Virus record (IMG/VR): IMGVR_UViG_3300025122_000042
Coordinates: 1-41,717 of that record
Length of the DNA: 41,717 bases
Strand: one strand, 5' to 3'
Source: a virus
The translations under genes and the position numbers were made by a program. Positions 1-41,717 of the stretch are shown in pieces. Under the pieces are notes generated by a model. The model was not told the origin of the DNA and ran no database searches. It was given only the letters and a program-made list of their open reading frames with translations. How positions within the stretch are numbered: the stretch's first letter is position 1; each line of letters begins with the position of its first letter.

Positions 1-598
1 GTCTAAGTCCACCACCAATAGCATTATCAAAGGCTGGAAAACCAGTAGCAATACCAATCTGTTCAACGGGGTTATCAGCTAGGTGCTTGAGGTGGTCCAT
101 GATACTGGCACCAATTCTCCTGGGGCCATTCTCACTATCCTTCATCATAGATGAGAAATCAATCTCAGCCTTACCAATGATGGAAAGTACGCTCTCGTCA
201 CCTGTTACATCTAATAGTTCTTCCTTGGCGAGGTCTAGCTGTCCTCTGACTACTCTAGCCACTTCTAATTTTCTACACTTAGCAGCAAACCTTCTCACTG
301 AGTCAAGCTGAACTGGCATGTTCATAATGCCAGATAGGTGCTTAGCCTCTTCTGACCTGTCAAAGTGGGCTCCAATACTTAGGTCTTGAGCCGCAGACAA
401 AATCATAGGAACGTCAATATAGTCATGTGACTGGTCCTTAAATATTTGTTCCATGCATCGCCAAATCATCTTGTTGCTATCAATAGTGAAGGTGCTAGGC
501 TGAATCATATCTGCTACGTCCAACCAGGCATCATCACCAAACTTACATACTCCAGAAAGGATAGCTCTTTCTGCTGGGGCGTTTGATAGTATCGCCAT
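1..598 (-). CDS. DnaB-type replicative DNA helicase (partial, N-terminal part)
   Basis: This hexameric helicase would unwind the fork during phage replication. About 199 codons are visible from the ATG at 598, and the frame stays open off the left edge. The first 100 residues resemble the helical DnaB N-terminal domain (start MAILSNAPAERAILSG). A linker follows, and the last residues include TGFPAFDNAIGGGL, the typical entry to the RecA-like motor domain. The Walker A motif would lie outside the window. The start lies 3 bp after the TAA of the upstream zinc-finger gene, so the two are probably coupled. Downstream of the recombination genes this fits a replication module. Identification rests on the N-terminal half only. 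Confidence 0.8.
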   Translation of the reverse strand, partial: MAILSNAPAERAILSGVCKFGDDAWLDVADMIQPSTFTIDSNKMIWRCMEQIFKDQSHDYIDVPMILSAAQDLSIGAHFDRSEEAKHLSGIMNMPVQLDSVRRFAAKCRKLEVARVVRGQLDLAKEELLDVTGDESVLSIIGKAEIDFSSMMKDSENGPRRIGASIMDHLKHLADNPVEQIGIATGFPAFDNAIGGGLR

Positions 599-601
599 TC
601 A

Positions 602-1192
602 TTAACCTCTTCTTCCACCTCTTGCTTGTTGCGATGCGCAATCATTACATGTATATACTGGACCTTTGTCTGGGTCGTTATAAACTTCACCAGGGGTCAC
701 GTCAAATTCCCAACCACAACCATTACATATCACCTCAACATATGGATTGTTATTACTTCCCATCCTGGGTGTTGGTCTGTTGTTGCCGCTTAATTTTTGG
801 TCTAGCTCAGAGTCTTGCTTGAACTGGTCGTCATAACCAAAGTCTTCAAACTTATTGTGTCTCTGACCTGACGTATCAATAGCCTCACGCTTAGTAAAGG
901 TCTTCCTTTTTTGTTGACCTTGACCCCTACGCTGAACTCCATTGTTAGCGTTAGGATTTGGTTGTCTCGGAGGTCGTTTTCCTCGCGTCTTCCCTTGTAT
1001 ACTAGGCTCAGATTGAGAATTGTCAAGGTTTGACCTTCTCTTTTTTCTCTGATTTCCACCGTTTTTTGGTGGGCGACCCTGAGAATTTTTCTGTTTTTGC
1101 TTGGCTAATTTTTCGATAAGTCTTTCGACTCTAGCCATATCACCATCGTCCAGGGAGTCCATTGCGTCCCCAATATTAAATTCATCACTCAT
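602..1192 (-). CDS. Basic, low-complexity protein with C-terminal zinc ribbon
   Basis: The family was not recognised. The 196-residue protein has a short acidic start, a long Lys/Arg/Gln/Asn-rich and probably disordered middle (about residues 30-125), and a C-terminal metal site (CNGCGWEF, then CNDC). It ends in a glycine/arginine tail. The make-up suggests a nucleic-acid-binding accessory protein. The ATG overlaps the stop of the UvsY-like gene, and the helicase gene starts 3 bp after its stop. This places it in the replication/recombination operon. A helper for helicase or mediator loading is only an inference from position. Confidence 0.7.
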   Translation of the reverse strand: MSDEFNIGDAMDSLDDGDMARVERLIEKLAKQKQKNSQGRPPKNGGNQRKKRRSNLDNSQSEPSIQGKTRGKRPPRQPNPNANNGVQRRGQGQQKRKTFTKREAIDTSGQRHNKFEDFGYDDQFKQDSELDQKLSGNNRPTPRMGSNNNPYVEVICNGCGWEFDVTPGEVYNDPDKGPVYTCNDCASQQARGGRRG

Positions 1193-1691
1193 TTCTTCTA
1201 CCCTTTGTTATTGTAGCAGACTTCATATTGTCTGATAGATTTTTTATGCCAGTAGACAGATAGGTTAATCTATCCACACGCTGTTCTGCCTTAATCATAA
1301 TTTTCCTAAGGGCATTGGCATATGAATTGTCTCGACAGATAGCCACGACCTTCATTTCAAACTTCATAAACTTATCGTAATCATCTAGTTGCCCTACAAC
1401 AGCATCATCAAGCTCATGCTTAGCCCATTTCATCCTAGCTGTTTCCCTATTGGCCTCGCGTTGAATATATACAGAGTATTGGGCTAGTCTGTAGGAACAA
1501 GCAGCCAGTGTTTCTGCTGGCAATTGCTCAATCATACTTCTATCCCATGTAAAGTAATCATTAAGCTCTTCCTCACTACCAGGAGCATCGTGAGCAGGTA
1601 ATCCTATCTGGTTCTCATAATCATCAAGTATCTTGATGGCCTTATTCATCTTGTCCGTAGTAAGCGTTGTAAATTCTTTGTTTCCAGTCAT
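1185..1691 (-). CDS. uvsY: UvsY-like recombination mediator (putative)
   Basis: T4 UvsY helps load the UvsX recombinase onto SSB-coated DNA. This 168-residue, mainly helical protein matches the UvsY pattern by eye: a helix with YSVYIQREANRETARMKW, then a DDYDKFMKFEMKVV segment, then a long C-terminal helix ending near LTYLSTGIKNLSDNM. T4 UvsY has the same order and is 137 residues. It lies two genes after a UvsX-like gene, the expected partner. The ATG at 1691 was chosen for its strong AGGAAG site; the frame is open upstream to 1718. The call combines pattern similarity and context. Confidence 0.6.
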   Translation of the reverse strand: MTGNKEFTTLTTDKMNKAIKILDDYENQIGLPAHDAPGSEEELNDYFTWDRSMIEQLPAETLAACSYRLAQYSVYIQREANRETARMKWAKHELDDAVVGQLDDYDKFMKFEMKVVAICRDNSYANALRKIMIKAEQRVDRLTYLSTGIKNLSDNMKSATITKGRRNE

Positions 1692-2010
1692 CTTCTTCCT
1701 CATTATATGGTAGTTCAACTATTGTCAGGCCGTTTATTTCACACCATAGTACTTTATCTCTATCTCTCTGCTTAGAAGCAAGAAAGCCAGCTCTAGTATG
1801 GTGAAAATGAGGTGTATATTGGTAGTGTTGTTGGCCGTGTACCTCAATAGCCAGCTTATAAATAGGCAGGTAGAAATCTAAGTAGAGAGTTCCCCTTCCT
1901 GTTGATATGGGAACCTCTTCTTTGAATGAGATAGTGGGAAACATACCTCTAATAACTGCCCTTGCAGCCTTATGGGGGGCTGAAGTAACACGGTGTCCTT
2001 CTCCAGCCAT
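1642..2010 (-). CDS. PD-(D/E)XK / Vsr-like small nuclease
   Basis: A probable single-domain DNA endonuclease of 122 residues. The visible core is LDFYLPIYKLAIEVHGQQHY, a beta-hairpin carrying D and E-V. It is followed by QRDRDKVLWCEINGLTIVELPY, which is the usual Vsr/DUF559-type arrangement (D...ExH...RDxxK...). Such enzymes nick or resolve DNA. Wedged between UvsX-like and UvsY-like genes it may act in recombination. The ATG at 2010 lies 7 bp after the UvsX stop and has a nearby AGGG site. An upstream ATG at 2064 would overlap uvsX by 47 bp and is less likely. The substrate is unknown. Confidence 0.65.
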   Translation of the reverse strand: MAGEGHRVTSAPHKAARAVIRGMFPTISFKEEVPISTGRGTLYLDFYLPIYKLAIEVHGQQHYQYTPHFHHTRAGFLASKQRDRDKVLWCEINGLTIVELPYNEEEDDWKQRIYNAYYGQDE

Positions 2011-2017
2011 ATGTCCC

Positions 2018-3148
2018 TTAAGCCTCCAATTTGTTGTCTTTCCCAACAGGTCTGTCACTTTCATCTACGAACCCCATCATTTCTCTAAACTGTTTATTAA
2101 GGTCGCTATACAACTCAGGGTCTGCTGCTAGTACCTCCCTAGCATTCTCTAAACCCTGAACCTTCGTTCCGTCTGGAAATGTAAGCCAAGAACCAGCCTT
2201 ATTAATAAGGCCAAGGTCGCTACAGACCTCAATCATCTCTGACTCCTTATCAATACCATATCCGTAACGAAGTAAACTCTCACACTTAGTGCCAGGAGGA
2301 CCAATGGCAGACCAGTCACAATTCCAGTGAACATGCTGACCTACTTGAGTCCCATCTTTCTCCTTAGTCCCGCCCACCTTCCAAGCAGTACGATGTGTAG
2401 CTCGCAGCTTAATGTCAGAGTGATACTGAATCTTAACCCCCGCAGTCTCACTCTTGTTACTGCCAAACCCACTGGTGTTAGCCACAATATGTGTCACACC
2501 AAGAACAATAGCATCATTCATCAAGATAACAGGCTGAGTTCTAATCAACATATCTGATAGGATACTTCCTTGATTATCTCTGAATTTATTTCCAAGCTCA
2601 CTATTAAGCCTAGTCTCAGTACACAGAGCAGAAAAGGAATCAAACACAAAGATAGCACCTGGAACCTGATGAACCAATCTCTCAAAGATTCTAGCGTGTT
2701 TTTCAGCAGTTAGGATGTTTCCTGGTTTGGATTCAATAGATGTGAATCTCGTGCCATCTGTGATTAGATGTTGGATACCCTCAAGGTCTCTGTCCTTAAG
2801 CCTCATCTCAACATTATGGAAGAATACGTGCCTTGGACCATGCTTAGGGTGGTCGTATTCTGGACGCTGAGCCATACCAGCGAAGTGTAGACACCCTGTT
2901 GTTTTACCAACCTTGGGTGGTCCTGTGCAAATTAAAATGTTCCCTTCTGGGATACCTCCACCAAGCATTAAGTCCATCTTAGGACTGAAGGAGATAACTT
3001 GCCTATTGCGAGAGATAATGTCATTACCAGCGACAAATATTCCCTCCCCAAATTCCTTCTCCATACCCTTCAAAATATCATCCAGGTTAGGGATTAGAAT
3101 TTCCTCGGTCTTCTCAATTTTCTTCTTAGCTTTTTTCTTCTTAGCCAT
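2018..3148 (-). CDS. uvsX: UvsX/RecA-like recombinase
   Basis: A strand-exchange ATPase that would form filaments on single-stranded DNA for phage recombination and recombination-dependent replication. The 376-residue protein has the RecA-core entry MDLMLGGGIPEG, a Walker A motif GPPKVGKTT (about residues 76-84) and a Walker B strand IFVFD (about 166-170). A lysine-rich N-terminus (MAKKKKAKKK) precedes the core. The ATG at 3148 has a GAGGT site at good spacing; the frame extends 13 codons further without one. Neighbours are a small nuclease, a UvsY-like mediator and DnaB, as in T4-like replication modules. Walker A differs from RecA's GPESSGKTT but keeps the GKTT core. Confidence 0.9.
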   Translation of the reverse strand: MAKKKKAKKKIEKTEEILIPNLDDILKGMEKEFGEGIFVAGNDIISRNRQVISFSPKMDLMLGGGIPEGNILICTGPPKVGKTTGCLHFAGMAQRPEYDHPKHGPRHVFFHNVEMRLKDRDLEGIQHLITDGTRFTSIESKPGNILTAEKHARIFERLVHQVPGAIFVFDSFSALCTETRLNSELGNKFRDNQGSILSDMLIRTQPVILMNDAIVLGVTHIVANTSGFGSNKSETAGVKIQYHSDIKLRATHRTAWKVGGTKEKDGTQVGQHVHWNCDWSAIGPPGTKCESLLRYGYGIDKESEMIEVCSDLGLINKAGSWLTFPDGTKVQGLENAREVLAADPELYSDLNKQFREMMGFVDESDRPVGKDNKLEA

Positions 3149-3149
3149 C

Positions 3150-3614
3150 TTATACCTCGTCCAATTCGTATAGTTTAGAAAGAGCATTCTTTCTCACAAC
3201 CCGCTGTCGCGGCTTACTGTTTACATCTACTGTAACCCTCTTGACAGGCTTTTGTTGACTAACTGCTTCGGCTTTTCTTTTCTCTGCTTTGTCAACCAAT
3301 CTCTGGGCATCGTCAATCTTTGGTCTAATCCAAGCCGCCCTCAGTGAGTAGATTCTGGGGTTGTCGTGAAGCACATGAACCAGTGCTTTAACTGAATACT
3401 TTTTCAATAACGAATTTACTGTCCTAGTTTGTGAACTAAATTCCTTGGCCCACTCCTCGTTCCTCCAGAAACGCAAAGACAGCACCTCACCATTGAGTGC
3501 CGCCTTGCGTTCGCAGATAAGTTCAATAACATACTGTGCGCCTGTTACATACTTACCGGGAGAATACTTAGAGGGGTAACATCTGTTGTCTGTCTTCTCA
3601 TAGACAGTTGCCAT
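3150..3614 (-). CDS. Hypothetical protein upstream of uvsX
   Basis: Not recognised. The 154-residue protein has a mixed first 100 residues with two Cys (about 12 and 34) and several aromatic residues, then a very basic C-terminal tail (about 105-145) rich in Lys/Arg and likely DNA or RNA binding. Its ATG overlaps the TAA of the preceding gene (TAATG). Its stop lies 1 bp before the uvsX ATG, and its last codons carry the uvsX ribosome binding site. Tight coupling suggests a function in the replication/recombination operon. Confidence 0.7.
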   Translation of the reverse strand: MATVYEKTDNRCYPSKYSPGKYVTGAQYVIELICERKAALNGEVLSLRFWRNEEWAKEFSSQTRTVNSLLKKYSVKALVHVLHDNPRIYSLRAAWIRPKIDDAQRLVDKAEKRKAEAVSQQKPVKRVTVDVNSKPRQRVVRKNALSKLYELDEV

Positions 3615-4336
3615 TAGCTAGTTTCTCCAGTCTTAGGGTTATAGATACTATTGCCTCGACCTCTAGTGCTACGGTTAATCTGACTCTGGTCTAGAGCCCT
3701 ATTAGAACGACCATTGTCTGCAATAGCAGAAGCCGTACCGTTCCATACTGCAACTCCAGGCTTACCGCCTATTGTCTTTGAACCTGTATGGTCGCCAGCA
3801 TTAAGCTGTTTCAGGCAGAAAGAAAGAAGCTGTCCTGCATTGTCAGGAGTTCTTACTAACTTGCGCTTTGCTCGCCTGAGTAAGTCTTCAGCCGCCTCTT
3901 GGTCAAGCCCTACACCTCTCAGTTTATGGATAGTTTCCTTCTCAATTTCTTCATCCACATGGATAGGGGCGTTTTCTTGTTCGAGCTTCTTCTTAATGAG
4001 GTCTTTACTAGAGACTATCTTATTCCCACTATCAGAACGAGCAATCCCCTCGTCTTCTACATCGTAGTAGTCTTCGTCAGTGAACTCTCGTTCAAACTCC
4101 TCAGGAAAGACATCCTCAGCCTTTGCTCCTGCATCAACACGTTGGAGGCGAGCCTCGATGATGTTATCAATTAGATTGGGAAGCTCACTAGTGATGTAGT
4201 TCTTAACGGCAGTTCCTGTTCGACCAAGGGTGTCCTCAATCTCTGAGACCTCTTTACCGTCCTGAATCATACCCTGGATAGCATACTTCTCTGTTTGGGA
4301 TAGAGTCCCTTTTACTTTAGCTTTCTTCTTAGCCAT
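3614..4336 (-). CDS. Hypothetical protein with N-terminal helix-turn-helix-like segment
   Basis: A 240-residue protein. Residues 10-48 (LSQTEKYAIQGMIQDG... ending near GTAVKNYI) read like a helix-turn-helix of the sigma region 4/resolvase type. The middle (about 75-135) is acidic, and the C-terminal 50 residues are Asn/Ser/Arg-rich and probably unstructured. A DNA-binding or regulatory function is plausible but not shown. It starts with the TAATG overlap of the upstream gene and ends with a TAATG overlap into the next, so all three are co-translated. Confidence 0.7.
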   Translation of the reverse strand: MAKKKAKVKGTLSQTEKYAIQGMIQDGKEVSEIEDTLGRTGTAVKNYITSELPNLIDNIIEARLQRVDAGAKAEDVFPEEFEREFTDEDYYDVEDEGIARSDSGNKIVSSKDLIKKKLEQENAPIHVDEEIEKETIHKLRGVGLDQEAAEDLLRRAKRKLVRTPDNAGQLLSFCLKQLNAGDHTGSKTIGGKPGVAVWNGTASAIADNGRSNRALDQSQINRSTRGRGNSIYNPKTGETS

Positions 4337-4812
4337 TAAATCACCTCTCGCTGTGCATTTTTAAGATGCCTTAAGTTTTTAGTTTTTAGAAATTCAAGGT
4401 AGAAGTTAATACACTTTGCACTCACTCTCTTCCATACGAACTGAGCCCTGCCCATTCTTACTTCGTCTGTTCTCCGACCAGCACCCTCATATAATCCGAT
4501 AGGATTACGGAGCTGACCACCAGCACCAATCTTAGCATAGTACTCTTCTCTACCTTTGGTAGTAGTGACCTTGACATGAGCATCAAGTGAGTCGTGAGCA
4601 TATTCAATTTGCCCGTCGTCATATTGTACGTCATATAGGACAGGAAGACCATTATCATCATAGTCATGTTGCTTACCAGAGATTGTATATATGGCCTCAG
4701 TATCTTCTGCTGCCATCTTCTTCTCGTAGGCAGTTAAGCCTGCGGCTTTGTTTCCATTAGGAGCAAACAAATCATCGTTCGTTGCCTTACCTGGACGTTG
4801 TCTATTTGTCAT
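4336..4812 (-). CDS. Hypothetical protein
   Basis: No family recognised. The 158-residue protein has a charged N-terminus, a beta-rich middle with the repetitive DYDDNGLPVLYDVQYDDG region, and a Lys/Arg-rich helical C-terminus (FYLEFLKTKNLRHLK). It overlaps the 3' end of the preceding small gene by 11 bp and the next gene by 1 bp (TAATG). It belongs to the run of short genes leading into uvsX. Confidence 0.65.
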   Translation of the reverse strand: MTNRQRPGKATNDDLFAPNGNKAAGLTAYEKKMAAEDTEAIYTISGKQHDYDDNGLPVLYDVQYDDGQIEYAHDSLDAHVKVTTTKGREEYYAKIGAGGQLRNPIGLYEGAGRRTDEVRMGRAQFVWKRVSAKCINFYLEFLKTKNLRHLKNAQREVI

Positions 4813-5044
4813 TTTGTTCCTTCATTATTTCTTGGATTGTTTCTTCTGGGATTCGGTTAATTGCCTCCGCGAACGCTTCCATTTTGGCCTTACATTCTTC
4901 AAGCGAGTCGCCAAAGAGAGTAAAGATTTTATCAAGCCTACACAGCGCAAGGGGATTGACCTTACCATCTGGACGCCTTGCAAAAACCTCTCCTTGAAAC
5001 TGCATAATAGTTTGATGAGGAATGATTTCTTTTTCTTCAGACAT
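4802..5044 (-). CDS. Hypothetical 80-residue protein
   Basis: Not recognised. A strong ribosome site (AAAGGAAC) precedes the ATG at 5044. The product is compact and acidic, with a beta N-terminus (residues 10-35) and a helical second half containing EECKAKMEAFAEAINRI. It overlaps the longer frame 4825-5361 over about 220 bp in another register. The good ribosome site and normal protein-like composition argue that this frame is the real gene in the overlap. Confidence 0.65.
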   Translation of the reverse strand: MSEEKEIIPHQTIMQFQGEVFARRPDGKVNPLALCRLDKIFTLFGDSLEECKAKMEAFAEAINRIPEETIQEIMKEQNDK

Positions 5045-5361
5045 TCTTGTTCCTTTGATTTAGGATATGCTGTTGATTCTTTAATATAGATAGGGGTGCC
5101 CTTGTAAGGAATACTAGAAGTGGTCATGCAAACATAACCATCTGGGGCATCGTATACTTTAGGGTCTCTGGTTTTAATACCACCACCACTACGCATACTT
5201 GTAGAATTTCTTCCCGAAACAGCCTTGCCTCTTGGGACAGGGCATACAGCCTTGCCTCTTGGGACAGGGCATAGTTCTTCTCTCTTGTGTATTGGACAAT
5301 AGAGTTTTGGGCGAGGTTGATGTATATCTCCCTCTAGGACAATAGGGTTTTCTTGCGTCAT
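4825..5361 (-). CDS. Cys-containing hypothetical protein with tandem repeat; doubtful C-terminal half
   Basis: An open frame of 178 codons whose first 105 residues look protein-like: CPIH and two exact copies of CPVPRGKAV, then a GYVCMTTSSIPYKG segment. From about residue 106 the translation becomes Lys/Leu/Ser-rich and looks like a shadow of the gene at 4802-5044. Possible explanations are a true long overlap, a frameshift joining the N-terminal part to another frame, or a decayed gene. The ribosome site before 5361 is weak (AGAAGAGA). Function unknown. Confidence 0.4.
   Translation of the reverse strand: MTQENPIVLEGDIHQPRPKLYCPIHKREELCPVPRGKAVCPVPRGKAVSGRNSTSMRSGGGIKTRDPKVYDAPDGYVCMTTSSIPYKGTPIYIKESTAYPKSKEQECLKKKKSFLIKLLCSFKERFLQGVQMVRSIPLRCVGLIKSLLSLATRLKNVRPKWKRSRRQLTESQKKQSKK
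5219..5272. repeat. Exact 27-bp tandem duplication
   Basis: Two adjacent copies of a 27-bp unit (5219-5245 and 5246-5272) that begins acagccttgcc. In frame on the minus strand each copy encodes CPVPRGKAV plus flank. The identity of the copies points to a recent duplication. Confidence 0.9.
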
Positions 5362-5380
5362 AGGTAAGTCTCTTCTAGGA

Positions 5381-5401
5381 AAGGAAAGGTTGTAACAACC
5401 T
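5381..5401 (-). terminator. Weak hairpin after the FmdB-like gene
   Basis: On the minus strand AGGTTG-TTA-CAACCT forms a perfect 6-bp stem followed by TTCCTTTCC. The U-tract is interrupted, so this may be only a weak terminator or processing hairpin. It starts right at the stop codon of the gene at 5400. Confidence 0.4.
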
Positions 5402-5729
5402 ATACCATATCCTTGCCTTGGGTCATACCATCAGGCAGTTTAAGGTCTGGGTTGTCATAAGTTGTGTGTTTTTTATGTAAGTGATGTTGCTCATCTTTAC
5501 TTAGACGGGTTGAGTTACGGTCAGCGACCGCACCAACAGTACGTCCTGCCATAGTTACATGGAGGGGTATGTCTATTTGGGTTATAACTGGTTTGCGTTT
5601 TTTACAGTTAGGGCAAGTTATCTTCTTCGTAGGAACCTTCTCGTCGAACTCTTTCATCGACAGGCTCTTCTCGAAACGCTCGTTACAACCGTTGGCTTCT
5701 TCATCACATAGGAAAGTATAAATCGGCAT
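5400..5729 (-). CDS. FmdB-like zinc-ribbon protein
   Basis: The 109-residue protein starts MPIYTFLCDE and continues GCNERFEKSLSMKEFD, then CPNCKKRKP. This is the FmdB/YgbE-type zinc ribbon (MPxYxxxC...G...F...CP.C). The family's role is unclear; it is thought to be regulatory. The conserved MPIY makes the ATG at 5729 firm. The TATAAT of a GGTGTATAATA promoter lies only 4 bp upstream, with no ribosome site between. The mRNA may therefore be leaderless, or transcription comes from further up. Confidence 0.75.
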   Translation of the reverse strand: MPIYTFLCDEEANGCNERFEKSLSMKEFDEKVPTKKITCPNCKKRKPVITQIDIPLHVTMAGRTVGAVADRNSTRLSKDEQHHLHKKHTTYDNPDLKLPDGMTQGKDMV

Positions 5730-5732
5730 CTG

Positions 5733-5743
5733 TATTATACACC
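5733..5743 (-). promoter_or_regulatory. Class 2 promoter motif GGTGTATAATA
   Basis: The minus strand reads GGTGTATAATA, shared with other sites in the window. TATAAT is followed by four bases and then the ATG of the FmdB-like gene. No -35 hexamer is visible. Confidence 0.6.
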
Positions 5744-5750
5744 TTTTCTT

Positions 5751-6668
5751 TTAAATTGAGTCTAAAATGATTCGTCTGTTGTCTAGTATTGCTAGGTTAG
5801 TCTCAAGATATTCCTTCTCAGACATACCATCTACTGTACGATTTCGGGGGTCGTAGTCACGACCTGGATACTTATTTGTAGAGATTACGGGAATTTTAAC
5901 TTCTACTTTGATATAGCCATCGTCGTCTATCTCAGATGCGAAAAAGCCAATTGGCCTAGACACCTTCTGATTAGTCACATTGCCATTCTTATTATAGTAA
6001 GCAGTCTCACACCACTGGGGATTTCCTACTGCCCTAAGAACTACGGGGCCTCTTGTTAAGAGAGATACCTTACTACCTGTTTGTACTTGGTCGCCCATAG
6101 TATGTTGCTTGGTAAGGTCTAAGCTGACAACATCAGTAAGAAGAATCCCTATGGGAATTTCATCCTTCAGAGGATAAGATTGCTTAACGTCTCTTTCTGG
6201 CAGGCAACAGACCTCATTTGCTGCTTGCATAGTAGCGTCAGTCTTCTTTTTTACTAGGACTTTCCCTCTTTCTGTAGAAGGACCATCATAGAAATATGAT
6301 ATGTCTATGCTTGACCTTGCTCCGTCAACAGATTTCGTTCCTCCAACAATGGGTTCTTCTGTTGCTATGAGAGGAAGGGGTTCTGGATATTCTGGATATG
6401 AATTGCCCGTGGCGAAGCCGTTGAAGTCTCGGTCATTCCACTTCATTCCTGTAGTAAAAGGAATAGCCCCTGAGCAAGCTGTTGTCACAGCAGGCCCCTG
6501 AGAAGGGCCTTTATGGGCGTATAGATTATTATGGAGGCTCAGTGGGGATTTCCCCTTAGAGGCTCTAGAACGGAGAGCTAGGGCCTTATTTCCGTAGATT
6601 TTCACACTAAAGTCTGATGTTGTCTTTTCAATCAGTCTTTTGTCTGTAGCGGATAGTTTATATCTCAT
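5751..6668 (-). CDS. Hypothetical protein, possibly virion-associated
   Basis: A 305-residue protein with no recognised domain. It is beta-rich, with many Gly, Pro, Ser and Thr and few long helices, a make-up common in phage structural proteins. A short helix-like C-terminus (MSEKEYLETNLAILDNRR) follows. The ATG at 6668 was chosen because it has an AGGA site. The frame also has a GTG at 6710, but that codon sits inside a strong terminator hairpin. It forms its own unit between the terminator at 6678-6715 and the class 2 motif at 5733. Confidence 0.6.
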   Translation of the reverse strand: MRYKLSATDKRLIEKTTSDFSVKIYGNKALALRSRASKGKSPLSLHNNLYAHKGPSQGPAVTTACSGAIPFTTGMKWNDRDFNGFATGNSYPEYPEPLPLIATEEPIVGGTKSVDGARSSIDISYFYDGPSTERGKVLVKKKTDATMQAANEVCCLPERDVKQSYPLKDEIPIGILLTDVVSLDLTKQHTMGDQVQTGSKVSLLTRGPVVLRAVGNPQWCETAYYNKNGNVTNQKVSRPIGFFASEIDDDGYIKVEVKIPVISTNKYPGRDYDPRNRTVDGMSEKEYLETNLAILDNRRIILDSI

Positions 6669-6677
6669 TTTATTCCT

Positions 6678-6715
6678 AAAAAATAGGGAAGTGACCACAT
6701 TTGTAGCCACTCCCC
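6678..6715 (-). terminator. Strong intrinsic terminator after the HNH gene
   Basis: On the minus strand GGGGAGTGGCTAC pairs with GTGGTCACTTCCC (13 bp with a few G-U pairs) around an AAAT loop, followed by TATTTTTT. It begins 7 bp after the HNH stop and excludes the GTG at 6710 as a start. Confidence 0.85.
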
Positions 6716-6721
6716 ATGTCC

Positions 6722-7321
6722 CTACGGCTTGTTTCCAGGCTCCAGGTGCTTATACAATGGTGTAATAAAGGGCTCCCACTCTTCGGGAATCCTACACCAA
6801 GGACTTAGTCCTAGTATGTACTGCTGAGAGTTAGGTTGTTTCGGTTGCTTAAGCAACTTCATACCTGCCTGCTTAGGAGTACGGTCAGCCTTTAATTTGT
6901 TGCATGGTTCACAACAAGCCACAATATTTGTCCAATTAGTAGGAGTGCCATTGTACCCCTTCTTGTTCCAAGTAGACCTCGGTATGACATGGTCGTAAGT
7001 TAGATTACGAGCAGTACCGTCTGTTTTACCACAGTACTGACAAGTCATTTGGTCACGCAGGTATACATTCTTACGAGAGAATGGTACACCTTTGTCCTTA
7101 CGTTTGACATACCTTGGACACATGACAACAGCGGGGATTTCATACTTCTTTCCAGAAGCTCCCAGGATATAGTCATTTTGAAAGTATGTTAGAACAACCA
7201 GCCCTTCGTCTTGTTTCTGTTGGTTAAGAACTGACATGGTGACAGCTCTCTTCCAAGAGATTATACCCATAGGGCTACCATTACTATTTAAAACTAGTGT
7301 CCTCTGATGCTCTGTCTTCAT
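6722..7321 (-). CDS. HNH endonuclease
   Basis: A 199-residue DNA endonuclease of the HNH superfamily. The core runs CQYCGKTDGTARNLTYDHVI, with two zinc-binding Cys and the catalytic DH, then CCEPCNKLKADRTP with a second Cys pair and the final HNH helix. The N-terminal 70 residues (LVLNSNGSPMGIISWKRAV) match the extension seen in stand-alone HNH proteins of phages and bacteria. The ATG at 7321 has a GAGGA site and lies inside the 3' end of phoH (38-bp overlap). It could be a homing nuclease or a packaging/recombination nuclease. A terminator follows directly. Confidence 0.85.
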   Translation of the reverse strand: MKTEHQRTLVLNSNGSPMGIISWKRAVTMSVLNQQKQDEGLVVLTYFQNDYILGASGKKYEIPAVVMCPRYVKRKDKGVPFSRKNVYLRDQMTCQYCGKTDGTARNLTYDHVIPRSTWNKKGYNGTPTNWTNIVACCEPCNKLKADRTPKQAGMKLLKQPKQPNSQQYILGLSPWCRIPEEWEPFITPLYKHLEPGNKP

Positions 7322-8051
7322 CGTATTCCTCAACTGCGTTAATGAAGTCCTCAACAAGCCCTTCACGCACGATGTCTGCATTGTCCATAGTGACTATATC
7401 AGCATCACTACCGTAGTCATCACACATACGGGGCACAATTTCGTCAGCCAGCCATGCAAGGCCACTCTGACTCTCTGGTCGTAAATCAACCTGCGTATGG
7501 TCACCACTAATTATCATCTTAGAGGACTTTCCGAACCGAGTAACAAGCATGATTAGCTGCTTCCTCGTTGCGTTCTGTGCCTCATCAGCAATAATGAATG
7601 AGCCATGTAGGTTGCGTCCCCTCATAAATGCGAAGGGACAAATCTCAATAGTCTTATCAAGGAACCAAGCATCTAGTGTCGCTTGGTCCACAAATTGTAG
7701 CATCTCATCGTAAATAGACCTAAAGTAGGGGTCTAGCTTAGCTTGCATATCCCCAGGTAAGAACCCTAATCTCTCTCCAGCTTCTACTACGGGCCTAGTA
7801 ATAATGATGCGCTTAACATCACCACTCCTTAAAGCTATCATAGCAAGAGCAGTAGGTAAATAGGTCTTACCTGTACCAGCAGGCCCCAAGCACACCGTTA
7901 GCTTATTAGCTTTGATGGACTTAATAAAGGTTCGCTGGTTCTTAGTTCTAGCTTCAACCTTTTGCTTACGGAATGTAGGCTTAGGTGTTTGCTTAATCAA
8001 ATTGTCCTGTTTATCCTTAGGTCTACGTTGCTTTTGTCTTCGTCTCGTCAT
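7284..8051 (-). CDS. phoH: PhoH-like ATPase
   Basis: A P-loop ATPase of the PhoH family, common in marine and T4-like phages, of uncertain role (proposed in RNA metabolism or stress). The 255-residue protein has Walker A GPAGTGKT (residues 56-63), a Walker B-like strand SFIIADEAQN (about 151-160) and the ISGDHTQVDL motif near 195. The first 40 residues are very basic. The promoter at 8073-8100 drives it, so it begins a new transcription unit after the reductase gene. The ATG at 8051 has a weak GAGG site about 12 bp upstream. Confidence 0.92.
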   Translation of the reverse strand: MTRRRQKQRRPKDKQDNLIKQTPKPTFRKQKVEARTKNQRTFIKSIKANKLTVCLGPAGTGKTYLPTALAMIALRSGDVKRIIITRPVVEAGERLGFLPGDMQAKLDPYFRSIYDEMLQFVDQATLDAWFLDKTIEICPFAFMRGRNLHGSFIIADEAQNATRKQLIMLVTRFGKSSKMIISGDHTQVDLRPESQSGLAWLADEIVPRMCDDYGSDADIVTMDNADIVREGLVEDFINAVEEYDEDRASEDTSFK

Positions 8052-8072
8052 GTTGTTCTAGCCTCAGAAAGT

Positions 8073-8100
8073 ATTATAGAGGATGATTCGGCCCTGTCAA
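8073..8100 (-). promoter_or_regulatory. Class 1 sigma-70-type promoter upstream of phoH
   Basis: The minus strand reads TTGACA, 16 bp, TATAAT: perfect consensus hexamers. An AT-rich patch lies about 15-20 bp upstream of the -35. It lies between the reductase stop and the phoH start. Confidence 0.88.
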
Positions 8101-8117
8101 GGTCGAAACAAGAAAAT

Positions 8118-10568
8118 TTACGTACATTTTGCCCAGCCACAGCCGGGGCAAGTCATACAGCCTTCTTGTCTGATTAGCTTTCCAGAACACTGTTCACACT
8201 CTTCGCCTTTTACCTCGGTCCCATCACCGATATATTTCTTTAGGGCTCTCGCAATACTCTTGGAGAATGAGTCCAAGCTACCATTAGACTTCTCTAGTTG
8301 ATGGACCAGGAAACTAATATCAGTACCATGACGTAAGGCAGTAGAACACATTCTTGTCACCACTTCTTCTTCATCAGAAGAGAAAGCACTTAGAGGAGAT
8401 AGCTCACTATCATCATCAAAGATAGCTTTGTATTGCTTACGCCCCTTCTTAACAACTTTGCCTGTCTTAATCTTCTTACCAATAACGCCATTCTTTCCTG
8501 CGAAAACTTCGTAGGGGTCTCCCTCATATAGACCAACTATAACAAAGTATGGTTGACCCTTGACAGAGATATGATAGACATCACAGTCTAACTCTTTTGG
8601 TCGAGGAGGAGCATTCGTTTTAGGGATACCCACCTTCTTTTCCAACAGGACTCCAGTTCGACAACCTTGACGGTATACCGTCATGCCCTTACAGCCAGAC
8701 TTCCATGCTTCCAAGTAGATTTCACCCACTGTCTCTTCCGACACATCCTCAGGGAGGTTTACAGTGCTAGAGATAGAGTGGTCTACGTGTCGCTGGGCAG
8801 CAGCCTGCAATCTTACTCTGTTAGTCCAATCAATATCCGGTGAACAAGCTCCATAGTATGGGGACTTGGTCACATCAGTCTCACCAGTTACCTTCTTCCA
8901 TAGTTCCACGCCAGGGTGGAAGACCTCAAACTCCATCCAGTGGTCACCGGACTCGTCCACAAAATCACTACGGAAACCGTCGTCGCCAGGGTTACCCTTC
9001 TTACGACGGATGAATGAGAGTTGGAACAAGGGTTCAATACCTGTTGTAGTACCGTGTTCCTTAAAACATTCCTCTCCAACCAAGACACGTAGCATAGCCA
9101 TCATGCTGGTAGTACCAGTTGGTGCAGTAGTAAGACATGCTATGTTACGCCTGCCGTACTTCTTCATATCCTTCCATAGCTCAGGGTCTTCCTTCTTGAT
9201 GCGCAATAAGAAAGGATTCTTCTTCTCTTTATTGTGGTCCCAAGACTTGAAAGGTCCAATCTCTTTAGCCATATCAACTGAGCTACGATAGACCGCAAGT
9301 TTAAGTTCACGATAAATCATCTCAGTCATACTGATAGATTCCTCAGTACCATACTTGATACCCATAGCAGCTAGCGTATCACCAAGTGCCGTGATACCAG
9401 TTCCGGTACGTCGCCCATTTACACAGGCTTTCTTAATCTCATTCCACGTATCAAGCTCTGCCTTCTTAGCATACATAGGTTCAGGGTCAGCCTTAATCTT
9501 ACGAATGATACGATTAACAGCCTCTAATTCGAGGTCAATAATATCGTCCATAATTCGCTGTGCTACCATAGTATCTTCACGGAATCGTTTGAAGTCAAAC
9601 TTAGCTTTGTCTGTGAAGTGATTCTCAACATACTGGAATAGGTTCATAACCAATAGGCGGCATGAGTCTAATACAGAGAGGGGAATCTCAGCACAGGGGT
9701 TAGTACAGATAGTCTTGAAGTCTTCGTAACAGTCTGCGGGACTCTCCTTTAGGACATTGTCCCAGAACAGTAATCCTGGCTCAGCCCTATCCCACGCATT
9801 ATGAACAGCGGCTTCCCATATATCTCTAGCCTTAACCTTAACGGAAACTTCTGGGTCTTTAGAATCAATGGGCCATCTTTGCTCATACTCTTCATCATTA
9901 TAGACAGCCTCTAAGAACTCATCAGTATACTGAACGCTGATATTAGCCCCAGTAACACTAGTGCCATCATTCTTTGCTGTAATAAAGGTTAGTATGTCGG
10001 GGTGATGTACGTTTAAGGTAAGTATTAACGCGCCCCTTCTACCTGCCTGACCAACTTCTCTAATTGAACTAGAGTAGCGTTCCATCCATGACCGCATCCC
10101 CGTACTTGTACGAGAAGAGTTATGGGTTGGGGAACCTGTGGGTCGTAGGTTATCAAGCGAGATACCAACACCACCTCGGCGTTTGGAAATCTGCACTATT
10201 TGTTCGTCAACCAACATGATTCCACCATAGGAATCTAAAGGTTTATGTAGGACAAAACAGTTGCTTAGGCTGACGAATTGTTCTTTGTTGCCAATACCAT
10301 GCATTGGACTCCCTTGCGGAATAATCTTTCCAAAACCATCTAGGTAATCAAAGATTTGTTGTTCGGTAAGGGGATTTTTAAATTTCTTCTTCTCAATCCT
10401 TGCGACCTCTTTAGCGATACGCGTATGCATATCTACAGGGGTCTTCTCCAATAGTTTATTTTCATTGTTTCTCAATAAGTACTTGTCTGTACAAGCCTTG
10501 GCCGACAAACTATTCCCAAAGTACTTTTCCGATTCGGCTACAGCATTCTCATACTTATGAGTTGTCAT
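8118..10568 (-). CDS. nrdJ: Ribonucleotide reductase, adenosylcobalamin-dependent (class II)
   Basis: It would reduce ribonucleotides to deoxyribonucleotides with vitamin B12 as radical source. The 816-residue protein shows FVSLSNCFVL near the first active-site Cys, RRGGVGISLDNLRPTG, the NPCAEIPL motif with another catalytic Cys, APTGTTSMMA, and a DCDVYHISVKG region like the TSCPD domain of NrdJ. It ends in a zinc ribbon (CEQC...CPGCGWAKC). No second subunit gene is nearby, as expected for class II. The ATG at 10568 overlaps the upstream small gene by 14 bp. Its mRNA probably starts at 11104 and passes through a structured leader. Confidence 0.93.
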   Translation of the reverse strand: MTTHKYENAVAESEKYFGNSLSAKACTDKYLLRNNENKLLEKTPVDMHTRIAKEVARIEKKKFKNPLTEQQIFDYLDGFGKIIPQGSPMHGIGNKEQFVSLSNCFVLHKPLDSYGGIMLVDEQIVQISKRRGGVGISLDNLRPTGSPTHNSSRTSTGMRSWMERYSSSIREVGQAGRRGALILTLNVHHPDILTFITAKNDGTSVTGANISVQYTDEFLEAVYNDEEYEQRWPIDSKDPEVSVKVKARDIWEAAVHNAWDRAEPGLLFWDNVLKESPADCYEDFKTICTNPCAEIPLSVLDSCRLLVMNLFQYVENHFTDKAKFDFKRFREDTMVAQRIMDDIIDLELEAVNRIIRKIKADPEPMYAKKAELDTWNEIKKACVNGRRTGTGITALGDTLAAMGIKYGTEESISMTEMIYRELKLAVYRSSVDMAKEIGPFKSWDHNKEKKNPFLLRIKKEDPELWKDMKKYGRRNIACLTTAPTGTTSMMAMLRVLVGEECFKEHGTTTGIEPLFQLSFIRRKKGNPGDDGFRSDFVDESGDHWMEFEVFHPGVELWKKVTGETDVTKSPYYGACSPDIDWTNRVRLQAAAQRHVDHSISSTVNLPEDVSEETVGEIYLEAWKSGCKGMTVYRQGCRTGVLLEKKVGIPKTNAPPRPKELDCDVYHISVKGQPYFVIVGLYEGDPYEVFAGKNGVIGKKIKTGKVVKKGRKQYKAIFDDDSELSPLSAFSSDEEEVVTRMCSTALRHGTDISFLVHQLEKSNGSLDSFSKSIARALKKYIGDGTEVKGEECEQCSGKLIRQEGCMTCPGCGWAKCT

Positions 10569-10890
10569 TATTATCTCTTGCCTCTTGCTTCTTCTCCGCA
10601 TATTTAGCCACTTCCTTTGCTAGATTGTCTGCCTCTTTACCTTTTGGCAAGACTTCCTTATAGCGTTGATTTCCTTGCTTCTTTTTGAAGTTGGGCTTTC
10701 GTTTCTTATTAGAGCGACCTGGGCCATTATTATTTGTCCAGGTTCGCCACACCTTAAATCCATCACCCTTTACTACTTTTCTCTCACCCATAATTTCTCC
10801 TTGGGAGTTCTTAGGATAGAAAGACAGTTCGATTGGGAGTCTGTCATTGAGTTTCTTTAGCTCATCTTCGTTCTGGTTATTTAGTTCCAT
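10555..10890 (-). CDS. Hypothetical basic protein in the reductase operon
   Basis: A 111-residue protein with a short acidic start, a beta-like middle (IELSFYPKNSQGEIMGERKV) and a Lys/Asn/Gly-rich basic second half. No family recognised. The ATG at 10890 has an AAAGGAAA site just after a terminator-like hairpin. Its stop overlaps the nrdJ start by 14 bp, so the two are translated together. The longer frame up to 11022 crosses the hairpin and is not believed. Confidence 0.6.
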   Translation of the reverse strand: MELNNQNEDELKKLNDRLPIELSFYPKNSQGEIMGERKVVKGDGFKVWRTWTNNNGPGRSNKKRKPNFKKKQGNQRYKEVLPKGKEADNLAKEVAKYAEKKQEARDNNDNS

Positions 10891-10910
10891 AATATTTCCT
10901 TTCCAGACGT

Positions 10911-10943
10911 AAAAAAGACCCGCCACATTACTGTGACAGGTCT
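10911..10943 (-). terminator. Terminator or attenuator before the reductase operon
   Basis: On the minus strand AGACCTGTCACA pairs fully (two G-U) with TGTGGCGGGTCT around GTAA, followed by TTTTTT. It lies about 20 bp before the ATG at 10890 and about 160 nt after the promoter motif at 11104. This could end a small RNA or attenuate the operon. Confidence 0.8.
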
Positions 10944-11103
10944 GTAAATTTTGAAGCGACACTGTTGAGATAACCTGCTGTGCAATCTCGGTTAGTAAAA
11001 CATCTTTAATAGTCTGTTGCACTCATCGGTCATAGTAAGGTTGGAGTGGTGTCGCTTTAACGTGAGAAGTGAATCTCTGCTCTTTATGCTCCAACTCTAA
11101 TCT
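10944..11103 (-). ncRNA. Candidate structured leader / small RNA upstream of nrdJ operon
   Basis: About 160 nt with no credible gene between a class 2 promoter and a terminator hairpin. GTTGGAG near the 5' end can pair with CTCCAAC about 50 nt on. AAGCGACAC can pair with GTGTCGCTT about 85 nt further. These two helices overlap in position and could be alternatives. GAGAT..ATCTC forms another. The layout (promoter, alternative folds, terminator, coding operon) is that of a regulatory leader. No known riboswitch core, including a cobalamin box, was recognised. Confidence 0.5.
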
Positions 11104-11114
11104 TATTATACACC
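11104..11114 (-). promoter_or_regulatory. Class 2 promoter motif GGTGTATAATA
   Basis: The minus strand reads GGTGTATAATA upstream of the structured leader of the reductase operon. No -35 is evident. Confidence 0.65.
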
Positions 11115-11130
11115 GCCTTACTACATAAGT

Positions 11131-11154
11131 AAAGTGGTGGTCACTTTGTTTTTT
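11131..11154 (+). terminator. Terminator-like hairpin on the plus strand
   Basis: AAAGTG-GTGGT-CACTTT is followed by GTTTTTT on the plus strand. There is no U-tract on the minus strand. It could stop antisense transcription or simply be a hairpin between the dCMP deaminase gene and the next promoter. Confidence 0.35.
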
Positions 11155-11605
11155 AAATTAATTCCTCATAGGACACGCCGCACTCGTCAAACATAGACTT
11201 AGCCAGCTTATTAGACTCATCCCACCTAGTATTAGGCATCCTATACTTCCCATAGGTTGAACTTGGAGAAATCACCCTGGTTATACCACTCTGTATAATA
11301 AAACCCGCACATATAGAGCAGGGAAAAAGAGGGTAGGTAAATATTGTGTACCCTATCAATGATTCATTAGCAAAAAGAATTGCGTTTTGCTCTGCATGAA
11401 CCATCAACTTTAACTTCATCTCTCTATCTAAGTATCTTTCTTTTGTGTCCTCTACGCCTTGTGGAAACCCATTGAACCCTAAGGAAGCGATGCTTTTATT
11501 AGGTCTTACTATTACTGAACCAACTTGGGTAGATGGGTCTTGTGACCATTCAGACACATGCTTGGCTAGTTCTATAAATCTCTTCTTCCATTTGTGGTCT
11601 ACCAT
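11153..11605 (-). CDS. Deoxycytidylate (dCMP) deaminase-like enzyme
   Basis: It would convert dCMP to dUMP, the substrate of the thymidylate synthase encoded at 16123. The 150-residue protein has the zinc and catalytic motif HAE at residues 70-72 and the second zinc motif PCSIC (Cys 96 and 99), in the usual cytidine/deoxycytidylate deaminase fold order. The N-terminus (QDPSTQVGSVIV) is typical of the family. The ATG at 11605 overlaps the stop of the secreted-protein gene. Together with nrdJ, thyA and dUTPase it forms a dTTP supply pathway. Confidence 0.88.
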   Translation of the reverse strand: MVDHKWKKRFIELAKHVSEWSQDPSTQVGSVIVRPNKSIASLGFNGFPQGVEDTKERYLDREMKLKLMVHAEQNAILFANESLIGYTIFTYPLFPCSICAGFIIQSGITRVISPSSTYGKYRMPNTRWDESNKLAKSMFDECGVSYEELI

Positions 11606-12117
11606 GTTTTTTTCAACTCCACCAATGTTCCCTTAAATATAACTATGCCATCTACTGCTTTATTTAGGAAGCCAAAGGGGTTTTTCTCAAGAAGAGGTTC
11701 TTTTATTCTAGGTTTGATTAGGTTTCTTCTATGTTCTTTGGGGAAATGCTCTCGCTCTAGAATCTCTGGGTCATGCTGGGTCCACGTCTCTCTAACCTGC
11801 TTGCTTCTTACTCTTCGCAGAGTATGCCCGTCCATCCAAATACATTCATACCTATTTGTTTGATAGTTATAGGTTGGAAGTTGATTGTTATGCTTTATTA
11901 ATCTCCATGCAATTACTTGATAGCGATTATCAGGATAGGACTCCCACTGATAAAAGATTGCTTGGTCGAATACTAATCTGCCTTCATCATCATAGAAGTG
12001 ATTAGTCTCTATAAGGTCTACGCTTTCCGTAACAACAAGGTTATCTACATGAATTGTATCCAAACCATAGGAGATGGCGCAACTCAACAAGACAGTAAGG
12101 AAAACAAGAAACTTCAT
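11599..12117 (-). CDS. Hypothetical secreted protein with signal peptide
   Basis: A 172-residue protein starting MKFLVFLTVLLSCAISYG, a clear signal peptide with likely cleavage after about residue 18. The mature part carries DDEGRLVFDQAIFYQW and other beta-rich stretches, then a basic C-terminus. No family recognised. A strong GGGAG site precedes the ATG, and the class 1 promoter at 12157-12184 lies just upstream, so it is probably an early gene. Export suggests an envelope function such as superinfection exclusion, which is speculation. Confidence 0.65.
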   Translation of the reverse strand: MKFLVFLTVLLSCAISYGLDTIHVDNLVVTESVDLIETNHFYDDEGRLVFDQAIFYQWESYPDNRYQVIAWRLIKHNNQLPTYNYQTNRYECIWMDGHTLRRVRSKQVRETWTQHDPEILEREHFPKEHRRNLIKPRIKEPLLEKNPFGFLNKAVDGIVIFKGTLVELKKTW

Positions 12118-12156
12118 AGATTAACTCCCTTTTGAGAATCTGGTTTCAACACTTTT

Positions 12157-12184
12157 ATTATAGAGGATAAAGCGATTTTGTCAA
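12157..12184 (-). promoter_or_regulatory. Class 1 sigma-70-type promoter
   Basis: TTGACA, 16 bp, TATAAT on the minus strand, with the same ATCC-N-C just before the -10 as other class 1 sites. It drives the secreted-protein and dCMP deaminase genes. It overlaps the stop of the amidase gene. Confidence 0.88.
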
Positions 12185-12861
12185 GGTTCGAGCGTAAAAA
12201 GATAAGAAAGTCTCGCTGAACGAGCCACGTCCCCTGGCTCTGTCCACTCGTCGGACTTGTTATTGATAAGGTCAAAGCCGTTTTTATTAAAGCAATAGGC
12301 GACAGCAGTACTGCATACTGGATAGATTATGTCCCCGCTCTCATCATCTTGTAGACTTTCTACATCTGTAAACAACCTGAAGCCTGCCATGCTTTGTTTG
12401 GCTAACCACCAGATTCTTCTCCAACCATAAGGAAGACCCGTAAGTTTCCTCATTGTGTCTGTTACGTCTTTATGAACAAGAAATGTTCGTTCTAACTTAA
12501 GGTCTTCTTTTTCTTCGTCAAAAACCCACTTAGTACAATAAGGTATAGGACGATACACATCAATACAACCAGGATACTTATTAACTTCCCGGCTTAAATT
12601 AACGGCACGCCCACTACCAGCAGCATTAGAGTTGAACAGCCCTGCTATAGGGCTGCCCTCCCTAAACTCTACACATTCAAGAATACCATCAGGGGTATTA
12701 GCACGCCCATTAATCCATGAGGCCATAGCCACATGGGTGTACGTACTCTTACCACTTCGGCTTAAAAAATAACTAGCCCAACCAGAACCTCTAAATAATA
12801 GAACATCAGCCTCATTAACAAGAACTTTTCCTTGAGAATAAGGGATTAAAACTCGCTCCAT
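12181..12861 (-). CDS. Permuted papain-like (YiiX/YebB-type) amidase or peptidase
   Basis: The 226-residue protein has the circularly permuted NlpC/P60 layout. DVLLFRGSGWASYFLSRSG and THVAMASW lie near the N-terminus, providing the catalytic His (about residue 43). VCSTAVAYCF lies near residue 190, providing the Cys nucleophile. EPGDVARS follows. Such enzymes cleave amide bonds in peptides, lipids or cell-wall stems. Paired with a small membrane coiled-coil protein just upstream (47-bp overlap), it could act in lysis or wall remodelling. The exact substrate is unknown. Confidence 0.7.
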   Translation of the reverse strand: MERVLIPYSQGKVLVNEADVLLFRGSGWASYFLSRSGKSTYTHVAMASWINGRANTPDGILECVEFREGSPIAGLFNSNAAGSGRAVNLSREVNKYPGCIDVYRPIPYCTKWVFDEEKEDLKLERTFLVHKDVTDTMRKLTGLPYGWRRIWWLAKQSMAGFRLFTDVESLQDDESGDIIYPVCSTAVAYCFNKNGFDLINNKSDEWTEPGDVARSARLSYLFTLEP

Positions 12862-13189
12862 TGAATCTAACCTCTTTGTGTTTGTTTGCTTCTCGACTAG
12901 CTTTTTCGATTTGCTCTTTCAAATAGATTAGGGTTTGATTTAACGCTGCGTTGGAAACCCTAAACTCATTGATAGCATCAGTATTCTGACCAATTAATTT
13001 CTCAAACTTCTCTTCTCGCTTAAGATATAAGTCTAACTTATTGTCTATCATATGCATTTTTTCTTCAGCTATTACATTGGCTTCTGCTCTGGTAATGTAG
13101 TTCCTTCCCATCATCATCCAAAAACCAGTCATACTTATAACAATTGTAATCATGACAGTTGCTATATACTCTATATACTTTTTGTCCAT
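12815..13189 (-). CDS. Small membrane protein with coiled coil
   Basis: A 124-residue protein with one hydrophobic segment near the N-terminus (residues 8-27, IATVMITIVISMTGFWMMMG). A long Glu/Lys-rich coiled-coil helix follows to about residue 110. This N-in, long-helix layout resembles holin- or spanin-associated proteins. It overlaps the amidase gene by 47 bp, suggesting a joint function, perhaps in lysis. No family recognised. Confidence 0.6.
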   Translation of the reverse strand: MDKKYIEYIATVMITIVISMTGFWMMMGRNYITRAEANVIAEEKMHMIDNKLDLYLKREEKFEKLIGQNTDAINEFRVSNAALNQTLIYLKEQIEKASREANKHKEVRFNGASFNPLFSRKSSC

Positions 13190-13217
13190 AGTTGCGCTCT
13201 CTTAGGTATGGATAGAT

Positions 13218-13260
13218 AAAAAAAGAAGGTCTGCCTAGTTTTCTCTACTAGGACAGACCT
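13218..13260 (-). terminator. Strong terminator after the virion-type protein gene
   Basis: On the minus strand AGGTCTG-T-CCTAGT pairs with ACTAGG-C-AGACCT, a stem of about 13 bp, followed by TCTTTTTTT. It lies 10 bp after the stop of the gene at 13272. Confidence 0.9.
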
Positions 13261-13271
13261 CTTAAATTAGA

Positions 13272-14159
13272 TTATCCAGTCTTAGCGACATAGTCATCAA
13301 GTTGGACACCGTCTGTGGATGCTGTTCCAGCAGTCTGTGCTCCACTCTGACGATAAACCAGTTCACCTGGGATAGCGCGAGTAGGTTGAGCTGCATGGTC
13401 AGCAGTACCATCAGTAACGGTAGAGCCAGCGACATTTCCAACGCTGCTATTAGTAGCTGTTGGGGCAGTAGTGAACGTAGCACTGTACTCATCCCAATAA
13501 CCAGCACGGATAGCAGTAGCAACACCGTCGTGACGGAATGCGGTTTCTACTTTATGAATAGAACGACGAATCGCATAGTCAGAACCACCACTCCTAAGAA
13601 TGTTGCTTGCAGTACCACGAAGAGTCATACCACTAATACGGCGAGTAATATATTGGCCTGCGGTCATCGTAGCGAAGTCGCCTTGAACAGTACCGTAAGT
13701 CAATGTACCAGCGCCCGTGGAGTATGGCTTGTCTGTGATGATGCTGTTAGCATCAGGAACACTAACGACTCGTTGTGGTCCACTTAGGATGCCGTTTGTA
13801 TCCAAGACGACGATACCATCACCAACGGACAGGCCGTGAGAAGTTTTAGTATAGTCAACTAGACCATTCGCATCAGCAGCGGAAGTTAGAGAAGTTGTTC
13901 CAGATACGTCGGCTCCTTGAACGCCCTGACGAGCAGAGACAAGTACTTGAGAACCGAAGATAGTACGTCCACCGTCACCCATATCAATACGAGTCATGCC
14001 TGCACTTGTAGTGCTTGCGGATGTACCTAAGTTTGTAGCCCTACCAACATTAAGGGTAGGTTGTGTCGAACTCGTAGTAGCGGTAGCTGATGTATCGAAA
14101 TAATCGTTACCTGCTGCTGGGTTGACAATCTTGAAAGCTGTGATGTTTTTTGTAGCCAT
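13272..14159 (-). CDS. Virion-type structural protein (Ala/Gly/Ser/Thr-rich)
   Basis: A 295-residue protein rich in small residues (about half A, G, S, T) with almost no Cys. It has beta-like repeats and the KTSHGLSVGDGIVVLDTNG element often seen in phage tail or capsid accessory proteins. It is a single-gene unit with its own class 2 promoter about 75 bp upstream, an AAAGG site and a strong terminator. That is the pattern of an abundant late product. It shares GVQG-type strands with the small protein at 28088. The exact position in the virion is unknown. Confidence 0.65.
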   Translation of the reverse strand: MATKNITAFKIVNPAAGNDYFDTSATATTSSTQPTLNVGRATNLGTSASTTSAGMTRIDMGDGGRTIFGSQVLVSARQGVQGADVSGTTSLTSAADANGLVDYTKTSHGLSVGDGIVVLDTNGILSGPQRVVSVPDANSIITDKPYSTGAGTLTYGTVQGDFATMTAGQYITRRISGMTLRGTASNILRSGGSDYAIRRSIHKVETAFRHDGVATAIRAGYWDEYSATFTTAPTATNSSVGNVAGSTVTDGTADHAAQPTRAIPGELVYRQSGAQTAGTASTDGVQLDDYVAKTG

Positions 14160-14235
14160 TTGAATTTACCTTTATATTGCTACTAACACCTATCCTGTGT
14201 AATTCCTATAATCAAATCCTTATTCTTCTTCATTC

Positions 14236-14246
14236 TATTATACACC
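14236..14246 (-). promoter_or_regulatory. Class 2 promoter motif GGTGTATAATA
   Basis: The minus strand reads GGTGTATAATA at the 3' end of the DeoC-like gene. It leads into the virion-type gene at 14159 with a leader of about 70 nt. Confidence 0.7.
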
Positions 14247-14879
14247 GAAAATATTTTGAACCAGTGGAATGGACGTAAATCTAATTCCATAAATACCAGC
14301 CTTTTTAGCTATTTCATACTGTTCTTTGGTAAAAATCCCACCATTCATTATGATTTTAAGGTTATTTCTTTGAGTCATACCTCTAGAGGCCATAAGACTA
14401 TCGGTAAAATTATCTACCCTAAGCCCTGTTGCAGGAAGAACGTATTCAACCCCTATTAGCTCTAGCATATCCAGCGTGTCAAGAAATAGCTTAGAATTAT
14501 CATATATTCTATATTCTAGCATGATTCTGAGGGCGGCTCTATTCTCATAGCATATCTTTTGACATGTCTCAATATCATCGAGCATGGCCTCAAGCCTCTT
14601 ATTCACCACCATCGTATGGTTCAGAACCAAATCAACCGTATTGGCTCCTTTTCTGAGTGCTGAAAGCACAGCATGTTCCCGTATTTTGGTATCCATAGTC
14701 CCATAAGGATAGTCTATAGGCGCCGCTAATACCATGTCTGGAACATACTGTCTTGCCTCGGTGATATAGGGCGGTAGAACCACTACTCCGTTTAGGGCTA
14801 GTTCGCTCGCTGCAAAAACATGTTTTCTTGTGTCATCTGCTGTAGAGGTTTTGTCTAAGCAGGCTAATTCTACATACAT
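14238..14879 (-). CDS. DeoC-like (deoxyribose-phosphate aldolase fold) protein lacking catalytic lysines
   Basis: The 213-residue protein follows the DeoC pattern: IDYPYGTMDTKIREHAVLSA, then the conserved Asp region NTVDLVLNH (D83), then LRIMLEYR with the family's Glu. Where DeoC has the Schiff-base lysine (FIKTSTG) this protein has YVLPATG (146-152). The second catalytic lysine (KPAGG) is replaced in IIMNGG. It therefore probably cannot perform the aldol reaction and may bind a nucleoside phosphate or have a new role. The ATG overlaps the clpP-like stop (TAAATG) with a GAGGAA site. Confidence 0.7.
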   Translation of the reverse strand: MYVELACLDKTSTADDTRKHVFAASELALNGVVVLPPYITEARQYVPDMVLAAPIDYPYGTMDTKIREHAVLSALRKGANTVDLVLNHTMVVNKRLEAMLDDIETCQKICYENRAALRIMLEYRIYDNSKLFLDTLDMLELIGVEYVLPATGLRVDNFTDSLMASRGMTQRNNLKIIMNGGIFTKEQYEIAKKAGIYGIRFTSIPLVQNIFGV

Positions 14880-15560
14880 TTATTCCTCGTGCCTTAATAA
14901 TACTTCGATGTTCTCATAGTTCTCATCTCCAAGAACAGCATCTGCAAATCCATATTCCACAGCGCTCCTTGAGTTTAAGTACCATTCTTGTTTGAGGTCC
15001 ATCTTTGTTTGTAGTTGTTTGCGAATCCAGTTGTCTGTCTTACCTTTCCATTTCTCACCCTTCTTGGTCTTCTCAAGATAGATGTCAATCATGGTCTTGT
15101 TGTCTTTCTTTAGCTGTTCAGCTACAGATAAGAAACCTTTGGTTGTTCCATCGGCACCCATCTGCCCTTCGTGAATCATAAACTCACAGTTAGGCATCAG
15201 GACGCGATAGTCAGCCGCTTGAAAGATAAGGCTACTCATTGAGCCTGCATGTCCATAAGCAAGGACAGTGATAGAGGATGAACATGACTTAATAGCATCA
15301 TACATTGCCATTCCATAGTTCCAGTCTCCACCAACCGTAATTTGGTGAATTAGGATGGGTTCGGTAGGAGACATATGAAATAGAATGTTTAGGTTCTTTA
15401 CTAACCTAGTACACATCCTAAAGTCAACACCCTCCTCCTCTTCTTGAAAGGCAGAGTGCATGTATATCTCACGAGACTCATAGTTTATAGAGTGGTCGTG
15501 TATGTCAGATATTAGTTGGCTTTTTTCCTGTAGAGTTCGCCCGTTAAGTTTAGTTGGCAT
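14880..15560 (-). CDS. clpP: ClpP-like serine protease
   Basis: The 226-residue protein matches the ClpP peptidase fold. The nucleophile Ser lies in YGHAGSMSS (about S107), the catalytic His in FMIHEG (H130), and SRSAVEYGFADAVL matches the conserved C-terminal element. The acidic triad member aligns with a Glu (E192, QEWYLNS) where ClpP has Asp. It could work in capsid maturation or degrade host proteins with a host Clp ATPase; no ATPase gene is nearby. The ATG at 15560 has a GAGAG site inside the previous gene. Confidence 0.82.
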   Translation of the reverse strand: MPTKLNGRTLQEKSQLISDIHDHSINYESREIYMHSAFQEEEEGVDFRMCTRLVKNLNILFHMSPTEPILIHQITVGGDWNYGMAMYDAIKSCSSSITVLAYGHAGSMSSLIFQAADYRVLMPNCEFMIHEGQMGADGTTKGFLSVAEQLKKDNKTMIDIYLEKTKKGEKWKGKTDNWIRKQLQTKMDLKQEWYLNSRSAVEYGFADAVLGDENYENIEVLLRHEE

Positions 15561-16114
15561 TTTTTACTCTCTTTGTGTTCAAGGTATGCGGCCATTCTTC
15601 TATTAATCCTGTCCATTACTTCACGGTCCTTAAACAACTTACCTATGCTAATGCGGAATCTGTATCTGGTATAGATAGTTAGTATTTCTACTCCTTCTAC
15701 ATCGTCTAGAATAGAGACCATCTTTCTGGTAATTGGAAAGTTGGTTACAGCTAACCAGAAGTTGAATACAGTACTAGGTTTACTCTCTTCGGTTAGTGGG
15801 ATAATACCAAGCGGAGTATTTAAGATTCGGATATTTCTACCTAAGTCGATAGGCATACCTACCTCTTCGATATTATCTTCGTCAAATTCCATCTCAGCAC
15901 CACCAGGACTAAAAGCCCCAGGCCATTCATGCTCTTCCCAGTTGTCACCATAGGGGTCAACCCATTTCTCCCAAGCAATGAATCTCTTATCATCTGTTCT
16001 AGTATGTGCTTCATCAGCAGTTATAGCTTCAAAGTTATCTCCGATAGCCATAGAAGCAGACTTATGCGCTCTCTTGATTATTTCTTGGGGTGATGTTTTC
16101 TTTTTTTTAGACAT
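15512..16114 (-). CDS. Hypothetical protein
   Basis: A 200-residue protein with a lysine-rich N-terminus, an acidic stretch (about 45-85, WEEHEWPGAF...DEDNIEEV) and a mixed C-terminal half containing ILTIYTRYRFRISIGKLF. No family recognised. The ATG at 16114 has a GAGGAA site. It overlaps thyA upstream by 9 bp stop-to-start and the ClpP-like gene downstream by 49 bp. Confidence 0.65.
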   Translation of the reverse strand: MSKKKKTSPQEIIKRAHKSASMAIGDNFEAITADEAHTRTDDKRFIAWEKWVDPYGDNWEEHEWPGAFSPGGAEMEFDEDNIEEVGMPIDLGRNIRILNTPLGIIPLTEESKPSTVFNFWLAVTNFPITRKMVSILDDVEGVEILTIYTRYRFRISIGKLFKDREVMDRINRRMAAYLEHKESKKCQLNLTGELYRKKAN

Positions 16115-16122
16115 ATTATTCC

Positions 16123-17079
16123 TCATACCGCTACTCCACCAAAGTCAATCTTGCCGAGGTTATTATAGTCAATCAATTCTACGTCTTCGTGTGTCCATTC
16201 AAAAATATTGGTAAAGTTAGAGATTTTTAAAGTAGGTAGTTTAAGGGGTTCTCGCTTCAGTTGAAGCTTAGCTCCCTCAATTTGGTTCTCATATATGTGG
16301 CAGTCACACAACATACCACTGAGATTTCCTGGCTTCATGCCAGCTTCTTTAGCTAGTAACTCTAGTAGTAGAGCATAGCTTGCAATATTAAAGGGGACAC
16401 CGAGCATCAGGTCGCATGACCGCTGGGTCCAGTGTAAGTTTAGTGTTCCGTCAACGTGGGTCAGCTCCCACACAAAGTGACATGGTGGCAGGGCCATCTG
16501 ACTTAGTTGATTGGGGTTCCATGCTGAGCAGACCATACGCCTGTCGTTAGGGTTTTCCTTTAGTGTCTTAACTATGGTTGCTAGCTGGTCATAGGGTGCG
16601 CCGTGAGGTTCTAACTTCTCATTGACGGGACACTCTGGCTGGCCTGAGTGTAGGATGTATTCGTCTGAGTCATAAGGGACGTTGAATCTTCTCCACTGAT
16701 AACCATAGATAGGTCCAAGGTCATTAAGTCTCGCCTGTATCTTCTTCCTATCTGGAAAGGGGTAGTCAACACCATTACTAATGACGTTCCAATCTCCCCT
16801 GACCACTTCATTAACGGCCTCAGGATTAGCCCACTCATCCCAAATCTTACAACCACGTTCCTGATACCACTTCTTACTTGTGATACCACCAATAAAACCC
16901 TCAAGCTCCACACTCAGTGTCTTGAAGGCCAACTTCTTAGTAGTCAGAGCGGGAAATCCCTCACTCATATCGTGATTGAAGTGCATATTAGGAACAACGA
17001 TGGTGTCGATACCAGTTCTGTTCTTCTTACGGACGCCACATCTAACTACATAGTTTACTATGCCTAAGTATGCTAACAT
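16123..17079 (-). CDS. thyA: Thymidylate synthase (ThyA type)
   Basis: It methylates dUMP to dTMP using methylene-tetrahydrofolate. The 318-residue protein has RKKNRTGIDT at the N-terminus, LPPCHFVWEL with catalytic Cys 200, the TQRSCDLMLGVPFNIASYA block for dUMP binding, and CDCHIYENQ. Length is usual for the family with a modest insertion near residues 100-150. Its ATG overlaps the TAA of the upstream gene. With dCMP deaminase, dUTPase and nrdJ it completes local dTTP synthesis. Confidence 0.95.
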   Translation of the reverse strand: MLAYLGIVNYVVRCGVRKKNRTGIDTIVVPNMHFNHDMSEGFPALTTKKLAFKTLSVELEGFIGGITSKKWYQERGCKIWDEWANPEAVNEVVRGDWNVISNGVDYPFPDRKKIQARLNDLGPIYGYQWRRFNVPYDSDEYILHSGQPECPVNEKLEPHGAPYDQLATIVKTLKENPNDRRMVCSAWNPNQLSQMALPPCHFVWELTHVDGTLNLHWTQRSCDLMLGVPFNIASYALLLELLAKEAGMKPGNLSGMLCDCHIYENQIEGAKLQLKREPLKLPTLKISNFTNIFEWTHEDVELIDYNNLGKIDFGGVAV

Positions 17080-17525
17080 TAGGGTGCTCCCGTTAGTGCT
17101 TGAGAGGGAGGGACACAGTCATCATCATGCTCAGCATACTCTTGTTCCCAAGCATCCATAATAGCCTGACCAAAATTAGTGTCCCTAACATCAGTTAGCA
17201 TCTGTTGCTGAATGATACCAGCAAACGTCCCCTTCATCTTACCTTCGTTAAGAGAGAATAGCATTCGAGCAATAGCTGAAGCCTCCTCTTGTGTACTTAG
17301 GTTTTCCGCTATCTCTAGGATAACATTACAGTCATTGTCTGACTTTAGCACAATCTTAACCTGGGCAAGAGAGTCATCAGCAAGCCCACCCAACTCGATA
17401 GGTTCGGGCGACTGGGAAGCCATCTCTAATGCCCTGTCTTGGAGAAGTTTTTGTGCCTGTATTTCTAGTAAACGCTCTGCTGTTGGTAGGTCTAGTCCAA
17501 CAAGCCTATCTAAAAATCTACTCAT
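17079..17525 (-). CDS. Hypothetical helical protein
   Basis: A 148-residue protein, mostly helical, with Leu/Glu-rich first 35 residues and an ISTQEEASAIARMLFSLNEG-like helical middle (exact start NLSTQEEASAI). The tail is acidic. No family recognised. It overlaps the next gene by 1 bp (TAATG) and the previous by 4 bp, within the thyA operon. Confidence 0.65.
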   Translation of the reverse strand: MSRFLDRLVGLDLPTAERLLEIQAQKLLQDRALEMASQSPEPIELGGLADDSLAQVKIVLKSDNDCNVILEIAENLSTQEEASAIARMLFSLNEGKMKGTFAGIIQQQMLTDVRDTNFGQAIMDAWEQEYAEHDDDCVPPSQALTGAP

Positions 17526-17869
17526 AATGTATTCGCCACTCCACTAACTAAAGTCCTAAGTTCCTCACCCTCAGCAGGGCCAACAATGTATTTATAACCT
17601 TTGTCCATAATGATATCATTAGGAACGATAATCCCATAATAAACTTCAAGAATATCTTTTTTCTGTTTAACGTCTGTTAGTTCACAAGAGATAAAACCCC
17701 AACTAAGATTGCAATACTCCTTAAACAATCTCTTTATCTGCCTGTCTAAGTCACCCTCTTTAAGGGTAGTAGAAGGTAATTTAGCCTCGCCTTCCTCGTC
17801 AGACAAGATAAAAACAGAGTTGTCTTTATAGTCGAGGCTTAATATTATTAGTTTTATTTGTACGTTCAC
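17522..17869 (-). CDS. Nudix-like protein with degenerate motif (tentative)
   Basis: A 115-residue protein whose order of strands (IILSLDYKDNSVFILSDEEG, then KLPSTTLKEGDLDRQIKRLF, then LEVYYGIIVP) resembles a Nudix fold. The Nudix box GX5EX7REUXEEXGU is not preserved, so catalysis is doubtful. The start is a GTG at 17869 only 4 bp after a TATAAT, with no ribosome site. Similarity is weak and by eye only. Confidence 0.5.
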   Translation of the reverse strand: MNVQIKLIILSLDYKDNSVFILSDEEGEAKLPSTTLKEGDLDRQIKRLFKEYCNLSWGFISCELTDVKQKKDILEVYYGIIVPNDIIMDKGYKYIVGPAEGEELRTLVSGVANTL

Positions 17870-17872
17870 TAG

Positions 17873-17882
17873 TATTATACCC
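17873..17882 (-). promoter_or_regulatory. Variant class 2 promoter motif (GGGTATAATA)
   Basis: The minus strand reads GGGTATAATA directly before the GTG start at 17869. The spacing is the same TATAAT-N4-start as at 5729. Confidence 0.5.
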
Positions 17883-17901
17883 TAAATTAAGTGGTTAGTT
17901 A

Positions 17902-18441
17902 TTAAAGCATCCGTAAATCTTCATTTAAACAGCCAAAAATTACCTCTCTTCTGCTGTCTGAGTCCAATTCATCTATCTCTGTGAACAATGAACCCTCTGT
18001 TTTATCGAAGATAACATCAATACTATACAGATAAAGTGTCGCATTGCCATCACCACCCGCAGAGATAATTCTTTTAGCAGGAGTATCATTCACCCACTTC
18101 TTTAATCTCTTCGCGTTGGCAATATAAACACCGTTCGATATGATGTGTACCCATAGGTCAGCTTTTGTAGCCATTAGACCACTAGGCTTACCAGATTTAG
18201 GATTAAACATTTCGATTGCGATATTACCGCTCCGAGCAGCATATGCATCATGCTTCACCTCGGTGGTAAAGTTATGAGAGAGCACTGTTCCTTTCATAGG
18301 ACAGCTACTTTCAATATCATAGTCCGAAAACTTACCCTTGTTTGGCTGAATACTAGAGTCAAAGCCACTCTCCTTATAGAGCTTTACAACCCTATCTTCT
18401 GCTGCCCGACCAAATGCTAAATCTCTTTGAATATTACTCAT
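17902..18441 (-). CDS. PD-(D/E)XK nuclease-like protein
   Basis: A 179-residue protein. FSDYDIESS supplies a D, and FTTEVKHDAYAARSGNIAIEM supplies the E-x-K pair followed by the typical strand. WVHIISNGVYIANAKRLKKWV resembles the later part of resolvase-type restriction folds. It may cut or resolve DNA or act in host-DNA breakdown. The ATG overlaps the sigma factor gene by 8 bp. The family assignment is by motif only. Confidence 0.6.
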   Translation of the reverse strand: MSNIQRDLAFGRAAEDRVVKLYKESGFDSSIQPNKGKFSDYDIESSCPMKGTVLSHNFTTEVKHDAYAARSGNIAIEMFNPKSGKPSGLMATKADLWVHIISNGVYIANAKRLKKWVNDTPAKRIISAGGDGNATLYLYSIDVIFDKTEGSLFTEIDELDSDSRREVIFGCLNEDLRML

Positions 18442-19078
18442 GGATGTCTCCGAATTGACGAATGTTACTCATTGCTCTGTCTACAATTTGACGAACAGCT
18501 TCTCTCGTTGAACCTACTTGGTCAGCAATTTGCTGATACGTCAAGCCCTCCATGTGGTACTGCTTAATATACTTATCTTGTTTGTTCGTTAGACCTGAAC
18601 GATTAAGAATCTTATCTAAAACCTTCTTACTCTCATTACTCTCTGCTTGTTCCTGCGGCCCCAAATCTTTTGAAGGAATCTTATGTGAAAGACTATTTTC
18701 TTTTTCGCTGTCGTGAGTCAGGGTTCTATCTAGGGAGTCAACTCTTGGAGCCTTAGCCTGTCTACCAACGTAGGCTTGAATAGCCCAGATGGCACACTGA
18801 TTACGATAGCAATACTTAGTTCTTACTTTGCCAGTACTGCTCTTATACTCAGAACTCCATCTCCAGTCAGCCATCATAATAGCCGTTGCCACATTAGAAA
18901 TAGCGTCATCGCTCTTCATCATTTGTTCTACTAGACCTGGACGAAACCTAGCAGCAAAAGTTCTTATTGTTTTCTTTGCTATGGTTAGGTATTCATCAAA
19001 AGATATCTCGAAGTTCTCTTCTTTAGCTTCGGGATATTCAATCAGTTGGTCTCCAATTGCTACTATATCAATACTCAT
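18434..19078 (-). CDS. Phage RNA polymerase sigma factor (sigma-70 family)
   Basis: A 214-residue protein. The C-terminal region 4 is clear: LTNKQDKYIKQYHMEGLTYQQIADQVGSTREAVRQIVDRAMSN spans a helix-turn-helix (residues about 162-205). A region 2-like segment with WRWSSEYKSSTGKVRTKYCY and QCAIWAIQAYVG lies at about 70-105. This is short, like T4 gp55 or other phage sigma factors. It is the natural candidate to read the class 2 GGTGTATAATA promoters in this window, which is an inference. It sits between the NAD-type fusion gene and a nuclease. Confidence 0.85.
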   Translation of the reverse strand: MSIDIVAIGDQLIEYPEAKEENFEISFDEYLTIAKKTIRTFAARFRPGLVEQMMKSDDAISNVATAIMMADWRWSSEYKSSTGKVRTKYCYRNQCAIWAIQAYVGRQAKAPRVDSLDRTLTHDSEKENSLSHKIPSKDLGPQEQAESNESKKVLDKILNRSGLTNKQDKYIKQYHMEGLTYQQIADQVGSTREAVRQIVDRAMSNIRQFGDIHE

Positions 19079-19090
19079 CTGTTGTACCTC

Positions 19091-20236
19091 TTAATCTTTA
19101 GCGTTGCGAATCTTAGTGGACGAAAGTCCTGTATCTTTATACTCTTGTTGCGAAACAAAGTCTGCTATAAGACCGAGGTAGGCAGGGTATAATCTTTTAT
19201 CCCCTTTCCTACTGAAGACCATTAGCCTTGCGTCGTAATTAGTAAGTGTCTCCCTGGTTCTAACAGGGTTATACTTCTCCTCATTCATCCTGTTGAACGT
19301 GTCCATTCCCACCAGGAAGGTTGTACTGTTGACAGCCTCAGCTTTTTGAATAAAGAGAGGAGCATTAGAAATGACTACCCCAGCGATACTATCCCTAGTA
19401 ATAACCTTGCTCATAATATCTAAGACCCTATCCCTCAAAGTAATATAATCAAGAGCTGGCTTGTCTGTGTTGCCTATAGACAACTCTAACCATACCTGCT
19501 TACCTGTTTTCTTATAGGCAGCGTCAGCCATCCTTAGGTGTTGAGCGTGAATAGGGTTGAACGACCCTGGAAGGATAAGGGGACGGCTCTTCTCTAAATC
19601 TCGCTGGCTCCAAGTGCCCTCAGACTTATGAATAACGATTACCTTCCGATTGTCGCGAATTATTTCTTTTATTTCAGGGCTAGTCTCACACGTATCTCCT
19701 ACTATAACCTCTGGCTTTTTCATGCAGGTAAAAAGACCGTTCTTTTTATCAGCAATATCCACCCCACAGAACCATTGGTTTAGAGCATCTAAGATAAAGT
19801 TCTCACAGAGATACTCCTCTTGCACGCGAGACCTATCGTGTTCAAACCTTAGATGGACATACGAAGACTTATCGTTTGAGTGATAGGCCGCGTAAATCTC
19901 ATGGACTCTACCCTCTCGCTCACCCTCTGTCACCAGCTTAGCCGTTGTTGATACTCCATGTGCCTCCTTAGGGTCAACACCCAGCTTAATACATCGTTGG
20001 TGGGCGGCTACTGCCAGCTTAAGGGCGGTCTCCTTACTAACATGACTGTCTGGCTTACCTATTAGGTCTTGAGTACTTTCCGTAGAGTAGTTGATAATAC
20101 CCTCTACTAGGAACTCAGACCCACCACCATAATTTAGTAGGTGTCCAAACACTCCAGTCCCACCACCAGTGACGGTTAGTACGACTTTCTTTTTAGAGCC
20201 AACTATCTGCTTAATCTTATCAAGGTATTTCATCAC
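19091..20236 (-). CDS. Fusion of CinA/PncC-like domain and NMN/nucleotidyl-transferase-like domain
   Basis: The N-terminal 150 residues follow CinA C-terminal (nicotinamide nucleotide amidase) order: a glycine-rich start VTGGGTGVFG, FLVEGIINYS, then STTAKLVTEGE. The usual nucleophile region ESCTGG is replaced by GGGTG, so the amidase may be inactive. The C-terminal part has the nucleotidyltransferase motif GSFNPIHAQH (about 224-233) and LSSTKIR (about 372-378), as in NadD/NadM. It would make or recycle NAD-type dinucleotides. It overlaps the ligase gene by 4 bp (ATGA). Confidence 0.75.
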   Translation of the reverse strand: MMKYLDKIKQIVGSKKKVVLTVTGGGTGVFGHLLNYGGGSEFLVEGIINYSTESTQDLIGKPDSHVSKETALKLAVAAHQRCIKLGVDPKEAHGVSTTAKLVTEGEREGRVHEIYAAYHSNDKSSYVHLRFEHDRSRVQEEYLCENFILDALNQWFCGVDIADKKNGLFTCMKKPEVIVGDTCETSPEIKEIIRDNRKVIVIHKSEGTWSQRDLEKSRPLILPGSFNPIHAQHLRMADAAYKKTGKQVWLELSIGNTDKPALDYITLRDRVLDIMSKVITRDSIAGVVISNAPLFIQKAEAVNSTTFLVGMDTFNRMNEEKYNPVRTRETLTNYDARLMVFSRKGDKRLYPAYLGLIADFVSQQEYKDTGLSSTKIRNAKD

Positions 20237-21438
20237 TCATAATCCCTTATAGCAATTCCCACTGGGAATCTTGGTACACTCTTCTTACTTGTAGTCCAGG
20301 CAAAGAAGCGTACTGTGAGCATTTTGCCCATCAGAGTGCCAGCCTGCCAGTCCACCCAATACTGTTTTCTTACTGCATCAGTACCCTCTGGTTTAACCCC
20401 GAAGGTGTGTCCGTCTTTAGTTTTACAGATGAAGGTGCATTGACCTGCCATCTTACCTTTGTTTTCCTTAGCGTCTACAATCTCAAACTCCTCGTCGATG
20501 AACAGCTTGACCTTCTGTAGGTCTTTACTTCGACCTCTCGCCTTGTAGACACCATCTGTGTTGCGAAGCATAATACCTTCATAACCCAGCTTAATCTGAG
20601 CGTCTAGTTGGGTGCGAACCTCACTAGCATTGTTAAGGGTCTCTGCTTTGACAAGTTTGATTGTGTCGCTGGTGACAAGATTTTGCTCCAGCCACTTCAT
20701 TCGCTCATCACAGGGCCAGTCAGGATTATCTCTATCGTAGACATCATAGATATGATATTGAACCTTAGGGCTATCCTCACTAGGCTTATCTCTCTTAATT
20801 GCAGAGACTAGGTCTTGAAACTCATCGCCGTGGACATAGAGTTCTCCATCCAGATAGAGTTTTGAGCCAGTAGCCTGTAGGCATTTCATGTCTCGAATTT
20901 CATCACAGATATGGGGGAGAGAGTGGAATGCCTTGCCTTGTCTTGACCCTAAGTAGACAGATATTCCTTTTTGATTAGACCCCGTAAGAAGTGTGACGCT
21001 GGCTATACAACGAATACCATCTAGCTTAGGTTGGTAAAGACAGGGGTATCCAATATGATGACCGTCTTTCAGGTCTGTTAGGTCAGTCCCAGGTTTGTTG
21101 TATGATTTAGCTAGCATTGGACTAAACTTTTGAATCGTACCAGATGAAGGGATAGCCTGACTATAACCCTTACGGTTTAGCTGCTTGTTCCACAAAGATT
21201 GTGCCTCCATCGAACATTGCTCTGCTGCTGTTGTCTCATTAGCGCGACCAATATTCTTACCAACCTTAATGTCGGTTGATGTCTTCACCATTTTGCCCCT
21301 AAGAACCCCATGACGAATAATATACTGAGGATAGAGACCTACTCCATCAGAAATACTAATTTTCCAAACCCTAACCCTCCCCTTACTATCAATCTTATAA
21401 AGAGGGGGAAACTTTCTTGCCATCGCAATACCATTCAT
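20233..21438 (-). CDS. ATP-dependent DNA ligase with N-terminal WGR-like domain
   Basis: It seals nicks in DNA during replication or repair. The 401-residue protein has the nucleotidyltransferase motif QPKLDGIRC with catalytic Lys 138, LYLDGELYVHG (motif III), EGIMLRN (motif IV) and LQKVKLF (motif V). The first 90 residues (RVRVWKISI..., KVGKNIGRANETTAAEQ) resemble a WGR domain. The C-terminal part resembles an OB fold. The ATG at 21438 has a GGAG site; the class 1 promoter at 21474 lies downstream of the next gene, not before this one. The NAD-type fusion follows. Confidence 0.9.
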   Translation of the reverse strand: MNGIAMARKFPPLYKIDSKGRVRVWKISISDGVGLYPQYIIRHGVLRGKMVKTSTDIKVGKNIGRANETTAAEQCSMEAQSLWNKQLNRKGYSQAIPSSGTIQKFSPMLAKSYNKPGTDLTDLKDGHHIGYPCLYQPKLDGIRCIASVTLLTGSNQKGISVYLGSRQGKAFHSLPHICDEIRDMKCLQATGSKLYLDGELYVHGDEFQDLVSAIKRDKPSEDSPKVQYHIYDVYDRDNPDWPCDERMKWLEQNLVTSDTIKLVKAETLNNASEVRTQLDAQIKLGYEGIMLRNTDGVYKARGRSKDLQKVKLFIDEEFEIVDAKENKGKMAGQCTFICKTKDGHTFGVKPEGTDAVRKQYWVDWQAGTLMGKMLTVRFFAWTTSKKSVPRFPVGIAIRDYE

Positions 21439-21473
21439 TATTCAATCTCCAAAAGAACTCGGTTGTTTCCTAA

Positions 21474-21501
21474 ATTATAGGGGATAGGTGGCATTTGTCA
21501 A
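21474..21501 (-). promoter_or_regulatory. Class 1 sigma-70-type promoter before the ligase gene
   Basis: TTGACA, 16 bp, TATAAT on the minus strand, just upstream of the ligase ATG at 21438 and after the glycosyltransferase stop. It would drive ligase, the fusion gene, the sigma factor and the genes behind them. Confidence 0.88.
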
Positions 21502-21508
21502 GGGCCTC

Positions 21509-22582
21509 CTACAAAATTTCGGCAAGTATTTTCGCTGAATTTTCCCAAGAAAAGGCTTGACCTGTCTGAACTCCAGCCTCATTAAACTGCCAGTTCTCAT
21601 ACACAGCACGCATATGGTCTGCCATCTCTTGCATCTGCTTGGTTTCAATCTTAGGCCATGAACCTTGACCGTGGAACCAAATACCGTCTACTGCTGGCTC
21701 TAGCTCCTCAAAGTCAACTAGACGGCAGTTATCCTCAGTGCAGTACTGAGTTTGGGCACTAGCATTAAGGGCGATGACAGGCTTACCGACAGCCATCATC
21801 TCTAGCAACTCCATATTCCAACCTTCGGCTCTGGCAGGGAAGATACCGCAGTCATGCTCCCTCATACACTGAGCCACCTCTTTATGAGTTGGGAGTTTTC
21901 TTTGTAAGAACTCAATAGAGTCCCCCATCTTAGTGTTCTTGTAGTAAGAAATCCAGTCTTGTCTTTCTTTTTCAGACGCTGCAAAAGGGGCGTGTACCAC
22001 CAACTTAACATTATCATCCTTACGGAAGGCCATATTATATATGTCGGCTAATACATCGTGTCCCTTACGGACTTCCCACTTACCCATATTCAAGAAGGAG
22101 AATGGTTTACTATCATCCCTCTCTTTTTCTCCAGGGTAAAACACTGAGGGGTCTACACCAAGAGGGACTACGTGTGCCTTACGCTTAAGCTCAGTCTCGA
22201 TTATATCGGCTGCCCACTGTGAACAGACTACTAGCTCGTCAGGAAAAGCAAGGTGATGCATTTCAATCTCGTTAAAACTATCTAGCTCAAAGATAGGCCA
22301 GCCAATCTTCTTACCCCTACCAATCCACTGGTCCATATTGAACTGATGCCACATTTTAACGCACGGAGCATCGTAATTAAACATGACACCCTGGTTGACT
22401 AGGTACTCCAGTGTTAATTGCTCTTCGTGGCTGTTATAATAATTGGCTTGTCCAGCTATATCATGGAAGGTAATTTTATGGCCGAGATTATGAAAGGCAC
22501 AGGCCACACTCGTTCCAGCAATCCCATAGCCCGTTGGTTGCCTAGCCCCCATGAAGCTCATTGTTTTATTTGTATCCGTCAT
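21509..22582 (-). CDS. GT4-type glycosyltransferase
   Basis: The 357-residue protein has two Rossmann halves. The second half shows PFSFLNMGKWEVRKGHDVL, then MREHDCGIFPARAEGWNMELLEMMAVGKPVIAL, the typical sugar-nucleotide binding EX7E-like region of GT-B enzymes. It would move a sugar from a nucleotide-sugar to an acceptor: phage DNA, host surface glycans or virion proteins. Nearby sulfotransferase genes suggest a modification of glycans. Start at 22582 follows a distant AGGA site. Confidence 0.85.
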   Translation of the reverse strand: MTDTNKTMSFMGARQPTGYGIAGTSVACAFHNLGHKITFHDIAGQANYYNSHEEQLTLEYLVNQGVMFNYDAPCVKMWHQFNMDQWIGRGKKIGWPIFELDSFNEIEMHHLAFPDELVVCSQWAADIIETELKRKAHVVPLGVDPSVFYPGEKERDDSKPFSFLNMGKWEVRKGHDVLADIYNMAFRKDDNVKLVVHAPFAASEKERQDWISYYKNTKMGDSIEFLQRKLPTHKEVAQCMREHDCGIFPARAEGWNMELLEMMAVGKPVIALNASAQTQYCTEDNCRLVDFEELEPAVDGIWFHGQGSWPKIETKQMQEMADHMRAVYENWQFNEAGVQTGQAFSWENSAKILAEIL

Positions 22583-22594
22583 TGGATAAAAATC

Positions 22595-22963
22595 CTATTC
22601 TGTTTCTGATTTCTCTGATTGGTTTAAGGACAACACTTTTTTCTCCAGTAATGCCCAGGCTTCACGAGTTGCTTTTGATTGGCTCTTCTCCATAGTGCAA
22701 CCAACAGTAACCTTAGCGCCAGTAGGGTTGTGCTGAAGCTCTACTACCCAAAGATAATGTGTGTCTGTTGGTGTGTATACCACCTTTGTAACATCCTTTG
22801 GGTGTAGAATACAAGGCTTTTCAGGCTCATCTTCCTTACCCGAGAAGGCGTAGTCAGACAGCTTACTTAGCTCATCAGCCAACCAACTCTCACAACAAAT
22901 CTGTTCGCAGTTAATGAAGGCTAGCTTGTCAGCATAGGCCAATACAAATTCATACTTTTCCAT
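22595..22963 (-). CDS. Hypothetical protein
   Basis: A 122-residue protein with two Cys pairs of low spacing (INCEQICCESW) near the N-terminus and a beta-rich middle (YTPTDTHYLWVVELQHN). The tail is Ser/Glu/Lys-rich. No family recognised. The ATG overlaps the previous gene by 14 bp, so the two are coupled. Confidence 0.6.
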   Translation of the reverse strand: MEKYEFVLAYADKLAFINCEQICCESWLADELSKLSDYAFSGKEDEPEKPCILHPKDVTKVVYTPTDTHYLWVVELQHNPTGAKVTVGCTMEKSQSKATREAWALLEKKVLSLNQSEKSETE

Positions 22964-23306
22964 TGTTATCCCTTAACATAAATTTGATTTCCATTTTAAG
23001 CCTTGTACTCCTAGAATTAGTCTGACTTAAAATACTATAGGTACAATCTCTACACAAGTAGGCAGAAAACATATCACTATACATAAGACGGTCCTGATTC
23101 CATCCACAATTTTCACACTCGCTCATTGCTCCCCTTAATAGTTTAACAAACTCACGCTTCATCTCTTCCATGTAGCAATTGTCACAACTATTCTCTGCCG
23201 TAGACACGACACCAGCGCAACAGACAGGACATATATCAAGACCAAACCCAGCGAATCCAACGAACCCAGCCCTTTTAATTCCGACCGTCTTTCTTATTCC
23301 GCTCAT
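22950..23306 (-). CDS. Double zinc-ribbon hypothetical protein
   Basis: A 118-residue protein with two Cys pair sets: CPVCC...CDNC (about 26-43) and CENCGWNQ...CRDC (about 63-88). Each can hold a zinc. No family recognised. The ATG at 23306 has an excellent GGAGG site and overlaps the small gene at 23275 by 32 bp. Confidence 0.7.
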   Translation of the reverse strand: MSGIRKTVGIKRAGFVGFAGFGLDICPVCCAGVVSTAENSCDNCYMEEMKREFVKLLRGAMSECENCGWNQDRLMYSDMFSAYLCRDCTYSILSQTNSRSTRLKMEIKFMLRDNNGKV

Positions 23307-23427
23307 TGTTTTCCTCCAAAAGAACCTCTATCGCGTGCTTCAAACAGTAATCTTTATCGACGACTGTATCATTCTCATCAAGAGATTCCCAACACCCACA
23401 TGAGAAAGAATGTAAATTTAAGGGCAT
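23275..23427 (-). CDS. 50-residue Cys-containing protein
   Basis: A small gene read from ATG 23427 to TAA 23275. The product has CGCW and a further Cys in DYCLKHAIEVLLEE, plus an acidic/basic C-terminus. The TTGGAG site is 7 bp before the ATG, the stop of the sulfotransferase overlaps its start by 10 bp, and the next gene starts inside it. Function unknown. The tight packing supports it as real. Confidence 0.6.
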   Translation of the reverse strand: MPLNLHSFSCGCWESLDENDTVVDKDYCLKHAIEVLLEENNERNKKDGRN

Positions 23428-24146
23428 AGATTCTCCAATATTCTTTTGTTACACTCTTGTATTTCTTTATCTTGCTCGTTAGGAGGATGTCTAATCTTAT
23501 CTTTTAAGATAGATGTAGCCTTAGGCCAGTCTATCTGAAGGTCTAGTTTCTCCTGTATCTTTCTGAGCCAATCAAGCGTCTTAATATCTTCATAGGCTAC
23601 TCTATCGTTAATAGCACTATCAAAACTATTATCTAATAGATGCATCGAACTTTCCCATCTATTGGCAAAGTCACTTAAGCTATATGACCTCCACTTACAT
23701 TTAGAGTAAGAAGTAAATGAGTCTTGAAAATTTCTATGTAAAAATAGAATATAAGGATTCTCAAAAATATTAACAGCTCCCATCAAAGTATCGGTAGTGG
23801 CAAACAAACTCTTGAATCCTACTGTCTTAGGCGCCTCATCATATCCGACCTTCTCGCTCATATCTTTAAACCATTGGTAGTAATAAGCCCCTGAGGCTCT
23901 CACTGTTGTTTCTCGTTCCATACCAAGATTAGCCTGCCAGCAATTAGGGTTTTCAATAAATAAATCTCTTTGTTTCTTAGACTCAACATCTCTATGACAG
24001 GCGTATTTAATAGACCTTCCCACAGAAGGAAGAACTATATTCTCTTCACCTAAAATTAGGACATTTGGGATTGAGTTTAGTATTCTTTGTACTAAGGTAG
24101 ACCCACATCTATAGGAGGAGCCCATTATAATGATAGTGTTTTTCAT
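23418..24146 (-). CDS. Sulfotransferase-like protein
   Basis: A 242-residue protein. The N-terminus has IIIMGSSYRCGSTLVQRIL, the 5'-phosphosulfate-binding loop type of PAPS-dependent sulfotransferases. LFLHRNFQDSFTSY in the middle resembles the 3'-phosphate-binding motif. It would transfer sulfate from PAPS to a glycan or other acceptor. The ATG at 24146 is 1 bp after the dUTPase stop and has GGAG; the frame continues upstream into dUTPase without a better start. It is the first of three sulfotransferase-type genes in the window. Confidence 0.75.
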   Translation of the reverse strand: MKNTIIIMGSSYRCGSTLVQRILNSIPNVLILGEENIVLPSVGRSIKYACHRDVESKKQRDLFIENPNCWQANLGMERETTVRASGAYYYQWFKDMSEKVGYDEAPKTVGFKSLFATTDTLMGAVNIFENPYILFLHRNFQDSFTSYSKCKWRSYSLSDFANRWESSMHLLDNSFDSAINDRVAYEDIKTLDWLRKIQEKLDLQIDWPKATSILKDKIRHPPNEQDKEIQECNKRILENLCP

Positions 24147-24147
24147 C

Positions 24148-24633
24148 TTATGCTCCTGTTGAACCAAACCCACCTTCGCCGCGCTCAGTCTCATCCAACT
24201 CATCAACCCAGCGAGCCTCAGCCTCAACCATCTGTTGAAGAACACCCTGTACGATGCGGTCTCCCTCTGTAATTTTGATAGCACTACCGCCCAGGTTGGT
24301 TAAACAAATCTGCCATTCACCCCGATAAGTACAGTCAATAACCCCAGCTAATCTATGAACGCCCTTCGACCCAAGACCACTCCTATCCCAGAACATCATA
24401 CCATATCCGTCTGGGATAGCACAGGCGATACCTGTCTTAAACTTATGTGATTGTCCTGGCATAAGGGTTTTTGTCTTAATGTAGCTGGTGCAATTAGGGC
24501 CGCACCCACTTACTGGAAGACTACGAAAACTAACATCGGCAACAACATAAATATCCCAGCCCATATCCTTAGGATTTGATTTGGTTGGTAGTGTAGCAGC
24601 ATCGTCCAGTCTTTTAAATTGTAAGTCTAGCAT
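24148..24633 (-). CDS. dut: dUTPase
   Basis: It hydrolyses dUTP to dUMP and pyrophosphate, keeping uracil out of DNA and feeding thymidylate synthase. The 161-residue protein has all five trimeric dUTPase motifs: MGWDIYV near residue 25, DRSGLGSKG, GVIDCTYRGEW with the catalytic Asp, GDRIVQGVL and the C-terminal RGEGGFGSTG. The ATG at 24633 was chosen for a GAGAG site; the frame extends further through the tRNA-Ser gene and cannot be coding there. It lies after the tRNA-Ser terminator hairpin. Confidence 0.93.
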   Translation of the reverse strand: MLDLQFKRLDDAATLPTKSNPKDMGWDIYVVADVSFRSLPVSGCGPNCTSYIKTKTLMPGQSHKFKTGIACAIPDGYGMMFWDRSGLGSKGVHRLAGVIDCTYRGEWQICLTNLGGSAIKITEGDRIVQGVLQQMVEAEARWVDELDETERGEGGFGSTGA

Positions 24634-24662
24634 AGTATCTCTCTTTGTTTCTGTAGGTGTGT

Positions 24663-24694
24663 AAAAAAAGCCCACGCACATATGTACGTGAGCT
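24663..24694 (-). terminator. Intrinsic terminator after tRNA-Ser(GGA)
   Basis: On the minus strand AGCTCACGTACA pairs with TGTGCGTGGGCT (G-U allowed), followed by TTTTTTT. It lies between the tRNA-Ser gene and the dUTPase gene, so the leftward tRNA transcript probably ends here. Confidence 0.8.
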
Positions 24695-24721
24695 GTGTAG
24701 TGAAATTGCAGGTCCACTAAG

Positions 24722-24805
24722 CGGAAGACACGGGGCTCGAACCCGCAACCCATATTTCAGGGCAACTCCTTTCCAAGGAGTCTGCTAACCATTCGCTTAT
24801 CTTCC
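24722..24805 (-). tRNA. tRNA-Ser(GGA)
   Basis: Cloverleaf with 7-bp acceptor stem (GGAAGAT/GTCTTCC), anticodon stem ACTCC/GGAGT, loop TTGGAAA and a long variable arm. The T arm has TTCGAGC. No encoded CCA. Its first nine bases are also the end of a small gene. Confidence 0.9.
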
Positions 24806-24976
24806 AGGTATTGTATCGTTTTTCTCTAAGAGCAACCGCAGTTCTTTTTTTAGTTGTTCGCTATGAGAAAGTAAAAAATCCAAAGGAAATTCCGTCTTAC
24901 TTTCATTTTCTAATAAGATAGGAGGATAAATACTATCTAGCATTTGACTACTCAAAATAGGTGGGCTGAACATCAT
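24797..24976 (-). CDS. 59-residue hypothetical protein ending in tRNA-Ser
   Basis: A small gene from ATG 24976 to TAA 24797, with a strong GAGGAA site that overlaps the stop of the upstream sulfotransferase. The product starts MMFSPPILSS and ends in a charged helix LLSHSEQLKKELRLLLEK. Its TAA is formed by bases 7-9 of tRNA-Ser. No family recognised. Confidence 0.6.
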   Translation of the reverse strand: MMFSPPILSSQMLDSIYPPILLENESKTEFPLDFLLSHSEQLKKELRLLLEKNDTIPGR

Positions 24977-24979
24977 AAT

Positions 24980-25738
24980 TTATTCCTCAAGCGTTGGTTT
25001 CCTATAGCCTAGATGAACAATGTCATCCATAAACATTTCCTCAACAAAGTCTAATGTTTCTTGGTCGTAATTATCAAGATAAGGTTTTTCATAATTAGTA
25101 ACCATCTTTTGAACTATTGGTATAGTAATACTCTCTTTATTTAATTTTTTACAAACAGAATCAAAATCTCTTTGCATATGATTAAAGTCTATTGTAGCAT
25201 CAGCATACTGAGCATACTCCCAACAGGGAAACATATGCTTAAATCTTTTATAATCAGGTATGACATTTAAACAGAAGGGTTTAAATCCCATGTTTCTAGC
25301 TCCACCCTGTTTAGTTCTTTGACAAAAATAATAATAAGAAACACATCTTTCCCAAGGGTCTCTTATTGAGGTTACTATAAATATATCCTTTGAAAGAATA
25401 TTTCTATTAAAAAGTTCTTCTGTTTTGGAATGCGTCGAAGAACAACACTTAGCAAACCCTGGTTTTTTAGGCCATCCCCAGTTCATATTAGTTTGTTTTA
25501 CAGCAGCCTTTATGGCAGTACCACCTGTCTTAGCAGGATGTAAGAAGAAAGCATCTATAGGCTCTAACTTCTTTACTACTTTTGGTTGTTGTTTCTTACC
25601 AACAGGATTACTTTTGTCAACAGGATTACTTTTGTCAACAGGATTACACTTATCTCTGCACAAAAGATTTGTTTGTTGTTTTTTTGTTGGTCTGCCCCAC
25701 TCGATATAACATTTAGGGCATATATATTGTTTAATCAT
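24980..25738 (-). CDS. Sulfotransferase-like protein with N-terminal zinc ribbon
   Basis: A 252-residue protein. The N-terminus has CPKCYIEW and a further CRDKC, i.e. a short zinc ribbon, followed by a linker of NPVDKS repeats. The catalytic domain begins FFLHPAKTGGTAIKAAV, the PAPS-binding loop of carbohydrate-type sulfotransferases, and later has SIRDPWERCVSYYYF (3'-phosphate loop). It would sulfate a glycan. It lies between two tRNA genes. The linker repeat suggests recent expansion. Confidence 0.75.
   Translation of the reverse strand: MIKQYICPKCYIEWGRPTKKQQTNLLCRDKCNPVDKSNPVDKSNPVGKKQQPKVVKKLEPIDAFFLHPAKTGGTAIKAAVKQTNMNWGWPKKPGFAKCCSSTHSKTEELFNRNILSKDIFIVTSIRDPWERCVSYYYFCQRTKQGGARNMGFKPFCLNVIPDYKRFKHMFPCWEYAQYADATIDFNHMQRDFDSVCKKLNKESITIPIVQKMVTNYEKPYLDNYDQETLDFVEEMFMDDIVHLGYRKPTLEE
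25600..25647. repeat. 18-bp tandem repeat in the sulfotransferase gene
   Basis: About 2.7 copies of an 18-bp unit (caacaggattacttttgt). In frame it encodes NPVDKS repeated in the linker between the zinc ribbon and the enzyme domain. Confidence 0.85.
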
Positions 25739-25740
25739 AG

Positions 25741-25812
25741 AGCCTAATGACAGAGTCGAACTGTCCTCTTAACTATACCAAAGTTAAATAATAGCCGCTA
25801 TACTAATCAGGC
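25741..25812 (-). tRNA. tRNA-Thr(GGU)
   Basis: Acceptor GCCTGAT/ATTAGGC, anticodon stem TAACT/AGTTA with loop TTGGTAT, T arm GACAG/CTGTC. Discriminator T, no CCA. Its first ten bases overlap the end of the membrane-protein gene. Confidence 0.8.
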
Positions 25813-26030
25813 TTACCGTTTTTATATCCTAGTATATTTAAAACTAGGAATACCAGACTTGATAGTATCACTGCGATGCTACCAGACATAAATCCGAATG
25901 CAACGAAGGTTAGGCTGCCAGTAGCAGACACTAACCAACCGTTGCGGGATTTGTATACTATAAGAGCATATCCGATAAGGACCAGTGCTTCAGCAAGCCA
26001 GTCCACCCCATAGTAAGTTAATAAATCCAT
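25803..26030 (-). CDS. Small multi-pass membrane protein, PnuC/SWEET-like in pattern
   Basis: A 75-residue protein with two to three hydrophobic segments (about 12-28, 34-51, 54-70) and short charged loops, ending ILGYKNGKPD. The order of Gly and aromatic residues resembles PnuC or semi-SWEET half transporters, but it is too short for a certain call. A nicotinamide riboside uptake role would fit the NAD-type fusion gene at 19091, which is speculation. Its TAG stop is made of tRNA-Thr bases 8-10. Confidence 0.6.
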   Translation of the reverse strand: MDLLTYYGVDWLAEALVLIGYALIVYKSRNGWLVSATGSLTFVAFGFMSGSIAVILSSLVFLVLNILGYKNGKPD

Positions 26031-26055
26031 AATCTTTACTCTTGAATCAAAAAAG

Positions 26056-26123
26056 CAGCGGCACTTAGAATCGAACTAAGCCTAGGAAGTTCAAAGCCTC
26101 CCGTATACACCAGTATCACCGCT
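26056..26123 (-). tRNA. tRNA-Gln(UUG)
   Basis: Acceptor AGCGGTG/TGCCGCT, anticodon stem GGAGG/CTTCC with loop CTTTGAA, T arm CTTAG/CTAAG with TTCGATT. The D arm is short. No CCA. Confidence 0.8.
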
Positions 26124-26331
26124 ATGTTCCCACCACCAACCCTCAAACTTCGTAAGTCATCTCCATACCGTTTAGAAGCGTCATGTCCTGTGCTGGTCAC
26201 AGTCAAGGAGTCTGTATCGGTTGCTTGCATGGCAACCCTCGACTCAGCCCCTTACCAGAGAGGGCGAACGCAAGAGCTTGTAGGTATAGTTTATTCGCCA
26301 TGCGACACATAACCCATACTATCAAACTCAG
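26124..26331 (-). other. Spacer between tRNA-Gln and tRNA-Ile, no gene called
   Basis: 208 bp without a convincing gene or tRNA. Two open frames pass through it, but both run into flanking tRNAs. A short frame of 35 codons (starting MCRMANKLYLQA) is possible but has no supporting evidence. Confidence 0.4.
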
Positions 26332-26405
26332 TAGACTATCGGAGAATCGAACCCCGCACATCCGCCTTATAAGAGCGGCCTCCCCAACCAGAGGAGCCAT
26401 AGTCC
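26332..26405 (-). tRNA. tRNA-Ile(UAU)
   Basis: Acceptor GGACTAT/ATAGTCT, D stem CTCC/GGAG, anticodon stem CCGCT/GGCGG with loop CTTATAA, T arm CGGGG/CTCCG. It decodes AUA. Confidence 0.88.
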
Positions 26406-26408
26406 ATA

Positions 26409-27062
26409 CTACTTTGTCCAAAAGAACCAATGCTTCTTAGGATACAACAACTTCAACTCTTCCTCAATATTATGTAGAGACCTTAGTGGTTTAAACCTAA
26501 CCTCATCTGCGTTGATTTCAAAATCATAGTCGAGCAGGTTAAAATCTTGTTCAAAAGCCTCATAAACAATACGTTGTGTCTCAGGAGTATACTTCTCCTT
26601 CCACATACGAAAGTTATCTGTCTTAATTGGGTCATTAATCCCAATGCTTCTTAAGAACCACGTTACTTCTGGTCCATACTTCTCAAACTTTGCTATGTAA
26701 TTTACTATACACTTACCCTCATACATAAAGTATTTATGTTGGGGAGTACATAGTGTTGTTAATATATCTTTATGCTCTAAGACAAAATCTTCAAATGAAG
26801 TAAGACAATACTCGTAAGCATGAGACTTAGGTAGCCTCGCGCAGAAGCGATGGAAAGAAGCCAACCTTGAGTAGGGGTTTCTTGCCACCATGAGGGAGGT
26901 GCGGGATACAAACGAATCATATCCACCAACTCTTCCCACAACTTCTTTAAGTGTATCGTGAGCTAATAGTCCATCAGCATATAACATTCCATGCTTCCTG
27001 AGTTTAACTATCAGTGTGCGCCCCCCGGTCTTCATGGGGTGCATCAGTATTACTTCGTCCAT
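26409..27062 (-). CDS. Sulfotransferase-like protein
   Basis: A 217-residue protein starting MDEVILMHPMKTGGRTLIVKL, the PAPS-binding loop pattern of carbohydrate sulfotransferases. SLMVARNPYSRLASFHRF follows at about residue 60, the second PAPS element. The C-terminus is mixed and includes helical segments. The ATG at 27062 has an AAGGA site; the frame extends to 27086 inside tRNA-Gln, which is not coding. With the genes at 23418 and 24980 it forms a trio. Confidence 0.75.
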   Translation of the reverse strand: MDEVILMHPMKTGGRTLIVKLRKHGMLYADGLLAHDTLKEVVGRVGGYDSFVSRTSLMVARNPYSRLASFHRFCARLPKSHAYEYCLTSFEDFVLEHKDILTTLCTPQHKYFMYEGKCIVNYIAKFEKYGPEVTWFLRSIGINDPIKTDNFRMWKEKYTPETQRIVYEAFEQDFNLLDYDFEINADEVRFKPLRSLHNIEEELKLLYPKKHWFFWTK

Positions 27063-27078
27063 AGTTTTTGTCCTTAAG

Positions 27079-27149
27079 CTGGTCATCTAGGATTCGGACC
27101 TAGACTGAGAGATTCAGAGTCTCTAGTGCTACCATTACACTAATGACCA
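27079..27149 (-). tRNA. tRNA-Gln(CUG)
   Basis: Acceptor TGGTCAT/ATGACCA, anticodon stem AGAGA/TCTCT with loop CTCTGAA, T stem CTAGG/CCTAG. The T loop reads TCCGAAT where TTCGAAT is usual. Confidence 0.87.
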
Positions 27150-27249
27150 ATGGAGAGGGTTGCGGGGAATGACCCTTGCACGACGCATACCACAGCCCGC
27201 TTGAGTCTAGCTTCTGCTGACAGCCATTTGTACCGTCCCCTCGTATAAG
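27150..27249 (-). other. Structured spacer between tRNAs, tRNA-sized
   Basis: No open reading frame. On the minus strand GAGGG near the start can pair with CCCTC near the end, enclosing GACGG/CTGTC and GCGGG/CCCGC hairpins. No tRNA T loop or anticodon loop is visible. It could be a decayed tRNA or a small RNA domain. Confidence 0.35.
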
Positions 27250-27320
27250 TACCAGTGAGAGGACTCGAACCTCAGCGTAATGCCTTATGAAAGCACACTC
27301 CCTGACCTTGGGACACTGGT
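27250..27320 (-). tRNA. tRNA-Met(CAU)
   Basis: Acceptor ACCAGTG/CACTGGT, D stem CCC/GGG, anticodon stem GTGCT/GGCAT with loop TTCATAA, T loop TTCGAGT. It could also be a lysidine-modified Ile tRNA. It begins 3 bp after the terminator of the large RNA. Confidence 0.8.
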
Positions 27321-27322
27321 AT

Positions 27323-27353
27323 AAAAAAGAGAACTTTAGCAGTTTATGTTCTC
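27323..27353 (-). terminator. Intrinsic terminator at the end of the large RNA
   Basis: On the minus strand GAGAAC (27353-27348) pairs with GTTCTC (27334-27329) around a 13-nt loop, followed by TTTTTT. It lies directly before tRNA-Met(CAU). Confidence 0.85.
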
Positions 27354-27900
27354 AGTTTGTGACCTCCTCTCGGAGTACTACACGACCTATAACAGCCTTC
27401 GCAAACTTCACCCCTGTTGTTGAGTTCTCACCCACGCAACAGCACGCTGAATTAGCAGTAGAAGTTCTGGATTTAAAACATAGTGGTTGCAGCCACCACA
27501 CCCTTCGTTCGTAACCCTTCAAGACCTGGGAAGTCTGTCTAGCTTACCTCTTTCGAGCAGCATCGTCAGCTTTCGCCAACAACCGTAGGCACTTCCTCCT
27601 ACTGCTATGGTATTTTATTTCCCAGATTCATTTGCTATGAACCGACGACGTACATCAGGAAAACACCCAAAAACTATCGTTCCTTTCAGCAGACATAAGG
27701 GATGGCACCCTCACTCTTACCGTCTAGCTACTGAGAGGTTTCTACCCTGCCACAGGTTTTATCCTCTAGTCTCCATGCTCTATTCTCCCTCATGGAAGAG
27801 GAAGTTTAGAACGACCTTTCATCTATACTGCAAGCAGTCTAGTCACCCGTCATTCCGAAAGGGTAAACTAGTTTTGTGTCCCGATGACAGTGGGACAAGT
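27323..27900 (-). ncRNA. Candidate large structured RNA (~580 nt) in the tRNA cluster
   Basis: A 580-nt stretch with no protein gene in either strand (the longest open frame is a plus-strand shadow). It lies between two tRNA genes and ends in a perfect terminator. Several helices are visible on the minus strand: GTCCC/GGGAC at 27896/27882; CTAGT/ACTAG at 27871/27843 with ACCC/GGGT inside; CTTCCTC/GAGGGAG at 27804/27791; GGAAGT/ACTTCC at 27596/27534 closing two GAAA-capped hairpins (GTTGGC/GCTGAC and CTC/GAG); GTGGT/ACCAC at 27499/27487. Size, position among phage tRNAs and GNRA loops are like the ROOL and GOLLD ornate RNAs, whose sequence consensus could not be tested here. Confidence 0.6.
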
Positions 27901-27980
27901 AGCGGTGTGCAGGAATCGAACCTACTTATACTTAGCTTATGAGGCTGAGCAAGATTAAGGACTGTTGGCTTTCACACCAG
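27901..27980 (-). tRNA. Atypical tRNA-Met-like (CAU)
   Basis: Acceptor CTGGTGT/ACACCGC with a mismatched first pair (C-C), loop CTCATAA and T arm GTAGG/CCTGC with TTCGATT. The stretch between acceptor and anticodon stem is 25 nt against the usual 19, and the D arm is unclear. The open first pair and CTCATAA loop recall initiator tRNAs. Fold uncertain. Confidence 0.6.
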
Positions 27981-28007
27981 TTGTCCAACCAACCTACCAC
28001 CCGCAAG

Positions 28008-28076
28008 AGCTTCTACTCCGAATCGAACGGAGGTTAGCTGTTTACAAGACAGCGACGTACACCAGTAACCAGAAGC
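28008..28076 (-). tRNA. tRNA-Thr(UGU)
   Basis: Acceptor GCTTCTG/TAGAAGC, anticodon stem GCTGT/ACAGC with loop CTTGTAA, T arm CTCCG/CGGAG with TTCGATT. Confidence 0.9.
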
Positions 28077-28087
28077 AAAAGAGAACC

Positions 28088-28459
28088 TTAGTCCTCAAAC
28101 AATTTCATTAAAACTTTAACTTCAGCAGTATTAGCAATCCACCTAAATGTGATTCCTGGCTCAAGTCTAAGCCAAGCCTCCTCACCAGCAGGAATCCTAC
28201 CAAAGTTAACTAGAGAGCCAGCGCTTTCAGGACCATATGTAACATAGTGTGTAGAATCAAGATTTTTCAAGTACAATATGCCTTCTGTAGTAATGTCGCC
28301 AGTAACCATCACTTCTTCAGAAGTACCAACCGCAACGGTTGAACCTTGAACTCCCTGACCAGTCTGAACAATGGTTGACTTAGTGGAAGTGCCAAAAGAC
28401 TCCGAGTGTTCTCCGTTGACCAAAGTGCCATACAGAGTAAGGGTAAATGAACCAGCCAT
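28088..28459 (-). CDS. Small beta-rich virion-type protein
   Basis: A 123-residue protein, almost all beta by composition, with GQGVQGSTVAVGTSEEV and PAGEEAWLRLEPGITFRWIA near the end. This is typical of small phage structural proteins, perhaps a decoration or tail-associated protein. It lies alone inside the tRNA cluster between tRNA-Thr and tRNA-Ser. The GVQG strand is shared with the protein at 13272. Start at 28459 follows GAGAGAT. Confidence 0.55.
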   Translation of the reverse strand: MAGSFTLTLYGTLVNGEHSESFGTSTKSTIVQTGQGVQGSTVAVGTSEEVMVTGDITTEGILYLKNLDSTHYVTYGPESAGSLVNFGRIPAGEEAWLRLEPGITFRWIANTAEVKVLMKLFED

Positions 28460-28491
28460 GTTATCTCTCTATCTAAAGTTTGTTTGTTAAG

Positions 28492-28580
28492 CGGAAGGTG
28501 GGGGAATCGAACCCAATCCCTGCCATTACGACAACTGGTTTTCAAAACCAGCGCAACGAACCAATAGTTGCCTACCTTCC
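28492..28580 (-). tRNA. tRNA-Ser(UGA)
   Basis: Acceptor GGAAGGT/ACCTTCC, anticodon stem CTGGT/ACCAG with loop TTTGAAA, D stem GCAAC/GTTGC, long variable arm, T loop TTCGATT. Confidence 0.9.
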
Positions 28581-28713
28581 AAGCTCGGTAGGACGTAGTC
28601 GGTTTCCAATCCAACCCTTTTCCTACCTAGACACTTCTATAGTCGTGTCCAGTAACTGCATGTGTTGCGCTTATCTTACGTCTGTCGGCAACATGCCACC
28701 GCAATGACGGGAG
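28581..28713 (-). other. Structured spacer between tRNA-Val and tRNA-Ser
   Basis: 133 bp with no gene. Perfect helices can form: GTTGC/GCAAC, GACAC/GTGTC and a 7-bp GGTAGGA/TCCTACC. No anticodon or T loop is seen. It may be a small RNA or processing spacer. Confidence 0.35.
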
Positions 28714-28785
28714 TGGGCAATGAGGGAATCGAACCCCCTGCTGCTGGATGTAAGCCAGCCGTAGTGACCATTATACTAATCGCCC
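28714..28785 (-). tRNA. tRNA-Val(UAC)
   Basis: Acceptor GGGCGAT/ATTGCCC, anticodon stem GCTGG/CCAGC with loop CTTACAT, T loop TTCGATT. It is the first tRNA after the class 2 promoter at 28797. Confidence 0.92.
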
Positions 28786-28796
28786 CATTCGTATCA

Positions 28797-28806
28797 TATT
28801 ATACAC
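28797..28806 (-). promoter_or_regulatory. Class 2 promoter motif for the tRNA cluster
   Basis: The minus strand reads AGTGTATAATA about 18 bp before tRNA-Val. It follows a terminator, so it probably starts the tRNA/large RNA transcript. Confidence 0.65.
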
Positions 28807-28816
28807 TTATTCTCCC

Positions 28817-28848
28817 AAAAAGTATCTAAAATATCCTAAGGGATACTT
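28817..28848 (-). terminator. Terminator after the small gene at 28847
   Basis: On the minus strand AGTATC pairs with GATACT, followed by TTTTTGGG. The hairpin begins at the TAA stop. Confidence 0.65.
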
Positions 28849-29029
28849 AAGACGGTAATGGTGATTCTTTCTCATTCTTTTTCTGGCACATCTTCACACA
28901 CGCATCAAAGCTGGTGTAATATCCCAGGCTCAGCAGTCTGGTGTGGAGATTCAACAGGCGAAAGACTTTTTCCCCAGGGTTAGTTGGGTGACTATCGCTC
29001 AGCTTCATGTCTTGAACTATATATTTCAT
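28847..29029 (-). CDS. Hypothetical small protein
   Basis: A 60-residue frame with helices near NPGEKVFRLLNLHTRLLSLG and a Cys pair (ACVKMC). No clear ribosome site; the internal ATG at 29008 is an alternative. It overlaps the previous gene by 38 bp and ends at a terminator, which supports expression. Confidence 0.45.
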   Translation of the reverse strand: MKYIVQDMKLSDSHPTNPGEKVFRLLNLHTRLLSLGYYTSFDACVKMCQKKNEKESPLPS

Positions 29030-29210
29030 GGTCTAGTGTCAACTCACTTTCTTTGTAGGGTGCGAACGAATCCGGCTCCCCATATCTTTCAATTCTTAGC
29101 CACCAATCATAGAGAGGAATGGTAGCCTTGTATTCACTGGTAATCTCGAAACCTTCAACGTGTCCTTGCCTTAGCTCAGACTTAATATAAACAATATCTC
29201 CAGCCTTCAT
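28992..29210 (-). CDS. Hypothetical small beta-rich protein
   Basis: A 72-residue protein starting MKAGDIVYIKSELRQGHVEG, a barrel-like opening, then Trp- and Tyr-containing strands. The GGAGGT site 5 bp before the ATG is excellent, and the class 1 promoter at 29246 lies just upstream. Function unknown. Confidence 0.7.
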   Translation of the reverse strand: MKAGDIVYIKSELRQGHVEGFEITSEYKATIPLYDWWLRIERYGEPDSFAPYKESELTLDHEIYSSRHEAER

Positions 29211-29245
29211 AGTGACCTCCGTTGTTTCCTGTCTCGTATAAAGCT

Positions 29246-29273
29246 ATTATAGGGGATGGAACCGTTTTGTCAA
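29246..29273 (-). promoter_or_regulatory. Class 1 sigma-70-type promoter
   Basis: TTGACA, 16 bp, TATAAT on the minus strand before the small gene at 29210. An AT-rich patch lies upstream of the -35. Confidence 0.88.
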
Positions 29274-29295
29274 GGGGGACGACGGGTTTTTCTGA

Positions 29296-29475
29296 AAAAA
29301 AAGGAAAGGTAGCGGGTGGTATTTCACTGTCGGCTTCTTAGGGGAGAGGGGCTTGGTTCAGCTTTTGACCTACGCCAGTCTCCCTCCATCATGTTGTTCA
29401 GACACTTACCCCACTTTGAACAAAGCCTCCCACCTATCCTACACACTACCTACGGCTCGGCTCGTCAGCCTCCCC
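29296..29475 (-). ncRNA. Candidate structured RNA (~180 nt) after the RNA-repair operon
   Basis: The stretch has no credible gene and is rich in G and C in minus-strand helices. GGTAG-TGTG near the 5' end can pair with CAC...CTACC near the 3' end. Inside, GGGAG-GCTT pairs with AAGC...CTCCC (29431-29423 with 29354-29342). GTTCA/TGAAC forms an inner hairpin. A U-rich tract (TTTCCTTTTTTTT) follows. This nested order suggests a real folded RNA with its own 3' end. Identity unknown. Confidence 0.5.
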
Positions 29476-29479
29476 GCCC

Positions 29480-30061
29480 TTAACCATAGTTAGTCTCCCT
29501 AGTATGATGGTCAACAGTAATAACATCCAACTCCCTGACCTGAGCAACCACATCCTCAAGCAACAGAGGCTTGAAGTCGTGACAGTCAACACCAACGTCT
29601 AGCTGACGCCCTACTGCTTTGAAGTTACCATGAGAGTGACCATGTAGGTTGATAGACCCACGACCATTCTCATTCCACGCAGCAATAGGATAGTGAAACA
29701 TGCAAACCTTCTTCTTGTTGACACGCTTCTCAACATAGTGGCCTGTTGAAGCAAAGAGCTTCTGATATTCAGGAAACTTATGTTCGATAGCCTCATCATG
29801 GTTGCCATACAGGAGGTGAATTGTACCACAGTTGATACGCTCTCTCAGAGCAGGGATTTCCTTCTTATTTCCGAAGGCGAAGTCACCCAGGTGATAGAGT
29901 ACATCATTCTTACCAACGACAGCGTTGATGTTGTCGATGATAGTATCATTCATTTCTTGCAGGGAAGAAAAGTGTCTGTACCCACCGTCCCATGAGGAGA
30001 TGGCGGGTCCACAGATGTTAGTGTGGTTAAAGTGAGTGTCTGATGTTATGTAAGTCTTCAT
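29480..30061 (-). CDS. Calcineurin-like metallophosphoesterase
   Basis: A 193-residue two-metal phosphoesterase. The motifs are in order: SDTHFNH (D8, H10), GDFAFG (about 59-64), GNHD (about 86-89), MFHYP and HGHSHG. Such enzymes remove phosphate groups. Next to a polynucleotide kinase and in an operon with an RNA ligase, it could clear 2',3'-phosphate ends, as the phosphatase domain of bacterial Pnkp does. The ATG overlaps the kinase stop by 4 bp. Confidence 0.88.
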   Translation of the reverse strand: MKTYITSDTHFNHTNICGPAISSWDGGYRHFSSLQEMNDTIIDNINAVVGKNDVLYHLGDFAFGNKKEIPALRERINCGTIHLLYGNHDEAIEHKFPEYQKLFASTGHYVEKRVNKKKVCMFHYPIAAWNENGRGSINLHGHSHGNFKAVGRQLDVGVDCHDFKPLLLEDVVAQVRELDVITVDHHTRETNYG

Positions 30062-30543
30062 TTATACTTTTCCTTTTGCTTCTCTAGCTTCACAAGTATG
30101 TCAGCCAGCGGTTCGTAGCGAGCCATCATACTCTCATAGGTGTCACGAGGAACCCCATGACTACCCTTCTCAATTAACTTGTCAATATTCCAGGCCCAAT
30201 CAGTATCGGGCTCAACAATCTCTACCTCATAGCCAGCTTCAAGAGCATTAACTATGTAGGACTTCATCTCTTTCCACTGTAGGTTAGTGTTGTCTAGGAT
30301 AACATCTCGACCAGCATTGATTAGCTGACGGACCTTCCATTGTGACCAGCGGTGAGCTGAGCCTAACTTCATCGGGTCAAAATAATAGGTTCCACCTACT
30401 GTAAAGTACTCGTCTGAGCTTACTATTACAGGTCTTTTCTTTTGGTTGGTTGTATAATCCTTTAGTTGTGGACCTTGAAGGGCTTTAGCCCTAGTGCTCT
30501 TACCAGAGCCAGGAAGCCCCCTCATAATACATATCTTAGCCAT
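30058..30543 (-). CDS. Polynucleotide kinase-like P-loop kinase
   Basis: A 161-residue kinase. Walker A is RGLPGSGKST (about 8-17). VSSDEYF and ILDNTNLQWKEM follow, as in T4 Pnk and N4BP2-type kinases, and HGVPRDTYESMMARYEPL lies near the end. It probably puts phosphate on 5'-OH ends of RNA or DNA. There is no phosphatase domain on this chain; the metallophosphoesterase follows with ATGA overlap. Starts with a GGAGAAA site. Confidence 0.85.
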   Translation of the reverse strand: MAKICIMRGLPGSGKSTRAKALQGPQLKDYTTNQKKRPVIVSSDEYFTVGGTYYFDPMKLGSAHRWSQWKVRQLINAGRDVILDNTNLQWKEMKSYIVNALEAGYEVEIVEPDTDWAWNIDKLIEKGSHGVPRDTYESMMARYEPLADILVKLEKQKEKYK

Positions 30544-30552
30544 TGATTTCTC

Positions 30553-31269
30553 CTATCTCTTCGCTGCATCAAGTAATTTTTGTACTTCATCGTCAACAGT
30601 ATCACCCTCTTGACTATACTTAGCCTCAAGGTCAACATCAGTCTTACCATAGACTTCTTCAAAAGCCTCTGCTCTTGCTGTCTCTGCATTTACATGCTCT
30701 TGTAGTGAACCTAGTCCACCCAAGTCTGTCTCACCTAATCCAGACCCCAACTTAGCCATGTCTTGACGCATCTTAGAGCCTACCAACTGAACTTCAAGAA
30801 TCTCCCTGTTAATTTCAGCATCTTCGATTTGGTCCTTACGAACTTCCAACTGCTGCCTAACAGTAGAGATAATATGTTCGTTCGCCTCAATCTGACGAGC
30901 AAATGTCTTAGCTCTTGCCTCGGCACGCTGCTTTTCTTTTACGAACGTCGTTACTGCCTCAGTATTTCCATCACTAGCTGCCTTAACAGACAGGTCTGAG
31001 TATCTCTTAATCTCCCTCTTTGATGCTTCAACTCTTTGCATCAACCCCTTATTGGAGACGATAGCATCTGAAACCTCTTCTTGTGCTTTAATAACGGCGT
31101 CTTTAGCGTCATCAATCTGATGCCCGTGGTCTTTTACTGGGTCAGATAACTTATCGTTGATGGCATTCTTAACATCTCTCATCCTATATTTAAACTTAGG
31201 AAGAAAACTATACAAGACAGCACCAACAAGCAATAAAACTGCAATACTCCAAAAAACAATAATCATCAT
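30553..31269 (-). CDS. PspA/Vipp1-like protein with N-terminal membrane segment
   Basis: A 238-residue protein. Residues 2-24 are hydrophobic (IIVFWSIAVLLLVGAVLYSF). The rest is a long coiled coil typical of PspA/IM30: AKDAVIKAQEEVSDAIVSNKG, KREIKRYSDLSVKAASDGN, then EHIISTVRQQLEVRKDQIEDAE with a flexible tail. PspA proteins form membrane-binding polymers that repair envelope stress. It lies inside the RNA-repair operon and overlaps the gene upstream by 4 bp. The membrane anchor is unusual for the family. Confidence 0.65.
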   Translation of the reverse strand: MMIIVFWSIAVLLLVGAVLYSFLPKFKYRMRDVKNAINDKLSDPVKDHGHQIDDAKDAVIKAQEEVSDAIVSNKGLMQRVEASKREIKRYSDLSVKAASDGNTEAVTTFVKEKQRAEARAKTFARQIEANEHIISTVRQQLEVRKDQIEDAEINREILEVQLVGSKMRQDMAKLGSGLGETDLGGLGSLQEHVNAETARAEAFEEVYGKTDVDLEAKYSQEGDTVDDEVQKLLDAAKR

Positions 31270-31862
31270 AATACTTCATACTCCTCTTCAAACATGTTAA
31301 TACCCTGGTACAACTCAATGTATCCACCACTCTCACTGTCCTCACCACCAATTTCAATCGCCATGACTTCTGGGTAGTCAGTATCAGAGAGGGCAGACCA
31401 TTCTGCTACTCCGCAGAATCGACCCTTCTTATCTTCACCATAAAGGACACCGCCCTTAATCTTAAATTCTACAGCCTCTTCATTATCATAGTCCATACTT
31501 AAGAGTCTTAGGAAGTCACGCTCTGTTAAAGTCTGCTCTTCCTCAAAGTCAAAAAGATATTCTAACCAACCTGAATCATCAAGGTCTTGTCTGTCTCCAC
31601 ACTCAAAACTTTCTGGGGCAGAACATATCCTTACATCGCATAGGTCTTCAACCTCTTTAATTATTAGGGTCTTCTCAGACTTTGTAAAATGAACGCGAGT
31701 CCACCTAACAAGACCATGAGACTGATTAATAGTAAGGACGTTCTCGACCCTTAAATCTTGGCCGAGAACAGCCTTACCTGTTTCAGCTAGAACATCCGCA
31801 ATAGTTTCTCCATCCTTGAAGGTGACAATATCACCCTTCTTTAAGTTGCGAATGTCTTTCAT
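31266..31862 (-). CDS. Hypothetical acidic protein
   Basis: A 198-residue protein, acidic in its second half, with a first domain that looks like a small beta-barrel (KKGDIVTFKDGETI...). No family recognised. It starts inside the RNA ligase gene (32-bp overlap, site AGGAG) and stops in the ATGA start of the PspA-like gene. Confidence 0.65.
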   Translation of the reverse strand: MKDIRNLKKGDIVTFKDGETIADVLAETGKAVLGQDLRVENVLTINQSHGLVRWTRVHFTKSEKTLIIKEVEDLCDVRICSAPESFECGDRQDLDDSGWLEYLFDFEEEQTLTERDFLRLLSMDYDNEEAVEFKIKGGVLYGEDKKGRFCGVAEWSALSDTDYPEVMAIEIGGEDSESGGYIELYQGINMFEEEYEVL

Positions 31863-32943
31863 CCTTCATCTCCTGTTTAATGATTTGCCATATGGATAGT
31901 CTAATGTCCTTCTTGTCTGCAAGAGAGAAAACTAATCCTTTGTATTTATAGTTAATGATACGAGCAGCAAGTTCTTTACGAGGTAAGTGGTTCAAGGATT
32001 CAAAAAGAGAGAAAGATTCTTCCCAAATTTCATGGAACCTATCTAGTAGTCTAGATGCTACCTCTTCACCCCACTGATAGAACTCATCAGGCACATCCTT
32101 TAGGACATCTTTAATATCCACACCATCGCGTAGCCATTCCCAGACTGTGTTTTCACTTAGTCCAGTAACGATACGATGGAGCCTCTTGTACTCTTCGTAC
32201 TTCCACTTGACACGTAGGCCATTGCCAAAGACTAGGACGAAACCTTCTTGTCCATTGTAGTCTTCTTCAGTTAGGTCTTCGAGAGTCTGGATATGGAAGA
32301 ACTCCTTAGCTCGTTCAAACTTTCTTGAGAACATGCGGTACATGTTCCAGTCATCCTTACCTGTTCTCTTGTTAACCACAGCTAGTAAGACTAACTTTTC
32401 TTCACCCTTGTAGTCTACAACGATTTGGTTTTCAGGGTAGATGATTTCCACCATGAGTGTAACCTCATCTAGTAAGCTCTCACCATGAACAGTCTTCCAC
32501 TTGTTGTGGTCAGCCAGACCCATCTCCTCTAGCATTTCAGTAGCACGAACAGCCATTTCTGACTCGAACGAACCCCTAGTAGCAACGCACACCTTGTCAC
32601 CCAATGGGTACAAGACACCCAAGGAACCATCTAGCTTGTCAAAGCATCGAAAGTTACCCTTGAACATGTTCTTAAACTTCATGCCATACAGGTGGTGTAC
32701 CTTGTTTCTCATGCTAGTAAGCTGGTCTAGTGTGAAAAATTTTTCCAGAGGTCGTGAAACAACTGACCACTTTTCATCAACAATTAGCCCACGGCATGTC
32801 ATTGTAGTTCCTGGCTCCCAGTAGAACTCAAACTGAGTCTGCTTAGAGTAGTTTAGAATCCACAAGTCAGCAGTAGGGTGCTTACGCTTTGTAACCCAGC
32901 CGTCTTCAATTGCCTGTTCTATTTTTGTAATGTCTAGTTTCAT
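31831..32943 (-). CDS. T4 Rnl1-like RNA ligase
   Basis: A 370-residue ATP-dependent RNA ligase. The nucleotidyltransferase motif FDKLDGSLG has catalytic Lys 103. TCRGLIVDE precedes it, LMVEIIYPEN gives motif IIIa, EGFVLVFGNG motif IV, and RVKWKYEEYK motif V. The helical C-terminal part resembles the tRNA-binding part of T4 Rnl1. It would rejoin tRNA anticodon breaks together with kinase and phosphatase in the same operon. Its start overlaps the ParB-like gene by 38 bp. Confidence 0.88.
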   Translation of the reverse strand: MKLDITKIEQAIEDGWVTKRKHPTADLWILNYSKQTQFEFYWEPGTTMTCRGLIVDEKWSVVSRPLEKFFTLDQLTSMRNKVHHLYGMKFKNMFKGNFRCFDKLDGSLGVLYPLGDKVCVATRGSFESEMAVRATEMLEEMGLADHNKWKTVHGESLLDEVTLMVEIIYPENQIVVDYKGEEKLVLLAVVNKRTGKDDWNMYRMFSRKFERAKEFFHIQTLEDLTEEDYNGQEGFVLVFGNGLRVKWKYEEYKRLHRIVTGLSENTVWEWLRDGVDIKDVLKDVPDEFYQWGEEVASRLLDRFHEIWEESFSLFESLNHLPRKELAARIINYKYKGLVFSLADKKDIRLSIWQIIKQEMKDERHSQLKEG

Positions 32944-33448
32944 TTGCTAGTTCCTCAACGGAAGAGAACTTCTTTGCTCTCTTATATAAATCTGGTCTTG
33001 TTTCAATTAAATGCTTAGCATGTTGTGGGCTTTGTTCAAAGTAAATGTTTTTGACTCGGTGCTTCCAGGCACTAATGTCTCCGAACCTAGCCTCACTCTT
33101 TACATTAAAGGGGGTGACGTACCCAAAGTAGTAACCGTTTCTCATAAAGACTATGTCTTGATAGTCTTCATAGCTTCTCTCTACTAGGTAGTACTCGTCC
33201 TCATGGAGGAACGTCCTGCCTGCTAGATAAATAGCCACAGCCCTATGGTGTCCATCATGGACGTATACTTCACCATCTGGGAAGCGGACCAGTTCTATTA
33301 GTAAGTCCTCACTTGGCAGTACATCTAAATACTCAGCTAGATGGCCCAAACAAAAGATACCACCCCCAACTACAAACTTAGCCATAGGGATAATGTCTTT
33401 AGGATTTCTTAGTTCGTCTTGAATGATTTTGAGTTGTTGTATTTTCAT
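32906..33448 (-). CDS. ParB/sulfiredoxin-like domain protein
   Basis: A 180-residue protein with a ParB-N-like motif VYVHDGHHRAVAIYLAGR, where ParB/Srx proteins carry the DGxHR nucleotide-binding turn. No helix-turn-helix follows, so DNA partition is unlikely. Some members of this fold are CTPases, nucleases or kinases. It is the first gene after the class 1 promoter at 33470 and starts the RNA-repair operon. The ATG has a GGAGAG site. Confidence 0.6.
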   Translation of the reverse strand: MKIQQLKIIQDELRNPKDIIPMAKFVVGGGIFCLGHLAEYLDVLPSEDLLIELVRFPDGEVYVHDGHHRAVAIYLAGRTFLHEDEYYLVERSYEDYQDIVFMRNGYYFGYVTPFNVKSEARFGDISAWKHRVKNIYFEQSPQHAKHLIETRPDLYKRAKKFSSVEELANETRHYKNRTGN

Positions 33449-33469
33449 ATCGCTCTCCTTGATAGACCT

Positions 33470-33497
33470 ATTATAGACGATAGACGCTCCCTGTCAA
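33470..33497 (-). promoter_or_regulatory. Class 1 sigma-70-type promoter of the RNA-repair operon
   Basis: TTGACA, 16 bp, TATAAT on the minus strand, between the terminator of the previous gene and the ATG at 33448. Confidence 0.88.
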
Positions 33498-33520
33498 GGG
33501 GCAGAAGAAATTTTTGCAGG

Positions 33521-33545
33521 AAAAGAAAGACCCCCAGAGTGGGGG
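33521..33545 (-). terminator. Terminator after DUF5662-like gene
   Basis: On the minus strand CCCCC-ACTCT-GGGGG is followed by TCTTTCTTTT. It overlaps the very end of the gene at 33547. Confidence 0.8.
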
Positions 33546-33546
33546 T

Positions 33547-34032
33547 TTAGAATGAGTTATCTAGGAGCATATCAACCAACCCCTTAATCTCTTTGTAGGC
33601 ACCGCTTTGTAGTGAGAAGTCGAAGCGTTTAGTGGCTTCTTTTTTTATCCATTCCCTTAGGTCTTTACCAAACTCTGAGGAACGCGCGGCCCAGTCACAT
33701 ACCATCTCTGCTCTGTGTAGCCTGTCCATCTGCTTAATACCACCAGCCCATGCCTCTGGGTGATGGCGATTGCCGCTAACGTGCTGTAGGAGCGCTGCCT
33801 TAAACAAGTCGGGGTATTTCTCCCTAGCTTCTTCATTAAGATAGGTCCACTCTATGCCATAGAACTTTGATTGGTCGTGACCGTAGCCCTTAGCTATTAG
33901 CTGATGGCCCAACTCAATCTCTCCATTCTCAATGAGTTTTGCTGACAATAAAATGCAGTTGTTTCTTACGTTGTCAATGTGGCGTAGAAGGTTAGTCCTA
34001 CGCTTACCTACAACATCTTCTTTTTCGTTCAT
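33547..34032 (-). CDS. DUF5662-like protein with HD-type histidines
   Basis: A 161-residue protein with H-x-x-D pattern residues: KGYGHDQSKF, LLQHVSGNRHHPEAW, and RAEMVCDWAARSSEFG. This matches my memory of the phage DUF5662 family, which looks like an HD-type metal phosphohydrolase. Function is not known. It lies alone between two terminators, after the Ser/Tyr/His tRNA group. Start at 34032 has an AGGTT site. Confidence 0.65.
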   Translation of the reverse strand: MNEKEDVVGKRRTNLLRHIDNVRNNCILLSAKLIENGEIELGHQLIAKGYGHDQSKFYGIEWTYLNEEAREKYPDLFKAALLQHVSGNRHHPEAWAGGIKQMDRLHRAEMVCDWAARSSEFGKDLREWIKKEATKRFDFSLQSGAYKEIKGLVDMLLDNSF

Positions 34033-34046
34033 CGTTGAACCTATAC

Positions 34047-34078
34047 AAAAAGAAAAGGGACACCATTACAGCGTCCCT
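34047..34078 (-). terminator. Terminator after the gene at 34103
   Basis: On the minus strand AGGGAC pairs with GTCCCT, loop of 11 nt, followed by TTTCTTTTT. Confidence 0.8.
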
Positions 34079-34102
34079 ATTAAATTAGTAGATGGAATTT
34101 GA

Positions 34103-34351
34103 TTAAACTTCTGGTTCATCCTCTGAAATGTCAATCACTACCTTGAGAGGTAGCTTATCAACCTTACCAATAAGAAAATCATAAATAGAATCCTCACCAG
34201 TTCTTTCTAGTGTGATACCCATGCCGTCTTGAAGGTCAAGGATAAAATCCTCTACCAAACCGGCGACTCTCTCTATCTTTGCGTCAGCACTAGACATAGT
34301 ACTATGAGCATGTCCTTCTAGTCCGTCCAATCTTTTTCTCAATCGACCCAT
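34103..34351 (-). CDS. Hypothetical helical protein
   Basis: An 82-residue protein, helical first half (GRLRKRLDGLEGHAHSTM) and an acidic strand at the end. The ATG at 34351 has a very good AAAGGAG site. The frame continues upstream to 34405 into tRNA-Ser, which is not coding. It ends at a terminator. Function unknown. Confidence 0.6.
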   Translation of the reverse strand: MGRLRKRLDGLEGHAHSTMSSADAKIERVAGLVEDFILDLQDGMGITLERTGEDSIYDFLIGKVDKLPLKVVIDISEDEPEV

Positions 34352-34380
34352 TTTATACTCCTTTATTTCATTAATGTAAG

Positions 34381-34466
34381 CGGAGAAGGAGGGAATTGAA
34401 CCCACAGGCCCTTACGACCACGGTTTAGCAAACCGCTGCACCTCACCAATACTGTGCCGCTTCTCC
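34381..34466 (-). tRNA. tRNA-Ser(GCU)
   Basis: Acceptor GGAGAAG/CTTCTCC, anticodon stem GCGGT/ACCGT with loop TTGCTAA, long variable arm, T loop TTCAATT. Confidence 0.9.
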
Positions 34467-34470
34467 ATAG

Positions 34471-34540
34471 TCCCGACAGTAGGGTTTGAACCTACAATCA
34501 CTCTCCTTACGGGAGCCGCGTTGCATTAGCGCACATCGGG
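34471..34540 (-). tRNA. tRNA, probably Tyr(GUA), with C33 and short variable arm
   Basis: Acceptor CCCGATG/TGTCGGG, T arm GTAGG/CCTAC with TTCAAAC. The anticodon loop reads CCGTAAG between CTC and GAG, giving GUA with C at position 33. A shifted pairing would give UAA (Leu). No long variable arm, unlike usual bacterial tRNA-Tyr. Isotype uncertain. Confidence 0.6.
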
Positions 34541-34543
34541 AAG

Positions 34544-34629
34544 GGTAAATGACGAGACTCGAACTCGCTAGTGCTTACGCACACAAGGGTCACAACCTTG
34601 CTCCGCTCTCCAACTCGGACGCATCTACC
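34544..34629 (-). tRNA. tRNA-His(GUG) with long variable arm
   Basis: An 8-bp acceptor including G-1 opposite C73 (the tRNA-His identity pair): G + GTAGATG with CATTTAC + C. Anticodon stem CAAGG/CCTTG with loop TTGTGAC. The variable arm is 15 nt with a GTGC-GTAA-GCAC hairpin. T arm GCGAG/CTCGT. Confidence 0.85.
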
Positions 34630-34640
34630 ATACCATTACT

Positions 34641-34651
34641 TATTATACACC
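34641..34651 (-). promoter_or_regulatory. Class 2 promoter motif for the His/Tyr/Ser tRNA group
   Basis: The minus strand reads GGTGTATAATA about 13 bp before tRNA-His. Confidence 0.7.
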
Positions 34652-34675
34652 TCTTTTACCAAGAAGTGCTCTTTC

Positions 34676-35374
34676 TTACTTCTCCAGTGTAGGCTTAAGC
34701 CTAAGTCCTAGTCCGCTCTTTCCAAAAATGGAAATTCGTAGCTTGACATATCGCTCCAGAAGATTCCACGTTGCAAGCGAGTCAAACATAAACGCCTTGT
34801 AGAGTTCCTCTCGCACACGTTCAACAGAAATCTTTTTAATGCCCTCAGAGCAACACTGTTGAAACATGCACAATGAAATGTCTGAATCTAGTTGCATATC
34901 CTTAGTAACCGAAAACCTAATAGCCCGTAGGACACGCAGGTAATCTTCATTAAACCTATCAAAGGCAGAACCAACACAACGAATGATTCCTTTCTCCATG
35001 TCCTTACGACCTCCGAAGGGGTCAATGTAGCTACCGTCCTCAGCCTTAGCAATCGCGTTCATTGTAAAGTCACGACGCCCAAGGTCGTCCTCAAGAGAAC
35101 CCATCTCTACGCTCTCAGGGTGACGCCCATCAGAATAAACACCGTCCTTCCTGCAACAAACGAAGTCACAAGCTCCCATACCAGGAACCTTAGCCCGAAT
35201 TGTTAGGAACTCAGGATTCTCAAGGAAGATTTCTCCACCCCGCTTCTGAATCTCTAGCTTCATTGCCGCGTAGGATGGTGCAACTACAGAGTAGTCGATG
35301 TCCTTAGACTTTAGCCCAAGGATTTCGTCTCGCACGCAACCACCTACTTGGTAGAATTTAATTTCTTTATTCAT
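34676..35374 (-). CDS. cca: tRNA nucleotidyltransferase / poly(A) polymerase family (CCA-adding type)
   Basis: A 232-residue protein. VGGCVRDEILGLKSKDIDYSVV has the class II nucleotidyltransferase GGxVRD (about 11-16) and DxD (about 25-27) metal site. RRDFTMNAIA and DPFGGRKDMEKGIIRCVG follow, then EDYLRVLRAIRF of the neck. It is shorter than bacterial enzymes (about 400 residues), lacking much of the C-terminal body. None of the 26 tRNA genes here encodes CCA, so this enzyme fits their maturation. The ATG lies 1 bp after the previous TGA with an AAAGG site. Confidence 0.85.
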   Translation of the reverse strand: MNKEIKFYQVGGCVRDEILGLKSKDIDYSVVAPSYAAMKLEIQKRGGEIFLENPEFLTIRAKVPGMGACDFVCCRKDGVYSDGRHPESVEMGSLEDDLGRRDFTMNAIAKAEDGSYIDPFGGRKDMEKGIIRCVGSAFDRFNEDYLRVLRAIRFSVTKDMQLDSDISLCMFQQCCSEGIKKISVERVREELYKAFMFDSLATWNLLERYVKLRISIFGKSGLGLRLKPTLEK

Positions 35375-35375
35375 C

Positions 35376-35648
35376 TCAATCACCTTTATCGTCTACCCTA
35401 TAAGTTGGAACAAGAATGGTATCAAACCCTCTATTAGAGGGATAGCTGCAACTGCCAAAATACTTAGTATCATCCCATGCCTTAGAATTACCAACCAAGG
35501 TAACTTTCTCACCCTCGTCACAGTCAGGACACAAGGTAAGAGCCATGACACCCAAAGGCATCTCAGGCCAAATCTCTCTTGACCAAACCTGTTTACAACC
35601 TGGGCACTCTGTCTTACAAAGGAGCTTCGTTGGTTCTTGTTCATCCAT
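35376..35648 (-). CDS. Zinc-ribbon hypothetical protein
   Basis: A 90-residue protein with CKTECPGC (residues about 10-17) and LCPDC about 25 residues later, one zinc ribbon, then a strand-rich C-terminus. The true start is ATG 35648 with an AGGA site; the longer frame reads through tRNA-Leu(UAG) and gives the MAELADARG-like translation well known from misannotated tRNAs. It ends at the CCA-type gene start. Confidence 0.65.
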   Translation of the reverse strand: MDEQEPTKLLCKTECPGCKQVWSREIWPEMPLGVMALTLCPDCDEGEKVTLVGNSKAWDDTKYFGSCSYPSNRGFDTILVPTYRVDDKGD

Positions 35649-35666
35649 TAGCTTTATCCTATTTAG

Positions 35667-35750
35667 TGGGCGAGACAGGAATCGAACCTGCACTCCTGTG
35701 AGGGAACGAGGGCCTAAACCTCGCGCGTCTGCCAATTCCGCCACTCACCC
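35667..35750 (-). tRNA. tRNA-Leu(UAG)
   Basis: Acceptor GGGTGAG/CTCGCCC, anticodon stem CGAGG/CCTCG with loop TTTAGGC, long variable arm, T loop TTCGATT. Confidence 0.9.
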
Positions 35751-35765
35751 ATATTTATTCTTCAG

Positions 35766-35839
35766 TAGGGACGGTGGGAATCGAACCCACACTTGACAGT
35801 GCTTAAAACTGTTGTCTCTTCCATTTGGACTACGCCCCC
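35766..35839 (-). tRNA. tRNA with anticodon UAA (Leu codon) and short variable arm
   Basis: Acceptor GGGGGCG/CGTCCCT, D stem GTC/GAC, anticodon stem ACAGT/ACTGT with loop TTTAAGC, variable region of 5 nt, T arm GTGGG/CCCAC with TTCGATT. Usual tRNA-Leu has a long arm. Its first ten bases are the end of a small gene. Confidence 0.8.
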
Positions 35840-35973
35840 TCGCTTGGTAGAAACTCTACCTCTACATCATTACAGTGTGATACTGTATTACACAGCTCAC
35901 ATATACCAAACGACCTAACGACTGCATCATCAGGCCACTCTCTTTCGTTTGCACAATCACTACAAAATAACAT
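35830..35973 (-). CDS. 47-residue zinc-ribbon protein ending in tRNA(UAA)
   Basis: Small gene from ATG 35973 to TAG 35830. The product has MLFCSDC and CELCNTVSHC, a zinc-ribbon pattern. Its ATG overlaps the TAA of the gene upstream (TAATG). Its TAG stop consists of bases 8-10 of the UAA tRNA. Function unknown. Confidence 0.65.
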   Translation of the reverse strand: MLFCSDCANEREWPDDAVVRSFGICELCNTVSHCNDVEVEFLPSEGA

Positions 35974-36320
35974 TATGGTCCAACCCTTACAATGCCAACA
36001 TTGGCACCCTTCTTAATGAATCCCCAGGTTCCACTGACAATACCCTTATTGAGTATACAGTTGTTTACTAGTCCCTCAAAGTCTGTTCTGAACATCCAGT
36101 ACTCCATGTACTTTTGACCAGAGAATACAAACTGAACCGCTGAGCGACCCGTATAAATACGGTCAAAAACAAGAGAATCCTTAAAGGTATACCCCATATC
36201 TAAGTCTTTAATGCCCACACCAGGAGTACTAGCCTGATGACCCGTTGATTCATAAATAGGAATGAATAGTTTTGGGTCATTAGGAGATACTTTTAAAGCG
36301 TACTTGTTTTTATGACTCAT
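35973..36320 (-). CDS. Hypothetical beta-rich protein
   Basis: A 115-residue protein starting MSHKNKYALKVSPNDP, mixed beta with several aromatic residues (KYMEYWMFRTDFEG) and a Gly/Ile-rich end. No family recognised. The ATG at 36320 has a GGAGGT site inside the previous gene's end. TAATG joins it to the small zinc-ribbon gene. Confidence 0.6.
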   Translation of the reverse strand: MSHKNKYALKVSPNDPKLFIPIYESTGHQASTPGVGIKDLDMGYTFKDSLVFDRIYTGRSAVQFVFSGQKYMEYWMFRTDFEGLVNNCILNKGIVSGTWGFIKKGANVGIVRVGP

Positions 36321-36321
36321 C

Positions 36322-36747
36322 CTATCTACCTCCAATAAATAGAGTATCCCAATCCGCTTCCATCTTCTCTCGTCTGTCATACTCTCGTTTGCCGAGACCT
36401 TTATAATTCTTACCTCTAAGACGAAGGCGGCGGCGAATGAATGAAGCCCTTGCGATACGCTTAGTGTTCTTAAAGTAGGGCTCTATCTGCTCTAAAAAGT
36501 CTTGAGCTTTTTGACCCACTAACACCCAATTCTTACGACTACCATCTTTCACACCATTAGTGATGATGCCGCCAAACTCTGACTGTAGGTACTCCATAAC
36601 AGGCCAAACCTTTTCAATGCCAGTGAGCCTTACTTCTAAAACCCTGGGAGTATTCTTACCAACGTAACTCTTACGAAGGAGGATGCTTCCACGTACATCG
36701 AAGACGCCTGCGGCATGTGCTAATCTAATCTGCTTATTACAATTCAT
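36322..36747 (-). CDS. LAGLIDADG-like protein with altered active-site motif
   Basis: A 141-residue protein whose N-terminus RLAHAAGVFDVRGSILLRKS aligns with the LAGLIDADG helix (AGxxDADGS) of homing endonucleases. The catalytic Asp of DADG aligns with Arg (DVRG). RVLEVRLTGIEKVWPVMEYL and the C-terminal basic half fit the family fold. It may be a decayed or re-used homing nuclease without cutting activity. It follows the Arg tRNAs. Start at 36747 has an AAAGGAAA site. Confidence 0.6.
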   Translation of the reverse strand: MNCNKQIRLAHAAGVFDVRGSILLRKSYVGKNTPRVLEVRLTGIEKVWPVMEYLQSEFGGIITNGVKDGSRKNWVLVGQKAQDFLEQIEPYFKNTKRIARASFIRRRLRLRGKNYKGLGKREYDRREKMEADWDTLFIGGR

Positions 36748-36779
36748 AACAATTTCCTTTTAATATTGTCCTAGTTAAG

Positions 36780-36849
36780 TAGCCAGTATTGGAATCGAAC
36801 CAATCAGTCAGGTTTCGTAGACCCGAAGCCACAATCCATTGGACCAGCC
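36780..36849 (-). tRNA. tRNA-Arg(ACG)
   Basis: Acceptor GGCTGGT/ACTGGCT (several G-U), anticodon stem CGGGT/ACCTG with loop CTACGAA, T arm ATTGG/CCAAT with TTCGATT. A34 would need inosine editing by host TadA. Confidence 0.85.
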
Positions 36850-36853
36850 ATAG

Positions 36854-36925
36854 TACCTAACCAGGGAGTCGAACCCCATCCGACACGTTCGAAGCGTGTT
36901 GTGCTATCCCTCACACCCGTCAGGC
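36854..36925 (-). tRNA. tRNA-Arg(UCG)
   Basis: Acceptor GCCTGAC/GTTAGGT, D stem GTG/CAC, anticodon stem ACACG/CGTGT with loop CTTCGAA, T loop TTCGACT. Confidence 0.88.
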
Positions 36926-36994
36926 TTAAATATGCGAGTCACATTAAGTGAGAATCCTCATTCACCCTTTCAGGCAGTCTACTCTCTCGCATAA
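36926..36994 (-). other. Structured spacer with 8-bp closing helix
   Basis: No gene. On the minus strand TATGCGAG pairs with CTCGCATA at the ends of a stretch of about 60 nt, and TCAC-TTAAT-GTGA forms an inner hairpin. No clear anticodon loop. It may be a decayed tRNA or processing element. Confidence 0.35.
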
Positions 36995-37073
36995 AGAGGC
37001 AAGCCAGAGTCGAACTGGATACCATCGGTGTTGCAGACCGACTCCCCGCCACGAGGATTTAGATTCTCACCTC
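36995..37073 (-). tRNA. tRNA-Cys(GCA) with long D region
   Basis: Acceptor GAGGTGA/TTGCCTC, anticodon stem TCGGT/ACCGA with loop CTGCAAC, T loop TTCGACT. Between acceptor and anticodon stem are 25 nt, 6 more than usual, as in the Met-like tRNA at 27901. Confidence 0.75.
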
Positions 37074-37080
37074 ATCCGTA

Positions 37081-37692
37081 CTAATACCATCGACGATAGC
37101 GATAGTGCTGTACTTTGGCTAGGATATAGTCCAAGCCAATATCTTTGTCATACCACCAGGATACTTCAACTGAGATTGTGTCTCTGGTCGTCCACTCTTT
37201 GAACTTACCAGTACCAACCCATTTATATTCCCAGTACTCCCATCCTATTTGATGGCCTCTTACTCTAATAAGACGTTTATTTTCGTCTCTACCCCAGTAG
37301 AAGTGATACTTTGGGCGAGGGTGTCCAACCCCAACTCTTTCTTGTATCTCTCTTCTGTGGTGAATAGGGTCTCCCCTAGTCTCTTCGATGTGATAACGAA
37401 TGTTATTTTTACGAAGGTATTCTTCTACAGCCCATGCTTCCTCCCACTCATCAGCAGAGAACTCTACTCTATGCTTAATGACCTGTACTTCATGGTATTG
37501 TTTCTTACGTCTTTGTTGCCACTTCCAGCTCTTTCGAGGTGGGTTAGAACAAAGGTCATCGTAAGAGTTGGGAAGCCTTCTTGGTGTTCTCTTTCCTCGG
37601 ACATATACCTTATGGTCAACGTCCTGGTTTGCTCTTCGTTCCGCTGTAGTTTTCGGCCTACGGTGATGAAAATCACCATTGCGGTTTTTCAT
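37081..37692 (-). CDS. Hypothetical basic protein
   Basis: A 203-residue protein, very basic at the start (His/Arg/Lys-rich first 75 residues), then beta-rich with many Trp and Tyr (KYHFYWGRDENKRLIRVRGH). No family recognised; RNA or DNA binding is plausible. The ATG has a GGAG site; the stop lies 8 bp before tRNA-Cys. Confidence 0.6.
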   Translation of the reverse strand: MKNRNGDFHHRRPKTTAERRANQDVDHKVYVRGKRTPRRLPNSYDDLCSNPPRKSWKWQQRRKKQYHEVQVIKHRVEFSADEWEEAWAVEEYLRKNNIRYHIEETRGDPIHHRREIQERVGVGHPRPKYHFYWGRDENKRLIRVRGHQIGWEYWEYKWVGTGKFKEWTTRDTISVEVSWWYDKDIGLDYILAKVQHYRYRRWY

Positions 37693-37728
37693 AATGATAC
37701 TCCTTTGAGTTAGACTAGTAATTACCTC

Positions 37729-37986
37729 CTAGTCATCAGAGTACCCTTTCAAAACTGTGTTCATTTTTTTATACCTCTTTTTGTTTTCTATTCGCATACA
37801 AAGACAATCATACACAACGTATGTAAAAGCCATAAGAGCAAAAGCAAGGACAGTAAATGCAAAGATAAGAGTTACTATTTCAGAATAAAGAACTGCCATC
37901 CCTAGTGAGCCAACGCCCCCAAAAATAAGCATTACTGCTCCTATAGCACACTTAATCTTTTCTTTTCTTGTTAGGTCAGGTCTCAT
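37729..37986 (-). CDS. Small two-pass membrane protein
   Basis: An 85-residue protein with two hydrophobic stretches (about 12-32 and 37-58) and a basic C-terminus (RIENKKRYKKMN). No family recognised. It follows the class 1 promoter at 38025 and is probably an early membrane protein. Confidence 0.65.
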   Translation of the reverse strand: MRPDLTRKEKIKCAIGAVMLIFGGVGSLGMAVLYSEIVTLIFAFTVLAFALMAFTYVVYDCLCMRIENKKRYKKMNTVLKGYSDD

Positions 37987-38024
37987 TAGTAAAATCCTTA
38001 AAGGTTCTCATTTCCCATTCTCCT

Positions 38025-38052
38025 ATTATAGAGGAAAATCTCGTCCTGTCAA
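38025..38052 (-). promoter_or_regulatory. Class 1 sigma-70-type promoter
   Basis: TTGACA, 16 bp, TATAAT on the minus strand before the membrane-protein gene. Two AT-rich repeats lie directly upstream. Confidence 0.88.
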
Positions 38053-38063
38053 CCCTGAGAGGT

Positions 38064-38165
38064 GAAAATTTTTTCGGGACTTTCAGAAGCTATCGACCAC
38101 TTTTAGGTAAAATCACTAAAAGGGCAAAAATTTTTCGGACATTTCAGAGTTAGTGACCACTTTTA
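38064..38165. repeat. Degenerate direct repeat of ~42 bp upstream of a promoter
   Basis: Two imperfect copies, 38064-38105 and 38125-38165, each with an aaattttt core, a ttcag and a gaccacttttа-like end (gaccactttta). The right copy includes the last codons and stop of the glycosyltransferase gene; the left copy repeats this end beyond the stop. The A/T core could bend DNA or act as an UP element. Confidence 0.7.
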
Positions 38166-38845
38166 AGCAAATAGTCTCCAAAATACGGCTCCCTATCACC
38201 CATCCAATGTTTAATGTGATGAATATCAGCATGTTCTTCTTCAGTTACGTGAACGCCGTTTCTGGCACCAACATTCTGTATTCGAGAAACATCAGGAAAA
38301 ATATGCTTCATTTTCTTAGTATTTACAGTATGGTTAACTCGAACAGCCCATGAAAGGTTTGGATAGTGGTTTAAATTAAACTTTACCCACTCCCACCTAT
38401 CCTTCCAGGTTGCCCAACCCCAACAAATAAAACCCTCTGCTGTGTTTAGCTCAGAGGCAGAACTGTCAATAGTACCTTCTCTGTTATATCCACCTATAGA
38501 GAATATCTCCCTATTTAATAAATATTGAAACCCCCACTCAAAGTAGCGAAGAGCATCAACCGAAGGAACGGTATCATCCTCAATATGGATAACATAGTTC
38601 GATTTGGAAAATGCCCTATCTAGCACAAAGTAGGTATTTAGGCTACATCCGTAAATCTCGTGATTTAACACTTCTTTAGTCTTGCAGGAAGAAAAGGCAT
38701 TTGCCTCATTAGTCACATCTGCGTCATATCCGTCTATAGACATAATAACGTGATAGTCTTCAATTCCCTCGCAAGAGGAGAGGGCGTCTAACACCTGTTT
38801 AGTGTAATCAGCTCTCTTGTGTAGTGTTATAGCTATTATCTTCAT
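38150..38845 (-). CDS. GT2-type glycosyltransferase
   Basis: A 231-residue enzyme. MKIIAITLHKRADYTKQVLDAL is the nucleotide-sugar binding start, VIHIEDDTVPS carries the DxD metal site, and GGYNREGT plus GFICWGWATWKDRWEWV resemble GnT-I-like or GT2 families that modify glycans. The target could be host surface sugars or phage proteins. The ATG at 38845 is only 2 bp after tRNA-Gly, so the ribosome site must lie in the tRNA acceptor stem. The longer frame through tRNA-Gly is not coding. Confidence 0.75.
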   Translation of the reverse strand: MKIIAITLHKRADYTKQVLDALSSCEGIEDYHVIMSIDGYDADVTNEANAFSSCKTKEVLNHEIYGCSLNTYFVLDRAFSKSNYVIHIEDDTVPSVDALRYFEWGFQYLLNREIFSIGGYNREGTIDSSASELNTAEGFICWGWATWKDRWEWVKFNLNHYPNLSWAVRVNHTVNTKKMKHIFPDVSRIQNVGARNGVHVTEEEHADIHHIKHWMGDREPYFGDYLLKSGH

Positions 38846-38847
38846 AG

Positions 38848-38919
38848 TGCGCCTGAGCAGAATCGAACTGCTGTCTGAACATTGGCAATGTTCCATAATA
38901 ACCACTATACGACAGGCGC
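38848..38919 (-). tRNA. tRNA-Gly(GCC)
   Basis: Acceptor GCGCCTG/CAGGCGC, anticodon stem GAACA/TGTTC with loop TTGCCAA, T arm GCAG/CTGC with TTCGATT. Confidence 0.92.
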
Positions 38920-38929
38920 GTTTGACTAC

Positions 38930-39376
38930 TTAGTAGTCTGCTTCGTCTTTTCCGACTTGTCCATTTTGGTACTCTTTTCCGTTGATAATGACCGTTGTGC
39001 CGCCATCCTTGATTCGGACAGCTTTGGTTTCAGGCTTAATTTCTGGTTCTTGCACTTCTGGCTTCACCTCTTCCTTAATCTCCTGAACCAACTCAACTAT
39101 CTCCTCAATCTCTTGATGAATGACAGCAGAGGGTTTCGCGGGCTCTACAATCACTGGTTCCTCAATAGGGGTAATGCTAAGATTATACCCTAATAGGGCA
39201 GCAACCGCCACCACAGTAGTCCACGCCGTTTTCGCCTTCTTAGCTTGGTCGATAAACCACTTCTTTACTAATTCGCCCCTTCTGGCAACCCACCCTTTCG
39301 CTGCATCAACTTTTGTTTTTGCTATTTTAGACTCAGACAACTTTCTAATAAAATCAATCTTAGAATCTTTACTCAT
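38930..39376 (-). CDS. Membrane-anchored acidic hypothetical protein
   Basis: A 148-residue protein. The basic N-terminal helix (to about 45) leads into a hydrophobic segment (TTVVAVAALLGYNL, about 52-66). A long Glu/Pro/Lys-rich, probably extended stretch (70-118) follows, then a small C-terminal domain (VRIKDGGTTVIINGKEY). No family recognised. It could span the membrane and reach into the periplasm, as TonB-like linkers do. It overlaps the gene at 39373 by 4 bp. Confidence 0.55.
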   Translation of the reverse strand: MSKDSKIDFIRKLSESKIAKTKVDAAKGWVARRGELVKKWFIDQAKKAKTAWTTVVAVAALLGYNLSITPIEEPVIVEPAKPSAVIHQEIEEIVELVQEIKEEVKPEVQEPEIKPETKAVRIKDGGTTVIINGKEYQNGQVGKDEADY

Positions 39377-39627
39377 CGTAGCGAATCTCCAGTGTTTTTT
39401 CTATGACCGCGAATTTGTTTGTTAATATCGGGAACTTCGTCGATTTCATGTGAGCCGACACCAGTAACCTTCCACCCATTGACCCAAACACCATTCTTTT
39501 GGATTTTTACGAATCCGTTCAATTTTGCATACTTAGAGGGTATCCAGGCAACATCTTTAACTACTGTTCCTTGGTCAACCGTTAACTCTAACGTACACTG
39601 TCTGTATTTTACTTTAGCTTTAGCCAC
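39373..39627 (-). CDS. Hypothetical beta-rich protein
   Basis: An 84-residue protein beginning with GTG at 39627, with a good AAGGAG site. Beta strands with VVKDVAWIPSKYAKLNGFVK and GWKVTGVGS, basic tail. No family recognised. It ends in the ATGA start of the membrane-anchored gene. Confidence 0.6.
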   Translation of the reverse strand: MAKAKVKYRQCTLELTVDQGTVVKDVAWIPSKYAKLNGFVKIQKNGVWVNGWKVTGVGSHEIDEVPDINKQIRGHRKNTGDSLR

Positions 39628-39650
39628 GACCGTGACTCCTTATGTTAACG

Positions 39651-39791
39651 TCAGCCACCGCCAGGTTTTTTAGGTGGTTTCTTACCTTTTTCTAATCTAG
39701 GCTTACAAGCCTTACATAAAACACACTTTGGTTGCTTCTTTGCTTTTGACTCAAAAGAAGCTCCACACTTACTACATACGTAGGTTGCCAT
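39651..39791 (-). CDS. 46-residue zinc-ribbon protein started from within tRNA-Arg
   Basis: Small gene from ATG 39791 to TGA 39651. The product has YVCSKCG and PKCVLCKAC, two Cys pairs, then a Lys/Pro/Gly tail. The only ribosome site is GGGAG in the acceptor stem of tRNA-Arg(CCU), which ends 5 bp before the ATG. Confidence 0.65.
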   Translation of the reverse strand: MATYVCSKCGASFESKAKKQPKCVLCKACKPRLEKGKKPPKKPGGG

Positions 39792-39795
39792 CAAG

Positions 39796-39867
39796 TAGCT
39801 CCCAGGAGATTCGAACTCCTACTAAAAGTTTAGGAAACTTGCGTGCTATCCATTACACTAGGAAGCT
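39796..39867 (-). tRNA. tRNA-Arg(CCU)
   Basis: Acceptor AGCTTCC/GGGAGCT, anticodon stem with AAGT/ACTT and loop TTCCTAA, T loop TTCGAAT. It decodes AGG. Confidence 0.88.
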
Positions 39868-39871
39868 ATAG

Positions 39872-39943
39872 TGGGCCATAAAGGAATCGAACCTTTATCA
39901 TCTGCACGTCAAGCAGATATTCTAACCATTGAAATAATGGCCC
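39872..39943 (-). tRNA. tRNA-Val(GAC)
   Basis: Acceptor GGGCCAT/ATGGCCC, anticodon stem TCTGC/GCAGA with loop TTGACGT, T loop TTCGATT. Confidence 0.87.
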
Positions 39944-39947
39944 TAAG

Positions 39948-40019
39948 AGCGTGTGGGGAGAATCGAACTCGCCGTCATCAACTTGGAAGGCTGAGGTAAT
40001 ACCATTATACGACACACGC
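39948..40019 (-). tRNA. tRNA-Gly(UCC)
   Basis: Acceptor GCGTGTG/CACACGC, anticodon stem TCAGC/GTTGA with loop CTTCCAA, T loop TTCGATT. Confidence 0.88.
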
Positions 40020-40023
40020 TTAA

Positions 40024-40425
40024 TTAATCTTTCCAGTGTTCTTTGAAATGGCAATTAGCACATAGGGGTATGCACTTAGCAACTTCTTCTAACACTCTTT
40101 TCTTATCACCTGTACTGACTAGTTCAGATACTGCCTTGTCCTTATCCTTGTTGGGGTGGTGAAATTGGAGACAGGCAGGATGACTCTCATCACACCTTTC
40201 GCAACTAAAGGTTTCTTTGTACTTCTTCCACCATGCTCTAAACTTTTTCTTTTGTATAGCAGCTTTGTCTATATATTTTTGTCTGTTTGCCTCATAGTGC
40301 TTACGACGATACGCCTTTTGACACTCGATACATTGGCTTTGCAGCCCATCAGACCTATTCTTATTACTCTTAAACGAGGAAATGGCGAGCTTTTCCTTAC
40401 ATCCACAACATTTTTTAGTTTTCAT
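40024..40425 (-). CDS. HNH-type protein with zinc sites
   Basis: A 133-residue protein. CCGCKEKL and CIECQKAYRRKHY form a first zinc ribbon. CERCDESHPACLQFHHPN holds the HH of HNH, and CIPLCANCHFKEHW the closing part. It is probably a DNA nuclease, perhaps a homing type among tRNA genes. The ATG has an AAGGG site, and the class 2 motif at 40444 lies about 20 bp upstream. It ends just before tRNA-Gly. Confidence 0.8.
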   Translation of the reverse strand: MKTKKCCGCKEKLAISSFKSNKNRSDGLQSQCIECQKAYRRKHYEANRQKYIDKAAIQKKKFRAWWKKYKETFSCERCDESHPACLQFHHPNKDKDKAVSELVSTGDKKRVLEEVAKCIPLCANCHFKEHWKD

Positions 40426-40443
40426 AGTATGACCCTTTCACAC

Positions 40444-40454
40444 TATTATACACC
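40444..40454 (-). promoter_or_regulatory. Class 2 promoter motif GGTGTATAATA
   Basis: The minus strand reads GGTGTATAATA just after a terminator and before the HNH gene and the following Gly/Val/Arg tRNAs. Confidence 0.7.
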
Positions 40455-40487
40455 AAAAGATTTCCAAACTCATTATAATTGGAAACC
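40455..40487 (-). terminator. Terminator after the zinc-ribbon gene at 40487
   Basis: On the minus strand GGTTTCCAA pairs with TTGGAAATC, loop of 11 nt, followed by TTTT. It separates two tRNA groups. Confidence 0.7.
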
Positions 40488-40630
40488 TATCTAGCCCTAT
40501 AATTCTTAGTACTGCCACAACTCTTACAAAGGAAGAACTTCCTAAACTCCGAAGTAGGCGAAATATCAACCATCTTCAAAGACCTACATTCTCCACAAAC
40601 AGGCATCAATAGATTTAGTAACCAATACAT
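40487..40630 (-). CDS. 47-residue zinc-ribbon protein
   Basis: The product (MYWLLNLLMPVCGECRSLKM start) has CGEC and, 22 residues later, CKSC: one zinc ribbon. The ATG at 40630 has an AAAGGAAA site. The longer frame reads through tRNA-Lys and is not coding. Function unknown. Confidence 0.6.
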   Translation of the reverse strand: MYWLLNLLMPVCGECRSLKMVDISPTSEFRKFFLCKSCGSTKNYRAR

Positions 40631-40654
40631 AGTTTTTCCTTTAATTAAAGTAAG

Positions 40655-40727
40655 TGGGTTGCCGGAGATTCGAACTCCGACTTCAACGGTTAAGAGCCGT
40701 GTATGCAACCAATAACATCTGCAACCC
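40655..40727 (-). tRNA. tRNA-Lys(CUU)
   Basis: Acceptor GGGTTGC/GCAACCC, anticodon stem ACGG/CCGT with loop CTCTTAA, T arm CGGAG/CTCCG with TTCGAAT. Confidence 0.9.
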
Positions 40728-40742
40728 ATAAGACCTGAGAAA

Positions 40743-40814
40743 CTTTACTAGCCTGACTCGAACTGGCATCTCCTGGTTTTCGGCCAAGTATGTTTCCAAT
40801 TACACTATAGTATA
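40743..40814 (-). tRNA. tRNA-Phe(GAA) with C33
   Basis: Acceptor TATACTA/TAGTAAA (one mismatch), D arm with GTG/CAT, anticodon stem CTTGG/CCAGG with loop CCGAAAA, T loop TTCGAGT. Position 33 is C instead of U. Confidence 0.75.
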
Positions 40815-40910
40815 GGTTATCTCTTCGTCGAGTTAATTACTCTCGACAGGTATTGGTCTTCACCTAGTAGTTTAGTGTCTTGCTTAGGACAATTGCCGCG
40901 CGAGGCAAAG
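40815..40910 (-). other. Spacer between tRNA-Trp and tRNA-Phe
   Basis: 96 bp with no gene. On the minus strand GTCGAG/CTCGAC forms a hairpin just before tRNA-Phe. No promoter was recognised. Confidence 0.4.
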
Positions 40911-40980
40911 CAGGCCGCCGAGGAGTCGAACCCCGTCTTTTCGGGTTGGAACCGAAAGCCTCTCCCAGGAGGAGCGACCT
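40911..40980 (-). tRNA. tRNA-Trp(CCA)
   Basis: Acceptor AGGTCGC/GCGGCCT, D stem CTC/GAG, anticodon stem TTCGG/CCGAA with loop TTCCAAC, T loop TTCGACT. Confidence 0.9.
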
Positions 40981-40984
40981 ATTC

Positions 40985-41191
40985 TTAAACTCCATTCAAG
41001 TAGTCAATCCAATTATACATTTTTTCAGGAACTTCTACGCCATCTTCTTTCATCATGCTAATAGCTAGTGAAATACGTCCATGAAGAATCCCTTTTTCGT
41101 CTGCTGTCATACATGGAGCATCATTAACTTTACTTAAAAGCGTGTCAAGTTCTTGCTCGTAAGTATAAACCCTATCCAATTTATCTGTCAT
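40985..41191 (-). CDS. Hypothetical small helical protein
   Basis: A 68-residue helical protein (TYEQELDTLLSKVNDAP, ISLAISMMKEDG). The ATG at 41191 overlaps the previous TGA (ATGA), so translation is coupled; the ribosome site is weak. No family recognised. It ends 5 bp before tRNA-Trp. Confidence 0.6.
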   Translation of the reverse strand: MTDKLDRVYTYEQELDTLLSKVNDAPCMTADEKGILHGRISLAISMMKEDGVEVPEKMYNWIDYLNGV

Positions 41192-41463
41192 ATTTTTATA
41201 CTCGGTTTCTGGTCTATCTTCATTTCGGATGCCCAAAACACTTTGCAGACTCTTCTATCTGCCTTAACGAACTCTGCCACCCTATTACCATCTTCGTCCC
41301 ACTCCATAGCTCTCATTCTATATAGAGAATACTGCCCCTCTCCAACAGTTGAGACAATGGCGTCTTGAACCTTTTCAAAATCAGAGTAAACCCCAATGAT
41401 TTCATTTTGTTCTTCTACATCGTCAACGTATTCAATATACTGAAGTATAAGTACTTCGCTCAT
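41188..41463 (-). CDS. Hypothetical protein
   Basis: A 91-residue protein starting MSEVLILQYIEYVDDVEEQN, acidic with alternating strands and helices. No family recognised. The ATG at 41463 has an excellent AAAGGAG site; the longer frame reads into tRNA-Ala. It overlaps the next gene by 4 bp. Confidence 0.65.
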   Translation of the reverse strand: MSEVLILQYIEYVDDVEEQNEIIGVYSDFEKVQDAIVSTVGEGQYSLYRMRAMEWDEDGNRVAEFVKADRRVCKVFWASEMKIDQKPSIKI

Positions 41464-41478
41464 ATTAATCTCCTTTAG

Positions 41479-41547
41479 TGGAGGTATCGGGAATCGAACC
41501 CGCCGTCCGACTTTGCAAAAGTCAGCGCTCACCCATGAAGTACCCCC
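41479..41547 (-). tRNA. tRNA-Ala(UGC)
   Basis: Acceptor GGGGGTA/TACCTCC, D stem TCA/TGA with a short loop, anticodon stem TGACT/AGTCG with loop TTTGCAA, T arm GCGGG/CCCGA with TTCGATT. Confidence 0.88.
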
Positions 41548-41591
41548 ATGTTCACTGATTTGCCAGGCTGGCTCAGTGGGGCCTCATAGTG

Positions 41592-41717
41592 TTAGTTTAG
41601 TAGTTCAATCAGCTTCGCTCGAATGTCTCCATCACGAGTATCCACATCATGGATGTCAACGCTGGCCTTCCAAGACACTACCGAAGTAGCTTCTCCACCA
41701 GCCTCTAATGGACCGTA
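41592..41717 (-). CDS. C-terminal end of a gene cut by the window edge
   Basis: An open minus-strand frame enters at the right edge and stops with TAA at 41592. The 41 visible residues (ending DIRAKLIELLN) look like a normal C-terminus with a final helix. The start is outside the window, so no family can be named. Confidence 0.55.
   Translation of the reverse strand, partial: YGPLEAGGEATSVVSWKASVDIHDVDTRDGDIRAKLIELLN

Follow-up and report, generated by a model that had tools for sequence, protein, structure and literature searches.

A natural class II tRNA-His(GUG) gene in a tailed phage fragment and long-armed tRNA-His genes in other phages

Long variable (V) arms have traditionally been assigned to the tRNAs for Ser, Leu, Tyr and Sec, and the long arm serves both annotation programs and SerRS as an identity signal. 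A short V loop is usual in tRNA-His but is no identity element for HisRS, whose main recognition elements are the G-1:C73 pair and the anticodon; it is aminoacylation that defines identity. Unusual tRNA-His molecules with an 8/4 structure, from bacteria and phages, are said to have been described by Mukai et al. in Nucleic Acids Research in 2017. Long V arms have been combined with histidine identity by engineering in the work on allo-tRNAs discussed in PMC7590224, where E. coli HisRS charged engineered long-armed tRNAs carrying G-1:C73 and histidine was inserted, the first G-1:C73 construct remaining uncharged until its V arm had been altered. Since that construct required a change in the V arm, the arm is not wholly neutral. 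The open-licence papers searched gave no account of a natural class II tRNA-His and nothing directly on long-armed tRNA-His in phages. Here, a complete class II tRNA-His(GUG) gene located at 34544-34629 on the minus strand of a virus record was confirmed, and comparable genes were sought in viral and genome contigs.

The tRNA-His gene and its neighbourhood

The window, i.e. the whole stretch of DNA that was analysed, is a virus record of 41.7 kb and represents part of a tailed phage genome; among its genes are those for a head maturation protease, PhoH, ribonucleotide reductase, thymidylate synthase and DNA ligase. ARAGORN detected 22 tRNA genes in it, all on the minus strand, and among them called a tRNA-His(gtg) with a class II V arm at 34543-34628. 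In the sequence, G-1 is the G at 34629 and C73 the C at 34544, so that the span from G-1 to C73 given in a preliminary description of this DNA was exact, as was its assignment of the GUG anticodon, with which ARAGORN and the sequence agree. The encoded G-1 stands opposite C73 in a 7/5 acceptor branch with the acceptor stem GUAGAUG/CAUUUAC, and the remaining body comprises C8-G9, a D stem of 4 bp, the anticodon stem CAAGG/CCUUG and a T stem of 5 bp. The 7-nt anticodon loop UUGUGAC contains U33 and the anticodon at 34591-34593. The V region at 34569-34583 consists of U44, a 4-bp stem GUGC/GCAC closed by a GUAA loop, and a final UA; the 15-nt arm with its own hairpin that had been proposed was thus recovered, both by ARAGORN and with the same layout in the related contigs L009 and L010. 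At 15 nt with its own stem, this arm is of class II (about 10 nt or more plus a stem) and is not the short class I variable loop of tRNA-His. The CCA end is absent from the DNA, where the next bases are CTT.

The GUG anticodon and C73 are not those of a class II tRNA-Ser, tRNA-Leu or tRNA-Tyr, and an 8/4 structure was rejected because C8 and U65 cannot pair. Position 8, normally U, is C here, and the tertiary pair between positions 8 and 14 may be weaker for it. The Rfam model RF00005 scored the gene at 31.7 bits (cut-off 29, E 4e-5); this score was obtained from the local stretch at an E-value threshold, the default-filter scan of the window having missed the gene. A short-arm fold, on which the preliminary description would have been given up, was proposed by none of the tools used, and the covariance model alignment places the V-arm bases as inserts. 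The minimum-energy fold predicted by RNAfold (shuffle z -1.88) is about 2.3 kcal/mol below the cloverleaf and differs from it, as is frequent for unmodified tRNA sequences; both folds nevertheless have the V hairpin, the anticodon hairpin and the outer part of the acceptor stem in common.

The gene lies 46 bp downstream of a gene for a CCA-adding tRNA nucleotidyltransferase (34676-35383, minus strand; Pfam PolyA_pol 4e-22), whose phage homologues are annotated as tRNA nucleotidyltransferase. On its other side, a tRNA-like gene at 34471-34540 (minus strand; Rfam 29.4 bits) separates it from the next member of the array, a class II tRNA-Ser(GCU) at 34380-34466 (minus strand; ARAGORN) that is identical in L009. 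The tRNA-like gene is unlisted and was called by ARAGORN at a lowered threshold only; it has C1:G72 and A73 and an anticodon that reads UAA, AAG or GUA depending on the register, and it is replaced in L009 by a 4-nt spacer. It is probably degenerate. Further along the minus strand, a gene of the T4-type RNA ligase 1 family (31831-32943; Pfam RNA_lig_T4_1 1.4e-17) may have a role in tRNA repair, and a P-loop kinase of the AAA_33 group (30058-30543; Pfam AAA_33 5.8e-16) is possibly, from its inferred function, an RNA end-healing kinase. Together with a metallophosphoesterase gene, both lie within 3.5 kb (29480-32943), and the trio is a possible tRNA repair cassette.

Relatives were sought via the CCA-adding enzyme gene. 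In L009 and L010, the same tRNA-His follows the same enzyme gene, and G-1:C73 is kept in L009. The tRNA-His genes of the window and of L009, its nearest relative, are identical at 83 of 87 bases (95%), next to an enzyme gene with 83% DNA identity, and all four differences, from A28-U42 to G28-C42 and from G30-C40 to A30-U40, form two compensatory pairs of the anticodon stem. This conservation in L009 and L010, with compensatory changes only, excludes a chance origin. The L009 contig (119 kb) encodes 35 tRNAs for all 20 amino acids, with the class II gene as its sole tRNA-His. The less related phage L011 has no tRNA-His at this locus; its main array contains one of class I instead. Phage L012 has a class II tRNA-His that differs in sequence from that of the window. 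A similarity search with the tRNA and its flanks revealed no relative of the locus among named phages.

Long-armed tRNA-His and other isotypes in tRNA-rich phages

In order to find further genes, a first DNA pattern composed of a GUG loop, a long V region, a T loop and C73-CCA was used, which matched 53 viral stretches; a second pattern without CCA matched 38. According to ARAGORN, about half of the former (26 genes from the 53 matches) and most of the latter contain a class II tRNA-His. Altogether, 42 distinct class II tRNA-His(GUG) genes were collected in viral contigs from the pattern scans and the relatives, with off-register ARAGORN parses in L107, L162 and L170. The comparison with phage tRNA-His genes that the preliminary description had called for turned up dozens of unrelated phages with comparable long-armed genes. 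Such genes also occur in two isolated phages, Brevibacillus phage Jenst (KT151955) and Arthrobacter phage Talia1610 (PQ559666), where, with G-1:C73 and GUG, they are annotated simply as tRNA-His; that of Jenst is identical to L130. Set against the 26 class II genes from 53 matches of the corresponding His pattern, control patterns gave one class II Asp gene from 54 matches in a complete scan and, among the matches listed, at least one class II Ala gene.

Most of the 42 genes were found with a pattern that required C73, and only the -1 base, which the search left free, tests histidine identity independently. This base is G in 35 of the 42. In the same loci, G stands there in 2 of 163 class II Leu, Ser and Tyr tRNAs and, among other class I tRNAs, in 20 of 806. 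The two halves of the V arm co-vary: the longest stem averages 4.37 bp and falls to 3.24 bp when halves are swapped among class II tRNA-His genes of equal V length (0 of 2000 permutations). The A8-U65 pair of the 8/4 structure is possible in four of the seven genes with U-1 and in two of the 35 with G-1, the extra 8-65 pair being available in L096, L105, L112, L161, L114 and L129. Class I and class II tRNA-His occur together in the same phage in L144, L157, L158 and L165.

A pattern scan of genome contigs gave at least 118 matches, few of them real among the matches listed (L181, L200, L225, L250, L274 and L281); L200 resembles a phage. In the Nocardioides contigs L181 and L225, the class II tRNA-His(GUG) has C73 but no G-1 and adjoins a tRNA-Arg(acg), and the gene of L225 follows a short tRNA array, with an apparent integrase gene at a distance of about 1.2 kb.

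The association of arm class and isotype was tallied in loci taken only for their CCA-adding enzyme and in the contigs of four relatives, i.e. with small numbers and one program. Ser tRNAs were always of class II, Leu tRNAs were of class II in 16 cases and of class I in 13, and class II forms made up 3 of 6 His, 3 of 8 Asn and 2 of 6 Cys tRNAs and were also seen for Ile, Glu and Thr. Class II cases outside Ser, Leu, Tyr and His numbered 59 distinct genes, in tRNA-rich phages. Well-formed long-armed tRNAs for Thr, Lys, Met, Asn, Cys and Glu were observed in L416 (312-5144), L165, L157/L160, L164 and L096 (1442, 1999), and the L009/L090 contig (26199-26394) has calls for a tRNA-Tyr with 27 nt and a tRNA-Pro(TGG) with 25 nt in the V region, the tRNA-Pro having a 9-bp V stem. 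Class I tRNA-Leu genes with a short loop (UAA, UAG, CAA) were noted in the window at 35765-35839, in L094 at 18871-19169 and in L090 at 8060.

Since dozens of unrelated phages carry long-armed tRNA-His, the tRNA shape rule as it is taught fails in phages. The link between identity and arm class would be broken on the long-armed side for His, Asn, Glu, Thr, Lys, Met, Ile and Cys and on the short-armed side for Leu. That phages break it both ways, most readily for His, and keep the result in order to hide their tRNAs from shape-reading defences is a generalization we regard as doubtful; the ease of conversion of His would lie in an identity residing almost wholly in G-1:C73 and the anticodon.

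Function and origin of the long-armed tRNA-His

The window gene is predicted, with a probability of roughly 0.85, to be a functional tRNA-His that has a class II body and is charged by HisRS. Its fold, identity elements and conservation, its being the sole tRNA-His in a relative and its recurrence across phages support this, and from them we infer expression, charging, decoding and a benefit to the phage. A transcript shared with the neighbouring tRNAs would be trimmed by RNase P so as to leave G-1, and CCA would be added by the nucleotidyltransferase of the phage itself or of the host. Host HisRS would then attach histidine by way of G-1:C73 and the GUG anticodon, and the charged tRNA would decode CAC and CAU as part of a near-complete tRNA set by which the phage would lean less on host tRNAs. 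In the window, CAC/CAU encode apparently catalytic or zinc-binding histidines (PCH of thymidylate synthase, HAE of a deaminase, and HNH), which argues that the histidine codons are not reassigned.

This bears on the notion that SerRS or LeuRS reads the long arm and places Ser or Leu at His codons. Although bacterial SerRS uses class II arms for recognition, such mischarging is very improbable in view of those apparently conserved catalytic histidines, of G-1:C73, which is kept in 35 of the 42 genes and is lacking in Ser and Leu tRNAs, and of the complete tRNA set of L009 with no other tRNA-His. Even less credence is due to a decayed or chance tRNA-like sequence without function: the modest Rfam score, C8 and the minimum-energy fold would fit it, but the compensatory substitutions and the 95% identity beside a gene of 83% identity speak against it.

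As to the length of the arm, HisRS needs no short V loop, so that a long arm may be gained or inherited without a change of identity. Neutral drift permitted by HisRS, in which dispensable phage tRNAs acquired their arms by Leu/Ser recombination or by hairpin insertion, is the simplest account, and we give it an even chance. The bodies of the class II tRNA-His genes are diverse and their origins independent, class I and hairpin-inserted tRNA-His stand side by side in an array of Massilia rubra, and the converse, class I tRNA-Leu, is also common in these phages; against drift alone, V stems are kept by compensatory change across the set, which implies that the arm, once gained, stays folded. 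Selection of the arm as a shield of tRNA-His and other phage tRNAs against host defence nucleases that recognize tRNAs by their variable region or overall shape is a more tentative and rather unlikely explanation, since we know of no nuclease that cuts tRNA-His V loops and nothing in this analysis shows nuclease attack on host tRNA-His. It gains from the recurrence of class II tRNAs outside Ser, Leu and Tyr in tRNA-rich phages, from the coexistence of both tRNA-His classes in several phages, from Talia1610, in which an RNA ligase gene immediately precedes the class II tRNA-His, and from the T4 repair-type RNA ligase and possible kinase of the window phage. According to PMC13096335 and PMC11555353, retron-Eco7 and Septu cut the V loop of tRNA-Tyr, and the tRNA-Tyr of T5, with a distinct V loop, resists. 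Such published cleavage, together with the RNA ligase and the possible kinase, makes nuclease evasion plausible; however, a long arm is not in itself protective against these cutters, because they attack a class II tRNA, and published phage escapes are mostly changes of the anticodon loop (PMC10264068). Drift and protection are both compatible with a working tRNA-His, and the share of probability left over from them is reserved for other causes.

With regard to the source of the long-armed bodies, the preliminary description was borne out in placing His identity elements on a class II fold, whereas its suggestion of a Ser/Tyr-like donor found little backing. The best global alignments of the window tRNA-His were weak and mixed (Phe, Ser, Asn), with no donor standing out, and the adjacent tRNA-Ser(GCT), in spite of sharing C8-G9 and the GUAA V loop, scored no better. 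In the wider set, about half of the bodies are nearest to Leu tRNAs (e.g. L109, L119, L135, L143 and L150), and Leu-like rather than Ser- or Tyr-like is the commonest type. The Massilia rubra array (contig L281, 1052-3776) contains, besides one tRNA-His of class I, two near-identical tRNA-His copies whose V loop has received a 15-nt hairpin, which looks like the gain of a V arm caught in the act; the array also has a tRNA-Asn with a V region of 20 nt. From the Leu-like bodies and this array, there appear to be two or more routes to class II tRNA-His: either a class II tRNA changes its identity, or a tRNA-His of class I receives an insertion.

Comparison with known tRNAs

The dozens of long-armed phage tRNA-His genes, some in culturable phages, suggest that natural tRNAs can have HisRS identity irrespective of their class. 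With these molecules at hand, one could examine charging specificity, the design of orthogonal tRNAs and whether the shape of phage tRNAs counts against tRNA-cutting defences. With the canonical class I tRNA-His of bacteria such as Escherichia coli, the window gene shares G-1:C73, GUG and the 7/5 acceptor branch, and it differs in having C8 and a 15-nt V arm with its own stem in place of a 5-nt V loop. The tRNA-His of Jenst and Talia1610 likewise have a class II arm, G-1:C73 and GUG, but on Leu-like bodies. The synthetic allo-tRNA-His of PMC7590224 likewise unites a long V arm with G-1:C73 and is charged by E. coli HisRS, but it is engineered, with a 9/3 branch and an amber anticodon, whereas the window gene is natural and has GUG. 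The nuclease-escaping phage tRNAs of PMC11555353 and PMC10264068 resemble it in their altered loops and tRNA-rich regions; in the available parts of both sources, they retain the V-arm class of their isotype and include no His case. Unusual phage tRNA-His were, reportedly, already known in the 8/4 form, to which the present gene is akin in being an unusual phage tRNA-His and through the several class II genes that can form an 8-65 pair. The window gene itself is 7/5, and what appears to be new here, judged from sequence, is a natural class II tRNA-His of the 7/5 form.
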